A stretch of 64,000 nucleotides of DNA from Planctomycetaceae bacterium (GCA_002726205.1 PBSL01000058.1:1-64000); one strand, 5' to 3'. Shown: positions 1 through 64,000, counted from the stretch's first letter. Notes: generated from the sequence alone by a model not told the origin. A program made the numbers and translations.

Positions 1-1
1 C

Positions 2-910
2 GAACCTGAACCTCCTCCAACGAACGTCATCGCCCCCTCACGACCTCGACCACCGACCGTGTTGTTGCCAGCGATCGTGGATCGCAGCGATGAGGTGACC
101 GAGATCGCCGACGAACTGGTCCGCCTGGAGGAGCAACTGCTGCGGCGGGAGACGGCATTGGCGGCGAGCCGTCGTCGGCTCGAGACCGCTCGTTCAGAAA
201 CCAGACGCCGACGAACGTTCTTGGAATCTCGTCAACAGGACGTGCAGGTCCTGCTGGACAAGCAAGCGCTTGCCGACGGCACGGTCCAAACCCTGACTCG
301 GCAACATCAGCAGGCGCTGCTGACACTCGAGGAGATCACGCGCCGGGCGGATCCGGTCAAACCCTTGACCCATCGGTTGACTCCGGTGAGCAAGACGGTT
401 CGCGGAAAGGAACAGCATTTTCACGTGGCTGGCGGGCGGGTAGCGTCGATTCCGTTGAAACGGTTGCAACAGCGTGTCCGTGATCAGTTGACCAAGCATG
501 CACGATTTGCTTCCCGGTTCCAGAAACACGAAGGGCGGGTCGGGCCGGTGGATGGTTTCCTGCTGGACTACACGATCCAGCGACGACCGCTGTCGGTGGT
601 GGATGAACTGAAATACGGACGGGGAATGGTTCGCATCGGCGTGACGCACTGGACGATCCAGCCCGAGGAAGACGTGGTGTCGGAGACGCCCGAACAGGCG
701 TTGGCCCGTGGCTCGAGATTTCACGCGGCCCTGAAATCGTGCCACTCGGACACGGCGCTGACCTTCTGGGTCTACCCGGACAGCTTTGCAGCATTTCGCC
801 GTTTGCAGTCGGCGGCGCAGCGGGCCGGGTTCCACGTGGCCGGCCGCCCCCTGCCCGAGGGAGTCCAGGTTTCCGGATCTCCTGACGGAAGCCGGTCACT
901 GGCGCAATAG
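2..910 (+). CDS. Coiled-coil hypothetical protein, probably truncated by the left edge
   Basis: The frame is open to the window edge, and the upstream codons give a Pro-rich stretch, so the start is probably outside; an internal GTG at 59 would give 283 residues. From the GTG, residues about 10-100 are charged and heptad-like (Leu, Glu, Arg and Gln rich), which predicts a coiled coil. Residues about 130-270 form a compact C-terminal domain with a glycine-proline core (GPVDGFLLDYT) and Trp/Tyr-rich strands. A Pro-rich linker before a coiled coil would fit a membrane-anchored protein whose anchor lies off the window, but no membrane segment is visible here. I do not recognise a function. It converges with the next gene, with only 4 bases between the stop codons. 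Confidence 0.75.
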   Translation, partial: EPEPPPTNVIAPSRPRPPTVLLPAIVDRSDEVTEIADELVRLEEQLLRRETALAASRRRLETARSETRRRRTFLESRQQDVQVLLDKQALADGTVQTLTRQHQQALLTLEEITRRADPVKPLTHRLTPVSKTVRGKEQHFHVAGGRVASIPLKRLQQRVRDQLTKHARFASRFQKHEGRVGPVDGFLLDYTIQRRPLSVVDELKYGRGMVRIGVTHWTIQPEEDVVSETPEQALARGSRFHAALKSCHSDTALTFWVYPDSFAAFRRLQSAAQRAGFHVAGRPLPEGVQVSGSPDGSRSLAQ

Positions 911-914
911 CTGC

Positions 915-3900
915 CTACTTCTTCGCCTTCGCTTTCGCCTTCGGCTTCGCTTTCGCCTTTGCCTTGGGGGGATTCACCTTCAGCTGGATTATTCTTGGCG
1001 GCAGGAGTGGATTGCCACCGGCACTGCGGATCAACAGTTGCGCGTTGGGGAGAACGCGTGGTTCGTTCTCCTGTCCGGCCTTGACCGTGATCGAAAACGC
1101 GGTTTGACCGGGTGCCACGGTGACCTTGCCAGCCTGGTAGGCTCCGAGTCGTTTGTCGATCACGATCTCGCATTCGACGGCACCGTTGAACCCGGCATCC
1201 CGGGTGAGTGTTCCACGGATGTTGTTGACGACATTGCTGGCGAGTGTGAGGCTCTTGGGATCGAGGGTCACGGACGCGGCATTTCGGACGGGGAGCCGGA
1301 ATGGTCGTGAGTAGACTTGTCCCTGAACGGCGGTTGCGTAGCCGTGCGCCACGAGGGCTCCACGCAGCACGAGTTCAATTTGTCCGGCGACCACGTCGGC
1401 GGGGACGGAAAGGGAGATGGTTCCCGGGGATCCTCCGATCCCAATCGCCTGGTTGGGCAGCGCACGCACGATCGGGCGGTTTCCCTTGCCACGGTTGCGG
1501 GGGTCGATTGGTCGTGGGGGTTCATTGGAGATCGAGGCGATTCGCAGCGCCTGGCCGGTTCGATCGTTGGGTGCCAGGCCCCGGGCCGAAACCGTGATCC
1601 GGGACGGCAGCCCCCGGTAGAGGGCCACGGGGGTCGAGAGGATCTCGAGCGCGGCACCGCTGGAATGAGTCAGCCCAACCGGCAGCAGGTCCTTGTGGCC
1701 GGGGATCGACTGGCTGGAAACACGGGCAATGCGGCGCAAACCAGGCTTGATCCCGACCGATTCGCCGACGAAACTCAGCGAACGAGCGGCTGACGCATCG
1801 CCTCCGGCTGACCGTGAAACGGTCACCGAGATGACGCCTCCGACACCTGCGGCAACCCGGGACGGCTGCAGTCGAATGCGATCGTCCCCCACCACCCGCA
1901 GTGCGATCGGGCCGTTGTAGCCGCTGCGGTTGACCTGAAGACGGACCAGGGCCGATCCGACCCGGGGAAGATTCAGCTGCGGGGTCTGCAATTGGAGCGA
2001 GAAGTTGGGATGGCCGGTCGGGCTGACCCGTAGACGATAGAGGTAGTGTGAACCGCCACGGCCGTAGAGGTCGCGGATTCCCAGCACCACGCGGGTCACT
2101 TTTGCCGGGACGGTAAAATCCAACTGGGGATCACGCGATCCGGGTCGATCCTGGCTGCTGGCGACCGGCTTGCCATCGACCAGGACGCTCAATTCCGCGT
2201 CGATCGGCGAGTCGATTGACCGGCCCGCGATCGCCAGCCGGAATTTCTGGCCGGGAGTGACATCGAGTGCCAGTTGGTCTCGCTCGCCGGGGCTCGACAG
2301 GCGGCCACTGATCGTCAGCGGAGGATGTCGGTTGGCGGAAAACCGGGCATCAATTGCGGTTCCCGGCTTGGAAGGCTCGAGGACCTCGGTTCCCTGGGTC
2401 ACCTGGATGACCGGTGCCGGACCCAGGAAACCTGACGCTGCTGGGGTGGCCACCAGCGAACCGGTACGGGCCTGGGCGTTGCGCAGATCGACGGTCAGCG
2501 ACGCGTTGGCGGGAAGCCCGGTACCCACCGGCACGACGCGGACCTCGCCTCCGGCCACCGCGGCCGGAGGGAACACCGTGTCGATCAGGGACAGGTCTCC
2601 GATCTTGATGCGAAACGGGCTGTTGCCCGGGGCCTTGTAGCTGAGATCGTGGACTTCGATCGTGTAGGTCCCGTCGGCGGGGACGGTGATCTCGGCACGG
2701 GTGTCGCCTTTCAGGGAAACCTTTGCCCACTCGATGGCCAACGGTGTCCCCTGGGCATTCTTGATTTCCACGACCGGTTCACATCCTGAACCCAATCGTC
2801 GTGATTCGACGTCGGCTACCAATCGCTGCCCTTTACGGGCTGTGACGTGGCCACGGGCAATTTGTGGGCCGGCAAGTAAACCCGAGAGTGCCACCGGGAT
2901 CGCCGCCGGCTTGGCGGCGGTTGTACTGCCGATCGTGCGTTGGGGAAGGCGGTCAACAGCGATCGACAGAGGATTGCTGACTCCTCCGGTGGTCAACACC
3001 CGCAACGGGTACAGGCCGGCCGTCGTTGCAGCTGTCAGCGTCACTTCAACGGTCAACAGGCCGGCGTTGGATCCGGCGACGACCCGGGAGGTCAGCCCGG
3101 GGATTGAACTCAACAAGGTCGCAGCGGCAGCGAGGTTCTTACCCGAGATGGACAGGCGGGTCGACTTGCCGATCTGCAGGCCACGCAGGGAGAGGTTCGA
3201 GATCGACGGGACCGCCGGGAGTCCCGCGACGGGTTTCTGGTCCTGGGCGATTCGCTTTCCGCCATCGGTTCCCACCACTTCGGTGAACAGCCGGCCGGAT
3301 TCCTCCGCGGTCAACTCATGGCCGAACAGCTGGAACTCGTCAAACACTCCGCTGGTATGTTCAATTGTTGGCGTGCTGGCACCGATCGTTACCGCATCGG
3401 TGTTGACCAGTCCGGCGGGCTTGATGTCGAGCAACCAGGTGTCAGCACCAACGGCCAGTGCCGGTTTGGATTGTTTGGTCGAGGCAACCGGCTTGCCGTT
3501 GATGAAAAGTCGGATCCGAATGTCGTCGGCGTCGGTGTCCTTGTCGGCACCGGGGGCATCACCAACGGCGAAGGAGGCCACCAGGTGAATCCGTCGTCGC
3601 GTCCCCAGTGTCGACTTGGCGCTGAACATGATCGTGCGAAATCCGCTGCCGTCGTTGACGTAGAGTTGCAGCAAGTCGGACTTGGGCTGGAAGTTGATGC
3701 CGTAGTTGGTCCGCCCGGTCTTGTCCGTCGACCGCTTGGCGACAAGCCCGTGCATGGCCGCGTCGGCCGGTCCGTGCAGGTTGACGAACAGGAAGGCGAC
3801 CGTTGCGGCCCCGGGTCGCGACGTATCCTGGCTGCTGGAAATTCGAACCAGTTGCTTCCGTGAAGCCTCGAGCAGAAGTGCGCGGCTTCCCGTCTCGTTG

Positions 3901-4100
3901 GGAAACGGGCTGGGAACCCGGCGGGCCCCGCCGGTCAGTTGACCGGTGTTGGTCACGTGGCCTCCGGGTGCGGTGTCAACGGCGGCTCCGGATTTCTCGT
4001 CGAAGGTCAAGTCGACGATTGCCGTGTCACGGACCGATCCTGCTTCGATCAGTCCCAGGGGAAGTGCGGCGAGCAACAGCACGAGCCAGTGGCGAATCAT
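915..4100 (-). CDS. Large secreted LamG/PPC-like protein with Lys/Ala tail
   Basis: About 1061 residues. I chose the ATG at 4100 because it begins a signal peptide (MIRHWLVLLLAALPLG) and has a GAGG about ten bases upstream; the frame itself stays open 17 codons further. Residues about 25-290 look like a concanavalin A/LamG fold (an opening DLTFDEKSG motif and a DEFQLFGHELT strand typical of such domains). After an Ig/TIG-like part, residues about 430-520 resemble a bacterial pre-peptidase C-terminal (PPC) domain, followed by more beta-sandwich segments. The last 20 residues are an alternating Lys-Ala-Pro tail. Family knowledge places such proteins at the planctomycete cell surface; substrate or partner is unknown. 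It is separated by 120 bases from the thioredoxin gene upstream. Confidence 0.85.
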   Translation of the reverse strand: MIRHWLVLLLAALPLGLIEAGSVRDTAIVDLTFDEKSGAAVDTAPGGHVTNTGQLTGGARRVPSPFPNETGSRALLLEASRKQLVRISSSQDTSRPGAATVAFLFVNLHGPADAAMHGLVAKRSTDKTGRTNYGINFQPKSDLLQLYVNDGSGFRTIMFSAKSTLGTRRRIHLVASFAVGDAPGADKDTDADDIRIRLFINGKPVASTKQSKPALAVGADTWLLDIKPAGLVNTDAVTIGASTPTIEHTSGVFDEFQLFGHELTAEESGRLFTEVVGTDGGKRIAQDQKPVAGLPAVPSISNLSLRGLQIGKSTRLSISGKNLAAAATLLSSIPGLTSRVVAGSNAGLLTVEVTLTAATTAGLYPLRVLTTGGVSNPLSIAVDRLPQRTIGSTTAAKPAAIPVALSGLLAGPQIARGHVTARKGQRLVADVESRRLGSGCEPVVEIKNAQGTPLAIEWAKVSLKGDTRAEITVPADGTYTIEVHDLSYKAPGNSPFRIKIGDLSLIDTVFPPAAVAGGEVRVVPVGTGLPANASLTVDLRNAQARTGSLVATPAASGFLGPAPVIQVTQGTEVLEPSKPGTAIDARFSANRHPPLTISGRLSSPGERDQLALDVTPGQKFRLAIAGRSIDSPIDAELSVLVDGKPVASSQDRPGSRDPQLDFTVPAKVTRVVLGIRDLYGRGGSHYLYRLRVSPTGHPNFSLQLQTPQLNLPRVGSALVRLQVNRSGYNGPIALRVVGDDRIRLQPSRVAAGVGGVISVTVSRSAGGDASAARSLSFVGESVGIKPGLRRIARVSSQSIPGHKDLLPVGLTHSSGAALEILSTPVALYRGLPSRITVSARGLAPNDRTGQALRIASISNEPPRPIDPRNRGKGNRPIVRALPNQAIGIGGSPGTISLSVPADVVAGQIELVLRGALVAHGYATAVQGQVYSRPFRLPVRNAASVTLDPKSLTLASNVVNNIRGTLTRDAGFNGAVECEIVIDKRLGAYQAGKVTVAPGQTAFSITVKAGQENEPRVLPNAQLLIRSAGGNPLLPPRIIQLKVNPPKAKAKAKPKAKAKAKK

Positions 4101-4165
4101 CGGGTGAATCCTCAATTGTCCTGGTGACCGCCGATATTCTAGCCGCTGCACCCGGAGGTTCCCAC

Positions 4166-4214
4166 GCTGTCGTTTCTCGACAGCCCGACAACCCGACCGC
4201 AGGGGCGTTGTCGG
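4166..4214 (-). terminator. Two adjacent stem-loops between thioredoxin-like and secreted-protein genes
   Basis: GCTGTCG/CGACAGC (4166-4172 with 4178-4184, five-base loop) and CCGACAAC/GTTGTCGG (4185-4192 with 4207-4214) sit directly downstream of the stop codon at 4221 on the minus strand. Neither is followed by a clear U-tract, so termination, pausing or mRNA end protection are all possible. Confidence 0.3.
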
Positions 4215-4220
4215 CGGCCG

Positions 4221-5156
4221 TCAGTAGAGCAGCGTGGCCAGTCGTCGCCTCGAGGCACTGACAAATTCGGGGTCGGCTCCCGGCATGGCAAAGAAGGTCA
4301 CCAGCGTGTCCCGCGCCTGCTGGCCGGCGCCGTCACGGTCACGCTCGACCATCTGCAGGCAGATCTCGACGGCCTCCTCGAATTGACGTTCGACGGCCAA
4401 TGCTTCGGCCAGCTTCAATTGCAGGTCGATCTCTCCGGGCGATGCGGTCAGTGCCTCCCGGGCTTCGGCCACACCTCCGGTTTCGGTCGCCGATTCGGTG
4501 AGCCCGAGTTGATCTTTCAGTTGCTGGGCTTCGGGCTCGAGGAATCCTCGTGATTCCAGTTCATCGATCAACGCGGATGTGTCCTCGTTGTTTCCGAGTG
4601 CCAGGCAGACGCGGGCCAGGCGGATCTTCAACGCGGCTTCGTCGGGGGCCAGCGCCAACGCTTCACGGTACTTCGCTGCAGCTGATTCCGGATCCTGGGC
4701 TTCCAATGCGTCGCCGGCAGCCATCAGCGTGGAGGCTTCCGAGGGGATGAAACGCGACATCCATTCGCGGAGTCCTTCCTCGGGCAGCAGGCCCGGCACA
4801 CTGTCGACCGGCTGGCCACCGACAAAGGCGACCAGCAGTGGAATCGACTGGACCTGGAAGGCGGTGGCCAGGTCCTGGCAGTCGTCGATATTGATCCGAA
4901 CGAGTTCCCAACGGCCATCGGCCTCGTTGACGAGTTTGACCAGGATCGGTGTCAATTCCTGGCATGGAGCGCACGAGGGGCTCCAGAAGTCCAGGACCAC
5001 CGGCACGTCGTGGGACCGGTTGATCACGTCCTGCTCGAACGACTCGGCGGTGGTTTCCCTGATCCACGCCGACGAGTGGCCGACCTGAGGTTCGGGTGCC
5101 GGGGTGGCGGCAGAGGGAGGGTCGGGAGTCGGGTTGGCAGCTGGTGTGTCGGTCAT
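4221..5156 (-). CDS. Thioredoxin-TPR protein, CnoX/YbbN-like
   Basis: 311 residues. The N-terminal 30 residues are Pro/Ala-rich and disordered. Residues about 31-140 form a thioredoxin fold with the active site CAPC at 62-65 and the downstream cis-Pro segment (SIPLLVAF). Residues about 150-311 contain tetratricopeptide-like helices and end with the ASRRRLATLLY tail typical of the YbbN/CnoX family, a thioredoxin-like chaperone that protects proteins and hands them to GroEL in E. coli. Both active-site Cys are kept, so redox activity is plausible; the E. coli protein has lost one. It follows the DUF1598-like gene by 52 bases on the same strand and may be co-transcribed. Role by family resemblance. 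Confidence 0.9.
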   Translation of the reverse strand: MTDTPAANPTPDPPSAATPAPEPQVGHSSAWIRETTAESFEQDVINRSHDVPVVLDFWSPSCAPCQELTPILVKLVNEADGRWELVRINIDDCQDLATAFQVQSIPLLVAFVGGQPVDSVPGLLPEEGLREWMSRFIPSEASTLMAAGDALEAQDPESAAAKYREALALAPDEAALKIRLARVCLALGNNEDTSALIDELESRGFLEPEAQQLKDQLGLTESATETGGVAEAREALTASPGEIDLQLKLAEALAVERQFEEAVEICLQMVERDRDGAGQQARDTLVTFFAMPGADPEFVSASRRRLATLLY

Positions 5157-5208
5157 CGTTGTTCGTCTGAAAGGAAAAAGTGGACTGGGTCGTGGGCCGC
5201 GCGGGCGA

Positions 5209-6663
5209 TCAATCCCACCACCAGGGATGCGTCTTGGGAGCCGTCGTCGCCAGGGCCTGGCGACGACGGAGGCTGAACTGTTCGTCGTCGGTGACTCGTG
5301 TCGGGATCCGCTGAATTGTCTGACGGGGAGTGAGCACCACGCCGCCGGAAACCAGGCCCAGAATCAATCGACTGCCGACGGTCCTGGTGTTGTAGATCGA
5401 CGCGATCCGCGTCGGTGTCTCGCCACGGGCCAGCCGAGCCCGTTCGGCCGAGAGGAAAAACTCCATCGACCAGCCGACGCGTTTCGGCAGTTGTTCCTTG
5501 TGGAGCAGTGCCACCAGGATCGTCAGATCGATCAGGTTCTGGAGCTGGGCAAACACCGGCGACCGGTCGGCCAGCAGGGGGAATTTCTCGGTAAAGATCT
5601 TTGCAAACTGGCGGGTTGTCACTCGTGTCACCGTGGCGTCGATCCGCTTGCCACCGGCTCCCAGCAGCTCTTCCTGGGCCATCACCTGGGCGCGTTGACC
5701 GACGAGCTGGAAGGCCAGCCGGTCCCCGGTGGTGTGGATGGCCTCGTAGAGCGGTGTCGCCCACCAGCGCTGCATCGAGTTGCCCTGGGGCTTCAGGAGC
5801 GAGAGGTGGCTGCGAAGACCGGGGACGGGAGGCGAGAGCAGCCCGACGGCGATGTGCTTCATCTGCACGTCGGCCTCGACAAGCGTCTGGGCGAAATGTG
5901 AATGCGGCGGCACGCCCCAGACGCTGACCGTCTGCTGGCCGAGAATCTGGGCGAGTTGTTTGAAACGGCGGCGGATGACACTGATCGAAGTGGCCGAGCT
6001 GTTCTTGGCCAGGAAACGGCGGGCCTGGTCGAGTTGTGCGGGGACCGGGTCGATTGAAACGCCGATGCCCCGCCTGGAGTCGGCACTGCGGAGCGCGACG
6101 ATCAAGTCATCAATCCTCAGCGGAGGGCGACGAGTCGTGACCCCCACGATCCGACCGTCGCCATCGGGTGCAAAGCCCTCGGCCGGACCCGCGATCACCA
6201 GATCGTTTCCCTCGGGATCCACGAACAGGTAATCGATTCGCTGCAGCCCGGCCAGAAACTGGATATCCAACGGGGCGATCATTTTCTTGCCCTCCAGCCG
6301 GGCGCAGGCCTGTTCGAGGCGAACCAGCGAGATTTTTCGTAGCGGGCTGGCCCGGTTGATGTCGGTCGAGAGATGCTTGCCGGATGTCGCCTTGGCCCGT
6401 TTTTGAGCCAGCGATCGAGCCCGGCTGGTGGCGTACCGTGCCGAAACCACACCCTCTCCGTTGATCAGCACGCCCCCGGCAAATCCTTGACCACCACCGG
6501 CTCCCCCACCAAAGCCTCCTCCGCCACCCATGCCACCACCCATGCCACCACCGAACCCGCCACCGCCACCAAATCCGAACTGAGCGGGGCAGGGTGCGGC
6601 GACGATGCACGACACGAGAATCGCACCGATGGTCGCTGGCAGAAGTTGGGGAATTCTGTTCAT
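5209..6663 (-). CDS. Gly-rich exported protein, DUF1598-like
   Basis: About 484 residues. The chosen ATG (6663) has GGAT eight bases upstream; ATG at 6669 is an equally possible start. A signal peptide (residues 1-27, ending near APCPAQ) precedes a Gly/Phe/Met tract of about 35 residues built on GGG-F/M units, with a matching repetitive DNA tract near 6475-6570. The remaining ~400 residues resemble the planctomycete-restricted DUF1598 family as I recall it: a conserved RPPLRIDDLIVALR region, a WWATPLYEAI region and a C-terminal WWWD. The biochemical function is unknown. It precedes the thioredoxin-like gene in the same direction, so a shared role in envelope protein folding is possible but unproven. 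Confidence 0.8.
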   Translation of the reverse strand: MNRIPQLLPATIGAILVSCIVAAPCPAQFGFGGGGGFGGGMGGGMGGGGGFGGGAGGGQGFAGGVLINGEGVVSARYATSRARSLAQKRAKATSGKHLSTDINRASPLRKISLVRLEQACARLEGKKMIAPLDIQFLAGLQRIDYLFVDPEGNDLVIAGPAEGFAPDGDGRIVGVTTRRPPLRIDDLIVALRSADSRRGIGVSIDPVPAQLDQARRFLAKNSSATSISVIRRRFKQLAQILGQQTVSVWGVPPHSHFAQTLVEADVQMKHIAVGLLSPPVPGLRSHLSLLKPQGNSMQRWWATPLYEAIHTTGDRLAFQLVGQRAQVMAQEELLGAGGKRIDATVTRVTTRQFAKIFTEKFPLLADRSPVFAQLQNLIDLTILVALLHKEQLPKRVGWSMEFFLSAERARLARGETPTRIASIYNTRTVGSRLILGLVSGGVVLTPRQTIQRIPTRVTDDEQFSLRRRQALATTAPKTHPWWWD

Positions 6664-6763
6664 GGTCATGATCCGGGTCTCTAGGCCCACCAGCGTACTG
6701 ACGTGTTGCGGCCGTTGATTCCATCATAGACCGGCCGGGTCGGTGTGCCCAGAGGCCAGTCTC

Positions 6764-7648
6764 TCACTCCGCTGCGAGGACCCGGTCCACGTGGTTGTCG
6801 AGTTCGCGGCGGGTGGGCGACTGGATGATCCCGTCACGTAACGCCGCGAAGAGGGTGGCGGTGACGAGATCCGCGGTGGTCCCCGGGTTTCGTCGATGAC
6901 CGTCCTCACGCAACCAGGCGTCGAAGGCTTCCAGGTCCGCCGGTGACCGGTCTTGGCGAGGCCATCCGGAGGCAAGCAGGCAAGCGGCGCGACGAGATGC
7001 CTCGACGGCCGTGGCCATTCCGCACTTGCGGGCGATCAGCGTGTCGGGGTGATCAGCGAGGATTCTCAGTGACAGCCGCACCACGCTCTGGCTCCAGTTC
7101 TGCAAGAACTGCTGACCCCGCGGGAGTTCGTTGAGACTCCAGTCGAGTATCCGGCTGAAGTGGTCGGTGTAGCAGGCGGCGACGTCGTCGTGCGCGGTGG
7201 CCAGGTTCATGGCCGACATCAGAGAAATTCTCGGAGGTGTCGCAACACCGTGCGACACAACCTCGCCGAGTCCGCCTGGACGAGCCAGGCGGATGGCCTG
7301 GTAGACGCAGTCGGCATCGACATCGTCGAGGTTCTCGAGCACGGTGGCGATGCCGGTCGCAAGGGGCACGTCGCGAGGGACGGCGGCCAGTGGAGCCAGC
7401 AGGAGGATGATGCCGAGGTTACTGTTGCAGTCGACGACACTCGCGGTGGCGTTGACCGAATCAAGGACCGTCCGGCCGACACCGCGGTCGGACGCGGTGG
7501 CCAGGATCTCGGCCACCGCGTCGGCCGAACCGATCAGGTCGGTGTAGGTCATGTCGGCAAACGACGCTCTCGGGTGCACATTGCCGGGTTTGGCGGCGGT
7601 CGCCTCGAGCAGGCAGGCAAAGCGGATGTGTTCGACCAGCTGGGACAT
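6764..7648 (-). CDS. CitG-like triphosphoribosyl-dephospho-CoA synthase family protein
   Basis: About 294 residues from the ATG at 7648; the frame is open upstream, but homology-like sequence begins here (MSQLVEHIRFACLLEA). It shows family hallmarks: the TAAKPGNVHP motif near residue 18, a CNSNLGIILLLAPLA segment near residue 75 and a late NPGTTADLVTATLF motif. CitG makes the prosthetic-group precursor of citrate lyase, but no citrate lyase genes are present. Homologues outside citrate lyase operons occur in methanogens and H4MPT-using bacteria, and this window also carries mch, so a role in H4MPT-type cofactor synthesis is an inference. Divergent from the DapA-family gene. Confidence 0.8.
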   Translation of the reverse strand: MSQLVEHIRFACLLEATAAKPGNVHPRASFADMTYTDLIGSADAVAEILATASDRGVGRTVLDSVNATASVVDCNSNLGIILLLAPLAAVPRDVPLATGIATVLENLDDVDADCVYQAIRLARPGGLGEVVSHGVATPPRISLMSAMNLATAHDDVAACYTDHFSRILDWSLNELPRGQQFLQNWSQSVVRLSLRILADHPDTLIARKCGMATAVEASRRAACLLASGWPRQDRSPADLEAFDAWLREDGHRRNPGTTADLVTATLFAALRDGIIQSPTRRELDNHVDRVLAAE

Positions 7649-7706
7649 CGCCGCGCATTGTATCGCGTCGAACGGCTCCCGGCAGCAGCGGTCGCCCGGG
7701 ATACTT

Positions 7707-7723
7707 GACCGCCCGGGGCGGTC
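7707..7723. other. GC-rich perfect inverted repeat in divergent intergenic region
   Basis: GACCGCC and GGCGGTC form a seven-base perfect inverted repeat around CGG, centred between the divergent CitG-like (start 7648) and DapA-family (start 7849) genes. It could be an operator or a hairpin in a leader transcript; nothing else supports either reading. Confidence 0.25.
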
Positions 7724-7848
7724 GGGCGTACAACGAAACGGGAGTTGTTCGCGATGACGTGCCGGATTGGCCGGTGTCACAACCGAACGCGAATTCCCCG
7801 GAGGTGAGAATTCTCCGAACATTCGTCTGTGAAGAAACGGGCAGATCC

Positions 7849-8789
7849 ATGATGACCGACTACGACCGCAGCCTGCTCAGAACCGTTCACCTCGTGCCCC
7901 TGACCGCGTTTGCTGCCGACGGTAGCATCAATGCCGATGTCCAGGCGGGGCACATCGAGACGATGTCTGGGGCGGGGATCAGGGTCTTTCTGCCGGCGGC
8001 CGGGACCAGTGAATTCCAGAGTCTCTCGGCTGACGAGGTCGTCGAGATCGTGCGGATCACCCGCGAGGCTTCAGGGCCGGATGCCCAGATCTTCGCTCCG
8101 GTTGGTCTGCAGGTCGGACACGCGATCGAGATCGGGCGGCGATCGATGGAGGCCGGTGCCGATGGGATCATGTTCATGCCGTTCGTGCATCCCTACATGA
8201 GTGATGCCGGAGCGATGGACTATTACCGTGAGGTGATTGATACCGTTGCTGCACCGACACTGGTCTACCGCAAGGGGCCAATTCCCACCGACGACCTGTT
8301 GTTGGAACTCGCCGAGAATCCCCACGTGGTGGGAGTGAAGTACGCGGTCAACGAATTGCACGGATTCCGAACGACCGTGATGGCCGACCGCGGCCGACTG
8401 GAATGGCTGTGCGGTTCGGCCGAACGATTTGCGCCGTTTTACATGCTGGTGGGGGCCACCGGTTACACGACCGGTGCCGGGAACCTGGCCCCGAATGTTA
8501 CTTTGGCCCTGCATGCAGCGTTGGCGGCGGGTGAATACGACGAGGCCTTGAGGCTGCAGGCAATATTGCTGCCGATCGAGGATTACCGGGCAAGAGTCGG
8601 CGACAGCTACAACGTCTCGATGCTCAAGCACGCCATGACGCTGGTTGGTCCGGATTTCGGACAGCCGCGGCCGCCGCAGCGTCAATTGACCGAGGCCGAA
8701 CGGGCGGAGATCGACGGCTTGATGGCCCCGATTCTCGAGATCGAGCAATCGATGAAGTCGGAACTGCTCGCCGTGGGGCTAACGACCGA

Positions 8790-8793
<4 letters not shown>
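7849..8793 (+). CDS. Dihydrodipicolinate synthase/KdgD-family lyase
   Basis: About 314 residues from tandem ATGs at 7849/7852. It is a class I (Schiff-base) aldolase TIM barrel: the lysine sits in GVKYAVN (K164) and the conserved tyrosine in LVYRKG (Y140), matching the catalytic pair of DapA. The GTSEFQSL loop, where DapA has GTTGE, is closer to 5-dehydro-4-deoxyglucarate dehydratase and related sugar-acid lyases, so the substrate is more likely a keto sugar acid than aspartate semialdehyde. Its 3' end overlaps the ppdK stop by four bases (convergent). Exact substrate unresolved. Confidence 0.85.
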
Positions 8794-11531
<2,738 letters not shown>

Positions 11532-11654
11532 GAGGGCCGGTCCCGTTGGAGAGGATCTGGATGGAAGCCGTCCACGCTAGCAGGCACCCAGACGACCGTC
11601 AAGAATTGTCATTCGATCGACCGAACGGGAATTGCTCGTCGGAGGTCTTCTTTC

Positions 11655-11683
11655 TTGACAAGGGGGCGCGTGGATCGAGAATT
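11655..11683 (+). promoter_or_regulatory. Candidate promoter for the small FHA gene
   Basis: A perfect -35 hexamer TTGACA (11655-11660) is followed after 16-17 bases by a weak -10-like GAGAAT/AGAATT. A long purine/G run just downstream (about 11684-11700) contains the likely ribosome-binding site before the ATG at 11713, so any leader would be very short. The -10 match is poor. Confidence 0.3.
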
Positions 11684-11712
11684 AGGGGGAGGGGGGGAGA
11701 AAACGCGTCATC

Positions 11713-12147
11713 ATGCAAGCCCGTCTTATCTCACTCGACGGCAAGATCGCGATTCCGCTGCAGAACGACGTGAATGTCGTTGGACGCAAGCGGGGTGTGT
11801 GCGATGTGTTTCTCGATCACGGCAGCGTTTCGAAGTGCCATTGTCTGATCGTCAAGACCGATGGTCTGCTGTTGGTCCGTGACCTGGGAAGCACGAACGG
11901 GACCCTGGTCAACGGCCAGCGGATCAGCCGTGGTGCGTTGTTGCCCGGCGACGAGTTGTCGTTTGCCAGCCTCAAGTTCCAGGTGCAATTCGGTTCCGAA
12001 TTGCCTCCCGACGCGCCCGGCCTGTCGGCAGAGCGGACCGAGGTCATGCCGGTGTTGCCCGAGGCCGAAGTGGTCATCGACATGCTCGAGTCCGACGAAG
12101 ACGCCTCGTCGGACAGTCTCGACGCCTTCCCCATCCCGGAACTCTAG
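11713..12147 (+). CDS. Small FHA-domain protein
   Basis: 144 residues. Residues about 5-95 form a forkhead-associated domain, which binds phosphothreonine: the VVGRKRG start, the S-x-x-H core (SVSKCHC) and the DLGSTNGTLVNG loop are all present. The C-terminal ~45 residues are acidic (many Asp/Glu/Ser) and probably disordered. A cytoplasmic adaptor in Ser/Thr kinase signalling is the family expectation. It is preceded by a G-rich purine tract acting as ribosome-binding site and converges with lpxI. No kinase gene is visible in the window. Confidence 0.9.
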   Translation: MQARLISLDGKIAIPLQNDVNVVGRKRGVCDVFLDHGSVSKCHCLIVKTDGLLLVRDLGSTNGTLVNGQRISRGALLPGDELSFASLKFQVQFGSELPPDAPGLSAERTEVMPVLPEAEVVIDMLESDEDASSDSLDAFPIPEL

Positions 12148-12190
12148 TCGGTCCTGCGGCGCTACGGGTGTGGTCGTGAGGGAGTGCTGC

Positions 12191-13123
12191 CTAGGAGGCG
12201 ATCCGCAGTTGGATTTCCTCGGCGTTGAGTGCCACGATGGTGATTCCCAGTTGATCGGCGAGCGCGAGCACATCGTCGGCATCGAGCAGGATCGTCTGGT
12301 CACTCTCGATTGCCAGGACACGTCCACCGGCCTCGTGCATCGTCTGGATGGTCTCCAGGCCGATCGTCGGCACGTCGAAGCGTCGATCCTGCTGGGGCTT
12401 GGCCACCTTGATCACGGTGAAGCCACCACGACGGCAAAGCGTCCCGGCACGGCGAATCGCCTGGTCGGTTCCTTCGATCGCTTCGACGGCGATCACTGCT
12501 GTGTCGTTGACGATCACTGTCTGGCCGATATCGAGCCGGCCCATTTCCTTGGCGAGTTCCCAGCCGAACTGGATATCTCGCCATTGATCCGGGGAGGGCT
12601 TGCGGCGGGTCAGGAAACCATGATTCACGAGTAGCTCCGGGCAGAAATCCAGGGCCGAATGAAAGTGGATGTCGTCGCGAGCGAACTCACGAATGACCGC
12701 CAGCAGAATCGTGTCGTCCTTCTTGTTCTGGCGGGCGTAGCGGTACCACATGTGCAGCGTTCGCCGATCGGGCAGCAGTTTCAGGAACCGCCACGGCCGA
12801 AACAGGACGGTCTTTTCGATCTTGCCGGCCATCACCACGTTGTGGACGCCGGCCCGTTTGAACAGTCGAATGGCTCTTCCCAGGCGGGCCAGTCCGGCCG
12901 TGGTGAAGTGATCGCAGGATGAGGCCAGTTCTGCGGAGACCATCCCGTGGACACCGACGGCGAAGACCTTCAGCCCCCGCCGTTGCGCCGCCTGGGCGAA
13001 GACCAGAGGAAACCGTCCGGCCCCGGCCAGCAAGCCGATCCAACCGTTGTCGTCTTGCCGACTGTCGGTCGCCTCAGGCCGTTCACTCGACCTGTTGGCG
13101 GTCGTTGACGGTTCGATTGTCAT
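12191..13123 (-). CDS. lpxI: UDP-2,3-diacylglucosamine pyrophosphatase, LpxI type
   Basis: 310 residues. It resembles the LpxI (formerly DUF1009) family, which hydrolyses UDP-2,3-diacylglucosamine to lipid X + UMP in lipid A synthesis, replacing LpxH. Visible features are IGLLAGAGRFPLVFA at the N-terminus of the fold, the MAGKIEKT segment, and the C-terminal GQTVIVNDTAVIAVEAIEG and VIKVAKPQQDRRFDVPTIG blocks. The first ~25 residues are a variable Ser/Thr-rich extension. Its start overlaps the lpxD stop by four bases (ATGA), which indicates translational coupling and supports the pathway call. Confidence 0.93.
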   Translation of the reverse strand: MTIEPSTTANRSSERPEATDSRQDDNGWIGLLAGAGRFPLVFAQAAQRRGLKVFAVGVHGMVSAELASSCDHFTTAGLARLGRAIRLFKRAGVHNVVMAGKIEKTVLFRPWRFLKLLPDRRTLHMWYRYARQNKKDDTILLAVIREFARDDIHFHSALDFCPELLVNHGFLTRRKPSPDQWRDIQFGWELAKEMGRLDIGQTVIVNDTAVIAVEAIEGTDQAIRRAGTLCRRGGFTVIKVAKPQQDRRFDVPTIGLETIQTMHEAGGRVLAIESDQTILLDADDVLALADQLGITIVALNAEEIQLRIAS

Positions 13124-14238
13124 GCCGCCGATTTTGTTTCTGCAGTGCGAGAGGGGACTGCCGCGGTGAGCTCCTCGAGACTCCGTTCGAGCTGTTCGAT
13201 CCGCTGCTGGAGAGTCTTGACCGTCTTGAGCAACTCGGGCACGCGTTTCTGTGCGATCAGGATCCGCAATTGCTCGGATTCCGGACCGGCCGGGTAGCCC
13301 AGTTGCGTCTGGCCCGCGGGGACGTCACGGACGACGGCGGCCATGGCGGCGATCGAGGAACCGGATCCGAGTTCGAGATGATCGGAGATGCCGACTTTTC
13401 CGCCGCAGCGAACGTAGCTGCCGGTTGTGACACTGCCGGCCACGCCGACCTGGGAAGCGAACGCGTTGTGAGAACCGATCCGGCAGTTGTGGCCGACCTG
13501 GACCTGGTTGTCGAGTTTCGTGCCGCTGCCGATGACCGTGGCGTCGATCATGCCCCGGTCAACCGATGTTCCCGCGCCAATTTCCACATCATCCTCGAGG
13601 ATGACCGTGCCGTAGTGAGGGATCTTGACGTAGGCACCGGCGGGCTGAGTTTCGTTTTTCTCGAAACGATATCCGAAGCCATCACCGCCGATCACGGCGT
13701 TGGCGTGAACCAGGACCCGGTTGCCGACCTGGACACCGGGATAGAGGACCGCACCGGGGTAGACGACCACATCGTCTCCCAGCCGCGAACCGTCGCCAAT
13801 CACCGCGCCGGACAGGATGTCGCAGCGGCTCCCGATTACAACGTGGTCACCGATGCTGGCTCCGGGAAACACGTTGGTCTGGTCCCCGCAAACAAGATCA
13901 ACTCCGACGTGGGCCCCGGGCGAAACTCCCACTGCCGGTCGCGACGAAACCGGGTGGAACAATGCCAGGATCTCCAGAAATGCGGCCTGGGCATCCTCGA
14001 CAATCAGATAGGCCGTCGCCGGCAGTTGATCGGATGCCACGTCGAACAGGGATTCCTCGACGACCACCGCACCCGCCCGGCAGGAGGAGATGTCAGCGTC
14101 GGAAGCCGATGACGTGATGTAGGTGATCTCATGCTCGGTTGCTTTCGCCAGTCGGGCGGCCGAGTGAATCGAGAGATCGGGATCGCCACGGAGAGGAGAG
14201 GCGATCTGCTGAGCCAGCTGGCAGGTGGTCCAATGCAC
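13120..14238 (-). CDS. lpxD: UDP-3-O-acylglucosamine N-acyltransferase
   Basis: About 372 residues from a GTG at 14238, preceded by GGAAAGGA at about eleven bases; the in-frame ATG at 14337 would add 33 non-homologous residues. LpxD transfers a 3-hydroxyacyl chain to the glucosamine nitrogen in lipid A synthesis. An N-terminal uridine-binding domain (about 1-100) is followed by a left-handed parallel beta helix of hexapeptide repeats, with the catalytic His in [10 protein letters not shown] (near residue 250; His239 in E. coli). A C-terminal helical coiled part ([16 protein letters not shown]) is longer than in E. coli. Operon with lpxI. Confidence 0.95.
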
Positions 14239-14457
14239 GGAGCGGCGTCCTTTCCGACTCCAGGGTTCCGGGAGGCCTCGAGGGGCGAGACCTCGTTCTG
14301 GAAGCCGTTTGTAACCGAGATCCCCCGGGAGAATCAATGCCGGTTGGTCAACGCCGCATCGACACGGCTGCGGTGGGCGGTTTCGGCGTGGGCTGTTAGA
14401 CTGGGGACGAAAGCCGGGGGGTGTTCCCCGGAGGATTCAGGCAGGAGCGGGTGCGAG

Positions 14458-14832
14458 ATGACCAGCGTCCGTGGAATTCGCGGTGCGACCACGGTCGCCC
14501 AGGACGATGCCGACCAGGTGCTGGCAGCCACCCGCGAGTTGCTCGAGGCGATCCTGGAATCCAACGGGTTGAAAGACTTCGACGAGATCGTTTCAGCGAT
14601 CTTTACGACCACCTCCGATCTGCACTCGACGTTTCCCGCTGAGGCGGCTCGTGCGATCGGCATGCACCAGGTTCCGCTGCTGTGCGCTTCGGAGATCCCG
14701 GTTCCGAACAGCATGCCGCGGTGCATCCGCGTTCTTCTTCACGTCAACTCACACAAGCCGCCCTCCGAAATCGTGCACGTCTACCTGCGGGATGCCCAGC
14801 AGTTGCGTCCGGATGTGATGAGTGCCCAGTAG
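14458..14832 (+). CDS. aroH: Chorismate mutase, AroH class
   Basis: 124 residues, the typical size of the monofunctional Bacillus-type trimeric enzyme that converts chorismate to prephenate for Phe/Tyr synthesis. Catalytic residues of the family are present: the Arg of RGIRGATTV, the Glu after LLCAS, the Arg of RCIRVLL and the Tyr of VHVYL. The start at 14458 is fixed by homology and by AGGAG about 12 bases upstream; the open frame continues upstream only as shadow of the lpxD antisense strand. Divergent from lpxD with about 220 bases between them. Confidence 0.95.
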
Positions 14833-14852
14833 AACCAGGCGGTCCCGGTTCA

Positions 14853-16367
14853 TCAGCTGGCGAAATGGAATCCGCTGACTCGCGAGACGGTTGCCACGGC
14901 CAGGATCGCCTGCAGGGCCAGCAGCCACACCCAGTCACGGGTGCGGATCTCCTGCCAGACTGTCGCGGCCAGCCAACAACCCCAGGGCATCAGGAACAGC
15001 CACAGGCGGGCCGCCTCGCCCATGTTCTTGCCCGAGATCCACAGTGCGGCCCAGACAATCAGGCAGATCCAGGCCGGTCCCGCCTCCGCCGGGGTTCCCC
15101 TGCGAACTCGAGAGAAAAATCCCGCCACGGTCAGCCCGGCCAGGGGAACCCCGGCAGCGAGGACCAGTTCGAGGGGATTTGTCCACAGCCAGGATATGTA
15201 GTGGCGAGGATGCTGGGGCTGATCGTAGAACGCCGCATGGTTGGCGAGGTTCGACCACCAGGTGGATGGCAGATTCAAGCCCCAGGCCAGCCAGCAGGCG
15301 AACGACGGAATCGCCAGCCCGACCAGCGTGCCAATCGCGAACCCGGCGAGCCGACGACGGGGCAGGGTACCCCTCCACCGGGCCCACGCGGCCAGACCAC
15401 CGCCCAGCGCGACAACCGGGAGGAAGGCGAGGCTCAGGAACAGGCCGAGCCAGAGGGTGACACCGGCCAGGCAGGGCCGCCACCAGCCCCCCTTACGCAC
15501 GCCGGACCACCAGAGCCAGGCAGCCGTTGTGGCCAGCAACGGGTAGAGGCAGTCGGACTTGGGCAGAAAAATCGCCACGGCCGGCACCAGCGGCCAGATC
15601 ACGCACGCTCGCCAGGCCGCCTTGGCCGAATGGTCCACACGCACCAGGGCGTACAGTGGCAGGATCGTCGCCACGGCAGCCAGTTGAGTGACCAGCGCGG
15701 CCAGCCAGAGGGCGGCGCGGTCGAGTTCACCGAGGCGACCATCGGCGTCGCTGATCGTGTCCAGGGCCTGCCGGACGCTACCGGGTTGCCAGGCGATCAA
15801 CGACCGTCGCAGCCCCGCTGATTGGCGACAGGTTTCCAGCACCGCGTGATGGAACAGAAACAGCCCCGGCGGATGCGTGCCCAGGTGAAGGGTGCGGCGT
15901 GCGGGATCGGGATCGTTGAGCAGATTCTCGTAGGAGTCCAGGAACTCCTCGATCGAATCCATCCTGTAGCGGGCTTCGAAATAATACCCCGAGCTGCCCG
16001 GGTAAAACACCACCCAGGGGGCCTTGGAGAGTCCATGACCCGACGGTGCACTCTCCTGCAGGATGTGCAGCCACAAGAAACCGGCTGCGACCAGCGTGGA
16101 CAGGCATGCCAGTCGCGTGATCGCGACGAACCGGCCGGACCGGGAAATCAACCGGCCTCCCGTCCGGGCGACCAGCACGAACGCGGTCGCCGCCAGGAGT
16201 CCCTGGCAGATTCCCAGCAGGCTGTCACCACGAAGTGACGGTGGGTGAGGAATCCGGTCCCAGGTCCACTCGCCCCGGACACCCAGTGGCCAATCGGTCA
16301 GCCAGTAGACCCCGATCGCGGCGGCCGTGGCGGCAACCAGGGCAATCGCGATCGGGCGTCGGTTCAT
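14853..16367 (-). CDS. Polytopic membrane protein, possible GT-C glycosyltransferase
   Basis: About 504 residues from the ATG at 16367, 19 bases after the metalloprotease stop. At least ten hydrophobic helices are visible, starting with AIALVAATAAAIGVYWL and continuing in blocks rich in Trp/Leu/Ala. A large periplasmic-type loop follows the third helix and contains Asp/Glu/His residues (HLGTHPPGLFLFHH). This plan, with acidic residues in the first loop and a GTHPPG motif, resembles GT-C type mannosyl/arabinosyl transferases that use polyprenyl-phosphate sugars, but I see no decisive signature. It would be the downstream gene of a unit with the protease. Confidence 0.7.
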   Translation of the reverse strand: MNRRPIAIALVAATAAAIGVYWLTDWPLGVRGEWTWDRIPHPPSLRGDSLLGICQGLLAATAFVLVARTGGRLISRSGRFVAITRLACLSTLVAAGFLWLHILQESAPSGHGLSKAPWVVFYPGSSGYYFEARYRMDSIEEFLDSYENLLNDPDPARRTLHLGTHPPGLFLFHHAVLETCRQSAGLRRSLIAWQPGSVRQALDTISDADGRLGELDRAALWLAALVTQLAAVATILPLYALVRVDHSAKAAWRACVIWPLVPAVAIFLPKSDCLYPLLATTAAWLWWSGVRKGGWWRPCLAGVTLWLGLFLSLAFLPVVALGGGLAAWARWRGTLPRRRLAGFAIGTLVGLAIPSFACWLAWGLNLPSTWWSNLANHAAFYDQPQHPRHYISWLWTNPLELVLAAGVPLAGLTVAGFFSRVRRGTPAEAGPAWICLIVWAALWISGKNMGEAARLWLFLMPWGCWLAATVWQEIRTRDWVWLLALQAILAVATVSRVSGFHFAS

Positions 16368-16386
16368 CAGGAGGCGACCGATCCGT

Positions 16387-19377
16387 TTACGGTTGTTGCG
16401 GCAACGACTGTCGATTCTCGGTAGGTCGCAGGAACAGCATCGGCAACCGCGAACCGCCGACATCCTTGGCGTTGTAGATCACCTGGGCGTCGAGCACCTT
16501 GGTGATCTGGTCCACGACCTTGGAGAAGTGCGCGATCGTGTAGGGATCGATCTTGTCGCCACCGGCCTTGGTGGCCGCGGCCACGCGGTTCTTGGTCTCG
16601 ACGAGTTCCTGGCGTGCCAGAAGCGAGATCGCCTTGTATGCCGTGCCCGAGCCGTTGCCCGGCAGGCTGAGCGTGACCAGGCGGTCGACGTGTTCCTGCT
16701 GGAGGTTGCGACGCAGGCTCGAAACCAGTGGCTTGCGGGCGGTCGTCTTTTTCGCGAGTTTCTGGCCGAGTTCCGACCAGATTTCGCCGGAGAGCGCCTT
16801 GAGCAGTTCCGGCAACGTCAATGCGTCCTGGTCGGCCGGGACGCGGAACTCGTTGTCATAGACCCGCCGCAGTGTCGTGGGGTTCATCAGCATCGTCAGC
16901 GTCGAGGCCTGGACGCCCATGATCTTGTCATGGACCGGCCAGGTCGGATCACTGTTCATCGCCCGGTGGAACCCATTCGCACCGTCGATCCACTTGTCGA
17001 CGGTCATGTACCGCAACAACTTCGTGTCCAGGCCAAAGGCCTCGTCGCGGAAGGTCGTCTGGATCACGTACGCCAGGGCTTCACGCTGTGTCTTGGTCGG
17101 TACCACCGCGATCGGAGCGCGACCGTTCTTGTCGCCCTTGCGGTCACGGTTGATGTGCGCTCCACCGATCCAGTTGGCCATCATGCTGACGCCACGCATC
17201 TGCAGCGACAGTGTCAACTCGTAACCCCGTCGTGACTTCGACCAACTGTCGCCGGTCTTGACGAACTTCTCGAGAATGCGACCCCGGTGGAACTTGGCCA
17301 ACTCGAACTGTGTCCTGGCATAGTCAAGCGGGTTCTTGCTGAAGTCGTAACGCCGGGCCAGCGGATCGGGTCCCCCGGTGTCCTCGTCGGTCGCGTAGGC
17401 CAGTTCCGGCTCGGCCACCCGCGCGAGAATCGGCTTCAGGTCACTGGCGAAGGTGTAGCCGTACTCGATCGCCCACATGTCGTAGGGCCCGATATTGAGC
17501 ATCGTCAGGTCACCGGCGGTCGGGGCCTTGCCCAACCGCGGGCTCATGTTGATCGGAATGTAGTCCATCACCGATCCGGCAAACGGCTTCTTGCCCTTGA
17601 TCTTCTCGCTGTTGATCTCCGAGAGCGAGTAAATGCTGCTCGACTTGAAGTTGTGCCGCAGGCCCAACGTGTGACCAACCTCGTGAGCGACCAACTCCGA
17701 GAGCAGTGGACCGACGAACCACTCGGGAATCCCGTCGAGCAGCGACTCGGTCTTTTTCTTGACCACGACCTTCTTGACGTCCTTTTTCTTCTCGTCCTTC
17801 TTCTTTGCGTCCTTCTTCTTCTCATCCTTTTTCTTCGCGTCCTTGCCTTTCTTGTCCTTCTTTTTCTCGTCATCGTCGTCGTCGTCGACTGCGGCGAGAA
17901 TGTCCAGGTGCATCCGGACCAGGGACAGGTCAAAGGCCTTCCCCTGGGCGGCCAGGCACAGTCCGTTGACCTGGCTGGTACGACCCACGAGTCCATCGTA
18001 GATGTCATCACCGATGAAGCGGGAATCAACCTGTGCCAGCGGGTGTCCTGCGTAGGGGCGTTGTGACTGCCGGGCGACCCGGCGGATGACCTCGGCTCGT
18101 CGCTGTGGTGCAGCCAGGCGAACACGAGGGTCCCACTGCGGATGTTCGGCCAGCCAGGCCAGCGTTTCCGGACCCATTCCCTGCATCGCCACCTGGGGCA
18201 GCAATTCGTTGAACTGCATCCAGTAGTGCCGGATCCAGCCGTCGGTCAGGATGATGTCGGCGTCGAGAATCTCGCCGGTCAACGGGTTCACCCGACTTGG
18301 CCCGATGGCCGTGCCGACGTCGTTGTTGAGCCAGCGGATGAAGTTCCAGCGCACGTCCTCGGGATCCTTTTCCATGTGCCGCTTGGTCCGCGCGTTCTGG
18401 AATTCGACCCGGATCGCGTTGGAGATGCCGATCTTCTCGAACGCCTTGTTCCAGTACAACACGCCTTTTTCGACCCAACGGCGATAGCGGACGGGTGTCG
18501 TGTGCTCGATGTAGAACGTGATCGGGTTCTTCGGCGGGCTGATTTTCAGGGAGGGGTCGTCCTTCTCGAGATGCCAGCGGTTGATGAACCGGACCTGGAC
18601 TTCCTCGTCGCGGTACTTGCCCAGGTCACGATAGGTCGTCGTGAAGAACCCGACGCGTTCGTCGGCCTTACGAGGTTTGTAGCTGGGCGAGGCGCCCATC
18701 TTGCTGATCGAGTAGTGCAACGTCTTCAGCCGGCCGCCCGAGGCGGGAAGTTCGAAGGCCAACTCGATGTTGTCGGAAAACGCCTTGGCCTTCTTGATCG
18801 TGAACAACCGGGGAGTGCTCGAACGTGCCGAACTGCCGAAGAACCGCGAGGCCTGGGCGACGAGCAACTGGTCCATGTCGATGACCGGACCGCCCGAGGG
18901 GCCGATCGTAATGATCGGCACTTCCAGCAGAACGCGGTCGGTGAACAACCGGGGCACGCTGGCGCGGCTGTGACGGTCGCCGGTGCTGCGGATCCCGATA
19001 TTGGGCTCGATCAACGCCAGCCGATTGTTGAAACGACGCCAGTAGACATACAGTTCGCCGGCCTGCAGTCCGGCGAACTGCTCACCGCTGGAGACCGTCA
19101 AGGCGATGTAGTACTTCTGCGAAGGACCAATGGTGGCGGGCAACTCGGCATAGACCTGCTGGTCCTTGCTCCGCGTGTAGATCGTGTAGAGCGTCCGCTT
19201 GATATTGGGCGCGCTGACAACCTTGGTGAATCCCTTGAGTACCGTCGCAAACGGTGGGTACTCGGGTCGCGGGGTCGGGACGGTTGGCTTGGCCTTGGTG
19301 GTTGTTTGTGCCTGAGACGGACCGGCCAGGATTAGTGCCAGCAACAACGCGCCAAACAGCATTCCAAAACGGTGCAT
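16387..19377 (-). CDS. Secreted zinc metalloprotease, DUF5117/DUF4953-like metzincin
   Basis: About 996 residues from the ATG at 19377 (GAGGAA upstream; signal peptide residues 1-24 ending GPSQAQ). The catalytic signature HEVGHTLGLRHN lies near residue 563, with the downstream SVMDYIP Met-turn typical of metzincins. The long N-terminal part (about 30-480) and the C-terminal helical part match the architecture of DUF5117/DUF4953 exported proteases. An unusual low-complexity insert of about 46 residues (about 496-541; DNA 17753-17892), first six Asp then Lys/Asp/Glu repeats, sits about 20 residues before the zinc motif. Substrate unknown. The membrane protein gene follows. Confidence 0.9.
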   Translation of the reverse strand: MHRFGMLFGALLLALILAGPSQAQTTTKAKPTVPTPRPEYPPFATVLKGFTKVVSAPNIKRTLYTIYTRSKDQQVYAELPATIGPSQKYYIALTVSSGEQFAGLQAGELYVYWRRFNNRLALIEPNIGIRSTGDRHSRASVPRLFTDRVLLEVPIITIGPSGGPVIDMDQLLVAQASRFFGSSARSSTPRLFTIKKAKAFSDNIELAFELPASGGRLKTLHYSISKMGASPSYKPRKADERVGFFTTTYRDLGKYRDEEVQVRFINRWHLEKDDPSLKISPPKNPITFYIEHTTPVRYRRWVEKGVLYWNKAFEKIGISNAIRVEFQNARTKRHMEKDPEDVRWNFIRWLNNDVGTAIGPSRVNPLTGEILDADIILTDGWIRHYWMQFNELLPQVAMQGMGPETLAWLAEHPQWDPRVRLAAPQRRAEVIRRVARQSQRPYAGHPLAQVDSRFIGDDIYDGLVGRTSQVNGLCLAAQGKAFDLSLVRMHLDILAAVDDDDDDEKKKDKKGKDAKKKDEKKKDAKKKDEKKKDVKKVVVKKKTESLLDGIPEWFVGPLLSELVAHEVGHTLGLRHNFKSSSIYSLSEINSEKIKGKKPFAGSVMDYIPINMSPRLGKAPTAGDLTMLNIGPYDMWAIEYGYTFASDLKPILARVAEPELAYATDEDTGGPDPLARRYDFSKNPLDYARTQFELAKFHRGRILEKFVKTGDSWSKSRRGYELTLSLQMRGVSMMANWIGGAHINRDRKGDKNGRAPIAVVPTKTQREALAYVIQTTFRDEAFGLDTKLLRYMTVDKWIDGANGFHRAMNSDPTWPVHDKIMGVQASTLTMLMNPTTLRRVYDNEFRVPADQDALTLPELLKALSGEIWSELGQKLAKKTTARKPLVSSLRRNLQQEHVDRLVTLSLPGNGSGTAYKAISLLARQELVETKNRVAAATKAGGDKIDPYTIAHFSKVVDQITKVLDAQVIYNAKDVGGSRLPMLFLRPTENRQSLPQQP
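17753..17892 (-). repeat. Asp run and Lys-rich repeat inside the metalloprotease
   Basis: The coding strand here carries GAC/AAG-type codon repeats that encode a six-Asp run followed by repeating KKKD/AKKKDEKKKD units. The period is about 5-10 residues. It is in frame and intact, so it is protein sequence and not a disruption. Confidence 0.85.
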
Positions 19378-19579
19378 TCTCAGGTTCCTCTGGTGTACCA
19401 ACAACTCGTGCGGACCCTCGCGACGGGGGGCCAATCATTACAACCCGAACAGGACCCCCAGGGTCCCTATCTTCCGAGTCTAACCCACCCACGAGTCGCT
19501 TGCACGGGGTGCGGGGTGTTTTCGACCGCTTTCTGATTTCCCGTGGGGCTCGATTGGATTGTTCGGGTTGCGCCGTTGT

Positions 19580-20320
19580 TCAGTCGATCAACAGCACGAT
19601 ACAGGTGATGTTGTCCTTGGAGCCACCCGCTTCGGCCGCCGCCACGATTGACTCGGCGATCACCTGAGGATCGTCGCCGTCGGAGAGCAACTTGCCGAGG
19701 GTTTCGTCGTCAATGCCGTCGGTGACTCCGTCGGAGCAGAGCAGGTAGCGGTCTCCGCCGACGGGTTCCAGGACCTCGGGATCGGTTCCGTTGCCACCCT
19801 CCTTGGATCCGAGGTAGCGATAGAGAACGTTGCGATAACGGTGTGTGGCGGCTTCTTCCTCACTGATCGTCTGCGCGTCAACCAGAGCCTGTGTCAGCGA
19901 GTGGTCGGTCGTGAGTTGTGTGAGTGCGGTGTCTTGCTGCCGGTAGACACGGCTATCGCCCACGCCGCCGACATACCAACGCCCCCCGGCAATGATCACG
20001 AACACGACCGTCGTGCCCATGTTGTGAAACCGCGGCTCCAGTTCCGCCAGCGCCATGATTTCCATGTTGGCATTCGCCACCGACAGGTCGATCGTCTCGA
20101 CCACTGTCTCTGCCGAGTTCTCGGAAAAATCGAATTGCCGTTCGAGTTTTTCGACGATCAGCTCGACGGCCATCTCGCTGGCCTTTTCACCGGCCGACTG
20201 TCCACCCATGCCGTCGGCAACGAGATAGAACCGTCCCGAAGCATCCACCACCAGGCGGTCTTCGTTGTTCTCCCGAAAATTTCCGGTGATGCTCAGGCTG
20301 CCGACTCGTACCTGCACCAT
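19580..20320 (-). CDS. PP2C-type Ser/Thr phosphatase
   Basis: 246 residues, a complete stand-alone PPM/PP2C domain of the bacterial PrpC/Stp type that removes phosphate from Ser/Thr in a Mn/Mg-dependent way. Metal-binding and core motifs are visible: ENNEDRLVVD, VADGMGGQSAGEKAS, MGTTVVFV, VGDSRVYR, LLCSDGVTDGI and the final SKDNITCIVLL. It is cytoplasmic. It follows the PIG-L gene by 40 bases on the same strand and precedes the protease gene after 200 bases. No kinase is adjacent, but FHA proteins elsewhere in the window suggest a phospho-Thr signalling background. Confidence 0.96.
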   Translation of the reverse strand: MVQVRVGSLSITGNFRENNEDRLVVDASGRFYLVADGMGGQSAGEKASEMAVELIVEKLERQFDFSENSAETVVETIDLSVANANMEIMALAELEPRFHNMGTTVVFVIIAGGRWYVGGVGDSRVYRQQDTALTQLTTDHSLTQALVDAQTISEEEAATHRYRNVLYRYLGSKEGGNGTDPEVLEPVGGDRYLLCSDGVTDGIDDETLGKLLSDGDDPQVIAESIVAAAEAGGSKDNITCIVLLID

Positions 20321-20360
20321 GGTCTCCGTCGCGAGGGCCGAACGGTTCAGTTTGTGATGG

Positions 20361-21125
20361 TCATTGCGGTGGCGGGCACAGCGCCGTCACCAGGTTCTGG
20401 ACACCCAGGGGTCGTGCTCCACTCAGCAATTCACCGGCCTGGAACCCTGCGACCGCTCCGAAGAGACTGGCCTGGCCTTCCACGAGGCGAAAGACCCTGT
20501 CTTTTTCCGGTGGAAACTGTGTCTTGTATGCCCGGATCGACTCCAATTTTATCTCGAGCGTGTCGGAAATATCCACAACAAATCGGCTCGGACCACTTGG
20601 CGGGGTCAGCGATGCAAACGCCAGTGAGTACCACACCTGCTGCTGGATCGGGTGAACCGGCAGCCCGTCGAACGTCTCGTCCCACTTCGACAGTCGCGAG
20701 TAGAACACGGCGGCGTTGATGATCTTGGCCGCCTCCTCGTGGTCGGGCGAGGCCATCGGTGTGCCACCTTCCAGGCCGATCACGATCCGTGGCCGGAAGC
20801 GACGGAAGATCTTTGCGAGTTCCACGCGAACGTCGAACCCGTCAAACAACCGCCGATTCTCGAAGGCCATCGTTTCTCGATGCACTCCCAGGATCCGGGC
20901 CGCCTCGGCCGCCTCGGCCAACCTCACATCCGGCGAGGGGCTGCCAGGGGTCGGTTCCCCATCGGTCAGATCGACGATTCCCACGTGGTAGCCCTGTTGC
21001 ACGAGTCGCGCCAGCGTGCCGCCACAACCGATCTCGACGTCGTCGGGGTGTGCCCCGACGGCAATCACGTCGAGTGATTCAGGCGCGGAATCGGCAGCGG
21101 GCCGGGAATGTGTGTCGTCGGTCAT
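20361..21125 (-). CDS. PIG-L family deacetylase, BshB1-like
   Basis: About 254 residues. The start at 21125 overlaps the stop of the upstream hydrolase (ATGA). The Zn motif [13 protein letters not shown] is at the N-terminus, and the third ligand is expected in SPDHEEAA, where the usual HPDH has Ser in the first position but keeps the second His. Family members deacetylate N-acetylglucosamine conjugates; BshB1 acts in bacillithiol synthesis. I see no bshA or bshC here, so the substrate is open. The pairing with a hydrolase-like gene suggests one small unit, with the PP2C gene 40 bases downstream. Confidence 0.88.
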
Positions 21126-22099
21126 TGGCTGAGGTCGTCGATCGCTGTGGTTTCGAGACACTGCCCCTTGAGGAAAGTCCGGATCAGTTTCGCCAGTCGA
21201 TGCGGGTGGGTCAAGCAGCCCAGTGGTCCGCATCCGGTCAGAGAAGCGATCCGGGCCGAGGGCAGGCAGGCGGTGATGGCGGAGATCGCCGGGCGGAATC
21301 CTCCACCAACTGCCGGTTCCCGGTCCGCGGTGGACTGGGGATCCGGATTGTCCCGGGCCGCCGGGTCGATCAGCAGGATGGCCAGGTCGCGGTGGGCGCT
21401 GGCCAGTTGGTCGAGTTCCAGCCCGAGGTCGAGCCGATCGAACCGGAGGGCTCGCCGGGCCGCGACCCGCAACGGCAGCCGGCTGATCGCCTCGATCGCA
21501 AATCCCAGCCGGGACTGGTCCGGGGCGGGAAACCAGGAGTGGTGGTTGTGTACCATCAGGCTGCGAAAGCCGGGCAGTTGGCCCAGGCGACCGGGCAGGT
21601 GGCAGCCGATCCGGGAAAGCCAACGTTCCGGGCCACTCAATCGGCCGGAGAGGACCGGGCCAAGCAGAATGGCGGTTGCCACCGTTTGCGGGGCCGTGGC
21701 CAGTCCTGCGATCCCGACGGCGGCGCCAAGCCCGGTACCAAACAGCGAGATTGGTGCATCCTCGATCGTGTCGACAACGGCCCGGAGGTCATCGACGAGG
21801 TCGGCAACCGAGCCGCGGATGATCCGGGAACGAGGGAGAAGCAGGCTCGAGTCGTCAAAGAGGACACAGCGGAATTCATCGCGGAGCAACCACGCCACCA
21901 GCGTGAACAACCGGCAGTCGCCGAGCAGGGAATTGAGAAACACCAGCGGCGGGCCATTACCGATCGTGCGACCGTGGATCGGGCCATGTGGCCCCTGGAT
22001 TTTCCAGGACCGGGCCTGTTCGTCGCTGGCGGCCATGACCTCTTGCCATGACAACGGCGCTGGGCGGTTGGAGAGCGGGACAACGGCCATGGTGTTCAC
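21122..22099 (-). CDS. Alpha/beta-hydrolase-like protein lacking the nucleophile
   Basis: 325 residues. The fold is recognisable: [12 protein letters not shown] (oxyanion region), then a predicted nucleophile elbow in [13 protein letters not shown], a late acidic segment [12 protein letters not shown] and a C-terminal His in CLTHPHRLA. The elbow should read G-x-Ser-x-G, but the centre is Gly (codon GGG), so the canonical catalytic triad is incomplete. It may be a non-catalytic binding protein or use another residue. The stop overlaps the deacetylase start, suggesting coupled translation and a shared role. I cannot assign a substrate. Confidence 0.8.
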
Positions 22100-22167
22100 C
22101 GGCGGTCATCCTATCCCGTCGGCGTCGGCGACGAAAGTGGCGGACGGTCAGCCGCCTGCGGGCCGGC

Positions 22168-23142
22168 TCAGCCCAGGGGATTGACAGCCGACGGGAGACG
22201 AGGCAGCAGGCTCTCGAACTGTTGACGGCCTCGACGCAACAACTGCAGGTAATCACCCTGCCAGAGTTCATCGGACCAGACCTGCAGGTCGAAGTGACGT
22301 TGATAGCCGGCACCGATGAGGGTTTCCAGAATCGGGGCCAGGGGGATGATGCCGTCGCCGGGCAAGACCCGGTCGTGCCGTGATCGGGGGGGGTCTCGCC
22401 AATCCGAGACCTGCACGACACCGATCAACGGGACCAGGTCGGGCAGTTGTTCGAGCAGGTTCGGCTCTTGCCAGAGGTGATAGGTGTCGAAGGCCAGCTT
22501 CAAGCGGGGGTGGTTGACCAACGCCAGCATGTCGACGGCGTCGTCGAGCCGTGTCAGGAAAGTCCAGTCTGCAAACATCGAGTTCATCGGTTGCAATGCC
22601 AGGTCGACACCGGCGTCCTCGGCGACATCGGTCAGTTCCCGGAGTGCCTCGAGCAGCAACCGGCGGGCATGGTTGAGCGTGTGGCCGGCACGGCTGCCGC
22701 TGACGACCACCACGCAATCCGCACCGACAGCGCCGGCGAGCCGAATCGTTTCTCCCGCCTCCCACACGGCTTCCCGAAACGCCTGGCCGTTGGTTCCGGT
22801 GAAACCACCGGCCCAGGAAACACTCGAAACCTTCAGGGAGGCATCGTGGAGCAACTCGGCTGTGCGCTCCTCACCGAACTCCAGAACCTTCGGCTGCCAG
22901 AGTCCAATCGCTCCGATGCCCGCGTCACGGCAACCGCAGACATCCTTGAGCATGTCCCAGCGAATCGTCGTCAGGCCGTTGGCCGAGAGCCGGTTCCGGA
23001 GAAAATCCGGAGGGCGAGTGACCGTCGTGGGACTTGGTTGCCGGGGACGGGTGGGCAGGCGATCGCCAGGCCAGCTTTCGACGATCCGTTGAGACACGAG
23101 GCGACTCGATGACTGGGCGACCACAGCAGGCCGCGACCTCAC
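22168..23142 (-). CDS. Sugar phosphate isomerase/epimerase-like TIM barrel
   Basis: 324 residues; the first ~45 are an unusual Arg/Pro/Ser-rich extension, and no closer start codon is apparent before the conserved NRLSANGLTTIRWD. The xylose-isomerase-like AP-endonuclease 2 barrel shows FDTYHLW, VVQVSDWRDPP, and the terminal DLQVWSDELW. In the family, metal-binding Glu residues normally occupy the LALEP and EVEIF positions; here both are Gln (LALQPMN and DLQVW), so catalysis by the standard mechanism is doubtful. It follows a 107-base gap after the LRR gene and precedes the hydrolase by 68 bases, all on one strand. Confidence 0.82.
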   Translation of the reverse strand: MRSRPAVVAQSSSRLVSQRIVESWPGDRLPTRPRQPSPTTVTRPPDFLRNRLSANGLTTIRWDMLKDVCGCRDAGIGAIGLWQPKVLEFGEERTAELLHDASLKVSSVSWAGGFTGTNGQAFREAVWEAGETIRLAGAVGADCVVVVSGSRAGHTLNHARRLLLEALRELTDVAEDAGVDLALQPMNSMFADWTFLTRLDDAVDMLALVNHPRLKLAFDTYHLWQEPNLLEQLPDLVPLIGVVQVSDWRDPPRSRHDRVLPGDGIIPLAPILETLIGAGYQRHFDLQVWSDELWQGDYLQLLRRGRQQFESLLPRLPSAVNPLG

Positions 23143-23249
23143 GGGTTGGAAATGACGGGCGACATCCTAGGGTGCGATGGTGCTGTTGGCAAACGCAAAC
23201 CGTCTGCTGATGACGCCCCTGCCAGGATTCCCGGAACTGGCCTCGCCTG

Positions 23250-24191
23250 TCAGCGGGCGACCACGCAGTTGGGCAGGGCCAATCGGTAGGCTCGAACACC
23301 GTGAGAGGTGACCGCCGCGTGGTTCAGGATCAGCACGGTGAGTTGGTCGAGGTTGTGGATTTGCGGCAGGCCCACGTCGGTGACCGAGGTGCCCGTCAAC
23401 GACAACTCCATCACGCGTGGACAGGCCCCGATGGTGGCCAGCGCGCGGTCGTCGATCAGTGTCCAGTCCAGGTGCAGCATTCGCAGCAACGGCTTGGGGC
23501 CGAGACGAATGATCCCGCGGGAGGTGATGACCGTCGCGTTGAGCCTGAGAACGTGGAGATGGTCGAGCGAAGCGAGGTGGTGCAGTCCCTCGTCGGTGAT
23601 CCGGGTTTTCTCGAGGTCCAGTCCATTGAGATTCATGAATTTCCCGATCTGTCGCAAACCCTCGTCGTCGACCGGGGCGCCGGAGAAACTCAACGAGCTC
23701 AACCGCTGCAGGTGAACCAGCTGAGACAGCCCGTGGCCGGTGACTCGCGTGTTGCTGAGGTCGATTCCCAACAGCTCGGTCATGTCCGCCAGGGCCTGCA
23801 GGCCCTCGTCGCTGACCCGGGTGTCCTGCAGTGTCAGCCACTGAAGGTCCTCCAGCGGGGCCAGCTGAGAGAGCCCCTCGTCGGTGACCTCGCTGCCACT
23901 GAGATCCAGCGATTCGATGTCGGTGTGTGCCGCGATCAGGGGCAGGCAGGCATCAGTGAGCGATTCATGACCGAACATGTTCTCGAGCCAGGGCCGTGAG
24001 CCGGGATTGAATTGGACGGCAGTGGGCATCATCTGCTGCTGCCACTGGCGGCGGTCGAACTGGTAGGGCACCCACCAGGTCAGCCCGATCACCGCTGCCA
24101 GGAGAAGCGACAGCAGGAACCATCCCCAGAAGGGGTGGCCCGCCGATTCCTCTCTTCCGCCGCTGGTTTCGCAGAACTGCGGTTCCGGCAT
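23250..24191 (-). CDS. Membrane-anchored leucine-rich-repeat protein
   Basis: About 313 residues from ATG 24191; the frame extends upstream but would overlap the next gene. A single transmembrane helix (about residues 22-42, FWGWFLLSLLLAAVIGLTWWV) is followed by about nine LRR units of roughly 24 residues with the pattern L-x-x-L-x-L-x-x-T-x-V/I-T/S-D-E-G-L. This internal-type LRR with T-x-V-T-D-E-G-L is common in planctomycete proteins. The domain would face the periplasm/outside if the N-terminus is cytoplasmic. It lies 110 bases after the Rieske-SufT gene on the same strand. Partner unknown. Confidence 0.9.
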   Translation of the reverse strand: MPEPQFCETSGGREESAGHPFWGWFLLSLLLAAVIGLTWWVPYQFDRRQWQQQMMPTAVQFNPGSRPWLENMFGHESLTDACLPLIAAHTDIESLDLSGSEVTDEGLSQLAPLEDLQWLTLQDTRVSDEGLQALADMTELLGIDLSNTRVTGHGLSQLVHLQRLSSLSFSGAPVDDEGLRQIGKFMNLNGLDLEKTRITDEGLHHLASLDHLHVLRLNATVITSRGIIRLGPKPLLRMLHLDWTLIDDRALATIGACPRVMELSLTGTSVTDVGLPQIHNLDQLTVLILNHAAVTSHGVRAYRLALPNCVVAR

Positions 24192-24301
24192 TCGATCACA
24201 CTTTCGAAAGATCGTCGCAGCGTGTGCCCCGACCCCGATCGCCCACCGGGCAAACACTGCACCGCCGGTGTTTCCGATTCCGGACTCTCGAGGGGCCTGG
24301 C

Positions 24302-25051
24302 CTAGAAAATGCCGAGCTTGTCGCGAGCGTCGTCGGTCATTCGTTCCGGGGTCCACGGGGGTGTCATCACCAGGTTGATCTCGGCAGTTTCGATGCTGTC
24401 GAGTTTTTCGAGGGCAAGTTTTGCCTGCTGTACCAGTTGGGGGCCTGCCGGGCAGGCCGGGCTGGTCAGGGTCATGTCGACGGTGACCTTGTCGTGCTCG
24501 GGGCGGATGTCGTATATGAGACCGAGATCGACGATGTTGATCAGCAACTCCGGATCGATCACCTCCCGCAGTGATTCGATCATCTCCACGGCGTCGGCGG
24601 TCTCGTCGTCGCCGGACGTGGCGTCGGGATCCGGTGGCCCGGTTTTCTCGCTCGCTGGCCGGGATTCCTCAGCGGGTTCGGCAGAAACTTCTCCGTCGAT
24701 CTGCCCGGCTCCCCCGGTCGCAGACCGGTTGTCATTGACTTTGGCGGGTCGGGCAAGAATCTGGCCATCGCGAGCCTGGACTTCGTAGCTAAGAATTGCC
24801 TCGGTGGCCGGCATGCACAGGGCCTCGCCACTGGTCAAATTGAACCGGGCACCGTGACGTGAACAGGTGATCTCGATCCCGTCGATCGGGCCGTCACCCA
24901 GGGGTTGACCGTCGTGTGTGCAGGCATCCGCGACGCAAAAGTAGTCGTCGCCGATCCGGATCAGCAGGACCGGTTCGTCATCCACGAATGCGGTCCGGCG
25001 ATCACCAGGCTGCAGGTCGCCGGTCGTGGCCAGGGGGGTCCAGTCGGTCAT
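24302..25051 (-). CDS. Rieske ferredoxin - SufT/MIP18 (DUF59) fusion
   Basis: 249 residues. Residues about 1-105 form a Rieske-type domain with the two Cys-x-His pairs CTH (44-46) and CSRH (63-66), binding a [2Fe-2S] cluster. A ~45-residue Pro/Ser/Glu linker leads to a MIP18/SufT-like domain (about 155-249): VIDPELLINIVDLGLIYDI, then SPACPAGP (the conserved Cys of this family), ending with a TPPWTPERM motif. SufT-type proteins act late in Fe-S maturation. The gene is last in a sufC-sufB-sufD row, 87 bases after sufD. A Rieske domain fused to SufT is a rarer arrangement and would tie electron transfer or cluster carriage to maturation. Confidence 0.93.
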   Translation of the reverse strand: MTDWTPLATTGDLQPGDRRTAFVDDEPVLLIRIGDDYFCVADACTHDGQPLGDGPIDGIEITCSRHGARFNLTSGEALCMPATEAILSYEVQARDGQILARPAKVNDNRSATGGAGQIDGEVSAEPAEESRPASEKTGPPDPDATSGDDETADAVEMIESLREVIDPELLINIVDLGLIYDIRPEHDKVTVDMTLTSPACPAGPQLVQQAKLALEKLDSIETAEINLVMTPPWTPERMTDDARDKLGIF

Positions 25052-25138
25052 GGGGAGAAGATCCCTGTGGTGTTTGTGGCTTGCGGGGAAGACGGTGACT
25101 GGTTGGTCGGGACGAGGTTTGGTGAGTTGTCCAACCGG

Positions 25139-26464
25139 TCAGTCGGCGATGCCAAGTTTTCGTTCGACGGCCTGGCCGAGCGCTTCTCGGACCAGGTCGA
25201 TGGAGATCCGGTCCGAGACGACCTGGAAGAACCCGTGGACGATCATGTGCATCGCCTCGTACTCGCTCAGACCACGGGACATCAGGTAAAACACCTGCTC
25301 GGCATTCACACGACCGGCGGTGGCGCCGTGAGTGCAGCGGACATCGTCGGCTTCGATTTCCAGGCCGGGAATGGCATCGATGCGGGCGTCGGGCGAAAGC
25401 AGCAGCGTGTCATTGCGCTGGTATCCATCGGTTTTCTGGGCCTCGGGGTCAACCCGGATCATCCCTCGCCACACGCCTCGCGAGTTGTCCCTGAGGACGG
25501 TGCGGTAGAGCAGGTCGCTGGAGGTATCGGGGGCGTGGTGCGATTGCTGCGTGTAGTAGCTCATCCGCTGGCGACCGGTCGCAAAGCTCAGCCCGTTGAC
25601 TTCAGCGTGGGCGCCCCGGCCGTCGAGCCGGACATCCTGGTGGATGTGGGTCAGGCGGCCACCCAGGCCAGCGACAGTCCATTGCAGCGACGCATCGGCA
25701 TCGACACGGCCGGCCTGGTGGGCGATGTGCCAGGTCCGCTCGTTCCAATTCTGCAACTGGACGTATTGCAGTCGTGCTCCAGCGGCGACCAGCAGTTCGA
25801 CGGCGCCGACGTGGAGCCCGGTCGTGTTGGAATCGGCCGAGGCGGTTTCTTCCAGCAGCGTGGCCCGGGCCCCGTTCTCCAGGATCACCAGCGTGTGGCT
25901 GAAATCGGCGGCGGCGTCGGCGGCCAGCCCGACCAGGCTGTACAGCGGGGAAGTCACTTCGACGCCGGCCGGGACGTACAGCACCGTGCCACCGGTCCAA
26001 AAGGCCGCGTGCCAGGCCGAGAACCGGTCGGTGTCTCCGGCGACGCCTCGGGAAAGCAGGTGAGGCTCGAGCAAGTCGGGTTCCTCGCGGACCAGTCGCG
26101 ACAGGTCACCGAAGCGGACACCCGATGACGCCAGGGCCTCGTCAAGAGATTCGTCGACAGCCTGGCCGTTGACGTGTACGACATGTCCGGCGTATTCGGC
26201 CCGATCTCTCATCAGTGTCGGTGGGGGCGGGGTTTGGGAACCGGCCGGCTGCAAGGTGTAGGCGTCGGGTTGAAAGGCCCGCAGTTCGACCCGTTTCCAT
26301 TCCTCTTCCTCCAGCGGCTCGGCCACCAACTCGCTGTAGGTCGCAAAGGCGGCGCGGCGGCTTTCGGTGACCCATGCGGGCTCGTCCCGGCCGTCCAGGA
26401 ACGCCGCGAAAGCCGCTTGGTCATAGGGAGCCGCGGTGGTCGCGGCGGCGGTGGGAGTACTCAT
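25139..26464 (-). CDS. sufD: Fe-S cluster assembly protein SufD
   Basis: 441 residues, a full-length SufD, partner of SufB in the SufBC2D complex that builds [Fe-S] clusters. The C-terminal beta-helix has the family core, including VRCTHGATAG, which holds the His/Cys pair implicated in cluster transfer, followed by SRGLSEYEAMHMI. The N-terminus is variable and alanine-rich. It sits 46 bases after sufB and 87 before the Rieske-SufT gene. The operon order is C-B-D. Confidence 0.95.
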   Translation of the reverse strand: MSTPTAAATTAAPYDQAAFAAFLDGRDEPAWVTESRRAAFATYSELVAEPLEEEEWKRVELRAFQPDAYTLQPAGSQTPPPPTLMRDRAEYAGHVVHVNGQAVDESLDEALASSGVRFGDLSRLVREEPDLLEPHLLSRGVAGDTDRFSAWHAAFWTGGTVLYVPAGVEVTSPLYSLVGLAADAAADFSHTLVILENGARATLLEETASADSNTTGLHVGAVELLVAAGARLQYVQLQNWNERTWHIAHQAGRVDADASLQWTVAGLGGRLTHIHQDVRLDGRGAHAEVNGLSFATGRQRMSYYTQQSHHAPDTSSDLLYRTVLRDNSRGVWRGMIRVDPEAQKTDGYQRNDTLLLSPDARIDAIPGLEIEADDVRCTHGATAGRVNAEQVFYLMSRGLSEYEAMHMIVHGFFQVVSDRISIDLVREALGQAVERKLGIAD

Positions 26465-26510
26465 GAAAGTCGCGTCGTGCGGGGCCGTGCCGGTCGTGTG
26501 CGGGGCAGGG

Positions 26511-27920
26511 TCAGCCGATCGACCCTTCCATCTGTAACTCGATCAACCGGTTCATCTCGACCGCGTATTCCATCGGCAGTTCCTTGACGAGCGGTTCGAT
26601 GAACCCGGTGACGATCATCGACGAGGCTTCGGTTTCCGACATCCCGCGGCTCATCAGGTAGAACAACTGCTCCTCGCCGATCTTCGAAACCCGTGCCTCG
26701 TGTTCGATCACGACATCATCCTCGTCGATCTCGATATAGGGGTAGGTGTCGCTGCGGCTCTCGGGATCCAGGATCAGGGCATCGCAGACAACGTGGCTCT
26801 TGCAGTGGGCCGCGTTGTTGTTGACTTTGACCAGACCCCGGTAACTGGCCCGGCCGCCGGCCTTGGAGATGCTCTTGGAGATGATCCGGCTGGAGGTGTG
26901 AGGGGCACAGTGGACCATCTTGGCCCCGGCGTCCTGGTGCTGGCCGGCAGCGGCAAAGGCGATCGAGAGTGTCTCGCCGCGGGCCCCAGGTTCCATCAGG
27001 TACACGGCCGGATACTTCATCGTCAGCTTCGATCCGAGATTTCCATCGACCCACTCCATCAACGCGTCCCCGTAGACCATCGCCCGCTTGGTGACGAGGT
27101 TGTAGATGTTGTTGGACCAGTTCTGGATCGTCGTGTAGCGACAGCGGCCGCCGCGTTTGACGACGATCTCGACCACGGCCGAATGCAGACTCTCGCTGGA
27201 ATACGTCGGTGCCGTACATCCCTCGACGTAGTGCACGTTGGCCCCTTCATCGACGATGATCAGCGTCCGTTCGAACTGGCCCATGTTCTCGGTGTTGATC
27301 CGGAAGTAGGCCTGTAGCGGGAATTCGATGTTGACCCCGGGGGGGACATAGATGAACGAGCCACCCGACCAGACCGCGGAATTCAACGCGGCGAACTTGT
27401 TGTCCGACGGCGGGATGATCGTCCCGAAGTGCTCGCGGAAAAGGTCGGGATGTTCCCTCAGGGCCGTGTCGGTGTCGGTGAAAATTACACCCTGGCGAGC
27501 GAGGCCTTCCTCGAGACTGCCGTAGACGACTTCCGATTCGTACTGGGCCTTGACGCCGGCGAGATATTTTTTTTCGGCCTCGGGAATCCCGAGCCGGTCA
27601 TAGGTCTTGCGGATATCCTCGGGCACGTCATCCCAGCTCTTCTCCTGGCCCTCCGAGGCACGGACGTAGTAGAAGATGTCCTGGAAATTCAACTCGTCGA
27701 GTTGTCCGCCCCACTGCGGCAACGGCTTGGCATCGAAGACCTTCAACGCGTCGAGTCGGAACTGGCGCATCCAGCCCGGTTCGCCTTTCATCTCCGAGAT
27801 CTGTGCGACGATCTCGGCATCCAGCCCCTTGCGGCTGGTGAAGACATACTTGTCGGTCGGATCACGAAAGCCATACTGGTAGTCGCCAATCGCGACGTGA
27901 GTCTTGGCATCGGTGACCAT
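26511..27920 (-). CDS. sufB: Fe-S cluster assembly scaffold SufB
   Basis: 469 residues. SufB is the scaffold of the SUF pathway on which clusters form, with SufC as ATPase. Diagnostic stretches are [53 protein letters not shown] and [10 protein letters not shown] conserved Cys before the DALILDPES segment is kept. The gene lies between sufC (32 bases away) and sufD (46 bases), consistent with a single transcript. Confidence 0.98.
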
Positions 27921-27952
27921 GGAAATCTCGCGGAAAGAAGAACTGGGGTCGA

Positions 27953-28774
27953 TCAGGTTGTCGAGGCAACCTGCTGAGCTTCCTGGTCCTGTTCCTCGGC
28001 TGCGGCCTCGGGATGCCGCTGCCGAATGGCGGCATAGCCGTTGGCATGCAGCTCTTGTGCCAGGTCGGCATCGCCGGTTTCAACAATGCGGCCGGCGAGC
28101 ATCACGTGCGCGTAGTCGGGCCGGTTGAATTCAAGCAGCCGTTCGTGGTGGGTGATGATCAACACGCCCATCTCGGGTCCGGTCAATTCGCCCAGCCCCT
28201 CGCTGACCACGCGGACCGCGTCACTGTCCAACCCGCTGTCGGTTTCATCCAGCAGGGCGAAGCGAGGCTTGAGCATCGCCAACTGCAGGATCTCCATCCG
28301 CTTTTTTTCGCCCCCGGAGAACCCGTCGTTGAGGTAGCGGCGAGCAAACTCGGCGTCGAGACCGAGCTGGTCCATCTGCGATCGCAGTTCCTTGCGAAAC
28401 TCGCGCATCGGAATCAGGCTCTCGCCCTCCTTGCGTCCGGGATTGCGGATGTTGGAGACGGCGTGTCGCAGGAAATCGGCGACCTTCACACCGGGAATCG
28501 TCACCGGGTACTGGAAGGCCAGGAAGACGCCACGACGGGCCCGTTGATTGGCGTCCATCTCCAGCAGATCCTCGCCGTCGATCATCACCTGGCCACCGGT
28601 GATCTCGTAGAGCGGATGCCCGGCCAGCGCGTAGGCCAGCGTGCTCTTACCCGATCCGTTGGGACCCATCAGCGCGTGGATCTCGCCGGGGCGGATCTCG
28701 ATGTCGACCCCCTTCAGGATCGGGGTGTCGGCCACGGAGACCTGGAGATCGGAGATCGTGAGAACGTCGGTCAT
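27953..28774 (-). CDS. sufC: SUF system ATPase SufC
   Basis: 273 residues. An ABC-type ATPase: Walker [10 protein letters not shown] near residue 38, the ABC signature FSGGEKKR, Walker [12 protein letters not shown] and an H-loop (ITHHERLL). It is a soluble subunit of SufBC2D. The C-terminal ~25 residues are an Ala/Glu/Gln extension beyond the usual length. The upstream gap to nuoB is only 56 bases, so nuoB and sufCBD likely share a transcript. Confidence 0.97.
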
Positions 28775-28830
28775 CGGCTTGCGAGGTTTTTTCGAGAAGT
28801 CGAGGTTTCGGTGGTGTCAGCCACTGCAGA

Positions 28831-29418
28831 TCAGACCTGGATGGTCTCCGGATCGGCGGCAAATCCGCTGTGGTGAGGGATCGGCAGTTCGTCGCTGATC
28901 TTCACACCCCGGCGAAGCGGTCCGGCGGTGCCGAGTTGCTTGCCCAGCTTGCGTCCCTTCATCTTGTCCTGGATTCGCATGATACCTTCCAGCAATGCTT
29001 CGGGCCGTGGGGGGCATCCCGGGACGTAGACATCCACGGGGACGACCAGGTCGACACCCTTGACGACGTGGTAACCCCACTTGAAATAGGGGCCGCCACC
29101 AATCGTGCAGGCACCCATCGCGATCACGTACTTCGGGTCGGGCATCTGCTCGTAGAGACGCTGGACGCGGCTGGCCATCTTGAAGGTGACCGTGCCGGCG
29201 ACAATCATCAGGTCGGCCTGGCGAGGGCTTGCACGAAAGGCGCCGGCACCGAACCGATCCAGGTCGAACCGGCTCGCTCCGGTGGCCATCATCTCGATCG
29301 CACAACAGGCCAGCCCGAATGTCATCGGCCAGATGCTTGATTCCTTGGCCCAGTTCATCGCCTGTTCCAGCGACGAAATGATGACGTTCTCTTCAAAGCG
29401 TCCTTCGATCCAGGTCAT
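28831..29418 (-). CDS. nuoB: NADH-quinone oxidoreductase subunit B (single nuoB in a suf locus)
   Basis: 195 residues. NuoB binds the terminal N2 [4Fe-4S] cluster of complex I. All four ligand cysteines are visible: the pair in [11 protein letters not shown], the Cys in MGACTIGGG and the one in [11 protein letters not shown]. No other nuo gene is adjacent; the neighbours are a SufR-like regulator (72 bases upstream) and sufC (56 bases downstream). It could be the main complex I subunit displaced from its operon, an extra paralogue, or a member of a related hydrogenase-like complex. The C-terminus is slightly extended ([13 protein letters not shown]). Confidence 0.93.
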
Positions 29419-29490
29419 CGGTCCCTCGGTCTTGTCAGTTGCTGTCGTGGTGGATTGGGCGTCGGAAACAGGTCACTTTAGCAGGAGCAC

Positions 29491-30138
29491 TTAGGTTTGC
29501 AATTCTCTCACCGGGCCGCTGAGAGGCTCGAACTCGCAACAGCTCTTTCCGTCCCGCCAGCACTGGATCAAGCCCAGGTCGGTCCCGAGGACCTCCGAGA
29601 GAACCTCCTGCTCGAGCGAACAGATTTCCGGGTCACTTGTGGCCAGTTCCGGATAGGGACAGTTCCGCTCGCGCAGGATCGGCAGACCATTTCGTTCATC
29701 CAGCTCGACGTCGTAACCGTCGTCGGCCAACGCTGAGGAGAGGTTGGCAAACCGTTCGGCAGTCGTGCCCGTCCCCACCCACTGCCCGTAGTGATCGACC
29801 AGAGACCTCTTCACACAAGCCATCACCCCGGCGCGAATGGTCGGATCGTCAATCTGTTTCAACGCACGCCACAGGATCCGGGCCAGGTCACCATAATTGT
29901 CGCCCAGTTCTCTGAATCCCCGTTCGGTCACACGGTAGATGTATTGAGGCCGACCACGGCTCGGTCGCCGAACCACGTCGCGACGGACCAGGCCCCTCTG
30001 GAGAAGCCTCGACGCCCGCTGGCGAATCGCCGTCGGTGTGACACCGAAAATCTCGCACAGATCGCGGACCGAAGCACCGTCGCTTTGCCGCAACCGATTC
30101 AGACACTCACGGTCCTGAGGATCCAGTGACTTTCGCAC
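29491..30138 (-). CDS. sufR: SufR-like Fe-S-sensing transcriptional regulator
   Basis: 215 residues from a GTG at 30138. The N-terminal winged helix-turn-helix (about 8-70: SVRDLCEIFGVTPTAIRQRASRLLQRGLV) is followed by a dimer region and a C-terminal Cys pattern spaced like SufR: Cys in NCPYPEL, then DPEICSLE, then QCWRDGKSCCEF. In cyanobacteria and actinobacteria SufR uses a [4Fe-4S] cluster to repress suf genes. Being immediately upstream of nuoB-sufCBD on the same strand, it most likely controls its own operon. I could not identify the operator with confidence. Confidence 0.85.
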   Translation of the reverse strand: MRKSLDPQDRECLNRLRQSDGASVRDLCEIFGVTPTAIRQRASRLLQRGLVRRDVVRRPSRGRPQYIYRVTERGFRELGDNYGDLARILWRALKQIDDPTIRAGVMACVKRSLVDHYGQWVGTGTTAERFANLSSALADDGYDVELDERNGLPILRERNCPYPELATSDPEICSLEQEVLSEVLGTDLGLIQCWRDGKSCCEFEPLSGPVRELQT

Positions 30139-30571
30139 TACAATGTTGCTCTGCTCGAGACGGGAAAGAAGTAGGGTAGCTGCCAGTCATCCATTCTATG
30201 CCCACCAACCGATTTTAGACAAGAACTGCTGCGTAAAAACATTTGCCTTTTCTCGGATCGATGTTGGTCGGGATCCGGGTGATCTGGTGGCAACAACTGC
30301 CAGTGCTGTTGTTCCGTTGCGGGTGTTGTTACGAACCGGGATGAATCTCGAAAAGGACCATGTCGTGTGATACGATCCCCCGCGACTCCCGGCAGATCGA
30401 TCCCTGCTGAAGATCCTTGCCAACGAGCCGCAATGTTTCTGTGATCCGCAGTCACGCCGCCGACTTCGAGAACGTGGCGCGGCATCTTAGAATTGATGGA
30501 ATCGTTTGAACGGGGAATGGCCCGGTATAGTCTGTAGCTACATCGAGACAGGATTAGACGAGGGGGAGGGT
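30139..30571. other. Divergent intergenic region between sufR-like and AGCS genes
   Basis: 433 bases without a supported gene. It must hold the sufR promoter (leftward) and the AGCS promoter (rightward). A run of relatively AT-rich sequence at about 30210-30260 lies on the sufR side, and a -10-like TATAGT at 30526 on the AGCS side. No tRNA-like fold, CRISPR or clear long inverted repeat is seen. Confidence 0.6.
30505..30531 (+). promoter_or_regulatory. Candidate promoter for the AGCS symporter
   Basis: A good -10 hexamer TATAGT (30526-30531) is preceded by TTTGAA/TTGAAC (30505-30511) with a short 14-15 base spacer, so the -35 is weak. The distance to the ATG at 30572 is about 40 bases, with a G-rich ribosome-binding site (agggggaggg) directly before the start. 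Confidence 0.35.
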
Positions 30572-32347
30572 ATGAGGGCGTCGCGGACGTTGGATGGGAC
30601 TGATGGCAAGCCTGGCCAATCGGCTCGGTGGCTGGCGTTGCTACTGTTGCTGCTGGCGCTGGTGGGGGTCACGGCGACCGCGTCGGCCCAGCCGGGGCAA
30701 ACCGATCTGCCACCCTCGGCAAGCGGCGCTGGTGCCGGGGTGGCTGCTCCTGCGGCCGATGCCCAGGCAGTCACCGGCTTCCGCAAGATCGAGCAGAAGG
30801 TCAACGAGATTTTCGGAACGATCAACGGCTGGATCGCGACGGTGCTGTTTTACCCGATCCCGTTGCCCGGGGAATCGAGCGTGCCGGCGGCGGTGGCCTG
30901 GCTTGTCGCCGGTTCGCTGTTCTTCACGTTGCGGATGCGGTTCATCAACCTGCGTGGCTTCGTCCACGCGGTGAAAGTCACTTCCGGGAAGTACGACAAC
31001 CCCGACGACGAGGGGGAGGTGTCTCACTTCCAGGCCCTGACCGCGGCACTCTCGGCAACCGTCGGCCTGGGAAACATTGCCGGCGTGGCCGTGGCGGTTT
31101 CCATCGGAGGGCCGGGTGCGACCTTCTGGATGGTCCTTGCCGGCCTGTTGGGCATGTCGGCGAAATTCGTCGAGTGCACGCTGGGGCAGAAGTACCGCGA
31201 GGTCCGCGCGGACGGACGCGTGATGGGTGGCGCGATGCACTACCTCAGCAAGGGCCTTGCCGAGAAGGGCCTTGCCCCGTTGGGGACGGTGCTGGCGATC
31301 GGTTTCACGTTTCTGTGCATCGGCGGGTCATTTGCCGGCGGCAATGCCTTCCAGGTCAGCCAGTCGTTGCGAGCTGTTGAAGAGACAATCCCGGTGCTCA
31401 AGGACGCGCCCTGGATTTACGGCCTGGCGATGACGGCGATGGTCGGCATCGTGATCATCGGCGGGATCAAGCGCATCGCCGCCACCGCGGCGACGATCGT
31501 CCCGTTCATGTGCGGCGTGTACGTGGTTGCCTCGGTGGCGATCCTGGTAATGAACGCCGAACGCGTGCCGTCGGCCTTTTCGGCGATCTTCGCCGGAGCC
31601 TTCTCGCCGGATGCCGCCTACGGCGGCTTTCTCGGTGTCCTGATCATGGGATTCCAGAGAGCCGCATTCTCCAACGAGGCAGGGATCGGTTCGGCTGCGA
31701 TCGCCCACTCGGCCGCCAGGACCGAGTACCCGGTTCGCGAGGGAATCGTGGCCTTGCTGGAACCGTTTATTGACACGGTCGTCGTCTGCACGATGACGGC
31801 ACTGGTGATCATCGTCACCGGCGCCTACAGCACCGACACCTATCGTGGCACGCTGGCCCGGCAGGCAGCCGCCCGCGGGGCAGACGTCGAAACGCTGGTG
31901 GCCGAGCACGCCGAGATCATCGAGAAGGAACAGGGAGCACAACTGACGTCTCGTGCCATGGGCGAGGCGATCCCCTATTTCCAGTACGTGCTCTCGGCTG
32001 CGGTGATCCTGTTCGCCTACTCGACGATGATTTCCTGGTCGTATTATGGCGAACGCTGCTGGGTCTATCTCTTCGGAGACGGCGCGTCGTTGTCCTACCG
32101 GGTGATCTTCCTGGCCTTCGTCTTTCTCGGTTCGGTCGTGTCGGCCAAGAACGTGCTCGAACTCGGAGACCTGATGATCATGGGCATGGCCGTCCCGAAT
32201 ATCCTCGGCGTCCTGCTGCTCTCGGGAGGCGTCAAGCGGGACCTCGACGAGTACTGGCGGCGGTTCAAGGCCGGGGACTTCGATTCCGCAGCCAACCGTC
32301 GACGGGACCTTGAGGAATCGGTTTTGGATCGCGACCCACTGGAGTGA
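30572..32347 (+). CDS. Sodium:alanine symporter (AGCS family) with signal-like N-terminus
   Basis: About 591 residues from ATG 30572, behind a strong purine-rich ribosome-binding site. AGCS proteins move alanine or glycine with Na+ across the inner membrane. Family motifs are ATVGLGNIAGVAVA and GFQRAAFSNEAGIGSAAIAHSAA; about ten to eleven membrane helices are visible. Before the core lies a ~70-residue extension with a hydrophobic stretch ending in ATASAQ, like a cleavable signal, then a Pro/Gly/Ala spacer. The extension makes it longer than the usual ~450-500 residues. A small inserted loop (about 420-460) separates helices late in the protein. Confidence 0.93.
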   Translation: MRASRTLDGTDGKPGQSARWLALLLLLLALVGVTATASAQPGQTDLPPSASGAGAGVAAPAADAQAVTGFRKIEQKVNEIFGTINGWIATVLFYPIPLPGESSVPAAVAWLVAGSLFFTLRMRFINLRGFVHAVKVTSGKYDNPDDEGEVSHFQALTAALSATVGLGNIAGVAVAVSIGGPGATFWMVLAGLLGMSAKFVECTLGQKYREVRADGRVMGGAMHYLSKGLAEKGLAPLGTVLAIGFTFLCIGGSFAGGNAFQVSQSLRAVEETIPVLKDAPWIYGLAMTAMVGIVIIGGIKRIAATAATIVPFMCGVYVVASVAILVMNAERVPSAFSAIFAGAFSPDAAYGGFLGVLIMGFQRAAFSNEAGIGSAAIAHSAARTEYPVREGIVALLEPFIDTVVVCTMTALVIIVTGAYSTDTYRGTLARQAAARGADVETLVAEHAEIIEKEQGAQLTSRAMGEAIPYFQYVLSAAVILFAYSTMISWSYYGERCWVYLFGDGASLSYRVIFLAFVFLGSVVSAKNVLELGDLMIMGMAVPNILGVLLLSGGVKRDLDEYWRRFKAGDFDSAANRRRDLEESVLDRDPLE

Positions 32348-32365
32348 TCCGCAGCGGTCCGGCCC

Positions 32366-32935
32366 TCAGCCACGGCGGGCGATCAATCGTCCGACGGTCC
32401 GGTTGCTCAGCACGGTGTCCTCGGTTCGCACCACCTCCAACTCGTCGTACAACACAGGCAATTCTCCCGGTCCCAGGGCGAAGTCGGGGTTGCCGAGGTG
32501 GTTGTCGGCCCGTTGGCACTGGCCGGGGCCAAAGGTTTCGTAGACCAGCAATCCACCCGGGGTCAGTGCCCGGCTGACCAGGCTGGGAAGCCGTTCGCGT
32601 TCGAGAAACCGAAAGACGACGACCAGGTCATAGGTGGCCGGAAGCGGCAGGAACAGGTCCAGATCGGCAGCGAGAAGTCGAATTGTGACGTCGTGGCGGG
32701 CCGCCAGTTGGCTGGCCAGTTTCAGCCCGGTGACCGAGACATCGACGGCATCGACCTGCCAGCCACGTGTCGCCAGCCAAACGGCGTTTTCGCCAAGTCC
32801 GCAGGCCAGGACCAGGGCGCGGCCGGCAACACACTCCGCGACGGCCTCGACCAGCCATTCATCGGCGACCAGCGATTCAGGCAACACGGCGGCGGTGTAC
32901 TTCTGGTCCCAGCGTCGACGATCATCTCGCGTCAT
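32366..32935 (-). CDS. SAM-dependent methyltransferase, TehB-like
   Basis: 189 residues, a single class I methyltransferase domain. The glycine-rich SAM loop reads ALVLACGLGENAVWLA near residue 42, followed by the acidic residue of VDAVDVS that would bind the ribose and a LLAADLDLF strand. TehB-type enzymes modify small molecules such as tellurite or thiols, but the real substrate here is unknown. It follows gatB with 7 bases between them on the same strand, so it is probably translated from the gat transcript. Confidence 0.85.
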   Translation of the reverse strand: MTRDDRRRWDQKYTAAVLPESLVADEWLVEAVAECVAGRALVLACGLGENAVWLATRGWQVDAVDVSVTGLKLASQLAARHDVTIRLLAADLDLFLPLPATYDLVVVFRFLERERLPSLVSRALTPGGLLVYETFGPGQCQRADNHLGNPDFALGPGELPVLYDELEVVRTEDTVLSNRTVGRLIARRG

Positions 32936-32942
32936 GACCGCC

Positions 32943-34460
32943 TCATGACGAGAGTCGCTCGATCAGCGCGGCTCGAACCGATTGGGGGTCGGCGCCCTTG
33001 GCCTCACGCATCACCTCGCCGATCAACTTGCCGATCGCGGCCTGCTTGCCGCCGCGAAAATCTGCAGCGGCCTGCGGGTTCCGCTCGATCACCGCGTCGA
33101 TCAGCGGTTCGAGTGCTCCGCTGTCGGCGATCGTTGCGAGCCCGCGGTCCGAGATGATCTCATCGATTCTCGCCTCGACGGTCACCTGCTCGCCTTCCGG
33201 ATCGTCATCGAGCAGGGCGGTGAATACCTCGCGGGCACTGCGGGTCGTCAGGTCACCGGAAGCGATTCTCGCCAGGATTGCGGCCAACCCGTCGGCATCG
33301 ATCGCGAAGTCGCCGATCGCCTGGCCGCGGTCGTTGAGTTCCCGCAGGACATCCTGGGTGACCCAGTTGGCCGCCCGCTTGGGGTCACCGCACCTTTGGG
33401 CCACCGCCTCGAAGTAGTCGGCCAGGTCGCGGCCCTGGTCGATGATGACCGAGGCGTCGTACCGCGAGAGTTTCAGGTCATCGACAAGACGCTGACGCCG
33501 GGCCGCGGGAAGCTCGCACAATCCGGTTCGCAGTTCCTCGATCCACTCCGCGGCGATCTGCACCGGCACCAGATCCGGATCAGGAAAGTAGCGGTAGTCG
33601 GCCGCGTCCTCCTTGCCCCGTTGGGCAAATGTCACGCCCCGGTCGGCGTCCCAGCCCCGGGTTTGCTTTTCACTGTCGGCGTAGACACCGCCACATTCGG
33701 CGAACTCCTGTCGCTGTCGACCGATCTCGTACTCCAACGCCGCCTCGACACCGCGAAAGCTGTTGAGGTTCTTGATTTCCACGATCGGTGTCCGAATCGC
33801 CACGCCGTCGTCATTGACCAGCTCGAGGTTGATGTTGGCGTCGCATCTGAGGCTGCCCTCCTGCATGTTGCAGTCCGAGACGCCCAGATAGACCATCAGC
33901 AACCGCATTTCCTCGAGATAGCGTCGCGACTGGGCCGCGGAGCGGAGATCGGGTTCCGAGACGATTTCCAGCAACGGTGTGCCGGCACGGTTCAGGTCGA
34001 TCCGGCTGTCGCGTCCCCGCTGGGTTTCGTCGTGCAGGTTCTTGCCCGCATCTTCCTCGAGGTGGACTCGAATCAGCCGGATACGGCTCGCCTGGGTCTC
34101 GTCGCCGTCGTCTGCATCGTCGACGTCCATCCAGCCACCGTCACAGAAGGGAAGATCGAACTGGCTGATCTGATAGGCCTTGGGCAGGTCGGGGTAGTAG
34201 TACTGCTTGCGATCCCACTTGGTGGTGCCGGCGATCGTGCCCGACAACGCCAGGCCGGCCCGGATTGCCAGCTCCAGCGCCCGACGGTTCATCACCGGCA
34301 GGGCTCCCGGGAGTCCCAGGCAGACCGGACACGTCTGCACGTTGGGTTCTTCCGGGTTGAACCGGTTCAGGCATCCGCAGAAGATCTTCGTCTCGGTCAA
34401 CAACTGGACGTGAACTTCGAGACCGATGATCGTCGTCGCAGGGGAACAGGGGGCCGTCAT
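32943..34460 (-). CDS. gatB: Asp/Glu-tRNA(Asn/Gln) amidotransferase subunit B
   Basis: About 505 residues; the start at 34460 overlaps the gatA stop (ATGA). GatB holds the kinase/tRNA-binding part of GatCAB, which converts Glu-tRNA(Gln) and Asp-tRNA(Asn). Motifs include [20 protein letters not shown], zinc-binding [28 protein letters not shown] and the C-terminal YqeY helical domain. The linked gatC and gatA genes complete the enzyme. Its presence suggests indirect amidation of at least one of the two tRNAs, with no clue here as to which. Confidence 0.98.
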
Positions 34461-35932
34461 GAGCTGTCCTCGGCAAGCGGGGGCCTGCGGAGGTGCCACT
34501 GCGTCTCACGCTCGTGCATCGCAGCCGCCTGAAGTAGTCGCGATTCCTGGAACGGCGGGGCGAGTAACTGGAGACCGATCGGCCGGCCGTCGTCGGAAAA
34601 CCCGGCCGGCAGCGAGAGTCCCGGCAGGCCGGCGAGGTTGGCACTGATCGTGTAGGTGTCGGCCAGGTACATCTGCAGAGGATCGGAGACCAGGCTGCCC
34701 AGCGGGATTGCGGGGGTGGGGGCGACCGGTGAGGCGATCACGTCGACGGAAGTAAAGGCCTGCTGGTAGTCCTGCTGGATCAATCGCCGGACCTTCTGGG
34801 CCTTAAGGTAGAAGGCGTCGTAATAGCCGGCCGAGAGTGCGTAGGTCCCGAGCATGATCCGGCGTTTGACCTCCGCGCCGAACGCCTCGCCACGGCTACG
34901 GCAGTACATGTCCACCAGGCCGTCGTAGTCGTCGCTGCGGGCGCCGTAATGAACACCGTCGTAGCGGGCCAGGTTGCTACTGGCTTCGGAGGGGGCCACC
35001 AGGTAGTAACAGGCCACTGCGAACCGGGCGTGAGGCAGTTGGATGTCGTGGATCTCGGCACCGAGTCGCCGGTAGACGTCGATTGCCGCCTCGACGGCCT
35101 CGTCGACGTCCTTGTCGAGCCCCTCGGTGAAGTGGTCCCGGCAAATCCCCACGCGGAGAGCGTCGAGGGGCCGTTCGAGTTGGTCGCGGTAGGCGGGAAC
35201 CGGCTCGTCGGCACAGGTTGCATCCCGCGGGTCGTGGTCGGCGAGCACTTCCAGCAGCAGTGCGGCCCCTCGCACATCGCCGGAGAATGGGCCGACCTGG
35301 TCCAGAGAGCTGGCGAAGGCGACCAGCCCGTAACGGCTGACCCGTCCGTAGGTCGGCTTCAGCCCGACAACGCCGCAAAACGACGCCGGCTGCCGGATCG
35401 ATCCGCCGGTGTCACTGCCCACGGCCAGCGGGGCCATTCCGGCAGCGACGGCCGCGGCCGAGCCGCCACTGGAACCGCCGGCGGCACAGTCGAGTCGCCA
35501 GGGTGTTCGGGTCGGCCCGAACGCCGAGTTCTCGGTCGTCGATCCCATCGCGAATTCGTCCATGTTCGTCTTGCCGATCAGCACCGCATCGGCACGGCGA
35601 AGCCGTTCGACAACGTGGGCATCGTAGGGCGGAACCCAGCCTTGCAGCATCCGGCTGGCACACGTCGTGGGTTGCCCTCTGGTGGCCAGGACATCCTTGA
35701 CCGCCACCGGCAGTCCGGCCAGGAGTCCCAGCGGCTCACCGGCCTCCCGACGCCGGTCGATCGCGGCCGCGGCCGCCAGGGCCGGCTCACTGTCGACGTG
35801 GAGAAATGCGCCGATCGCCGTGTCGTGCGCCGCGATCCTGTCCAGGCAATCCTGCGTCAGCCTCAACGAGGTCGTCTGACCATCGGTCAGTTGGTCGAGG
35901 AGAGTGGCGCTGGATTCCAGGGCGGTGGCCAT
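34457..35932 (-). CDS. gatA: Asp/Glu-tRNA amidotransferase subunit A
   Basis: About 491 residues from ATG 35932, four bases after the gatC stop. GatA is the glutaminase subunit of the amidase-signature family. The Ser-Ser-Lys triad elements are visible: Lys in [12 protein letters not shown], and the Ser residues in [16 protein letters not shown] (cis-Ser and nucleophile), plus [14 protein letters not shown]. The downstream gatB start overlaps. Full length, no truncation. Confidence 0.98.
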
Positions 35933-35936
35933 CGGG

Positions 35937-36269
35937 TCATTCTGCCCTGGGATCGAGAATCGGCGGGACCAGGAAGTAGGATCCGTCGTGGTGCGGGGCA
36001 CCAGAAAGCGCGTCGTCGCGCGACAGCGACGTGGTGGGGAGATCCTCCCGCAGGACACTGTTCAATCCCATCGCTCCGGCCACCGGTTCGACTCCCTCGG
36101 TGTCAGCCTCGTCCAGGACACCGACGTAGTCGAGGATCTGGGTCAGCTGGCTCGTGAAGCTCTCGACCTCGGATTCGGCCAGGTGCAGCCGCGCCAGGCG
36201 GGCTACCTTGAGCACAACGTCGCGGGTCAGTTCAGGGACAAGCGGTTCAGCTTGAGACGAGTCGGACAT
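35937..36269 (-). CDS. gatC: Asp/Glu-tRNA amidotransferase subunit C
   Basis: About 110 residues from ATG 36269. GatC is the small linker subunit that wraps GatA and GatB. The characteristic core VLKVARLARLHLAESEVESF, the LTQILDYVGVLDEADT stretch and the C-terminal REDLP motif are present. First in the gatC-gatA-gatB order, 66 bases after rpmB. A longer open frame upstream is unsupported. Confidence 0.96.
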   Translation of the reverse strand: MSDSSQAEPLVPELTRDVVLKVARLARLHLAESEVESFTSQLTQILDYVGVLDEADTEGVEPVAGAMGLNSVLREDLPTTSLSRDDALSGAPHHDGSYFLVPPILDPRAE

Positions 36270-36335
36270 GACATCCCTCGCGCGAAAACCGTCGGACCGT
36301 TCGAGCCAATCAACGCGGGCAAGCCCCACTGCAAC

Positions 36336-36605
36336 TCAGTCGGCCGAGGGTGCTGCTTCGCTGAACGCCTTCCGCACGACCGCTTTCTGAATAACACCAT
36401 TGCGAATGCAGCGAGTGCAGACGCGACGGGTCACGACGCCGCCACCTTGCTGGATCCGGATTTTCTGCAGGTTCGGCTTGAACTGTCGCCGGCTGATCCC
36501 GGTCGTCTTGCGGCCGTTTCCGCCAAGGTACTTTGCCTTGCCCCGCTGTGACACGCGATTGCCAACCTGGGGCGTCTTCCCGCAAATCGCACACTGCTGG
36601 CCCAT
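36336..36605 (-). CDS. rpmB: Ribosomal protein bL28, zinc-binding form
   Basis: About 89 residues from ATG 36605. bL28 of the large ribosomal subunit. It is the Cys+ form: CAICGK at the N-terminus and CTRC near residue 70 form two CxxC pairs that bind zinc. The body has the basic [20 protein letters not shown] segment expected of the family. A short Ala/Ser/Asp tail ends the protein. It lies between ribBA and gatC on the same strand. Confidence 0.97.
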
Positions 36606-36681
36606 GATCTGGCTCCTCGCGGTCAAAAACAACCAGCGGAAATGGTCGTGTCCCCAAGGCGGGGAACCGCAAGTATAGTGG

Positions 36682-37971
36682 TCAGTCGTCAGGTTGCAAG
36701 TTGTCCGCGGTGGCCTCGGTAGCCGTGGTCGGCCCGTGGATCGCCGAATCGGGAATCGCGTGTCCGAGTTTTTCTCGCTTCGTCGTCATGTAGACGGCAC
36801 GGTGTGTCTCCGGCGGCACGACGATCGGGACTTGCTCGACGACTTGCAGGTCCCAGGCGGGGAACGCGTCGGACTTCTTCGGGTTGTTGGTCAACAGGCG
36901 GATGTCGGTCAGGCCGAGATCCTTGAGAATCTGCAGGCCGATCATGTAGTCCCGCATGTCCGCCTTGAAACCCAGCTTGTGATTGGCCTCGACGGTGTCA
37001 TAGCCCTGGTCCTGCAACTGGTAGGCCTTCAGCTTCGACACCAGCCCGATTCCTCGCCCTTCCTGCGGCAGGTAAACCACCGCGCCGGTGCCCTCCTGGC
37101 TGATCATCTTCATGGCCAGGTGCAACTGGTCGCCACAATCACATCGCAGCGATTCCAGTACATCACCGGTGAAACACGAGGAATGCATCCGCACCAGCGG
37201 TGCCTCGGCCGACTGCAGGTCGCCCCAGACAATCGCCAGTGGCTGCTGGTCCTCGTGGTTGATGGAGTACGATATGACCTGGGTCGGGCCGTAGCGTGTC
37301 ACGATCGGCACCTCCACCTCGCGCGACACCAGCCGCTCACGCAACCGCCGGTGCCGGATCAACTCTTCAATAGAGATGATCGGCATTCCGAACTCGCGGG
37401 CAATTCCCTGGAGTTCCATGCTGTCGGCCATGCCGTCGCCGTGTTGCGAGAGAATCTCGATCAGGCAGCCGACAGGTTTGCGATCGGCCATCCGCAACAG
37501 GTCGACAGTCGCCTCGGTGTGGCCCGCCCGACGCAGCACACCACCGGGCTTGGCCAGCAGGGTGTTGGTGTGACCGGGACGGATGAAGTCCTTGGGTCGA
37601 CTCTCTTCCCGGCTGATCGCCTGGATCGTCAAGGCGCGGTTGGCCGTGCTGACGCCTGTGCCGGACTGGTGGTGATCGACGGGCGTCAGAAAGTGAGTCC
37701 GTGGCAGGGGGCCGTTTCCATGAGATTCGGCCAACGGTGCCAACTGCAGCCGCTCGGAAATCTCCTCGGCCATCGGCACGCAGAGCACACCGCTGCCGTG
37801 CCTGAGCATGAAATCCACCTGTTCCGCGGTGATCGATTCCGCGGCACAGATGAAATCGCCCTCGTTCTCGCGCTCGGCCGCATCCACGACGATGATCATC
37901 AACCCGCGACGCAAAGCCTCCAGCGCCTCGTCGATCGTGTTGTATCGAATCTCGCTTTGCCAATCACTCAT
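36682..37971 (-). CDS. ribBA: RibBA: DHBP synthase / GTP cyclohydrolase II
   Basis: About 429 residues from ATG 37971. A bifunctional riboflavin enzyme: residues about 10-210 are 3,4-dihydroxy-2-butanone-4-phosphate synthase ([18 protein letters not shown] and [11 protein letters not shown]), residues about 215-410 are GTP cyclohydrolase II, with the zinc cysteines in [14 protein letters not shown] and the catalytic [11 protein letters not shown] loop. The last ~35 residues are a Thr/Ala-rich tail. No FMN riboswitch consensus was recognised in the upstream 500 bases. It precedes rpmB by 76 bases. Confidence 0.97.
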
Positions 37972-38163
37972 TCGGTTTCCCCGGTGACAACTCGACCGGA
38001 GTCCTCCAGCCCGCATGACATACCAGCCTCCACTGTACTGTACGCGACTGCTGCATGTAACAGGTCACGTGCCCGGATCCGGCCCCGGTTCACCGGGCGA
38101 GAGAAAACAATCCGGCGACGATCAACGCGGAGCCACCCCGGATTTCGGGGAACCTGGAACTGT

Positions 38164-38191
38164 TTGACTATTTGATGAATATTGATATGTT
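38164..38191 (+). promoter_or_regulatory. Candidate promoter for the DUF1549/DUF1553 gene
   Basis: TTGACT (38164-38169, five of six bases) is followed after 16 bases by TATGTT (38186-38191, four of six) inside the only AT-rich island of the region. It points toward the gene at 38468. Confidence 0.4.
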
Positions 38192-38250
38192 GTCGCCGAC
38201 GTGCAGCAGGCTGTTGCACGTTTCCGAGGATAATGGGTATCATGTGCTGT

Positions 38251-38264
38251 GGTCCTTCGGGACC
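38251..38264 (+). other. UUCG-tetraloop hairpin in the leader
   Basis: GGTCC-TTCG-GGACC forms a five-pair stem capped by the very stable C(UUCG)G tetraloop, inside the possible transcript leader about 200 bases before the ATG. It is not followed by a T-run, so it is not an ordinary terminator. Confidence 0.45.
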
Positions 38265-38467
38265 TCCCGCCTCAATAACCTGCCAACAAAGCGACGTACG
38301 ATCGCAAAATGTCCTCACCGAACACCCTGGTGTGAGTTGATCACTTCCAACATCTGCCCGGGTCGTCGGTGGTTTCAGGAACCAAGCACGCTCGAAGTCA
38401 GACGGTAACAACGGACTGGGACGCACCGCCGTTTGCGGTGTTGACTTGTAACGAGAGGAATTTTCGC

Positions 38468-40981
38468 ATGGGTCGGATCTTGAACAGGCTGGTTTTGAGC
38501 ACGGTGGTTACCGTGCTGTCTCTGTCGCTGGTGGCTTCGGCTGCTGCTCCGATAAAGCCCAAGGGGCTGGGAGATCCCGGTACTCTGACATCGCTGAAGG
38601 TCGCTCCCAACCTCAAGGGGGTTGGGATCACGGTTCGAGGCCGCGATGCCCGTCAGCAGTTGTATGTCACCGGAGTCTACTCCAGTGGCCAACTGCGTGA
38701 TCACACCCATTCGGTCAAGTACAAGGCCGCCCCGGCCGGGATCGTTACCGTCGACAAGAGTGGCCTGGTGATACCGGTGAGCGACGGCGATGCCGTGGTG
38801 ACCGCGATCGGTGCCGGCGGAAAGACCGCCACACTGAAGGTTCGCGTCGAAGGCGTGGTCAAGCAGATCCCGATCAACTTCGGGAACCAGATCGTACCGA
38901 TCTTTACCAAGCTCGGCTGCAACAGCGGCGGATGCCACGGCAAGGCGAGTGGCCAGAACGGTTTCAAGTTGTCGCTGCTGGGTTTCTACCCCAATGACGA
39001 TTTCGAGTTCCTGGTCAAGGAGGGGCGCGGTCGTCGGTTGTCTCCCTCGTCACCGGCAAGCAGCCTGCTGCTGACGAAATCCGTCGGCAGTTCACCGCAC
39101 GGTGGCGGCAAGCGAATGGACGTTGGGAGCTACGAGTACCGGATGGTCTTTCGCTGGATCGAGCAGGGCATGCCCGAGGGCAGCGACTCGGATCCGGTCG
39201 TGGTCAATATCAAATGCTACCCCGCCACACGCCTGATGAATCCCGGCAGTGATCAGCAGATCACCACGATCGCCACCTACAGCGACGGCACCGTCGAGGA
39301 TGTCACCCGGATGGCGCTCTACGAGGCCAACGACACCGAGATGGCCGAGGCGACCGTGACCGGACTGATCAAGACGCTCGATCTGGCCGGCGAAGTCGCC
39401 ATCATGGCTCGTTACCAGGGGCAGGTGGCGACCTTCCGTGCCACGGTGCCGCTGGGAGCCGAACTCGGGCAGTTGCCCGCCGAAAAGAACCTGATCGACA
39501 AGGCCGTCTTCGGCAAGCTCAAGCTGCTGGGGATTCCCGCTTCACCGGTCTGCGACGACGCCACGTTCATGCGTCGGGTGCATGTCGACGTGACCGGGAC
39601 CCTGCCCGCCCAGGTAGACGTTGCCAAGTTCCTGGCCGACAAGGACCCCAAGAAACGGGACAAGATGATCGACCGTCTGCTCGACAGTCCCGAGTACGCC
39701 GACTATTTCACCAACAAGTGGAACATGGTCCTGCGGAACAAGAAGCGGGGCAACGACGACACCGGGTCGACCTACGCCTTCTACCGCTGGATCTGGAACA
39801 GCCTCTATACCAATCGGCCTTACGATCAGTTTGTCCGTGAGATCATTGCGGCGTCGGGCCAGTGGACCGAGTCGCCGGCGGTTGTCTGGTATCGCGAGGT
39901 CGACCAGGTCAATGAGCAGGTCGAGGACACGGCGCAGCTGTTTCTCGGATTGCGGATCCAGTGTGCCCGCTGCCATCACCACCCCTTCGAGCGGTGGAGC
40001 CAGAACGACTACTACGGTTTCTCGGCCTTCTTCAGCCGGGTGACCAAGAAGAACATCAACCTGCCTGGCTTCTCTCGCCAGGCACGCGATCGCCGGATTG
40101 TTCACAATCCCGGCAGCGCCACTGCGAAGAATCCCCGCAACGGCCTCAGCCTCAAGCCGGCCGGTCTGGGTTCAGAACCGCTGGAGATCGCAGCCGACCG
40201 GGATCCCCGGCAACTGCTGGCTGACTGGATGGCAAAGAAGGACAACCCGTTCTTCGCCCACGCCCTGGTCAATCGCTACTGGAAGCACTTCTTTGATCGA
40301 GGCATTGTCGAACCCGAAGATGACATGCGGGCGACCAACCCGCCGTCGAATCCTCAGCTGCTGGAAGGGTTGGCCGGGCACTTCATCACGAGTGGTTTCG
40401 ACCTGAAGGGGCTGGTGCGGACGATCTGTCAGTCGAATACCTACCAGCTCAGCTCGCTGCCGAACGACCACAACCTCAAGGACAAGCAGAACTTCTCGCG
40501 GTACTACCCGAAGCGACTGACCGCCGAGGTGCTCTACGATGCCTTCCACCAGGTCACCGGGACCACCCAGGGCTACGGCGGGCTGCCTGTTGGCACCCGG
40601 GCCGTGCAGCTGCCCGATCCGTCGAAGGGTCCCTACTTCCTGAAGGTCTTTGGACAGCCCCAGGCGGATACCGCTTGCGAGTGTGAGCGGTCGCAGGAGG
40701 CCAACCTGGCCCAGAGCCTGCACCTGCTCAACAGTTCCGAGGTCCAGAACAAAATCGCCAACGGCAGTGGCCGCGCGGCAAAACTGGCCGGAGAAAAGGA
40801 ACGAGCCAACGACGACAAGGTCAAGGAACTCTATCGCTGGGTCTACTCCCGGCAACCTGACTCCGACGAGATGAAGATCGCCCTGGCGCACCTTGCCAAG
40901 CACGAGAAGAACGTCAAGGTCGCCTGGGAGGATATTGTCTGGGCCCTGATCAATACCAAGGAATTCCTCTTCAACCACTAG
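38468..40981 (+). CDS. Secreted DUF1549/DUF1553 protein with Ig-like domain and Cys-His motifs
   Basis: About 837 residues from ATG 38468, preceded by GAGAGGAA. A signal peptide (residues 1-27) leads to a bacterial Ig-like (BIG2) domain at about 40-125 (VTVDKSGLVIPVSDGDAVVTAIG). Residues about 145-245 contain CNSGGCHGKASG (a CX4CH pattern) in a cytochrome-like segment. A DUF1549 domain (about 345-545) includes CARCHHHPFERW (a CxxCH pattern), and a DUF1553 domain (about 575-830) ends the protein (LVNRYWKHFFDRG; LLNSSEVQNKI). This architecture is characteristic of planctomycetes, with predicted periplasmic or surface location; function is unproven. First of three large secreted-protein genes. 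Confidence 0.96.
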   Translation: MGRILNRLVLSTVVTVLSLSLVASAAAPIKPKGLGDPGTLTSLKVAPNLKGVGITVRGRDARQQLYVTGVYSSGQLRDHTHSVKYKAAPAGIVTVDKSGLVIPVSDGDAVVTAIGAGGKTATLKVRVEGVVKQIPINFGNQIVPIFTKLGCNSGGCHGKASGQNGFKLSLLGFYPNDDFEFLVKEGRGRRLSPSSPASSLLLTKSVGSSPHGGGKRMDVGSYEYRMVFRWIEQGMPEGSDSDPVVVNIKCYPATRLMNPGSDQQITTIATYSDGTVEDVTRMALYEANDTEMAEATVTGLIKTLDLAGEVAIMARYQGQVATFRATVPLGAELGQLPAEKNLIDKAVFGKLKLLGIPASPVCDDATFMRRVHVDVTGTLPAQVDVAKFLADKDPKKRDKMIDRLLDSPEYADYFTNKWNMVLRNKKRGNDDTGSTYAFYRWIWNSLYTNRPYDQFVREIIAASGQWTESPAVVWYREVDQVNEQVEDTAQLFLGLRIQCARCHHHPFERWSQNDYYGFSAFFSRVTKKNINLPGFSRQARDRRIVHNPGSATAKNPRNGLSLKPAGLGSEPLEIAADRDPRQLLADWMAKKDNPFFAHALVNRYWKHFFDRGIVEPEDDMRATNPPSNPQLLEGLAGHFITSGFDLKGLVRTICQSNTYQLSSLPNDHNLKDKQNFSRYYPKRLTAEVLYDAFHQVTGTTQGYGGLPVGTRAVQLPDPSKGPYFLKVFGQPQADTACECERSQEANLAQSLHLLNSSEVQNKIANGSGRAAKLAGEKERANDDKVKELYRWVYSRQPDSDEMKIALAHLAKHEKNVKVAWEDIVWALINTKEFLFNH

Positions 40982-41032
40982 TCACCAACGGGTGGCTGGC
41001 GAGGGGATTTCCATCCACGCCATAACGTGAAG

Positions 41033-41066
41033 GAAACCCGGTTTCGCCTGGAGCCGGGTTTCTTTC
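41033..41066 (+). terminator. Rho-independent-type terminator after the DUF1549 gene
   Basis: GAAACCCGG (41033-41041) pairs perfectly with CCGGGTTTC (41054-41062) around a 12-base loop, followed by TTT. It lies 52 bases after the stop codon at 40981 and implies that the next gene may have its own promoter. Confidence 0.7.
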
Positions 41067-41225
41067 CTACCTACCCCCGACCTACCCCGAACTGACCCTG
41101 GCCCGCCAGGGTTTCCCGCGTCGATCCGGTTCCACGTTGCCTGCTGGTCAACATCTTGCCAACGGGACAGCACGTTCAACCCGGAAATTCCCGCACACCG
41201 ATGACAACCGCAGGAAGGCATGCCC

Positions 41226-44200
41226 ATGTCATTCGCCCCGCTCAACGACTTGCAACGACTCGGATCGGTTTTGGTCCTGGCCCTGGCCACGCTGCTGGCA
41301 ACCGACACGGCTCAGGCCCAGTTGCCGCAAACGCGGCTCCAGTCGGTCTTTCCACCAGGTGGTCAGATCGGGAGCACCGTGGAACTGACGGTCGCCGGGG
41401 CGGATATCGACGAGGTCAACGCGATGTCGTTCTCGCACCCGGGAATCACCGCCGTGCAGAAGACGACCGAGGCGAACGGGAAAAAGACACCCGTCGCCAA
41501 CACGTTCGTCGTCAAGATCGACGGAAAGGTCCCCGCAGGATTCTACGATGTCCGTATCAGTGGACTCTTCGGTACCAGCAACCCGCGGACATTCGCCGTT
41601 TCGTCGCGAAAGCACTTGCGGGAATCCGAGGCCAACAACGCGTTCACCGAAGCCGACGAGATGGAACTGGGCAGCACCCTGGCCGGGCAAATCGGTGCGG
41701 CTGCCGACGTGGATTACCTGAAATTCACCGGCAAGCAGGGGCAGCGGGTCATCATCGACTGCCAGGCCGTGCGGATCGACACGCAGTTGAACGCGGTCGT
41801 GGAGGTCTATCGCCACACCGGAAACCGGGTTCAGAGATTGGCTTTCGGACGCCGTCAAATCGGTCACGATCCCCTGGCGGATGTCACGTTGCCGGCTGAT
41901 GGCGAGTACATCGTGCGGATTTTCGACGAGAGGTACAGCGGGGGCGGTACGTACGGTTACCTGTTGACGGCTCACACCGGGCCGCACATCGACTATGTGC
42001 AACCGGCCGCCGGCGAACCCGGAAAAACCGGGACTTTCACACTGTTTGGCCGCAACCTGACCGGGGGGCAACCGTCCGGCGTCCGTATCGACGGCCGTGA
42101 ACTGCAGAGGCTGGTCGTCAAGATCGCCGTTCCCAAGACCGGGCTCGACCGGACCATCGGCGGTCGTGTCGAGGCGGTCAGTGCCGGACTGGATGCCTTC
42201 GAGTATTCACTGAAGACCGATTCGGGCGTCTCCAACCCCGTGCCGATCTACTTCACCAGCGGGGCGACGGCTGTTGAAGCCGAGCCCAACAACACCGCCG
42301 AGAAGGCACAGAAGATCCAGGTGCCCGGCGAGGTGACCGGCCAATTCCAGTCCCGCGGCGACGAGGATGTTTTCGAGTTCGCAGCGAAGGCCGGCGACGC
42401 CTATTGGCTGGAAGTCTTCTCGCAGCGGATCGGCGCCCCGGCCGATCCGTACCTGATCGTTGACCAGGTCCAGGTGGACAAGGAGGGCAAGGAAACCGCC
42501 CCGAAACGATTGACGGCCCAGGATGACAACGGGGCCAACCTCTTCGGTAACCACTTCGATACGCTGACCGACGATCCCGTCTACAAGTTCACCGCACCGG
42601 CCGAGGGCAAGTACCGGATCACCGTTCGCGATCGCAACTTCGAGGCCCGTGGGTCGGCCCGCATGGTCTACCGCCTGGCGATCCGCAAGGAAACTCGTGA
42701 TTTCCGTGTCGTGGTCGTTCCCACGTCCCAGAACACCGGGGCGAACAGCAACACCGCGGTGAGTTTCGGCGTCGGCCTGAGAAAGGGCGATCACTTCGTC
42801 GTTCGCGCGTTGGCCTTCCGTCGGGATGGGTTCAACGGGGAGATCGAGATCACTGCCGAGGGACTTCCCAAGGGGGTCATCTGCAAGGGGACCACGATCG
42901 GTGCAGGTCAAACCAGTGCGCCGCTGGTCTTTTCGGCCAGCGAAGATGCTCCCGAGTTGACAGCGGTCGTGAAATTGGTCGCGAAAGCTCGGGTTGAAGA
43001 TCTTGCCAAGGTCAAGATAGTCACCGATGCCGGGAATGCCCTGACCGCCGCGGTTGCCGCGGTCCCAAAGGCTGCCGCCGCGATCGTGGCGGCGACTGGT
43101 CCGGCGAAGAAGGCTCTCGACGCGAGGACTGTTGCCGAGAAGAAGTACAACGCCGAGAACACGGTCTCGACCGCTGCCGCCAAACTCAAGGCCACGGCCG
43201 ACAAGAAGGTGGTGGACACCAAGAAGGCAGCCGCTGCCGCCGGGACCGCTGCCGCTGCGGCCAAGAAGAAATCGACCGCTGCGGCCAAGGCTCTTGCTGA
43301 TGCCCAGGCGGCCGCGAAGAAGGCCGCCGATGATGCAGCCAAGAAGAAGGCGGCCGCTGCGGTCAAGGCCGCCACCACGGCCAAGGCCGCCGCCGACAAG
43401 GCGGCTGCCGATACCGCCAAGACGGCCACGACCACCAAGAAGGCCGCCGACGACGCGGCCAAGGCCAAGACCGCTGCCGACAAGAAGGCGACCGACACCG
43501 CCAACCTCACCAAGGCCTCCAAGAGCGTTTTGGACAAGGCCGACGCCGCTTCCAAGGCCGCGCAGGCCAAGCTGGTCGCCGCGCAGAAGGCCAAGACCGA
43601 CGCCGACAAGAAGGTGGTGCAGACGACCGCTGCACTGGCTGCAGCCAAGACAGCCAGGGATGCTGCCGCGCGGCAGGTGACTCACATCGCCCGCACCGGG
43701 ACCATCGTGATCGATGGCAACCAGAACCAGACGGCCGTTTCGCGACTGTCGCAGTCGCTGGTCGTTTCGGTCATGAAGGAAAAGGCTCCCTTCCAGGCGC
43801 AGACGAATATCTTTCGCGTTGATGCCAACCGCAACCGGCAGATCCTTGTTCCCGTCAAGCTGGCCAAGAGAGACGGATTCGACAACAAGGTGACCCTGAC
43901 ATTCGTCGGGCAGCCCAAGAATATCCAGGTTCAGAACAAGCCGATCAACAAGGGCAAGAACTCGGAGGTCCTGCGGATCTTCCTGCCGGCCAACGCGCCC
44001 CTGGGAACTTATGCTCTGTATCTGAGGAGCCAGGGCGAGGTTGCCTACCGTCGCAACGTCTTTCGTGTTGAGCGGGTCAAGGCCGAACAGACCAAGGTCA
44101 CCGCGACCCTGAAACCAGCCGCCGACGCCTTGAAGGCTGCGACGGCCGTCAAGGTGAAAGCCGACAAGTTGGCTGCTGACACCGCGAAGGCTGCCGAAGC

Positions 44201-44879
44201 AGCGAAGAAGGCCGCCGCCGCCGCCGCCAAGAAACTGACCGACGCCCAGGCCGCGGCCAAGAAGGCCGCCGATGACGCGGCCAAGAAAAAGGCCGCCGCC
44301 GCCGTCAAGGCGGCGACAGAAGCCAAGGCCAAGGCCGACAAGCTGGCGGCCGATACCAAGAAAGCCGCCGATACGGCGGCCGCTGCCAAGGTCAAGTCCG
44401 ACGCAACGGCCAAGCAGGCCACCGACAAGGACAAGGCCGCCAAGGCCGCCAAGGCCGCTGCCGACAAGGCCGTGACAGCGGCCAACAACGCGGCCAAGGC
44501 CAAGAAAGTCAACTCCTTTCCGGCCTCGACACCGATCGTGATCAGTATTCGCAACAACCCCGCCACGCTGAAAGCCGACGTGCCCGGGAAAGGCGCCCTC
44601 AAACGAGGAGCCAAGATCGACGTCAAGGTCACCGTGACACGGGCCAACGGTTTCACCGGTCCGGTGACACTCAGCCTGCCGCTGCCGCCGGGTGTTGCCG
44701 ATGTCAGCGCCAAGGCGGTGACGATTCCCGCCGACAAGACCGCCGGCGTGCTGGCGATCTCTGCCGGCCCAAAGGCCACCGAGGGGGCACTGGCCAACAT
44801 GGTCGTGCGGGCCACGATGCAGTACGACGGCCGCGAGGCGTTGGTGGATCAGCCCGTCACGATCAAGGTGGCCAAGTAA
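41226..44879 (+). CDS. Giant secreted PPC/Ig-like protein with Ala/Lys-rich segments
   Basis: About 1217 residues. I chose ATG 41226 because AGGAAGG lies seven bases upstream; ATG 41220 is too close. After a signal peptide (to about residue 33) come a TIG-like domain, a PPC domain (about 135-255, ESEANNAFTEADEM start), another Ig-like segment, a second PPC domain (about 340-490, EAEPNNTAEKAQ start) and beta-sandwich parts. Two long Ala/Lys/Asp tracts (about 605-820 and 955-1100; DNA about 43030-43690 and 44075-44520) predict helical or coiled-coil rods; each is followed by a beta-sandwich segment. Each tract contains one copy of a 26-residue module also found in the next gene. Probable cell-surface protein; role unknown. 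Confidence 0.92.
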   Translation: MSFAPLNDLQRLGSVLVLALATLLATDTAQAQLPQTRLQSVFPPGGQIGSTVELTVAGADIDEVNAMSFSHPGITAVQKTTEANGKKTPVANTFVVKIDGKVPAGFYDVRISGLFGTSNPRTFAVSSRKHLRESEANNAFTEADEMELGSTLAGQIGAAADVDYLKFTGKQGQRVIIDCQAVRIDTQLNAVVEVYRHTGNRVQRLAFGRRQIGHDPLADVTLPADGEYIVRIFDERYSGGGTYGYLLTAHTGPHIDYVQPAAGEPGKTGTFTLFGRNLTGGQPSGVRIDGRELQRLVVKIAVPKTGLDRTIGGRVEAVSAGLDAFEYSLKTDSGVSNPVPIYFTSGATAVEAEPNNTAEKAQKIQVPGEVTGQFQSRGDEDVFEFAAKAGDAYWLEVFSQRIGAPADPYLIVDQVQVDKEGKETAPKRLTAQDDNGANLFGNHFDTLTDDPVYKFTAPAEGKYRITVRDRNFEARGSARMVYRLAIRKETRDFRVVVVPTSQNTGANSNTAVSFGVGLRKGDHFVVRALAFRRDGFNGEIEITAEGLPKGVICKGTTIGAGQTSAPLVFSASEDAPELTAVVKLVAKARVEDLAKVKIVTDAGNALTAAVAAVPKAAAAIVAATGPAKKALDARTVAEKKYNAENTVSTAAAKLKATADKKVVDTKKAAAAAGTAAAAAKKKSTAAAKALADAQAAAKKAADDAAKKKAAAAVKAATTAKAAADKAAADTAKTATTTKKAADDAAKAKTAADKKATDTANLTKASKSVLDKADAASKAAQAKLVAAQKAKTDADKKVVQTTAALAAAKTARDAAARQVTHIARTGTIVIDGNQNQTAVSRLSQSLVVSVMKEKAPFQAQTNIFRVDANRNRQILVPVKLAKRDGFDNKVTLTFVGQPKNIQVQNKPINKGKNSEVLRIFLPANAPLGTYALYLRSQGEVAYRRNVFRVERVKAEQTKVTATLKPAADALKAATAVKVKADKLAADTAKAAEAAKKAAAAAAKKLTDAQAAAKKAADDAAKKKAAAAVKAATEAKAKADKLAADTKKAADTAAAAKVKSDATAKQATDKDKAAKAAKAAADKAVTAANNAAKAKKVNSFPASTPIVISIRNNPATLKADVPGKGALKRGAKIDVKVTVTRANGFTGPVTLSLPLPPGVADVSAKAVTIPADKTAGVLAISAGPKATEGALANMVVRATMQYDGREALVDQPVTIKVAK
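43299..43376 (+). repeat. Ala/Lys module copy 1 (PPC protein)
   Basis: 78 bases encode a 26-residue module (starts DAQAAAKKAADDAA, ends VKAAT). The protein sequence is identical to copies at 44241-44318 and 47136-47213, but 13 and 9 of the 26 codons differ from those copies respectively, all synonymously at the third position. Confidence 0.93.
44241..44318 (+). repeat. Ala/Lys module copy 2 (PPC protein)
   Basis: Same 26-residue module as copy 1, in frame near residue 1006 of the same protein. It is flanked by KKLT upstream, as in copy 3, whereas copy 1 has KALA, so copies 2 and 3 may be closer to each other by context. Copy 2 differs from copy 3 in 12 codons, all synonymous. Confidence 0.93.
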
Positions 44880-44978
44880 CGACTCGCGTAAACGTGGCAG
44901 CGGAGATCGCCTCCGCCGCCAACCGACGAACCACGGAAATTCCAACAGACTGAAAGCCGATTTCGGGGGCACTGACAC

Positions 44979-47900
44979 ATGCGTACTTTCCTGACCCGCA
45001 GCCTGATGATCGCCGGTACTCTCGCCGTGTCACTCCTGGTGGCCACGGCGGCCGACAAGAAAAAGGACGCCAAGGCGCCGGAAATCAAGCCGGAGGATCC
45101 CAAGTTGGGCCGCAAGGTGGATTTCCAACGCGACATCTACCCGATCCTCGAGCAGAACTGTATCGCCTGCCACAACGTGGCGATCAGTGAGAGCAAGCTG
45201 GTCATGGAAGAGATCAAGGACCTCGTCAAAGGAGGCAAGCGAGGAACCTCGCTGGTCGCCAAGCAACCCGACAAGAGCCTGGTCTACCTGGTCGCCGCCC
45301 GCCGGGCCAAGCCGCACATGCCGCCGCTGCCCAACAGCCAGGACGCCAAGGCATTGACACCCCGCGAGCTGGGGATCCTCCGCCAGTGGATCCTGGAAGG
45401 GGCCAGTGGAAGTGAAGGCGGAAAGAAGCGGGCCGTCAAGTTTGCGCCCCTGCCGGTTTCCGCCCGTTCCATCTACAGCGTCGCCATTTCCCCGTGGGAT
45501 CGCTTTGCAGCGGCCGGTCGCGCCAACCAGGTGGAACTCTACGACATCACCCTGGGGGAAAGAGTGTCGAGACTGGTCGATCCGAACCTCAACGGTCTGA
45601 AATTCCAGGACAAGCCGATGTATCCCGGCGGTGCCGCCCATCGCGACTTCGTGCACTCGCTGGCCTTCAGCCCTGATGGCAACCTGCTGGCCACCGGTGG
45701 TTTTCGCGTGGTCAAGTTATGGAAACGGGAACTGGCCCGGCAGGCAGCCAAGCTCGCTGCCCCGGCGGCAATCACCGCCACGGCGGTCAGCGCCGACGGT
45801 CGAACCGCGGCGATCGCCAGCGGTGACAACACCATCCGGCTGCTCAATCTCGCCGACGGAAAACCCGGCAAGATTCTCAAGGGACACACCGCTGCTGTTA
45901 GCGGCCTGTCCTTCTACCCGGCCCCGGAAGAAGCCGCCCGTCTGGCGGCGGCAACCGCTGCTGCCGGGGTGGCCCAGACTGCTGCAGAGACCGCGGCCAG
46001 CGCCGCCGCTGCCGGGGTCAAGGACTTTGACCCGAAAGCACTGAAACTCAAGGGCGATGCAATCGCCGCCGAGAAGAAAAAACGTGCCGATGCCAAGACC
46101 GCGGCCGACAAGGCCGTCGTGGCCGCCAAGGCTGCCGTGGCCACTGCAACGAAGACCCAGGCCGATTTCGACAAGTTGGCCGCCAGCGGGAGCCTGCTGG
46201 TTTCCGGGGGCCAGGACAAGGGACTGCGGATCTGGAAGGTTGTTGATGGCAGCCCGGTTCGGCAGCTGGCCACGCCCGCGGCGATCAACGACGTCACCTT
46301 CACCAAGGACGGCGCCCGCGTCGTGTCGGCACATGCCGACAACCTGGTGCGGGTCTGGAACGTGGTCGAACCAAAACCGGCAGCCAAGAAGAAGGCCGCC
46401 GCTGACAAGAAGAAGAAAAAGGCTGCCGCTGCCGGTCCCCAACCGGCATTGGTGATCAAAGGTCACACCAAGCCCGTCACCGGTGTTGCCTTGATCCTGC
46501 CGGCCGGGACACAGATCGTGACCGCCAGCCAGGATGCCACGGTGCGGATTTTTGATGTGACCAAGGGCAACCAGATCCGCAGCATCGCCGTCGGGGCCCC
46601 GGTCACCGATGTGGCCGCCCGTCCCAATGGGACCGCGATTGCCGCAGCGGCGGGCACCTTTGCCCGGTTGTATGACCTGAATGGCAAACAAGTTGCCGAG
46701 CTCAAAGGAGACGTCGGAGAACAGAGAACGCTTGCCAATACGGTCGAAGAGCAAAGCGTCGCCAAGCAGCTTGTCGGGGTCGCCGACGGCAAACAGAAGG
46801 CGGCCGACAAGACGTCGAAAGAGCGAATCGCAGCAGCCAAGAAGGCGCAAGAAGCCAAGGTCGCAGCTGACAAGAAGGTCGTTGAACAGCAAAAGAAGTT
46901 CAACGCCGCCAAGACCAAAAGTGATGCGGCGACCAAGGCGGCCGACACTGCTGCCAAGGGAGCCGTGACGGCCAAGAAGACGGCCGAGGTCGCGACAAAG
47001 AAGTCGGTCGCGTTGAAGAAGACTGCCGCCGATACGAAGAAAGTCGCCGACGAGATGACCAAGAAGGCGGCCGCTGCCACGAAGGCGGCCGACGCGGCCA
47101 AGAAGGCGGCCGTGGATGCGGCCAAGAAATTGACCGACGCTCAGGCGGCCGCCAAGAAGGCTGCCGATGATGCCGCCAAGAAGAAAGCGGCCGCAGCCGT
47201 CAAGGCCGCGACCGACGCAAAGGCCGCAGCCGACAAGGCAGCTGCCACCACCGCCAAGGCTGCAGCCGACACCAAGAAGGCCGCCGCTGCCGCCACCAAG
47301 AAGTCAACCGATGCCGCGGCCGCCTCGAAGGCCGCCGATGTTGCCAAGACCAAGGGCGATGCCGCGGTCAAGACCGAGCAGGCCAAGGCCGACACGACGA
47401 AGAAGGCCAAGGATGCTGCGGATAAGGAAACCGCCAAGCAGAAAGGTGAACTCAAGAAACAAACCGACGGACAGGCCTCGTCGGTTCGAACACAGAAGCT
47501 CGCTGACAAGGCATCGACTGACGCGCAGGCCAATTTGAAGGCGGCCAATGCAACCAAGACGGCACAGGATGCCTACCAGAAGAAGACTGACGCGATAGTC
47601 ACGACGGCTACCGCAACCGAAAAAGCCGGGAGCGCGAAGCCGATCAGCGTGGTGGCCTTTTCGCCCGATGGCAGCTTTCTTATGACCGGTGGCGCGGACC
47701 AACTGATTCATGTCTGGTATGCGGCCAACGGAAAACCTGTTGAGACCATCAAGGGACATGCTGGGGCGATCACCGCCTTGGCAGTTTCGAACAGCGGGTT
47801 GGTTGTTTCCGGTGGTGCCGACAAGTTGGCGGCCGCCTGGGACCTGACACCTCGCTGGTCGCCTGCCGGGCAGTTGGGAACCAAGCCAGCCACGCCCCTG

Positions 47901-48566
47901 GATGTCTCCGAATCCCCCTTCGTCAGCCGGGTGCTGACGGTCGACTTCAGTCGGGACGGCAAACAACTGCTGACCGGAGGCGGAGATCCGTCGCGGAGCG
48001 GAGAATTGATGATCTGGGACGTGGCCAAGAAGAGCCTCGTCAAGGAGTTCAAGGATGCTCACAGTGACACCATCTTTGGTGCCGAGTTTTCTCGTGACGG
48101 CAAGCAACTGCTCTCCGGTGCCGCCGACAAGTTCGTGAAGATCTTTGACATCGCCACCGGCAAACACGTGCGCAGTTTCGAAGGGCACACTCACCACGTG
48201 CTCGATGTCAGCTGGAAAGCCGATGGCACTTCGATTGCCAGCGCCGGGGCCGACAACGTGATCAAGGTCTGGAACGTCGACACCGGGGAACAGCGTCGTA
48301 CGATTGGGGGATACTCCAAGCAGGTGACCTCGCTTCGATTTGTCGGAATCGGTGAGAACCTGATCAGTTGTGGTGGTGACAAGTCGGTCCGCTACCACAA
48401 GGCCGGCAACGGCCAGAACTATCGTAGTTTCAGCGGCGGAACCGATTTCATGTACGCAGCCGCGTCGAGCCGGAGCGAGTCCTTCGTGGTCGCCGGCGGT
48501 GAAGACGGTGTCGTCAGAGTCTGGAATGGCAAGGATGGAAAGGTCATCAAGGCCTTCATGCCGTAA
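44979..48566 (+). CDS. Secreted cytochrome c / WD40 protein with Ala/Lys-rich inserts
   Basis: 1195 residues. A signal peptide (1-25) is followed by a planctomycete-type c-type cytochrome domain (about 45-150): heme site CIACH near residue 60 and a candidate axial Met in KPHMPPLPN. WD40 repeats follow (about 165-330, 405-560, 890-1195), with clear HxxxVxxVxFSPDG and GGADxxIxVW units. Three Lys/Ala tracts split the propeller: about 317-405, 468-487 and 575-885. The first replaces the turn within one WD repeat, between GHTAAVSGLSFYP and SGSLLVSGG. Probably periplasmic or surface-bound electron-transfer/scaffold protein. About 100 bases after the PPC gene, likely co-transcribed with it. Confidence 0.94.
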   Translation: MRTFLTRSLMIAGTLAVSLLVATAADKKKDAKAPEIKPEDPKLGRKVDFQRDIYPILEQNCIACHNVAISESKLVMEEIKDLVKGGKRGTSLVAKQPDKSLVYLVAARRAKPHMPPLPNSQDAKALTPRELGILRQWILEGASGSEGGKKRAVKFAPLPVSARSIYSVAISPWDRFAAAGRANQVELYDITLGERVSRLVDPNLNGLKFQDKPMYPGGAAHRDFVHSLAFSPDGNLLATGGFRVVKLWKRELARQAAKLAAPAAITATAVSADGRTAAIASGDNTIRLLNLADGKPGKILKGHTAAVSGLSFYPAPEEAARLAAATAAAGVAQTAAETAASAAAAGVKDFDPKALKLKGDAIAAEKKKRADAKTAADKAVVAAKAAVATATKTQADFDKLAASGSLLVSGGQDKGLRIWKVVDGSPVRQLATPAAINDVTFTKDGARVVSAHADNLVRVWNVVEPKPAAKKKAAADKKKKKAAAAGPQPALVIKGHTKPVTGVALILPAGTQIVTASQDATVRIFDVTKGNQIRSIAVGAPVTDVAARPNGTAIAAAAGTFARLYDLNGKQVAELKGDVGEQRTLANTVEEQSVAKQLVGVADGKQKAADKTSKERIAAAKKAQEAKVAADKKVVEQQKKFNAAKTKSDAATKAADTAAKGAVTAKKTAEVATKKSVALKKTAADTKKVADEMTKKAAAATKAADAAKKAAVDAAKKLTDAQAAAKKAADDAAKKKAAAAVKAATDAKAAADKAAATTAKAAADTKKAAAAATKKSTDAAAASKAADVAKTKGDAAVKTEQAKADTTKKAKDAADKETAKQKGELKKQTDGQASSVRTQKLADKASTDAQANLKAANATKTAQDAYQKKTDAIVTTATATEKAGSAKPISVVAFSPDGSFLMTGGADQLIHVWYAANGKPVETIKGHAGAITALAVSNSGLVVSGGADKLAAAWDLTPRWSPAGQLGTKPATPLDVSESPFVSRVLTVDFSRDGKQLLTGGGDPSRSGELMIWDVAKKSLVKEFKDAHSDTIFGAEFSRDGKQLLSGAADKFVKIFDIATGKHVRSFEGHTHHVLDVSWKADGTSIASAGADNVIKVWNVDTGEQRRTIGGYSKQVTSLRFVGIGENLISCGGDKSVRYHKAGNGQNYRSFSGGTDFMYAAASSRSESFVVAGGEDGVVRVWNGKDGKVIKAFMP
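45925..47640 (+). repeat. Region of Ala/Lys-rich inserts in the WD40 protein
   Basis: Three Ala/Lys/Asp/Thr-rich tracts (about 45925-46200, 46381-46440, 46690-47640) dominated by GCC/AAG codons interrupt the WD40 propeller. The largest is about 310 residues and lies between two WD blades. The 26-residue module sits inside the largest tract. Confidence 0.85.
47136..47213 (+). repeat. Ala/Lys module copy 3 (WD40 protein)
   Basis: Same 26-residue module as in the PPC protein, in frame near residue 720 of the WD40 protein. It is in a different gene about 2.8 kb downstream, so sharing is not a simple local duplication. Confidence 0.93.
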
Positions 48567-48601
48567 ACCCTGGCCGACAGTCCTCAACTCGAGAAATCCG
48601 G

Positions 48602-48644
48602 CGGCGGCCGCCACGATCAACGATGGCGGCCGCCGTTTTCTTTT
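48602..48644 (+). terminator. Strong rho-independent terminator after the WD40 gene
   Basis: A perfect 12-base stem (48602-48613 with 48624-48635, mostly GC) around a 10-base loop is followed by TTTTCTTTT. It is 35 bases after the stop at 48566 and ends the PPC-WD40 transcription unit. Confidence 0.9.
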
Positions 48645-48701
48645 CCCGTAGAACCACCATCGACCGGCCGTTGCCAAGAGCTCTCCGGGACCATTGTCAC
48701 C

Positions 48702-49988
48702 ATGTCCGAACAACTCGAACGCCGGCTGTTTGACGAGTTGGAACAATTGGTCCTGATTGATCCTCACACCCATATCAATCCGCACGCTGCGGCATCCCGG
48801 ACCCTGGCTGACATCCTGGGATACCACTACTACACCGAGTTGGCTCATTCGGCCGGATTGTCGCGGGAGGCGATCGAAGAAGCGGGGATCGGGCCGCGGG
48901 AACTTGTGAGGCGACTCGCACCGCAGCTGGAACAACTCGACAATACTGTCCAGGTCAGTTGGCTGGTCGAGATGTGTCGGGAGTTCTTTGGGTTTGAGGG
49001 TGAGCGGATCGGAGCAAACAACTGGGAGGCGGTCTACGACGCGGCGGAGGCGGCGATGGCGGCCGATGATTGGGAGGACACGGTTCTCGAGAAAAGTGGT
49101 TTGGAGCAGGTCTTTCTGACCAACGACTTTGATGACTCGCTCGAGGGATTTGACACGAGTCGCTACGTCCCCTGTCTGCGGACCGATGACCTGGTGTTTC
49201 AACTGGCTCGCCAGGGAACTCGTGATCGGTTCGAACAGGCGACAGGCTCGATGGTCTCGAAAACATCGTCTCTGAAACAGGGGCTGGTTCGACTGTTCGA
49301 GCACTTCACGTCACGGGGTGCCAGGGCCTGTGCAATTTCACTTCCACCGGACTTCTCTCCGAGCGAGCCGGACGTCACGGCGACCGACACGGTGTTGGCA
49401 CGCCTTGATGGTGATACCGATCTCGACGAGGACGATGCCGCTGTCGTGTCCCGTTTTGTCTTCTGGACGCTGGCGGAGTTGTGCACGGACTTCAAGCTTC
49501 CCTTCGATTTGATGATCGGCGTCAATCGTCAGGTGTACCCCGCGGGAGTCTTCCAGGGACAGGACCTGTTCGACAAGCGGACATCGCTGAAACAGTACGC
49601 GAATCTGTTCAGTGCTTTTCCGGGTGTGACCTTTCCAGTCTCGGTTCTCTCATCGACGAGCAATCAGGAGTTGGTCAGTTACAGCTGGATCTTTCCCAAT
49701 GTCGTGACCAACGGGCACTGGTGGTATTCGAATATCCCGGCTTTCATCGAGATCGATTGTCGGAGTCGTTTGCAGGCCGTACCGCGGCACAAGCAGATTG
49801 GCTACTACAGCGACATGTACAAGCTGGAATTCGCCCTGCCGAAGTTTCGAATGTATCGCAGGATTCTCGCCGGTGTACTCGCCAGCGACTTTGTGATTGG
49901 TTACGGTTGGAGTGAACGGCGGGCGTTGGAACTGGGACACCAGGTGCTCCGGGGAAACGTCGAAACGATTTTCCGCGGTGTTTCCTGA
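48702..49988 (+). CDS. Glucuronate-isomerase-like amidohydrolase-fold protein
   Basis: 428 residues. It resembles the uronate isomerase (UxaC) family of the amidohydrolase superfamily. The metal motif DPHTHINPH is near residue 20, where UxaC has DTHCHL; later WWYSNIPAFIE and GYYSDMYKLEFALPKFRMYRRILAGVL align with the UxaC C-terminal region around its RRIL helix. The fit is family-level only: the usual metal ligands have not been checked, so the substrate could be another sugar or not a uronate. It lies behind the strong terminator, with its own start, and is followed by the FHA-GAF-PP2C gene after 29 bases. Confidence 0.75.
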   Translation: MSEQLERRLFDELEQLVLIDPHTHINPHAAASRTLADILGYHYYTELAHSAGLSREAIEEAGIGPRELVRRLAPQLEQLDNTVQVSWLVEMCREFFGFEGERIGANNWEAVYDAAEAAMAADDWEDTVLEKSGLEQVFLTNDFDDSLEGFDTSRYVPCLRTDDLVFQLARQGTRDRFEQATGSMVSKTSSLKQGLVRLFEHFTSRGARACAISLPPDFSPSEPDVTATDTVLARLDGDTDLDEDDAAVVSRFVFWTLAELCTDFKLPFDLMIGVNRQVYPAGVFQGQDLFDKRTSLKQYANLFSAFPGVTFPVSVLSSTSNQELVSYSWIFPNVVTNGHWWYSNIPAFIEIDCRSRLQAVPRHKQIGYYSDMYKLEFALPKFRMYRRILAGVLASDFVIGYGWSERRALELGHQVLRGNVETIFRGVS

Positions 49989-50017
49989 TCGAGTGAGTGA
50001 AAGAGAGGCGTTGGAGA

Positions 50018-51676
50018 ATGTCGGTTCTGGTCCTCCTCCAAGCGGGTCGGGCGATTCCTCACGACCTGGGTGGTGAAGAGACACTGATCGGTCGTCACCC
50101 CGATTGTGGCATCCAACTGGACTCCAACGCGGTTTCCAGGCGGCACGCCCGTGTCTTTGTTGAGGGCGGTCAGTTTGCGATCGAGGACTTGGGCAGCGGC
50201 AATGGCACGTTCGTCAATGGCCAGCGAATCGAGAGCGCGGTGCCGTTGAAAAGCCAGGATCGGGTCAAGCTGGGCCCGGTTTTGTTCAGGTTCGAAGAAT
50301 CAGGAGATGGTTCTGCCGATGAAGGCCTGGGCTCGACGTTGGTTGGTGTCAACTACGGCAGTGATGACGATGCCGCGATCATGGCATCGATCGATACCGC
50401 GGGCGGCTTCGGGGCATTGGAGGTCCAGCCCGAAGCCAAGTTGAAGGGGGTCCTGGAGATCAGCCGCGCGCTGGCCGGTTCGGTTGATGTCGAGTCGTTG
50501 TTGCCCACGTTGCTCGACACGCTTTTCGGGATTTTTTCTCAGGCGGATCGTGGCTGCATCTTGTTGAAAGACCACGACAGTGGCGACATGCTGCCAAGAG
50601 CGATGAAGCATCGCCGAGAGTCCGAGGACGCGACCGTGACGCTCAGTCGGACAATCGTCAACAAGGTTCTCGAGGAGAAGACCGGGCTGTTATCGGCTGA
50701 CGCCTCCAGCGACAGCCAGTTTTCTGCCAGCGAGTCGATCTCGAATCTCTCGATTCACTCGATGATGTGTGTCCCGATGATCGGTGTCGATGGGGATGTT
50801 TCCGGAGTGATCAACATCGACACCCAGAATCCGCTCAATCAGTTCAAGACCGAGGACCTCGAACTGTTGCAAGCGGTGGCCGGGCAGGCGGCGCTAAGCT
50901 ACGAATCGACGCGGTTGATGGCGGCGTTCAGTGCAAAGCAGAAGCAGGACAGTGAACTGGACATTGCGCGAGGTGTTCAGGAGGCGTTGTTGCCGGACGA
51001 ATTTCCCGAGATCGAAGGTTATTCGTTCTTCGCCTCCTATGACGCCGCGCAGGCTGTCGGTGGCGACTATTACGATGCCATGGTGCTTGACGACGGGAAA
51101 ATCTGCCTGGCCTTCGGTGATGTGGCCGGCAAGGGGGTTCCCGGAGCACTGATCATGTCGCGGATCTCCAGTTGTGTTCAGAACACGATGGGGTTCGCAC
51201 CAACGATCGAGGAGGCGGTCTCGGCAATCAACAATCACATGTGTGCCAACGCCGTCGAAGGTCGGTTCGTGACCTTCGTGCTCGCGGTGATCGATCCGGT
51301 GGCTCATGAAATGGCCCTGGTCAACGGCGGACACATGTCGCCGATGATCCTCAGGACTGACGGTTCGATCGAGGAGTTCGACGAGGACTCGGTTGGGTTG
51401 CCGATTGGCGTGATGGAGGACTACCCGTTCGAGGTGGTCCGCCGCCCGATCGAGCCAGGAGAGATTGTCGTGATCTTCACTGATGGCGTCGACGAAGCGA
51501 TGAACCCGGACGGGGAACTCTACACACTCGAGCGGATGCGGACCTTCCTGCAGGCGGGTCCGCGGCAGGCCGATGAACTCGGCCGCGCGCTGCTGGCCGA
51601 TGTCCGGCAATTTGCCAACGGGCGTCCGCAGAACGACGACATCACGATCATGACGATCGGCCGCGGCCTGTCCTGA
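50018..51676 (+). CDS. FHA-GAF-PP2C (RsbU/SpoIIE-type) regulator
   Basis: About 552 residues from ATG 50018. Residues about 5-95 are an FHA domain ([31 protein letters not shown]); about 150-310 a GAF domain ([24 protein letters not shown]); a short helical linker (about 310-330); then a SpoIIE/RsbU-type PP2C phosphatase (about 335-550) with [39 protein letters not shown] and NDDITIM. Such proteins usually dephosphorylate anti-sigma-factor antagonists. No anti-sigma partner gene is adjacent. Cytoplasmic. The FHA domain may link phosphothreonine recognition to the phosphatase. Confidence 0.95.
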
Positions 51677-51719
51677 GCGGCCTTGCTGGCCGGAGAAGCC
51701 CTCGCCGGGCTGTCCGCCG

Positions 51720-51998
51720 TCAGATCTCGATCGTGCTCGGAGCGGCGACTTTCCGGTATCCCAGGCTCCGCATCACCTCGAGCACTTCACTCCAGGTGGG
51801 GAATTGTCGCCCGCTGCGGCGCTTGTAGTCGTCCATTGCCGTCATGAACTCGACCTCGTCGTTGTTGTAGTCGCGTTCACAAGTGGTCGGGTCGATGTGT
51901 CGACGGCGTTCGACCTTTGGTCGACCACGACTCTCGGTCGTGTCGTGGCCCTGGTCAACGCGGCGGTTTTCCGTGGGGGTGCGGTCGTGAGTGAGCAT
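51720..51998 (-). CDS. Small conserved-type protein with DUF-like C-terminus
   Basis: About 92 residues from ATG 51998; the frame continues upstream only from non-homologous sequence. The N-terminal half is a basic, disordered Arg/Thr segment; the C-terminal ~45 residues are well structured ([21 protein letters not shown], then [18 protein letters not shown]). I recall similar short planctomycete proteins but cannot assign a function. It may be DNA- or RNA-associated, given the charged helix. Convergent with the FHA-GAF-PP2C gene; the other small gene lies upstream on the same strand. Confidence 0.72.
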
Positions 51999-52192
51999 GA
52001 GCGAATGTGTCCCGTTCTGGAAGGCGCGATCGTCGCGCAGCGGCCCTGGCCGGCGGCGCGCCCCTTTAGCATCGGTCGCTACGGTGAGCAGACTGCAGCG
52101 GCACCGACCGGTTCGCGGCTGTAGCAGCCATGCGACATCGGCCGTTGGAACCGGTCGTGAGGATTGAAGCGAGGCCGACGTCAAACGCCGCC

Positions 52193-52390
52193 TCACTTCT
52201 GGATCAACTCGCGCCCAAATTGCCGGGAGAGCTTGTGCGCGTGGCGCAAAGTGATCAGGCGACTCTCGAGCTGATCCTCGTTGTAGTAACGGCCCGATTC
52301 GCTACGTGGCAAACCGGCCAATTCCAAGGTCAATGGAAGCAAGTCCAGGAACTCGCGGTAACGGCGTTGCTGTTCATTCGCGTCTGACAC
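52193..52390 (-). CDS. Very small hypothetical protein (65 aa)
   Basis: 65 residues. A compact helical protein ([20 protein letters not shown], then a Tyr-rich [29 protein letters not shown]). The segment has a regular hydrophobic pattern, which supports real coding. It resembles short planctomycete proteins I recall, but no function is known to me. Next to the other small gene on the same strand. Confidence 0.65.
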
Positions 52391-52465
52391 AAGTGGCCCC
52401 TCAGAGCAAGGTGTTCCCGACGGCTCACCGGGCTGGATCGACTCATTCGCCCAAGGTGTGTCGGC

Positions 52466-53509
52466 TTATTTCTCGGTCGATGGTCGCCGGTGCATATATT
52501 TACTGATGATGTCCGCAGCCAGGTTCGATGGGTTTTCCTCGGGAGCGGCCGCCTCTTCGTCTCCCGATGGGTTTTCGTTCTTGGGAACGGGTTCAGGATC
52601 CTTGGCACCAGTTGTCGACGGATCAGGAAGTGAGACGTCGGGAAAGGATTCATCGGCGGCAGCCGGTGGCGCTGGCGGAGCCTCCGCCGGCACCTGGGGC
52701 ACTTGCGGAGGGTAAACCGGAGCCGGGACACCCGGCACCATGCCCGGCATCATGCCCGGCTGACCAACAAACGGCATTTGCTGCTGCATCGCCATCTGCT
52801 GTTGCATCGCTAACTGTTGTTGCATCGCCAACTGTTGTTGCTGTTGCTGTTGCTGTTGCAAGGCCATCTGCTGCTGCATGGCCAGCTGCGCTTGATATTG
52901 CTGCTGCTGCAATTGCTGCTGTTCCTGCTGCGCCGGGATTATCGTGGTGTCATCGGAGAGCATCGTGGTGTCCGATGCGGCATCGATGATTACAGCGGCA
53001 TCGTTGGGTTCAGCGGCATCGTTGGGTTCAGCGGCATCGTCGAATTCAGCAGCATCGTCGAGTGCAGCGGCATCGACGGGCAGACCGATCAATGTATCGC
53101 TCGAGGAAGGCTCCTGGTCGATGTCGTCCAGTACACCAGCAGAATCCCCAGCCGCCACTTCGGCTGTCGCTTCGGCCGGTTCGTCTACTGCTTCCGGCAC
53201 TTCGCCTGAATCTCGAAGCAGAACCTCGAATTCCAGTGGTCCGACAACGACTTGATCACCGGTCTGCAGTCGAACTTGACCGGAAATCTGCTCGCCATTG
53301 ACGAGCGTACCGTTGGTGCTACCCAGGTCCCGCAACCTCAGGCAAAACGAATCCAGGGTAAAACAGCAGTGGTGCCGGCTGACCGCTTCGCTGTTGGGGC
53401 GAAGATGGCAGTCCTGTTCCCGTCCGATCAGGAACTTGCGATCCACCTCAAGCGGGATCAGCTTCCCGTCGTGAGTTCCACCGACGGCTTTCAATTCAGC
53501 AATTAGCAT
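52466..53509 (-). CDS. FHA protein with glutamine-rich repeat tract
   Basis: 347 residues. Residues about 1-100 are an FHA domain (FLIGREQDCHL, SRHHCCF, DLGSTNGTLVNG). An acidic Ala/Glu/Asp linker contains 18-base repeats (residues about 151-172). Residues about 194-246 are a Gln-rich tract with hexapeptide-like units of M-A-x-Q-Q-Q type and a run of nine Gln. Then a Pro/Gly/Met segment and an acidic tail. The tract is rare for bacteria and probably disordered. Cytoplasmic phosphopeptide-binding adaptor by FHA family knowledge; function of the tail unknown. Confidence 0.9.
   Translation of the reverse strand: MLIAELKAVGGTHDGKLIPLEVDRKFLIGREQDCHLRPNSEAVSRHHCCFTLDSFCLRLRDLGSTNGTLVNGEQISGQVRLQTGDQVVVGPLEFEVLLRDSGEVPEAVDEPAEATAEVAAGDSAGVLDDIDQEPSSSDTLIGLPVDAAALDDAAEFDDAAEPNDAAEPNDAAVIIDAASDTTMLSDDTTIIPAQQEQQQLQQQQYQAQLAMQQQMALQQQQQQQQQLAMQQQLAMQQQMAMQQQMPFVGQPGMMPGMVPGVPAPVYPPQVPQVPAEAPPAPPAAADESFPDVSLPDPSTTGAKDPEPVPKNENPSGDEEAAAPEENPSNLAADIISKYMHRRPSTEK
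52772..52930 (-). repeat. Glutamine-rich codon repeat
   Basis: On the coding strand CAG/CAA codons, mixed with ATG and GCx, encode residues about 194-246: QQEQQQ, a nine-Gln run, and repeated MAxQQQ units. Mixed CAA and CAG use shows that it is not a pure microsatellite. Confidence 0.9.
52995..53066 (-). repeat. Four tandem 18-base repeats in the FHA protein
   Basis: Units at 52995-53012, 53013-53030, 53031-53048 and 53049-53066. The first two are identical (forward strand starts gcggcatcgttgggttca), and the others differ at a few bases. They encode the six-residue period D-A-A-E-P/F-N/D in the linker. Confidence 0.9.
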
Positions 53510-53911
53510 CTAGACCGCACCCCCCCAAAATGGCCCGAGGTCTATCAGTTTCAGGTCTTGCACCTTCGAATTGTTCTTATCGAGTCGCTGACTTCCGAAG
53601 ACCAGATCAATCCAAAGACTTGAATAAAACTGCAATAACCGGGTCACGGTCCGTACTGGTCAGTCGAGTTGTCCCGACTGTTGAAATGAAGGAAATGCGT
53701 GCGAAAAACACGGGAGATGTAGGGTCACGCTACTCTCATTGCCTCAAGATGTCAACGAAATTGGGGCGGATGACGTGCTGGAACTTCACATCGGTCGTCA
53801 GCAAAGCAGAACATCACCGCATTTGCGAACGGAACTGTTCATCACTGGTCGCCTGACGACAATCTCCGCAATCGACGATTGGCAGGTTGGTGAGACACAT
53901 ATTGCTTCGCG
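53510..53911. other. Intergenic region without a supported gene
   Basis: 402 bases between the divergent FHA (left) and hypothetical (right) genes. A C-rich run follows the FHA start on the plus strand. A 108-codon plus-strand open frame (53530-53856) lacks domain signals and is not called. I see no RNA gene or repeat. Confidence 0.5.
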
Positions 53912-54292
53912 ATGAAGGACTTCATGGGTGGTTTGTCGACAGTCATGGGTAACCGGAGCTCACACTCGGAGGCGGCCAGCACTGTCACGACAGTCGCTCA
54001 GTCCACGCATCCGATCGGTCCGGAAGGTTTGCTGCAACTGGCTCGGGTCTTCGAGTGCGAGGACGCGACCATTCGCGAGGGTGTCCGAGCACTGCTCGCC
54101 GAACCTCACGAACAACTCGGTGCGATCGAAAAGACCCGCCGTGTGCTCAACTGGACAGCCTGGCAACTCGCCGACCGCATGGCGTTCGAGTCACTCGATG
54201 AGAACCGCAGGCTGTGGAAACGGTTTGCAGATCCGCAAACGCGGAAGCAGATGCGAGAGAGGTTTGAGGAGTACACGTATCAGTGGTATTGA
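53912..54292 (+). CDS. Hypothetical helical protein (126 aa)
   Basis: 126 residues. The first ~35 residues are Ser/Thr-rich and look disordered. The rest is predicted helical (GLLQLARVFECEDATIREGVRALLAE; TRRVLNWTAWQLADRMAFESLDENRRLWKRF) with an amphipathic pattern and a final EEYTYQWY. No recognised family. The reading frame is preferred to the overlapping frame at 53928 because of its regular helix pattern. Converges with the LipM-like gene (39 bases apart). Confidence 0.6.
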   Translation: MKDFMGGLSTVMGNRSSHSEAASTVTTVAQSTHPIGPEGLLQLARVFECEDATIREGVRALLAEPHEQLGAIEKTRRVLNWTAWQLADRMAFESLDENRRLWKRFADPQTRKQMRERFEEYTYQWY

Positions 54293-54330
54293 TCCGGGGC
54301 ACAGTCCGCTCCTGAAATCTTCTGCGACCT

Positions 54331-55095
54331 TCAAGACAATGACGACTGTCTCGAGTCCTCGTCGATCGTTGAATACCGACTCCCGGCCAGTCGATCGATT
54401 TCAGCCGATTCGTCCGGAGTCAGAGGGTCTGCCTGGGGGATGATGCCCTCGAGACATCCAGCGATCGTGTTGGCCATTCGTGCCGGAAAATCTGGTGGCA
54501 GAACCAGCGAGGGAAGCAGGTCGGCAAGACCCGGAAACTGGGGAGCATGTGGAGAGCGGGCTAGAATCAGGCTCCCGTGCTGTAGAACGGCCCCGCGGCG
54601 GCGGCGCTGGGCGCTGCCGAGCACCTTGTGAGAATCCAGGACAACATCCTCGGCCGCCGACCTCCCGAAGCACAGGGCGGGTTGTTTGCCCGGGTCACCG
54701 GACCCTCGCAGTGCCAACACGGCTGACGACTGCTCCTGGTCCCGGGGCAACAGATCGATCAACGCCTGGTGGATCGACCTGTAGAGCTCGGCGGGGTGCT
54801 GGGTTGATTGACACGCCGGCGGAACGACACAGGAATACGTCCATTCGTGGTGATGGACGATGGCCCCTCCCCCGGAGAGTCTACGGACGTGATCAAGGTT
54901 CGTGAGCAGTGGGTCATTTTCTGTCGATGCGACGTCCTGAAAATAGCCCAGCGACACGGTGGGGCACGACCAGGCGTAGACACGAACTGCGGCCCGGCCG
55001 GTCTGGATGGCCGATTCCAACAGAACCTCGTCACAGGCCATGTTCCAGGAGCCGGGGTGCGACTCCCCGGATTCGATGATTCGACAGCAGGTCAT
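54331..55095 (-). CDS. LipM-type octanoyltransferase/lipoate ligase-family protein
   Basis: 254 residues of the biotin/lipoate A/B ligase family. The lipoate-binding motif RRLSGGGAIVHHHEWTYS and the lysine in SHKVLGSAQRR (K157) are present. A Cys at 142 in ALCFGRS matches the position of the acyl-acceptor Cys of LipM, which moves octanoyl from acyl carrier protein to GcvH. That Cys favours LipM over the ligase LplA. Its start overlaps the gcvPB stop (ATGA), so it is translationally coupled. It likely supplies lipoyl precursor to GcvH. The acidic Ser-rich end is unusual. Confidence 0.85.
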   Translation of the reverse strand: MTCCRIIESGESHPGSWNMACDEVLLESAIQTGRAAVRVYAWSCPTVSLGYFQDVASTENDPLLTNLDHVRRLSGGGAIVHHHEWTYSCVVPPACQSTQHPAELYRSIHQALIDLLPRDQEQSSAVLALRGSGDPGKQPALCFGRSAAEDVVLDSHKVLGSAQRRRRGAVLQHGSLILARSPHAPQFPGLADLLPSLVLPPDFPARMANTIAGCLEGIIPQADPLTPDESAEIDRLAGSRYSTIDEDSRQSSLS

Positions 55096-56582
55096 CAGGA
55101 GCCGTCTTCGGGGGTCCAGGACAGCACCGGGTGCCTTGCGGCCTGAACATCGTCGGGCCGACTGACCGGCGTCTGGTGAGGCGCTTCGTGCAGGAACCCG
55201 GGGTCCTCGGCGGCAATCGTGCGAATCGTCTCGGCAAACGCGTCCATTGTTCGCTTCGACTCGGTTTCAGTCGGCTCGATCATCATGGCTTCAGGGACCA
55301 CCAGGGGAAAGTAGACGGTCGGCGCGTGAAAACCGAAGTCGAGAAGTCGCTTGGCGATATCCATCGCCGAGATGTCTCGCTCCTCTTTCAGCCGAGCGGC
55401 CGACGCCACGAACTCGTGCATGCAATGTTGGCCATGGGGGACTGGCAGCAGGTCGCAGATCAAGGATTTCAGGTAGTTGGCATTGAGGACCGCATGCCGG
55501 GCGACATCCCGGACTCCGTCCGGGCCGAGAGTCCTGAGATAGCAGTAACCCCGGACCAGGATTCCCACGTTGCCGAAGTGGCTGCGGACTCGACCGATCG
55601 ACCGGGGAGGGTCTTCGAGCTGGAAGTGGGGGTTTCCATCATCGTCGAGGTTGCTGGTCACGATTGGTCCCGGAAGAAACTCGCTGAGTTCCTCGCGGAC
55701 GGCAATCGGCCCGGCCCCGGGCCCGCCGGCGCCGTGCGGTCCGGTGAATGTCTTGTGGACATTAAAATGCATCATGTCACCACCGAAGTCACCGGGCCGG
55801 GTGATCCCCATGATGGCGTTCATGTTGGCTCCATCGATGTAGACCAGTCCACCGACGGCGTGCACTTTCTCGGTGATCTCTTCGATTTGCTGTTCGAACA
55901 ATCCCAGCGTGTTGGGATTGGTGATCATGAACACCGCGGTGTTTTCGTCGAGATGTTGTTCGAGCTCAGCGAGATCGACGAGCCCGTCAGTTCCTTCCTT
56001 CAACTGGAGACATTCAAATCCCGCGATCGCCGCGCTGGCGGGATTGGTGCCATGGGCACTGCTGGGGAACAGGACTCGGCTTCTTGATTCGCCACGGGAA
56101 CGAAACCAGGCCGACGCGACCAGCAGGGCAGCGAACTCGCCCTGGGCGCCGGCGGCCGGTTGCAGTGAGACGGCAGGCAGGCCGGAAATCTCGGCGAGCA
56201 TCTTCTGCAAGTCATACAGGAGTGCCAGCATTCCCTGCTGGTCGTTGATTCGCTGGTAGGGGTGCAGGTCGACCAGACCGGGCAATCCGGCAAGACGTTC
56301 ATGCCGCTTGGGGTTGTACTTCATCGTACAACTGCCCAGTGGATAGAAGTGCGTGTCAACCGACATGTTCAGTGTCGACAGGTTGTGGAAGTGGCGGATC
56401 ACGTCGGCTTCTGTCAACTCGGGCAATGTCGGTCGCTTCTCCCGATCGGCTGTTGCCAGGTGTTGCGATGGCACCAGCTCATCGAGGGGCTGAAGCGGAA
56501 CATCACAATCCGGGAACCGCGCGGCGCGACGGCCCGGACGGGAGAGAGCAAACAGCAATTCGGTGGCAAGGGAATTACGCAT
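55095..56582 (-). CDS. gcvPB: Glycine dehydrogenase (decarboxylating) subunit 2
   Basis: 495 residues. The P-protein of the glycine cleavage system is split here into two chains. The PLP lysine lies in HFNVHKTFTGPHG and the glycine-binding GGPGAGPIAV follows. N-terminal LGSCTMKYNPK is diagnostic. Follows gcvPA by 5 bases, so both subunits are co-translated. Glycine + H-protein gives CO2 + aminomethylated GcvH. Confidence 0.97.
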   Translation of the reverse strand: MRNSLATELLFALSRPGRRAARFPDCDVPLQPLDELVPSQHLATADREKRPTLPELTEADVIRHFHNLSTLNMSVDTHFYPLGSCTMKYNPKRHERLAGLPGLVDLHPYQRINDQQGMLALLYDLQKMLAEISGLPAVSLQPAAGAQGEFAALLVASAWFRSRGESRSRVLFPSSAHGTNPASAAIAGFECLQLKEGTDGLVDLAELEQHLDENTAVFMITNPNTLGLFEQQIEEITEKVHAVGGLVYIDGANMNAIMGITRPGDFGGDMMHFNVHKTFTGPHGAGGPGAGPIAVREELSEFLPGPIVTSNLDDDGNPHFQLEDPPRSIGRVRSHFGNVGILVRGYCYLRTLGPDGVRDVARHAVLNANYLKSLICDLLPVPHGQHCMHEFVASAARLKEERDISAMDIAKRLLDFGFHAPTVYFPLVVPEAMMIEPTETESKRTMDAFAETIRTIAAEDPGFLHEAPHQTPVSRPDDVQAARHPVLSWTPEDGS

Positions 56583-56587
56583 GGTGG

Positions 56588-57976
56588 TCAGGGCTGACTG
56601 CTGAGTTTTGCGGGTTCAGTGGCCAGGGCATCGACAAGCCCATCGATCTCCTCGCGGGTTCGCTGTTCGGTGACGGCCACCAGGAGAGTCTCTTGGGCGG
56701 CAGCATCGCCAAGAGACGCTGTCAGACGAGGAAATCGCGCCAGTGTCGGGCCGAGATCGAAGCCGGCTGCCGCCGCACGATCGATCACGCTCTTGGCACC
56801 ATCCCGACAACGAATCGTGAATTCCTTGAAGAACGGACGATCAAACATCAACTCGATCCCGGGCAACTCGGCCAGGCGTTGGGCAGCGTAGTGAGCCTTG
56901 CGGCAACACAGCTGCGAAACTTCGTTCAGTCCTTCCCGGCCCAGCAGTGCGAGGTAAACGGTGGCTCGCAGAGCGAGCAATCCCTGGTTGGTACAGATGT
57001 TACTCGTCGCCTTTTCACGCCGGATGTGTTGCTCGCGGGCCTGGAGGTTCAAGACGTAGCAGTCGCGTCCTTCCCGGTCGGTTGTCTGGCCGATCAAGCG
57101 CCCGGGCATCTGGCGAACAAATTCCTTTCGGCAGGTCAGCAGGCCCAGGAACGGTCCCCCGTACTGTGCCGGAATTCCCAGCGCCTGGCCCTCGGCCACC
57201 GCAATGTCGGCTCCGCAATCGGCCGGTGACTTGAGCAGTCCCAGGCTCAGGGGGTCAAAGCAGACGACGGCGAGGCTGCCGGCATCGTGAGCCGCCTGGC
57301 ACAGTGGCGCGACGTCTTCGAGACCACCGAAGAAATTGGGATGCTGGATGACCAGGCAACACGTTGTGTCATCAAGAGCCTCTGAGACGATCGAGACATC
57401 GGCGAAACCGTTGGGAGTGGCGACAATTTCGAGTTGGCATTCGAGATTGTCGAGATAGGTCTCCAGCACTTGCTGGTATTCGGGGTGGAGTGACCCGAGA
57501 ACCACGACGCGACCATGGCGGCGGGTGACTCGCATTGCCATGAAAACTGCCTCGCTGACGGCCGTGCCGGCCTCGTAGAGACTGGCATTGGAGATGTCCA
57601 TGCCGGTGAGTTGGCAGATCAGCGTCTGGAACTCAAAGAACGCCTGCAGGCTGCCCTGGCTGGCCTCGGCCTGGTAGGGAGTGTAGGCGGTGTAGAATTC
57701 GCCTCGTGATGCGATTTCATCGACGGCCGCCGGGATAAAGTGATCGTAGACACCACCGCCCATCAGGCAGATCCGCGCGGCAGTACCGCTGTTGGCAGCG
57801 GCGAGTTGTCGCAGGTGTGCTTCCAACGCCGGTTCGGACAACCCGCCGGGAAGATCGAGTGGCCCGTCGAGTTGCAGTCGGTCGGGGATCTGGGAGAACA
57901 ACTCGTCGATCGAATCGGCGCCGATCGCGTCGAGCATTGCCGCGATTTCATCGGGGGTGTTGAACAGGTAAGCCAC
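56588..57976 (-). CDS. gcvPA: Glycine dehydrogenase (decarboxylating) subunit 1
   Basis: 462 residues. The other chain of the split P-protein, of the usual length. Typical motifs are FYTAYTPYQAEASQGSLQAF (with family Tyr-Thr-Pro-Tyr-Gln), ETQTLICQLTGMD-like FEFQTLICQLTGMDISNAS, and GGPFLGLLTCRKEFVRQMPGR-like sequence downstream. No PLP lysine is expected in this chain. The operon continues from gcvH, 49 bases upstream. Confidence 0.97.
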   Translation of the reverse strand: MAYLFNTPDEIAAMLDAIGADSIDELFSQIPDRLQLDGPLDLPGGLSEPALEAHLRQLAAANSGTAARICLMGGGVYDHFIPAAVDEIASRGEFYTAYTPYQAEASQGSLQAFFEFQTLICQLTGMDISNASLYEAGTAVSEAVFMAMRVTRRHGRVVVLGSLHPEYQQVLETYLDNLECQLEIVATPNGFADVSIVSEALDDTTCCLVIQHPNFFGGLEDVAPLCQAAHDAGSLAVVCFDPLSLGLLKSPADCGADIAVAEGQALGIPAQYGGPFLGLLTCRKEFVRQMPGRLIGQTTDREGRDCYVLNLQAREQHIRREKATSNICTNQGLLALRATVYLALLGREGLNEVSQLCCRKAHYAAQRLAELPGIELMFDRPFFKEFTIRCRDGAKSVIDRAAAAGFDLGPTLARFPRLTASLGDAAAQETLLVAVTEQRTREEIDGLVDALATEPAKLSSQP

Positions 57977-58025
57977 GGGGTTCTCGGTCGGAAAAACGCA
58001 GCGGACCAGTCGATGACACGAGGTG

Positions 58026-58412
58026 CTAGTGACCGGCGGCGTTGCAGTGGGTGCGGTAAGCGATTTCGTTGAGCAGCGATTCGGCCGCCGTGGCGTCGCT
58101 GACGGTCATCCGGATCATCCAGCCCCTCCCGAAGGGGTCCTCGCTCAACGCGTCGAGATCATCCGGCAGTGCCGTGTTGATCTCGGTGACCTCGCCGGTC
58201 ACCGGCGCGTAGAGATCGCTGACCGCCTTGACACTCTCGACTTCACCGAATATCTCGCCGGCGGCCAGGGCCCGCCCTGGCTCTGGCAGATCGACAAACA
58301 CGAGGTCGGTCAAGTGCTCGACGGCAAAGTCGGTAATCCCGATCGTGGCCTGGTCACCGTCGAGGTGCAGCCATTCGTGGGATGTCGAGAACAACAGCGT
58401 TGCCGGATCCAT
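58026..58412 (-). CDS. gcvH: Glycine cleavage H protein
   Basis: 128 residues. GcvH carries the lipoyl arm that shuttles the aminomethyl group. The lipoylated lysine is K62 in GEVESVKAVSDLYAP. The hybrid-barrel core IGITDFAVEHLTDLVFVDLPEPG is canonical. It lies between rpiB (71 bases upstream) and gcvPA. The lipoate enzyme at the end of this operon would modify it. Confidence 0.98.
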   Translation of the reverse strand: MDPATLLFSTSHEWLHLDGDQATIGITDFAVEHLTDLVFVDLPEPGRALAAGEIFGEVESVKAVSDLYAPVTGEVTEINTALPDDLDALSEDPFGRGWMIRMTVSDATAAESLLNEIAYRTHCNAAGH

Positions 58413-58483
58413 CTTGTTCGAACTCCGTTTTGCCCGAGTGTGCGTCCGTGTCCAGGGCCGGTTGGCCGCTGCCGATGTGATCT

Positions 58484-58948
58484 CTAGCTGGGAGCCTGTG
58501 CCGATTCGTCCTGCACTTCGTACTCATCGATTTTCTCGATCCGGCGCGCGTGCCGCCCTCCCTCGAAGTCGGTCTCGAGCCAGATCTCGATCATGCGATT
58601 GATCCGTCGGTCGCCGAGCAGGTCGGCCGAGAGGCAGAGGACGTTGGCGTCGTTGTGAAGCCGGCTCATACCAGCCGTCAGATCATCGTGGCAATTTGCC
58701 GCACGAACACCGCGGAACTTGTTGGCCACGATGCACATTCCCATGCCGGTGCCACAAATCAGGATCCCCCGATCCACGGATCCCGTCGAGACCGCCCGGG
58801 CAACCTGTGCCGCGAAGTCGGGGTAATCCACACTTTCTCCGGAATCGGGGCCGCGGTCGTCGGCGTCGTGTCCCAGGTCCGACAGCAGGGACAGGACCTT
58901 TCCCTTGACGGCGTGTCCGCGATGGTCGCTAGCAACGGCAATCTTCAT
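58484..58948 (-). CDS. rpiB: Ribose-5-phosphate isomerase B
   Basis: About 154 residues from ATG 58948 (the TTG at 58954 is less likely). RpiB interconverts ribose-5-P and ribulose-5-P. The catalytic Cys is in ILICGTGMGM, with conserved ANKFRGVRAA and the N-terminal KIAVASDHRG. A RIEKIDEYE tail follows. The same neighbours (Sua5-like and LMW phosphatase genes) occur in Firmicutes ywlC-ywlE-ywlF clusters. Confidence 0.96.
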   Translation of the reverse strand: MKIAVASDHRGHAVKGKVLSLLSDLGHDADDRGPDSGESVDYPDFAAQVARAVSTGSVDRGILICGTGMGMCIVANKFRGVRAANCHDDLTAGMSRLHNDANVLCLSADLLGDRRINRMIEIWLETDFEGGRHARRIEKIDEYEVQDESAQAPS

Positions 58949-59017
58949 GAGCAATCTGTTGAGGAGGCGAGGAATTAAAAACCAAAAAATCCAGTCGGGG
59001 AAAGCGGCTTCCGTGAA

Positions 59018-60121
59018 TCAGTTCATCACTTCTGTGAGCAATCTGTCGAGGTTTTCTTCGATCGCATTACAGCAGGCGGTGTAGATCTCGTTGGATCCTC
59101 CGATCGGATCGTCGATGTCCCCACCGCCGGCGTCGAGGAGTTGAATCCGGGAGGCGGTCTCGGGCCAGAGACGGAGAACCGAATCACGATGGCCACGTGT
59201 CATCGTGACCAGATGATCGGCCTGTGCCGCCAGATCACCGGTCAACGGTTGGCTGACGTGCGACGAGAAATCGACTCCCCGCTCCCTAAGACTCTCGGCC
59301 GCTCCCGGGCTGACCGGACTTCCCCCGTAGGCGGCCACGCCGGCCGATGCCACCAGGAAACCCCGTTCAATCAACTCTCCATCCCGGCATTGTAACCGCT
59401 GTGTCAGTAATTTGCGAAACAACGCCTCGGCCATCGGACTGCGGCAGGTATTGCCCGTGCAGACGAAGACGATGACGCGACTGGCCAGTCGCATCACCGT
59501 CGCCTGGCCGACCACGCCGGTTCTGGTAACTTCCCAGTTGTCTGTTCGCACGCGGATCCACGTGTCGCCTCCTTCGAAACGAGGCGGTCCCGCGTTGAGA
59601 ATCAGCGCCGCGGGGCCCTGCTGCTCGGTGTCCGGGTCTCTGGTTGCCGTCATCGGGTGGGCGCAACCAAGAAGGACTCCATCGACTTCGTCCAGGAGGC
59701 CCCGAGGCACTTCGTGAACCGGTACCCGCAGTGGGAGCCGTTGCTCCCGGCTCACCCAGTTCCACCAGGTTGTTTCCCAGTCGCTCGGCGGTGTGTTTCC
59801 GGGATCGAGATCAATCACGACCGGTCCGGGCCAGCAGCGACGGGTCAACCGCAGGGCCAGTGGGCTGGGGGGCAGGGAGGCCGGCAGCAATGCCTCGGCA
59901 GTTGCCGCGATCACGGTCGGGGTCATCGCGGGAGACTCATCGGATGCCGCAAGCAGGAGTCCGACGGCCTCGGGGGACGTGATCGAGGCAAGCAACTGGT
60001 ATCCCGCCTCGTCCGGGACAACCACCAGGCCACCGTCCTTGAGAACATTGGCGGCACGGACAACTGCTCGAGATGTCGCCTGGCCGTCGCCGTCGCGGAT
60101 GTCGATGACCTCACTCATCAA
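59018..60121 (-). CDS. Fusion: degenerate Sua5/YrdC-like + LMW (arginine?) phosphatase
   Basis: 367 residues. Residues about 10-205 resemble a Sua5/YrdC fold (RLTRRCWPGPVVIDLD, and MRVP-like LRVPVHEVPRGLL), but the usual VPTETVYGL is VPDEAGYQL and the KxR signature is not seen, so tRNA threonylcarbamoylation is doubtful. Residues about 215-365 are a low-molecular-weight phosphatase with P-loop CTGNTCRSPMAE (C221, R227) and a DIDDPIGGS acid loop. Thr225 in this P-loop matches the Thr that sets YwlE specificity for phosphoarginine. Lies 69 bases before rpiB, as in ywlC-ywlE-ywlF. Confidence 0.88.
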   Translation of the reverse strand: MMSEVIDIRDGDGQATSRAVVRAANVLKDGGLVVVPDEAGYQLLASITSPEAVGLLLAASDESPAMTPTVIAATAEALLPASLPPSPLALRLTRRCWPGPVVIDLDPGNTPPSDWETTWWNWVSREQRLPLRVPVHEVPRGLLDEVDGVLLGCAHPMTATRDPDTEQQGPAALILNAGPPRFEGGDTWIRVRTDNWEVTRTGVVGQATVMRLASRVIVFVCTGNTCRSPMAEALFRKLLTQRLQCRDGELIERGFLVASAGVAAYGGSPVSPGAAESLRERGVDFSSHVSQPLTGDLAAQADHLVTMTRGHRDSVLRLWPETASRIQLLDAGGGDIDDPIGGSNEIYTACCNAIEENLDRLLTEVMN

Positions 60122-60154
60122 GCTTTAATGCCTCTTGTCGCGGGAATGCGATCG

Positions 60155-61075
60155 TCAATCGTGGTAACGCGAAAGACTCCAGTCCCGAGCCAACTCAACG
60201 AGTGTTTGCAGTGTCTGGGGGTTGGCGCTACAGGCGACGATTCCCGGCAGCCTCAACATGTCGGCCCGGTCGTCCATCCACAGTTCTTCGAAATGCACCC
60301 GCTCTCCATTGTGGACCCAGACGGCGTCGCCACCCAGGATACGAGCAATGTGCAGTGAAACGGGAAAGTCGTAGATGTTGGGCGAGTGGATCAAAGATCC
60401 TCCGAATTCGCCGCAGGCCAGCAGGGGGTAAATGCTCCCGGGCATGTCGTCGGGTGCGACACCTTCCAGGCCGGTTGCCGTCACATCCAGGGCCCGCGCC
60501 GCGTCGTGCTGCTGGAAACCGATCAGGTAGATTCGGTTTGAATCGGGCCGCGTGGCAGCTTCGATTGCCGGAATTGCATCGATGACCTCGCGGGCCGGTC
60601 GCAACGGGTTGTCGGGACCGCACGTGATTCGCTCGCCGATCGCTTCGACCCACGTGCCGTGATCGCCCATTTCAGGCAGAAACACCAGGGAATAGTGCAG
60701 CGTGTCCGGCGTACGCAGCGACAGCATCACGGCGTAGCCGTTGCCACTGTGGTCGCGGTACTGCCGTGTCCCATCAATCGGGTCCAGTGCGATTGTGCAG
60801 GGAGCATCATCGGCGAACAGGTGCAGATCGCCATTTTCCTCCTCGGCCTCGATTCTTGCTTGCCGAAAGATTGGATCCCTGTCCCGCAACGCCGCCACCA
60901 GGATTTCCTGGACGCTGATGTCGGCCAGTGTCAGTGCGTCGGTGAGGTGGCTGCCGGATGTCTTTCCGGGCAGGGCGATATTGAAACCACGGATCCGCTT
61001 TGCCAGCGCGCCGCTCCAGCGAAGGACTTCGGGCATCTCGCGTGAGAGTGCAGAGGTCAGTTCGGTCAGTTCCAT
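60155..61075 (-). CDS. Inositol monophosphatase family phosphatase
   Basis: About 306 residues from ATG 61075. The metal motifs are EAEEENGD (residues about 103-110), DPIDGTRQYRDHSG and the late YDFPVSLHIARILGG, where the usual WDxxA is altered. Members act on inositol phosphates, fructose bisphosphate or PAP; the substrate here is not evident. First gene of the operon ending in the LipM-like gene, 33 bases before the phosphatase fusion. The altered WD motif is notable but the key acidic residues are kept. Confidence 0.85.
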   Translation of the reverse strand: MELTELTSALSREMPEVLRWSGALAKRIRGFNIALPGKTSGSHLTDALTLADISVQEILVAALRDRDPIFRQARIEAEEENGDLHLFADDAPCTIALDPIDGTRQYRDHSGNGYAVMLSLRTPDTLHYSLVFLPEMGDHGTWVEAIGERITCGPDNPLRPAREVIDAIPAIEAATRPDSNRIYLIGFQQHDAARALDVTATGLEGVAPDDMPGSIYPLLACGEFGGSLIHSPNIYDFPVSLHIARILGGDAVWVHNGERVHFEELWMDDRADMLRLPGIVACSANPQTLQTLVELARDWSLSRYHD

Positions 61076-61316
61076 CGTCGAACTCGTTGCCAGCAAGGAT
61101 TGTAAGTGCCAGTCTCGGAAGACGCTTCCTGGATGACGGGATCGATGCTTTCGATCCACTCGGTTGTCTCGTGGAATCGCCCGGGGTGTCCCGACATTCC
61201 CGACGGCGACCACACGAGATTAACGCATAGTGCGTCCGGAGGGAATCAACCCGGTTTGCCGGGAACCGGGCTGGCGATAGGATGCAGGTGCGAGAATCTC
61301 GATGGAGACCGAGTTG

Positions 61317-62396
61317 ATGAAACGTGGCAGGAAGTTCGCGACACGCCGTCTGGCCCCGTTCAGCGTGTTGGCACTGGTCCTTGCGGCCTGGCCGGCGGCT
61401 GGACCGGCAGCGCATCGCCTGGCCGCTCCCGGGGTAACCAGCCTGACAAACCCCAAGGTCGAATTCCAGGTTGCAGACCAACACCATGTTGTCCTCAAGA
61501 ACGGCGACATCACCGCGATCATCGTTGACAACGCTGCGGTCAACGATGGCCAATTACAGGCTGCTCATCGCGCCGGCTACAACGGGTTGGCCCAACTGGG
61601 ACACCGTCGCCGCAAGCAAAACCTGTTCCGGGCGCCTTACGCCGGGATCAACTTCGAGCACATCCACGATGGCACGCTGGCTGTGGCCCGGGAGAAATTC
61701 GAGCCCCGGGTTGTGCCGATGCAACTGCGAGTCATAGATTCTTCGACGGTCGAGCTTTACCAGCGGCCGACGGTGAACTGGAAACTCGAGAGTTGCGGCC
61801 GCTATCGGTTGTTGCCTGATGGAACGATCGAATACACGTTCGAGTGCATTCCTCGGGCCAGGACATTTCACCAGGGATTCATCGGGCTTTTCTGGGCCAG
61901 TTACATCGACGGTCCCGAGGACAAAGCGATTCATTTCCGTGGCCGACGATCTGCTGCGCGGTCGGGAACCAAATGGGTGAAGTCGCTGCCGCCTGCCCAC
62001 GGCACCAACAGCACTCACCCGCCCGTCGGCGGTCGGCTTCCCACGATCGTGAAGGATTTTCCCCTGACCCTGGTCAACCATCCTTCAGAGTATGTCCATG
62101 CCGAACCGTGGTTCTTCGGTGTCAGTCATGGAATGGCCTTTGCGCAGATCTTTCGAGCCCGGGATGGAATCTGGATTGCGCAGTCGCCAACCGGCGCCGG
62201 TGCGACCAATCCGGCCTGGGATTTTCAGTGGTTCGTACCTGGATACAAGGTTGACGAGGCGTACGGATTCGTGATGCGGGCCATTTATATCCCCTACAAG
62301 AGCCGCCGACAGGTGGCCCGGGCCGTTCGGCCGCACCTGGATGCACTCAACCCGTCGCCCGCGCCGCGCCGCCGGCGTGCGCCTCGATCCAGGTGA
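61317..62396 (+). CDS. Secreted hypothetical protein
   Basis: About 359 residues from ATG 61317 (GGAG nine bases upstream; ATG 61302 is possible). A signal peptide (residues 1-31, ending GPAAHRLA) precedes a beta-rich domain with aromatic strands (LFRAPYAGINFEHIH; VNWKLESCGRYRLLPDGTIEYTFE; AEPWFFGVSHGMAFAQIF). The tail is Pro/Arg-rich and basic. No family recognised; galactose mutarotase-like or other beta-sandwich folds are possible from the pattern only. The 3' end overlaps the ATP-grasp gene by 50 bases in convergent orientation. Confidence 0.85.
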   Translation: MKRGRKFATRRLAPFSVLALVLAAWPAAGPAAHRLAAPGVTSLTNPKVEFQVADQHHVVLKNGDITAIIVDNAAVNDGQLQAAHRAGYNGLAQLGHRRRKQNLFRAPYAGINFEHIHDGTLAVAREKFEPRVVPMQLRVIDSSTVELYQRPTVNWKLESCGRYRLLPDGTIEYTFECIPRARTFHQGFIGLFWASYIDGPEDKAIHFRGRRSAARSGTKWVKSLPPAHGTNSTHPPVGGRLPTIVKDFPLTLVNHPSEYVHAEPWFFGVSHGMAFAQIFRARDGIWIAQSPTGAGATNPAWDFQWFVPGYKVDEAYGFVMRAIYIPYKSRRQVARAVRPHLDALNPSPAPRRRRAPRSR

Positions 62397-63252
62397 TCAA
62401 GCGGTCGGCGACATCGATCGAGTTGATCCGGGCAAGGGCTCTCCAACCGGGAACCGCGTTGATCTCGAGTACCATCCGCCGGCCCTCGGCATCGGTGATC
62501 AGGTCGACCCCGGCCAGAACGGCCCCGGTTGCCGTTGCCGCCCTGCGGGCCAGCCCAATGTCTCGATCATCCGGTGACCACGCTTCGGCCAGCCCGTGCT
62601 GAGAAATGTTGGTCCGGAAATCCTCGCGGGCACGCCGCCGCATGCCCCCGATGACCTCGCCTTCCAGCAGCAGGACGCGGTCGTCGAATCCGCCGTGGTC
62701 GATGAATTCCTGCAGATACAACACCGCCTGCAGGCGTTCGATAGTACGAAACGTGCGGAGGGCGAGTTCTGGATCATCGACACGCAGGATTCCACGTCCC
62801 TCGGCTCCGAAGATCGGTTTCACCACCACGTCGCCGCCGAGTCTGTCGAAGGCCCGCATTGCCTCGTCCGATCCTTCGCAGACAATCGTTTCCGGGACCG
62901 GAACACCAGCGGTGTGAAGTTTGGCCGTGGTGAGGTACTTGTCGACGGCACACTCGATCGAACGCGGCGGGTTGAGAAGGTGGACTCCGAGTTGTTCCAG
63001 GCGGGCCAATGCGTTCATCCGGAACACGACCTGTTCGAGTGAGCCGGGGGGCATTGTCCGGACGATGACTGCATCGACACCGTCGAGTTCACCCGCGGCA
63101 TCGCCGACGGTTTCCCGGGACTCCGCGGTGGAAATCGACGCCAGGAGTTGGGGAAACCGGACTCCACGACACTCATGGCCTCGCCGGCTCGCGGCCCGCT
63201 GGAGGTCGGTGAGGTACCAGCTGCCGCTGTTACAGAGGACGGCGATTCGCAC
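62347..63252 (-). CDS. ATP-grasp RimK-like protein, likely H4MPT pathway
   Basis: About 301 residues from GTG 63252 (TTG 63270 is also possible). ATP-grasp layout: an N-terminal RIAVLCNSGSWYLTDLQRA domain, then GGDVVVKPIFGAEGRGIL (ATP loop), LYLQEFIDHGGFDDRVLLLEG and the metal-binding VLEINAVPGWRALARIN. RimK-like ligases join amino acids to acceptors; MptN and CofF of archaea add Glu to cofactors. Next to mch (stop codons/starts 44 bases apart, same strand), a role in H4MPT-type cofactor building is likely but not proven. Confidence 0.88.
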   Translation of the reverse strand: MRIAVLCNSGSWYLTDLQRAASRRGHECRGVRFPQLLASISTAESRETVGDAAGELDGVDAVIVRTMPPGSLEQVVFRMNALARLEQLGVHLLNPPRSIECAVDKYLTTAKLHTAGVPVPETIVCEGSDEAMRAFDRLGGDVVVKPIFGAEGRGILRVDDPELALRTFRTIERLQAVLYLQEFIDHGGFDDRVLLLEGEVIGGMRRRAREDFRTNISQHGLAEAWSPDDRDIGLARRAATATGAVLAGVDLITDAEGRRMVLEINAVPGWRALARINSIDVADRLITWIEAHAGGAARATG

Positions 63253-63296
63253 GTGTGGCGGTTCCCGCAAGAAGATCGAAAATCAGGATCGTCTGT

Positions 63297-64000
63297 TCAA
63301 AGCCCGAAGCTCTCGGAAAGAATTTCTGGCGAGACGTGCCCATGGCGGTGGACTCGTCCCGAGTCGACGTTCATCAAGGTGATCACCGCCGGGCTGAAGA
63401 GGTATGGGTCGATCTGGTAAAAATCGTGGCCCGCACCCGCGAAAATCTCCAGGAACGGCCGTCCGTGGGCATCGGACGCTGAGGAGGGCACCCGGGGAAC
63501 AATCTCGGCTAACGAATTGTCATCCCCGGTGACCCACAACGTCACGTGGCCACCATAGAGAATTGCGTCGTTGGTTCGACCGATGCCCGCAAGGTCGTCA
63601 GCGGCGACCGGAGGAAGCGGAGTGGAGCCGAATCCCGAAACCACCCGCGACATGTCGAACTTCAGTTCATGCAGCTTGTGCAACGCGGTTTCCACGCTGC
63701 GAGCCACGACCTGGACCGTGCCGGCCTGGCTGGCTGTCGGTGCCACGGCGAGCAGGGTGCGGTCGGCGCCGACGCGTGTTTTCTCTGCAATCGCGTCGAC
63801 GACGGCCTCGTCGGGAAGACGGGCACTCTCGAGAACGCCGACACAGACCTGTGCAGACTCGGCTCCCTGGATGTCCTCGAACAATTTCTCATGGGCCGCC
63901 GCAGCCCTCATCGGCCCCGAACCCATCCCGAAATAATCCCCCTCGCTGATCTGCCAGCCCGCGTACTGGCTGGCCAGGCAGGCGGCAACCGGGGCATCGG
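63297..64000 (-). CDS. mch: Methenyl-H4MPT cyclohydrolase, 5' end beyond window
   Basis: The frame is open to the right edge; about 233 C-terminal residues of a protein of about 320 are visible. It hydrolyses methenyl-H4MPT to formyl-H4MPT in C1 oxidation. Characteristic are SEGDYFGMGSGPMRA near the edge, RVSGFGSTPLPPVA-like VVSGFGSTPLPPVA, GRTNDAILYGG, and GRPFLEIFAGAGHDFYQIDP. The pathway fits planctomycetes carrying H4MPT genes. The start of the gene and further pathway genes lie beyond the window. Confidence 0.97.
   Translation of the reverse strand, partial: DAPVAACLASQYAGWQISEGDYFGMGSGPMRAAAAHEKLFEDIQGAESAQVCVGVLESARLPDEAVVDAIAEKTRVGADRTLLAVAPTASQAGTVQVVARSVETALHKLHELKFDMSRVVSGFGSTPLPPVAADDLAGIGRTNDAILYGGHVTLWVTGDDNSLAEIVPRVPSSASDAHGRPFLEIFAGAGHDFYQIDPYLFSPAVITLMNVDSGRVHRHGHVSPEILSESFGL

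Follow-up and report, generated by a model that had tools for sequence, protein, structure and literature searches.

Introduction

In periplasmic adaptors, the tip of a helical hairpin docks on an outer-membrane channel. Adaptors such as MacA, AcrA, and HlyD carry alpha-helical hairpins that rise from beta-rich domains and harbor an RLS signature motif within the hairpin (PMC8277102). SMC/Rad50-type proteins, too, have extended antiparallel arms that form within one chain and show preferred lengths, and the arm length of Smc is functionally periodic, at 91 residues and at 3.5 residues (PMC5344682). Concerted evolution by gene conversion, in turn, leaves copies within a genome closer to each other than to their orthologues, together with DNA-similar blocks of various ages. 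Finally, the Planctomycetes possess PSCyt1/PSCyt2/PSD1 (DUF1549-DUF1553) clusters, and both DUF1549 and DUF1553 appear by name in PMC2754498.

Here, we analyzed a stretch of 64,000 nucleotides from a Planctomycetaceae bacterium (PBSL01000058.1, referred to as the window, and its genome as W), in which two neighboring genes, A and B, encode three copies of a 26-residue peptide. Together with the gene upstream, they belong to or accompany the PSCyt/DUF1549-DUF1553 families. Their likeness to adaptors and SMC arms is an analogy and implies no family membership. Unlike adaptors, A and B show no match to the corresponding Pfam families (HlyD, lipoyl, beta-barrel), the peptide, which contains no Arg, Leu, or Ser, lacks an RLS motif, two hairpins are carried by a single protein, and copying of tips appears to occur between two genes. 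In contrast to SMC/Rad50 proteins, A and B are secreted, have neither ATPase heads nor a hinge, show a length step of 42 residues for the whole hairpin, or 21 for each arm, and have a predicted apex that is a short turn rather than a domain. As in gene conversion, copies within a genome are closer than orthologues and DNA-similar blocks of various ages occur; however, while concerted evolution is otherwise described for repeated protein segments, the exchange suggested here would take place between different neighboring genes, centered on the apex and with the arms kept matched. We found no precedent for tip-centered exchange between neighboring genes in the open-access literature, and neither the hairpins nor tip exchange were found described in the open-access PSCyt/DUF1549-DUF1553 literature. 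What would be new is the concerted evolution of tips encoded by two neighboring genes, in coiled-coil hairpins that are themselves of a known kind.

Three identical peptides in a conserved cluster of secreted proteins

The cluster comprises the following genes:

38369..40981, + strand: DUF1549/DUF1553 (PSCyt2/PSD1) secreted protein gene, first of the conserved cluster (Pfam PF07583, E 4e-50; PF07587, E 2e-46)
41220..44879, + strand: gene A, PPC-domain protein (Pfam PPC at residues 381-470) with two coiled-coil hairpins
44979..48566, + strand: gene B, c-type cytochrome (PSCyt1) with WD40 propellers and hairpins B1 and B2

The PSCyt1 domain of B (PF07635, residues 61-116, E 5e-7) is N-terminal and contains a CxxCH heme motif, with C61, C64, H65, and M114 being invariant across 51 sequences; the WD40 part is matched by PF00400 (E 7e-75). 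Matches to gene A are present in 25 of the 30 genomes searched, and in 69 of the 85 loci holding both A and B, A is immediately preceded by a DUF1549/DUF1553 homologue in the same orientation, as it is in W. A cultivated relative, Planctomycetales bacterium 10988 (CP043547), also has the cluster. Among loci with both genes, the closest relative of W is PBOJ01000136.1 (Planctomycetaceae bacterium RS395, referred to as L100), with 69-83% identity in the globular parts. In several class-level relatives, B consists of about 500 residues and has no hairpin. A fold search with B returned WD40 propeller proteins, while one with A returned PPC-like and other beta domains as well as low-TM matches to long ciliary proteins; neither gave a standout match to the hairpins themselves. 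Likewise, an NCBIfam search gave no match, Pfam and PDB sequence searches with the hairpins gave none, and no solved relative of B2 was found by sequence.

Translation of three in-frame stretches on the + strand yields DAQAAAKKAADDAAKKKAAAAVKAAT in each case:

43299..43376, + strand: copy 1 of the 26-residue module, at the predicted apex of hairpin A1 (A residues 694-719)
44241..44318, + strand: copy 2, at the predicted apex of hairpin A2 (A residues 1008-1033)
47136..47213, + strand: copy 3, at the predicted apex of hairpin B2 (B residues 720-745)

Codon comparison confirmed the observation of the first-pass annotation that these identical peptides differ pairwise in their codons (13 of 26 between copies 1 and 2, 9 between 1 and 3, and 12 between 2 and 3), each differing codon by a single, synonymous nucleotide change. 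For two independent encodings of the peptide under local codon usage, 12.4 +- 2.4 differing codons are expected, and the silent sites of the copies are therefore near random. Over the whole hairpin, copies 1 and 3 retain a slight residual similarity (66% identical codons compared to 52% expected). The inserts containing the peptide consist of 32-44% Ala and about 20% Lys. The longest exact peptides common to pairs of inserts span 26, 26, and 32 residues, whereas at most 12 were reached after shuffling or in first-order Markov sequences of equal composition, and the sharing of the module is thus not due to chance. The limit of 26 residues is merely the point at which copy 1 starts to differ: copies 2 and 3 are identical across 32 residues, and outside the module the similarity falls off in both directions.

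The shared peptide as the predicted apex of coiled-coil hairpins

AF2 models of A (m76a12cab4ff2) and B (ma23dd1dedef9) predict four helical hairpins:

43002..43667, + strand: hairpin A1 (A residues 595-816), predicted helices of 105 and 112 residues
44058..44492, + strand: hairpin A2 (A residues 947-1091), predicted helices of 69 and 73 residues
46713..47633, + strand: hairpin B2 (B residues 579-885), predicted helices of 148 and 155 residues
45924..46187, + strand: hairpin B1, a small one within the first propeller (B residues 316-403), predicted helices at 316-348 and 360-403

In the numbering of the model of A, to which 26 has to be added, the helices are 569-673 and 679-790 for A1 and 921-989 and 993-1065 for A2. 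At 1.5 A per residue, the predicted helices of B2 would form arms of about 22 nm. W, L100, L098, and a small number of others contain hairpin B1, which is 88-89 residues long.

The predicted turns are located at A residues 700-704 in A1 (43317-43331), A residues 1016-1018 in A2 (44265-44273), and B residues 727-730 in B2 (47157-47168), and in each copy the predicted turn coincides with KAAD of the module. The pLDDT of the models is 85.6 and 88.3 overall, but only about 56-79 near the tips. Two helices and a short turn are thus predicted for each of these hairpins, and their matching arm lengths agree with an arm-versus-arm slope of 1.0 across relatives. Furthermore, a mean periodogram over 382 arms revealed a period of 3.50 (heptad) for nonpolar residues, with a power of 5.4 compared to about 0.8-1.6 at the other periods reported. 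The earlier proposal of a helical peptide common to neighboring secreted proteins is therefore in agreement with the models and the periodicity, and the two proteins are A and B. It had, however, been taken for a free-standing module, whereas the turns on KAAD and the position of the turn in relatives indicate that DAQAAAKKAADDAAKKKAAAAVKAAT forms the tip shared by three antiparallel coiled-coil hairpins.

Turn position and hairpin length across relatives

The geometry of the hairpins is backed by comparative length data in addition to the prediction. In orthologues of the family, inserts rich in A, K, E, and Q occupy the same three sites. While their total length varies 2-3 fold, the turn remains central: a PEDxxLKK-type turn motif, located with a hand-written pattern and unclear in some sequences (e.g., A1 hairpins of 179 residues), stays at almost the same distance from the midpoint in short and long hairpins alike. 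The residues on either side of this motif number 79/86, 100/107, 121/128, and 142/149 in A2 and 82/79, 103/100, 124/121, and 166/163 in B2, with arm-versus-arm slopes of 1.0 and 0.99, respectively. In all three W hairpins, ADDAAKKK of the module lies no more than 4 residues from this expected position, and the turn-to-end asymmetry of A1 in W is near that of other A1 hairpins.

Lengths of exactly 161 residues for B2 and exactly 95 for A1 recur in 32 and 23 of the loci counted, respectively, with the PEDxxLKK-type motif at the center. Among steps of 5-60 residues, a step of 42 residues, corresponding to 21 residues (three heptads) per arm, fitted the lengths best, giving ladders of 161/203/245/287/329 for B2, 95/179/221/305 for A1, and 165/207/249/291 for A2. 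Of 46 distinct lengths, 10 fall on this ladder (p 1e-7), while the other 36, including A1 and B2 of W, lie off it. A check for A and B rods paired by equal length was negative; the hairpin lengths of A and B are uncorrelated and therefore provide no support for simple side-by-side pairing.

Tips appear to evolve in concert within genomes

Hairpins were aligned on the turn without gaps, and tips were compared over +-13 residues. Tip identity was 0.49 between paralogues within a genome, compared to 0.41 between orthologues and 0.33 between paralogues of different genomes. The within-genome excess is significant by permutation (p <= 1.5e-4, with a statistic that ignores kinship) and occurs only at a register shift of 0, which shows that it does not stem from composition. 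In a tip tree, which likewise leaves relatedness aside, tips group by lineage in W/L100, L098, L139, L131/L142, and L108/L151/G008. In a Schlesneria-like clade, they group by hairpin instead, and the A2 tip is unlike the A1 and B2 tips, so that function does not require identical tips.

For the genome pair W and L100, AU tests rejected full orthology of the tips at the amino acid (p 0.016) and nucleotide level (p 0.0009), while at the latter level a topology that keeps a single orthologous pair was not rejected (p 0.24). Furthermore, two apex columns are fixed differently between these species in all three copies, and no column is orthologue-specific. Taken as sequence evidence, these comparisons indicate that tips evolve in concert within genomes.

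Probable copying of tip-spanning DNA, its age, and selection

DNA similarity between hairpins is centered on the tip and has arisen several times, at different ages. Relative to the turn, similar blocks extend from -65 to +52 between A1 and A2 of L100, from -60 to +49 between A2 and B2 of G008, and from -90 to +69 between A1 and B2 of L139; in W, a block of lower identity between A1 and B2 extends from -30 to +39. The identity tract is strong in L100 (83-100% over most of the block and 90-100% around much of the tip), weaker in G008 and L139, and weak in W. The arms of A2 comprise 65/75 residues in W but 86/96 in L100, i.e., they are exactly 21 residues longer per arm in L100. This difference, together with the recent block common to A1 and A2 of L100, suggests that tip-spanning pieces have been copied between hairpins and that such copying can lengthen both arms at once, either by gene conversion or by another form of recombination.

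Over -30 to +40, dS among the W copies is 0.76-1.41, compared to 1.2-1.3 between W and L100 in the globular parts. Copying in W would therefore be about as old as the split of the two lineages. Over the same block, dN/dS is 0.15-0.23, about as low as in the globular parts (0.09-0.18), while the 26-residue module itself has no amino acid change among the W copies. Judged from these rates, selection on the copied block is ordinary except at the unchanged apex, which alone stands out in the dN/dS check proposed in the first-pass annotation. Constraint at the protein level is evident from 26 codons without an amino acid change at silent sites near saturation. The choice offered earlier, between a recent duplication that would keep the DNA and drift that would change the protein, misses a third case, in which tip DNA was copied long ago and then held by purifying selection; relatives show younger stages of it, with the DNA similarity still visible. 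Gene conversion plus codon bias had been named as a possible refutation, and copying between hairpins did apparently occur, but not recently in W. Selection on DAQAAAKKAADDAAKKKAAAAVKAAT is therefore real, and the puzzle of identical peptides with differing codons comes down to old tip copying and purifying selection.

In the mechanism that we propose, the hairpins would rise from beta-rich extracytoplasmic domains, two from A and one from B, and the apex peptide would form the last helical turns of each arm together with the KAAD turn. DNA would move between hairpins as a tip-spanning cap, whereby the two arms of the recipient may lengthen together. Afterwards, ordinary purifying selection, strongest at the apex, would keep the peptide while silent sites randomize. 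More tentatively, the hairpins may serve as rigid spacers, or as arms for docking, and thereby keep the proteins of a secreted PSCyt/DUF1549 complex assembled. We consider this account as a whole, i.e., three coiled-coil hairpins with a common apex, old copying of tip caps, purifying selection, and, as its weaker part, a role as spacer or docking arms, to be very probably correct.

Alternative explanations

An alternative is that selection acts on tip identity as such, with all tips docking into one partner or into each other through a sequence-specific docking or cross-linking code. The unchanged 26 codons in three copies despite near-saturated silent sites, the two apex columns that are species-specific in all copies of W and L100, and the occurrence of related tips in a secreted LRR protein (W, L100) and a DUF1549 protein (G054) would fit this explanation. 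However, the Schlesneria-like clade has A2 tips unlike its A1 and B2 tips, the LRR tip shows no homogenization with the others, A and B hairpin lengths are uncorrelated, and copying with ordinary constraint already explains the data, which makes a docking code conceivable but rather unlikely. Less probable still, and improbable in our view, is a single ancient triplication that predates the divergence of W from L100, after which the copies were inherited separately and held by selection with no later exchange. While the dS among W copies, about as large as that between W and L100, would fit such a history, the latter was rejected by the AU test on full orthology and conflicts with the columns fixed by species across all copies, with the near-identical DNA around much of the A1 and A2 tips of L100, and with the independent appearance of the same pattern in other lineages.

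Active diversification of codons, driven by selection against long exact DNA repeats as a means of avoiding recombination or slippage, could likewise produce identical peptides with many silent differences in one gene pair. It was rejected, as the observed differences equal the random expectation and show no excess; moreover, extended and nearly identical DNA repeats persist in L100 at a distance of about 1 kb, and silent divergence is the same as in ordinary orthologous parts, so that we regard this explanation as highly improbable. Convergence of low-complexity helices, alike through composition or slippage and of no common origin, might be suspected from the Ala and Lys content of the inserts. 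Chance and composition were rejected by the shuffled and Markov sequences and by the register-shift control, with a similarity peak at register 0 only, and the DNA-level blocks in relatives also speak against convergence, to which we give virtually no credence. Old copying of tip caps followed by purifying selection is hence the explanation we retain.

Implications for the cluster

Ala/Lys low-complexity in planctomycete proteins is easily dismissed as filler, but here it looks like ordered rods. These rods would follow a measurable grammar, in which the turn is central, the arms match, certain length quanta are preferred, and the tips encoded by two genes evolve in concert, and they provide a clear example of hairpin growth that does not unbalance the arms. 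The orthologues represent a natural spacer-length series in a conserved, uncharacterized secreted cytochrome gene cluster, and the role of this PSCyt/DUF1549/WD40 cluster becomes testable through swaps of arm lengths and tips. More speculatively, neighboring proteins might tune the reach of their arms by swapping tip-spanning hairpin caps from gene to gene, frequently in increments of three heptads on each arm, with the shared tip serving as a lineage-specific docking code that holds the secreted cytochrome/DUF1549 complex. We rate this extended reading as unlikely; if cap exchange and docking code were both true, it would represent a previously undescribed evolutionary device.

Related tips elsewhere

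Among 99 relatives, a search with a 47-residue module returned only two weak matches, both in G054; the sequence of the module is therefore specific to its lineage, whereas the hairpin itself is general. We found these hairpins described nowhere in the open-access literature. A fourth, diverged copy of the module is encoded elsewhere in the W genome, in an LRR protein. In both W and L100, a hairpin-like segment with the tip KTDDDKKK ends a secreted LRR protein, and this tip has not been homogenized with the other tips. G054 has a DUF1549-type protein whose sequence is broken by a segment with a comparable tip.

Hairpin expansion in relatives

In five relatives' loci, mostly labelled Gimesia (L101, L103, L105, L137 and L171), hairpins A1 and A2 of the PPC-domain protein A and hairpin B2 of its PSCyt1/WD40 neighbour B are not expanded jointly, since A2 is very short there, at 79 residues, compared with a long B2 of 297 residues, and no A1 insert was extracted from these loci. 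The same B is present in L156, L162, L164 and L175, on contigs labelled Verrucomicrobia/Verrucomicrobiales or Chthoniobacteraceae, with B2 inserts of 225-319 residues.

Two further elements are found within B:

Window 45924-46187: hairpin B1, 88 residues, the second and smaller hairpin of B
Window 46371-46446: KPAAKKKAAADKKKKKAAAAGPQP, a linker rich in Lys that lies between propeller blades

B1, which lies inside the first propeller, measures 88-89 residues in the window genome, its sister genome (L100), L098, L099 and L038, and the majority of relatives are without it. The linker varies in length across relatives.

Related tips in other proteins

L089:3-2993, minus strand: DUF1549-type protein with an Ala/Lys insert, genome G054
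L004:63-1319, minus strand: secreted LRR protein, window genome (G000:C62)
L181:1276-2499, minus strand: secreted LRR protein, sister genome

The insert of the DUF1549-type protein is helical-looking and carries the related tip KDEAGKKATAAAVKKATDAK, and the hairpin may thus have spread to a third member of the gene cluster.

In both genomes, the LRR protein ends C-terminally in an Ala/Lys segment that resembles the A and B hairpins but has KTDDDKKK at its own tip, and a poly-Lys tail comes after this segment; the LRR gene is adjoined by one for an ABC permease resembling MlaE. The LRR tips are alike between the two genomes, without homogenisation to the tips of A1, A2 and B2.
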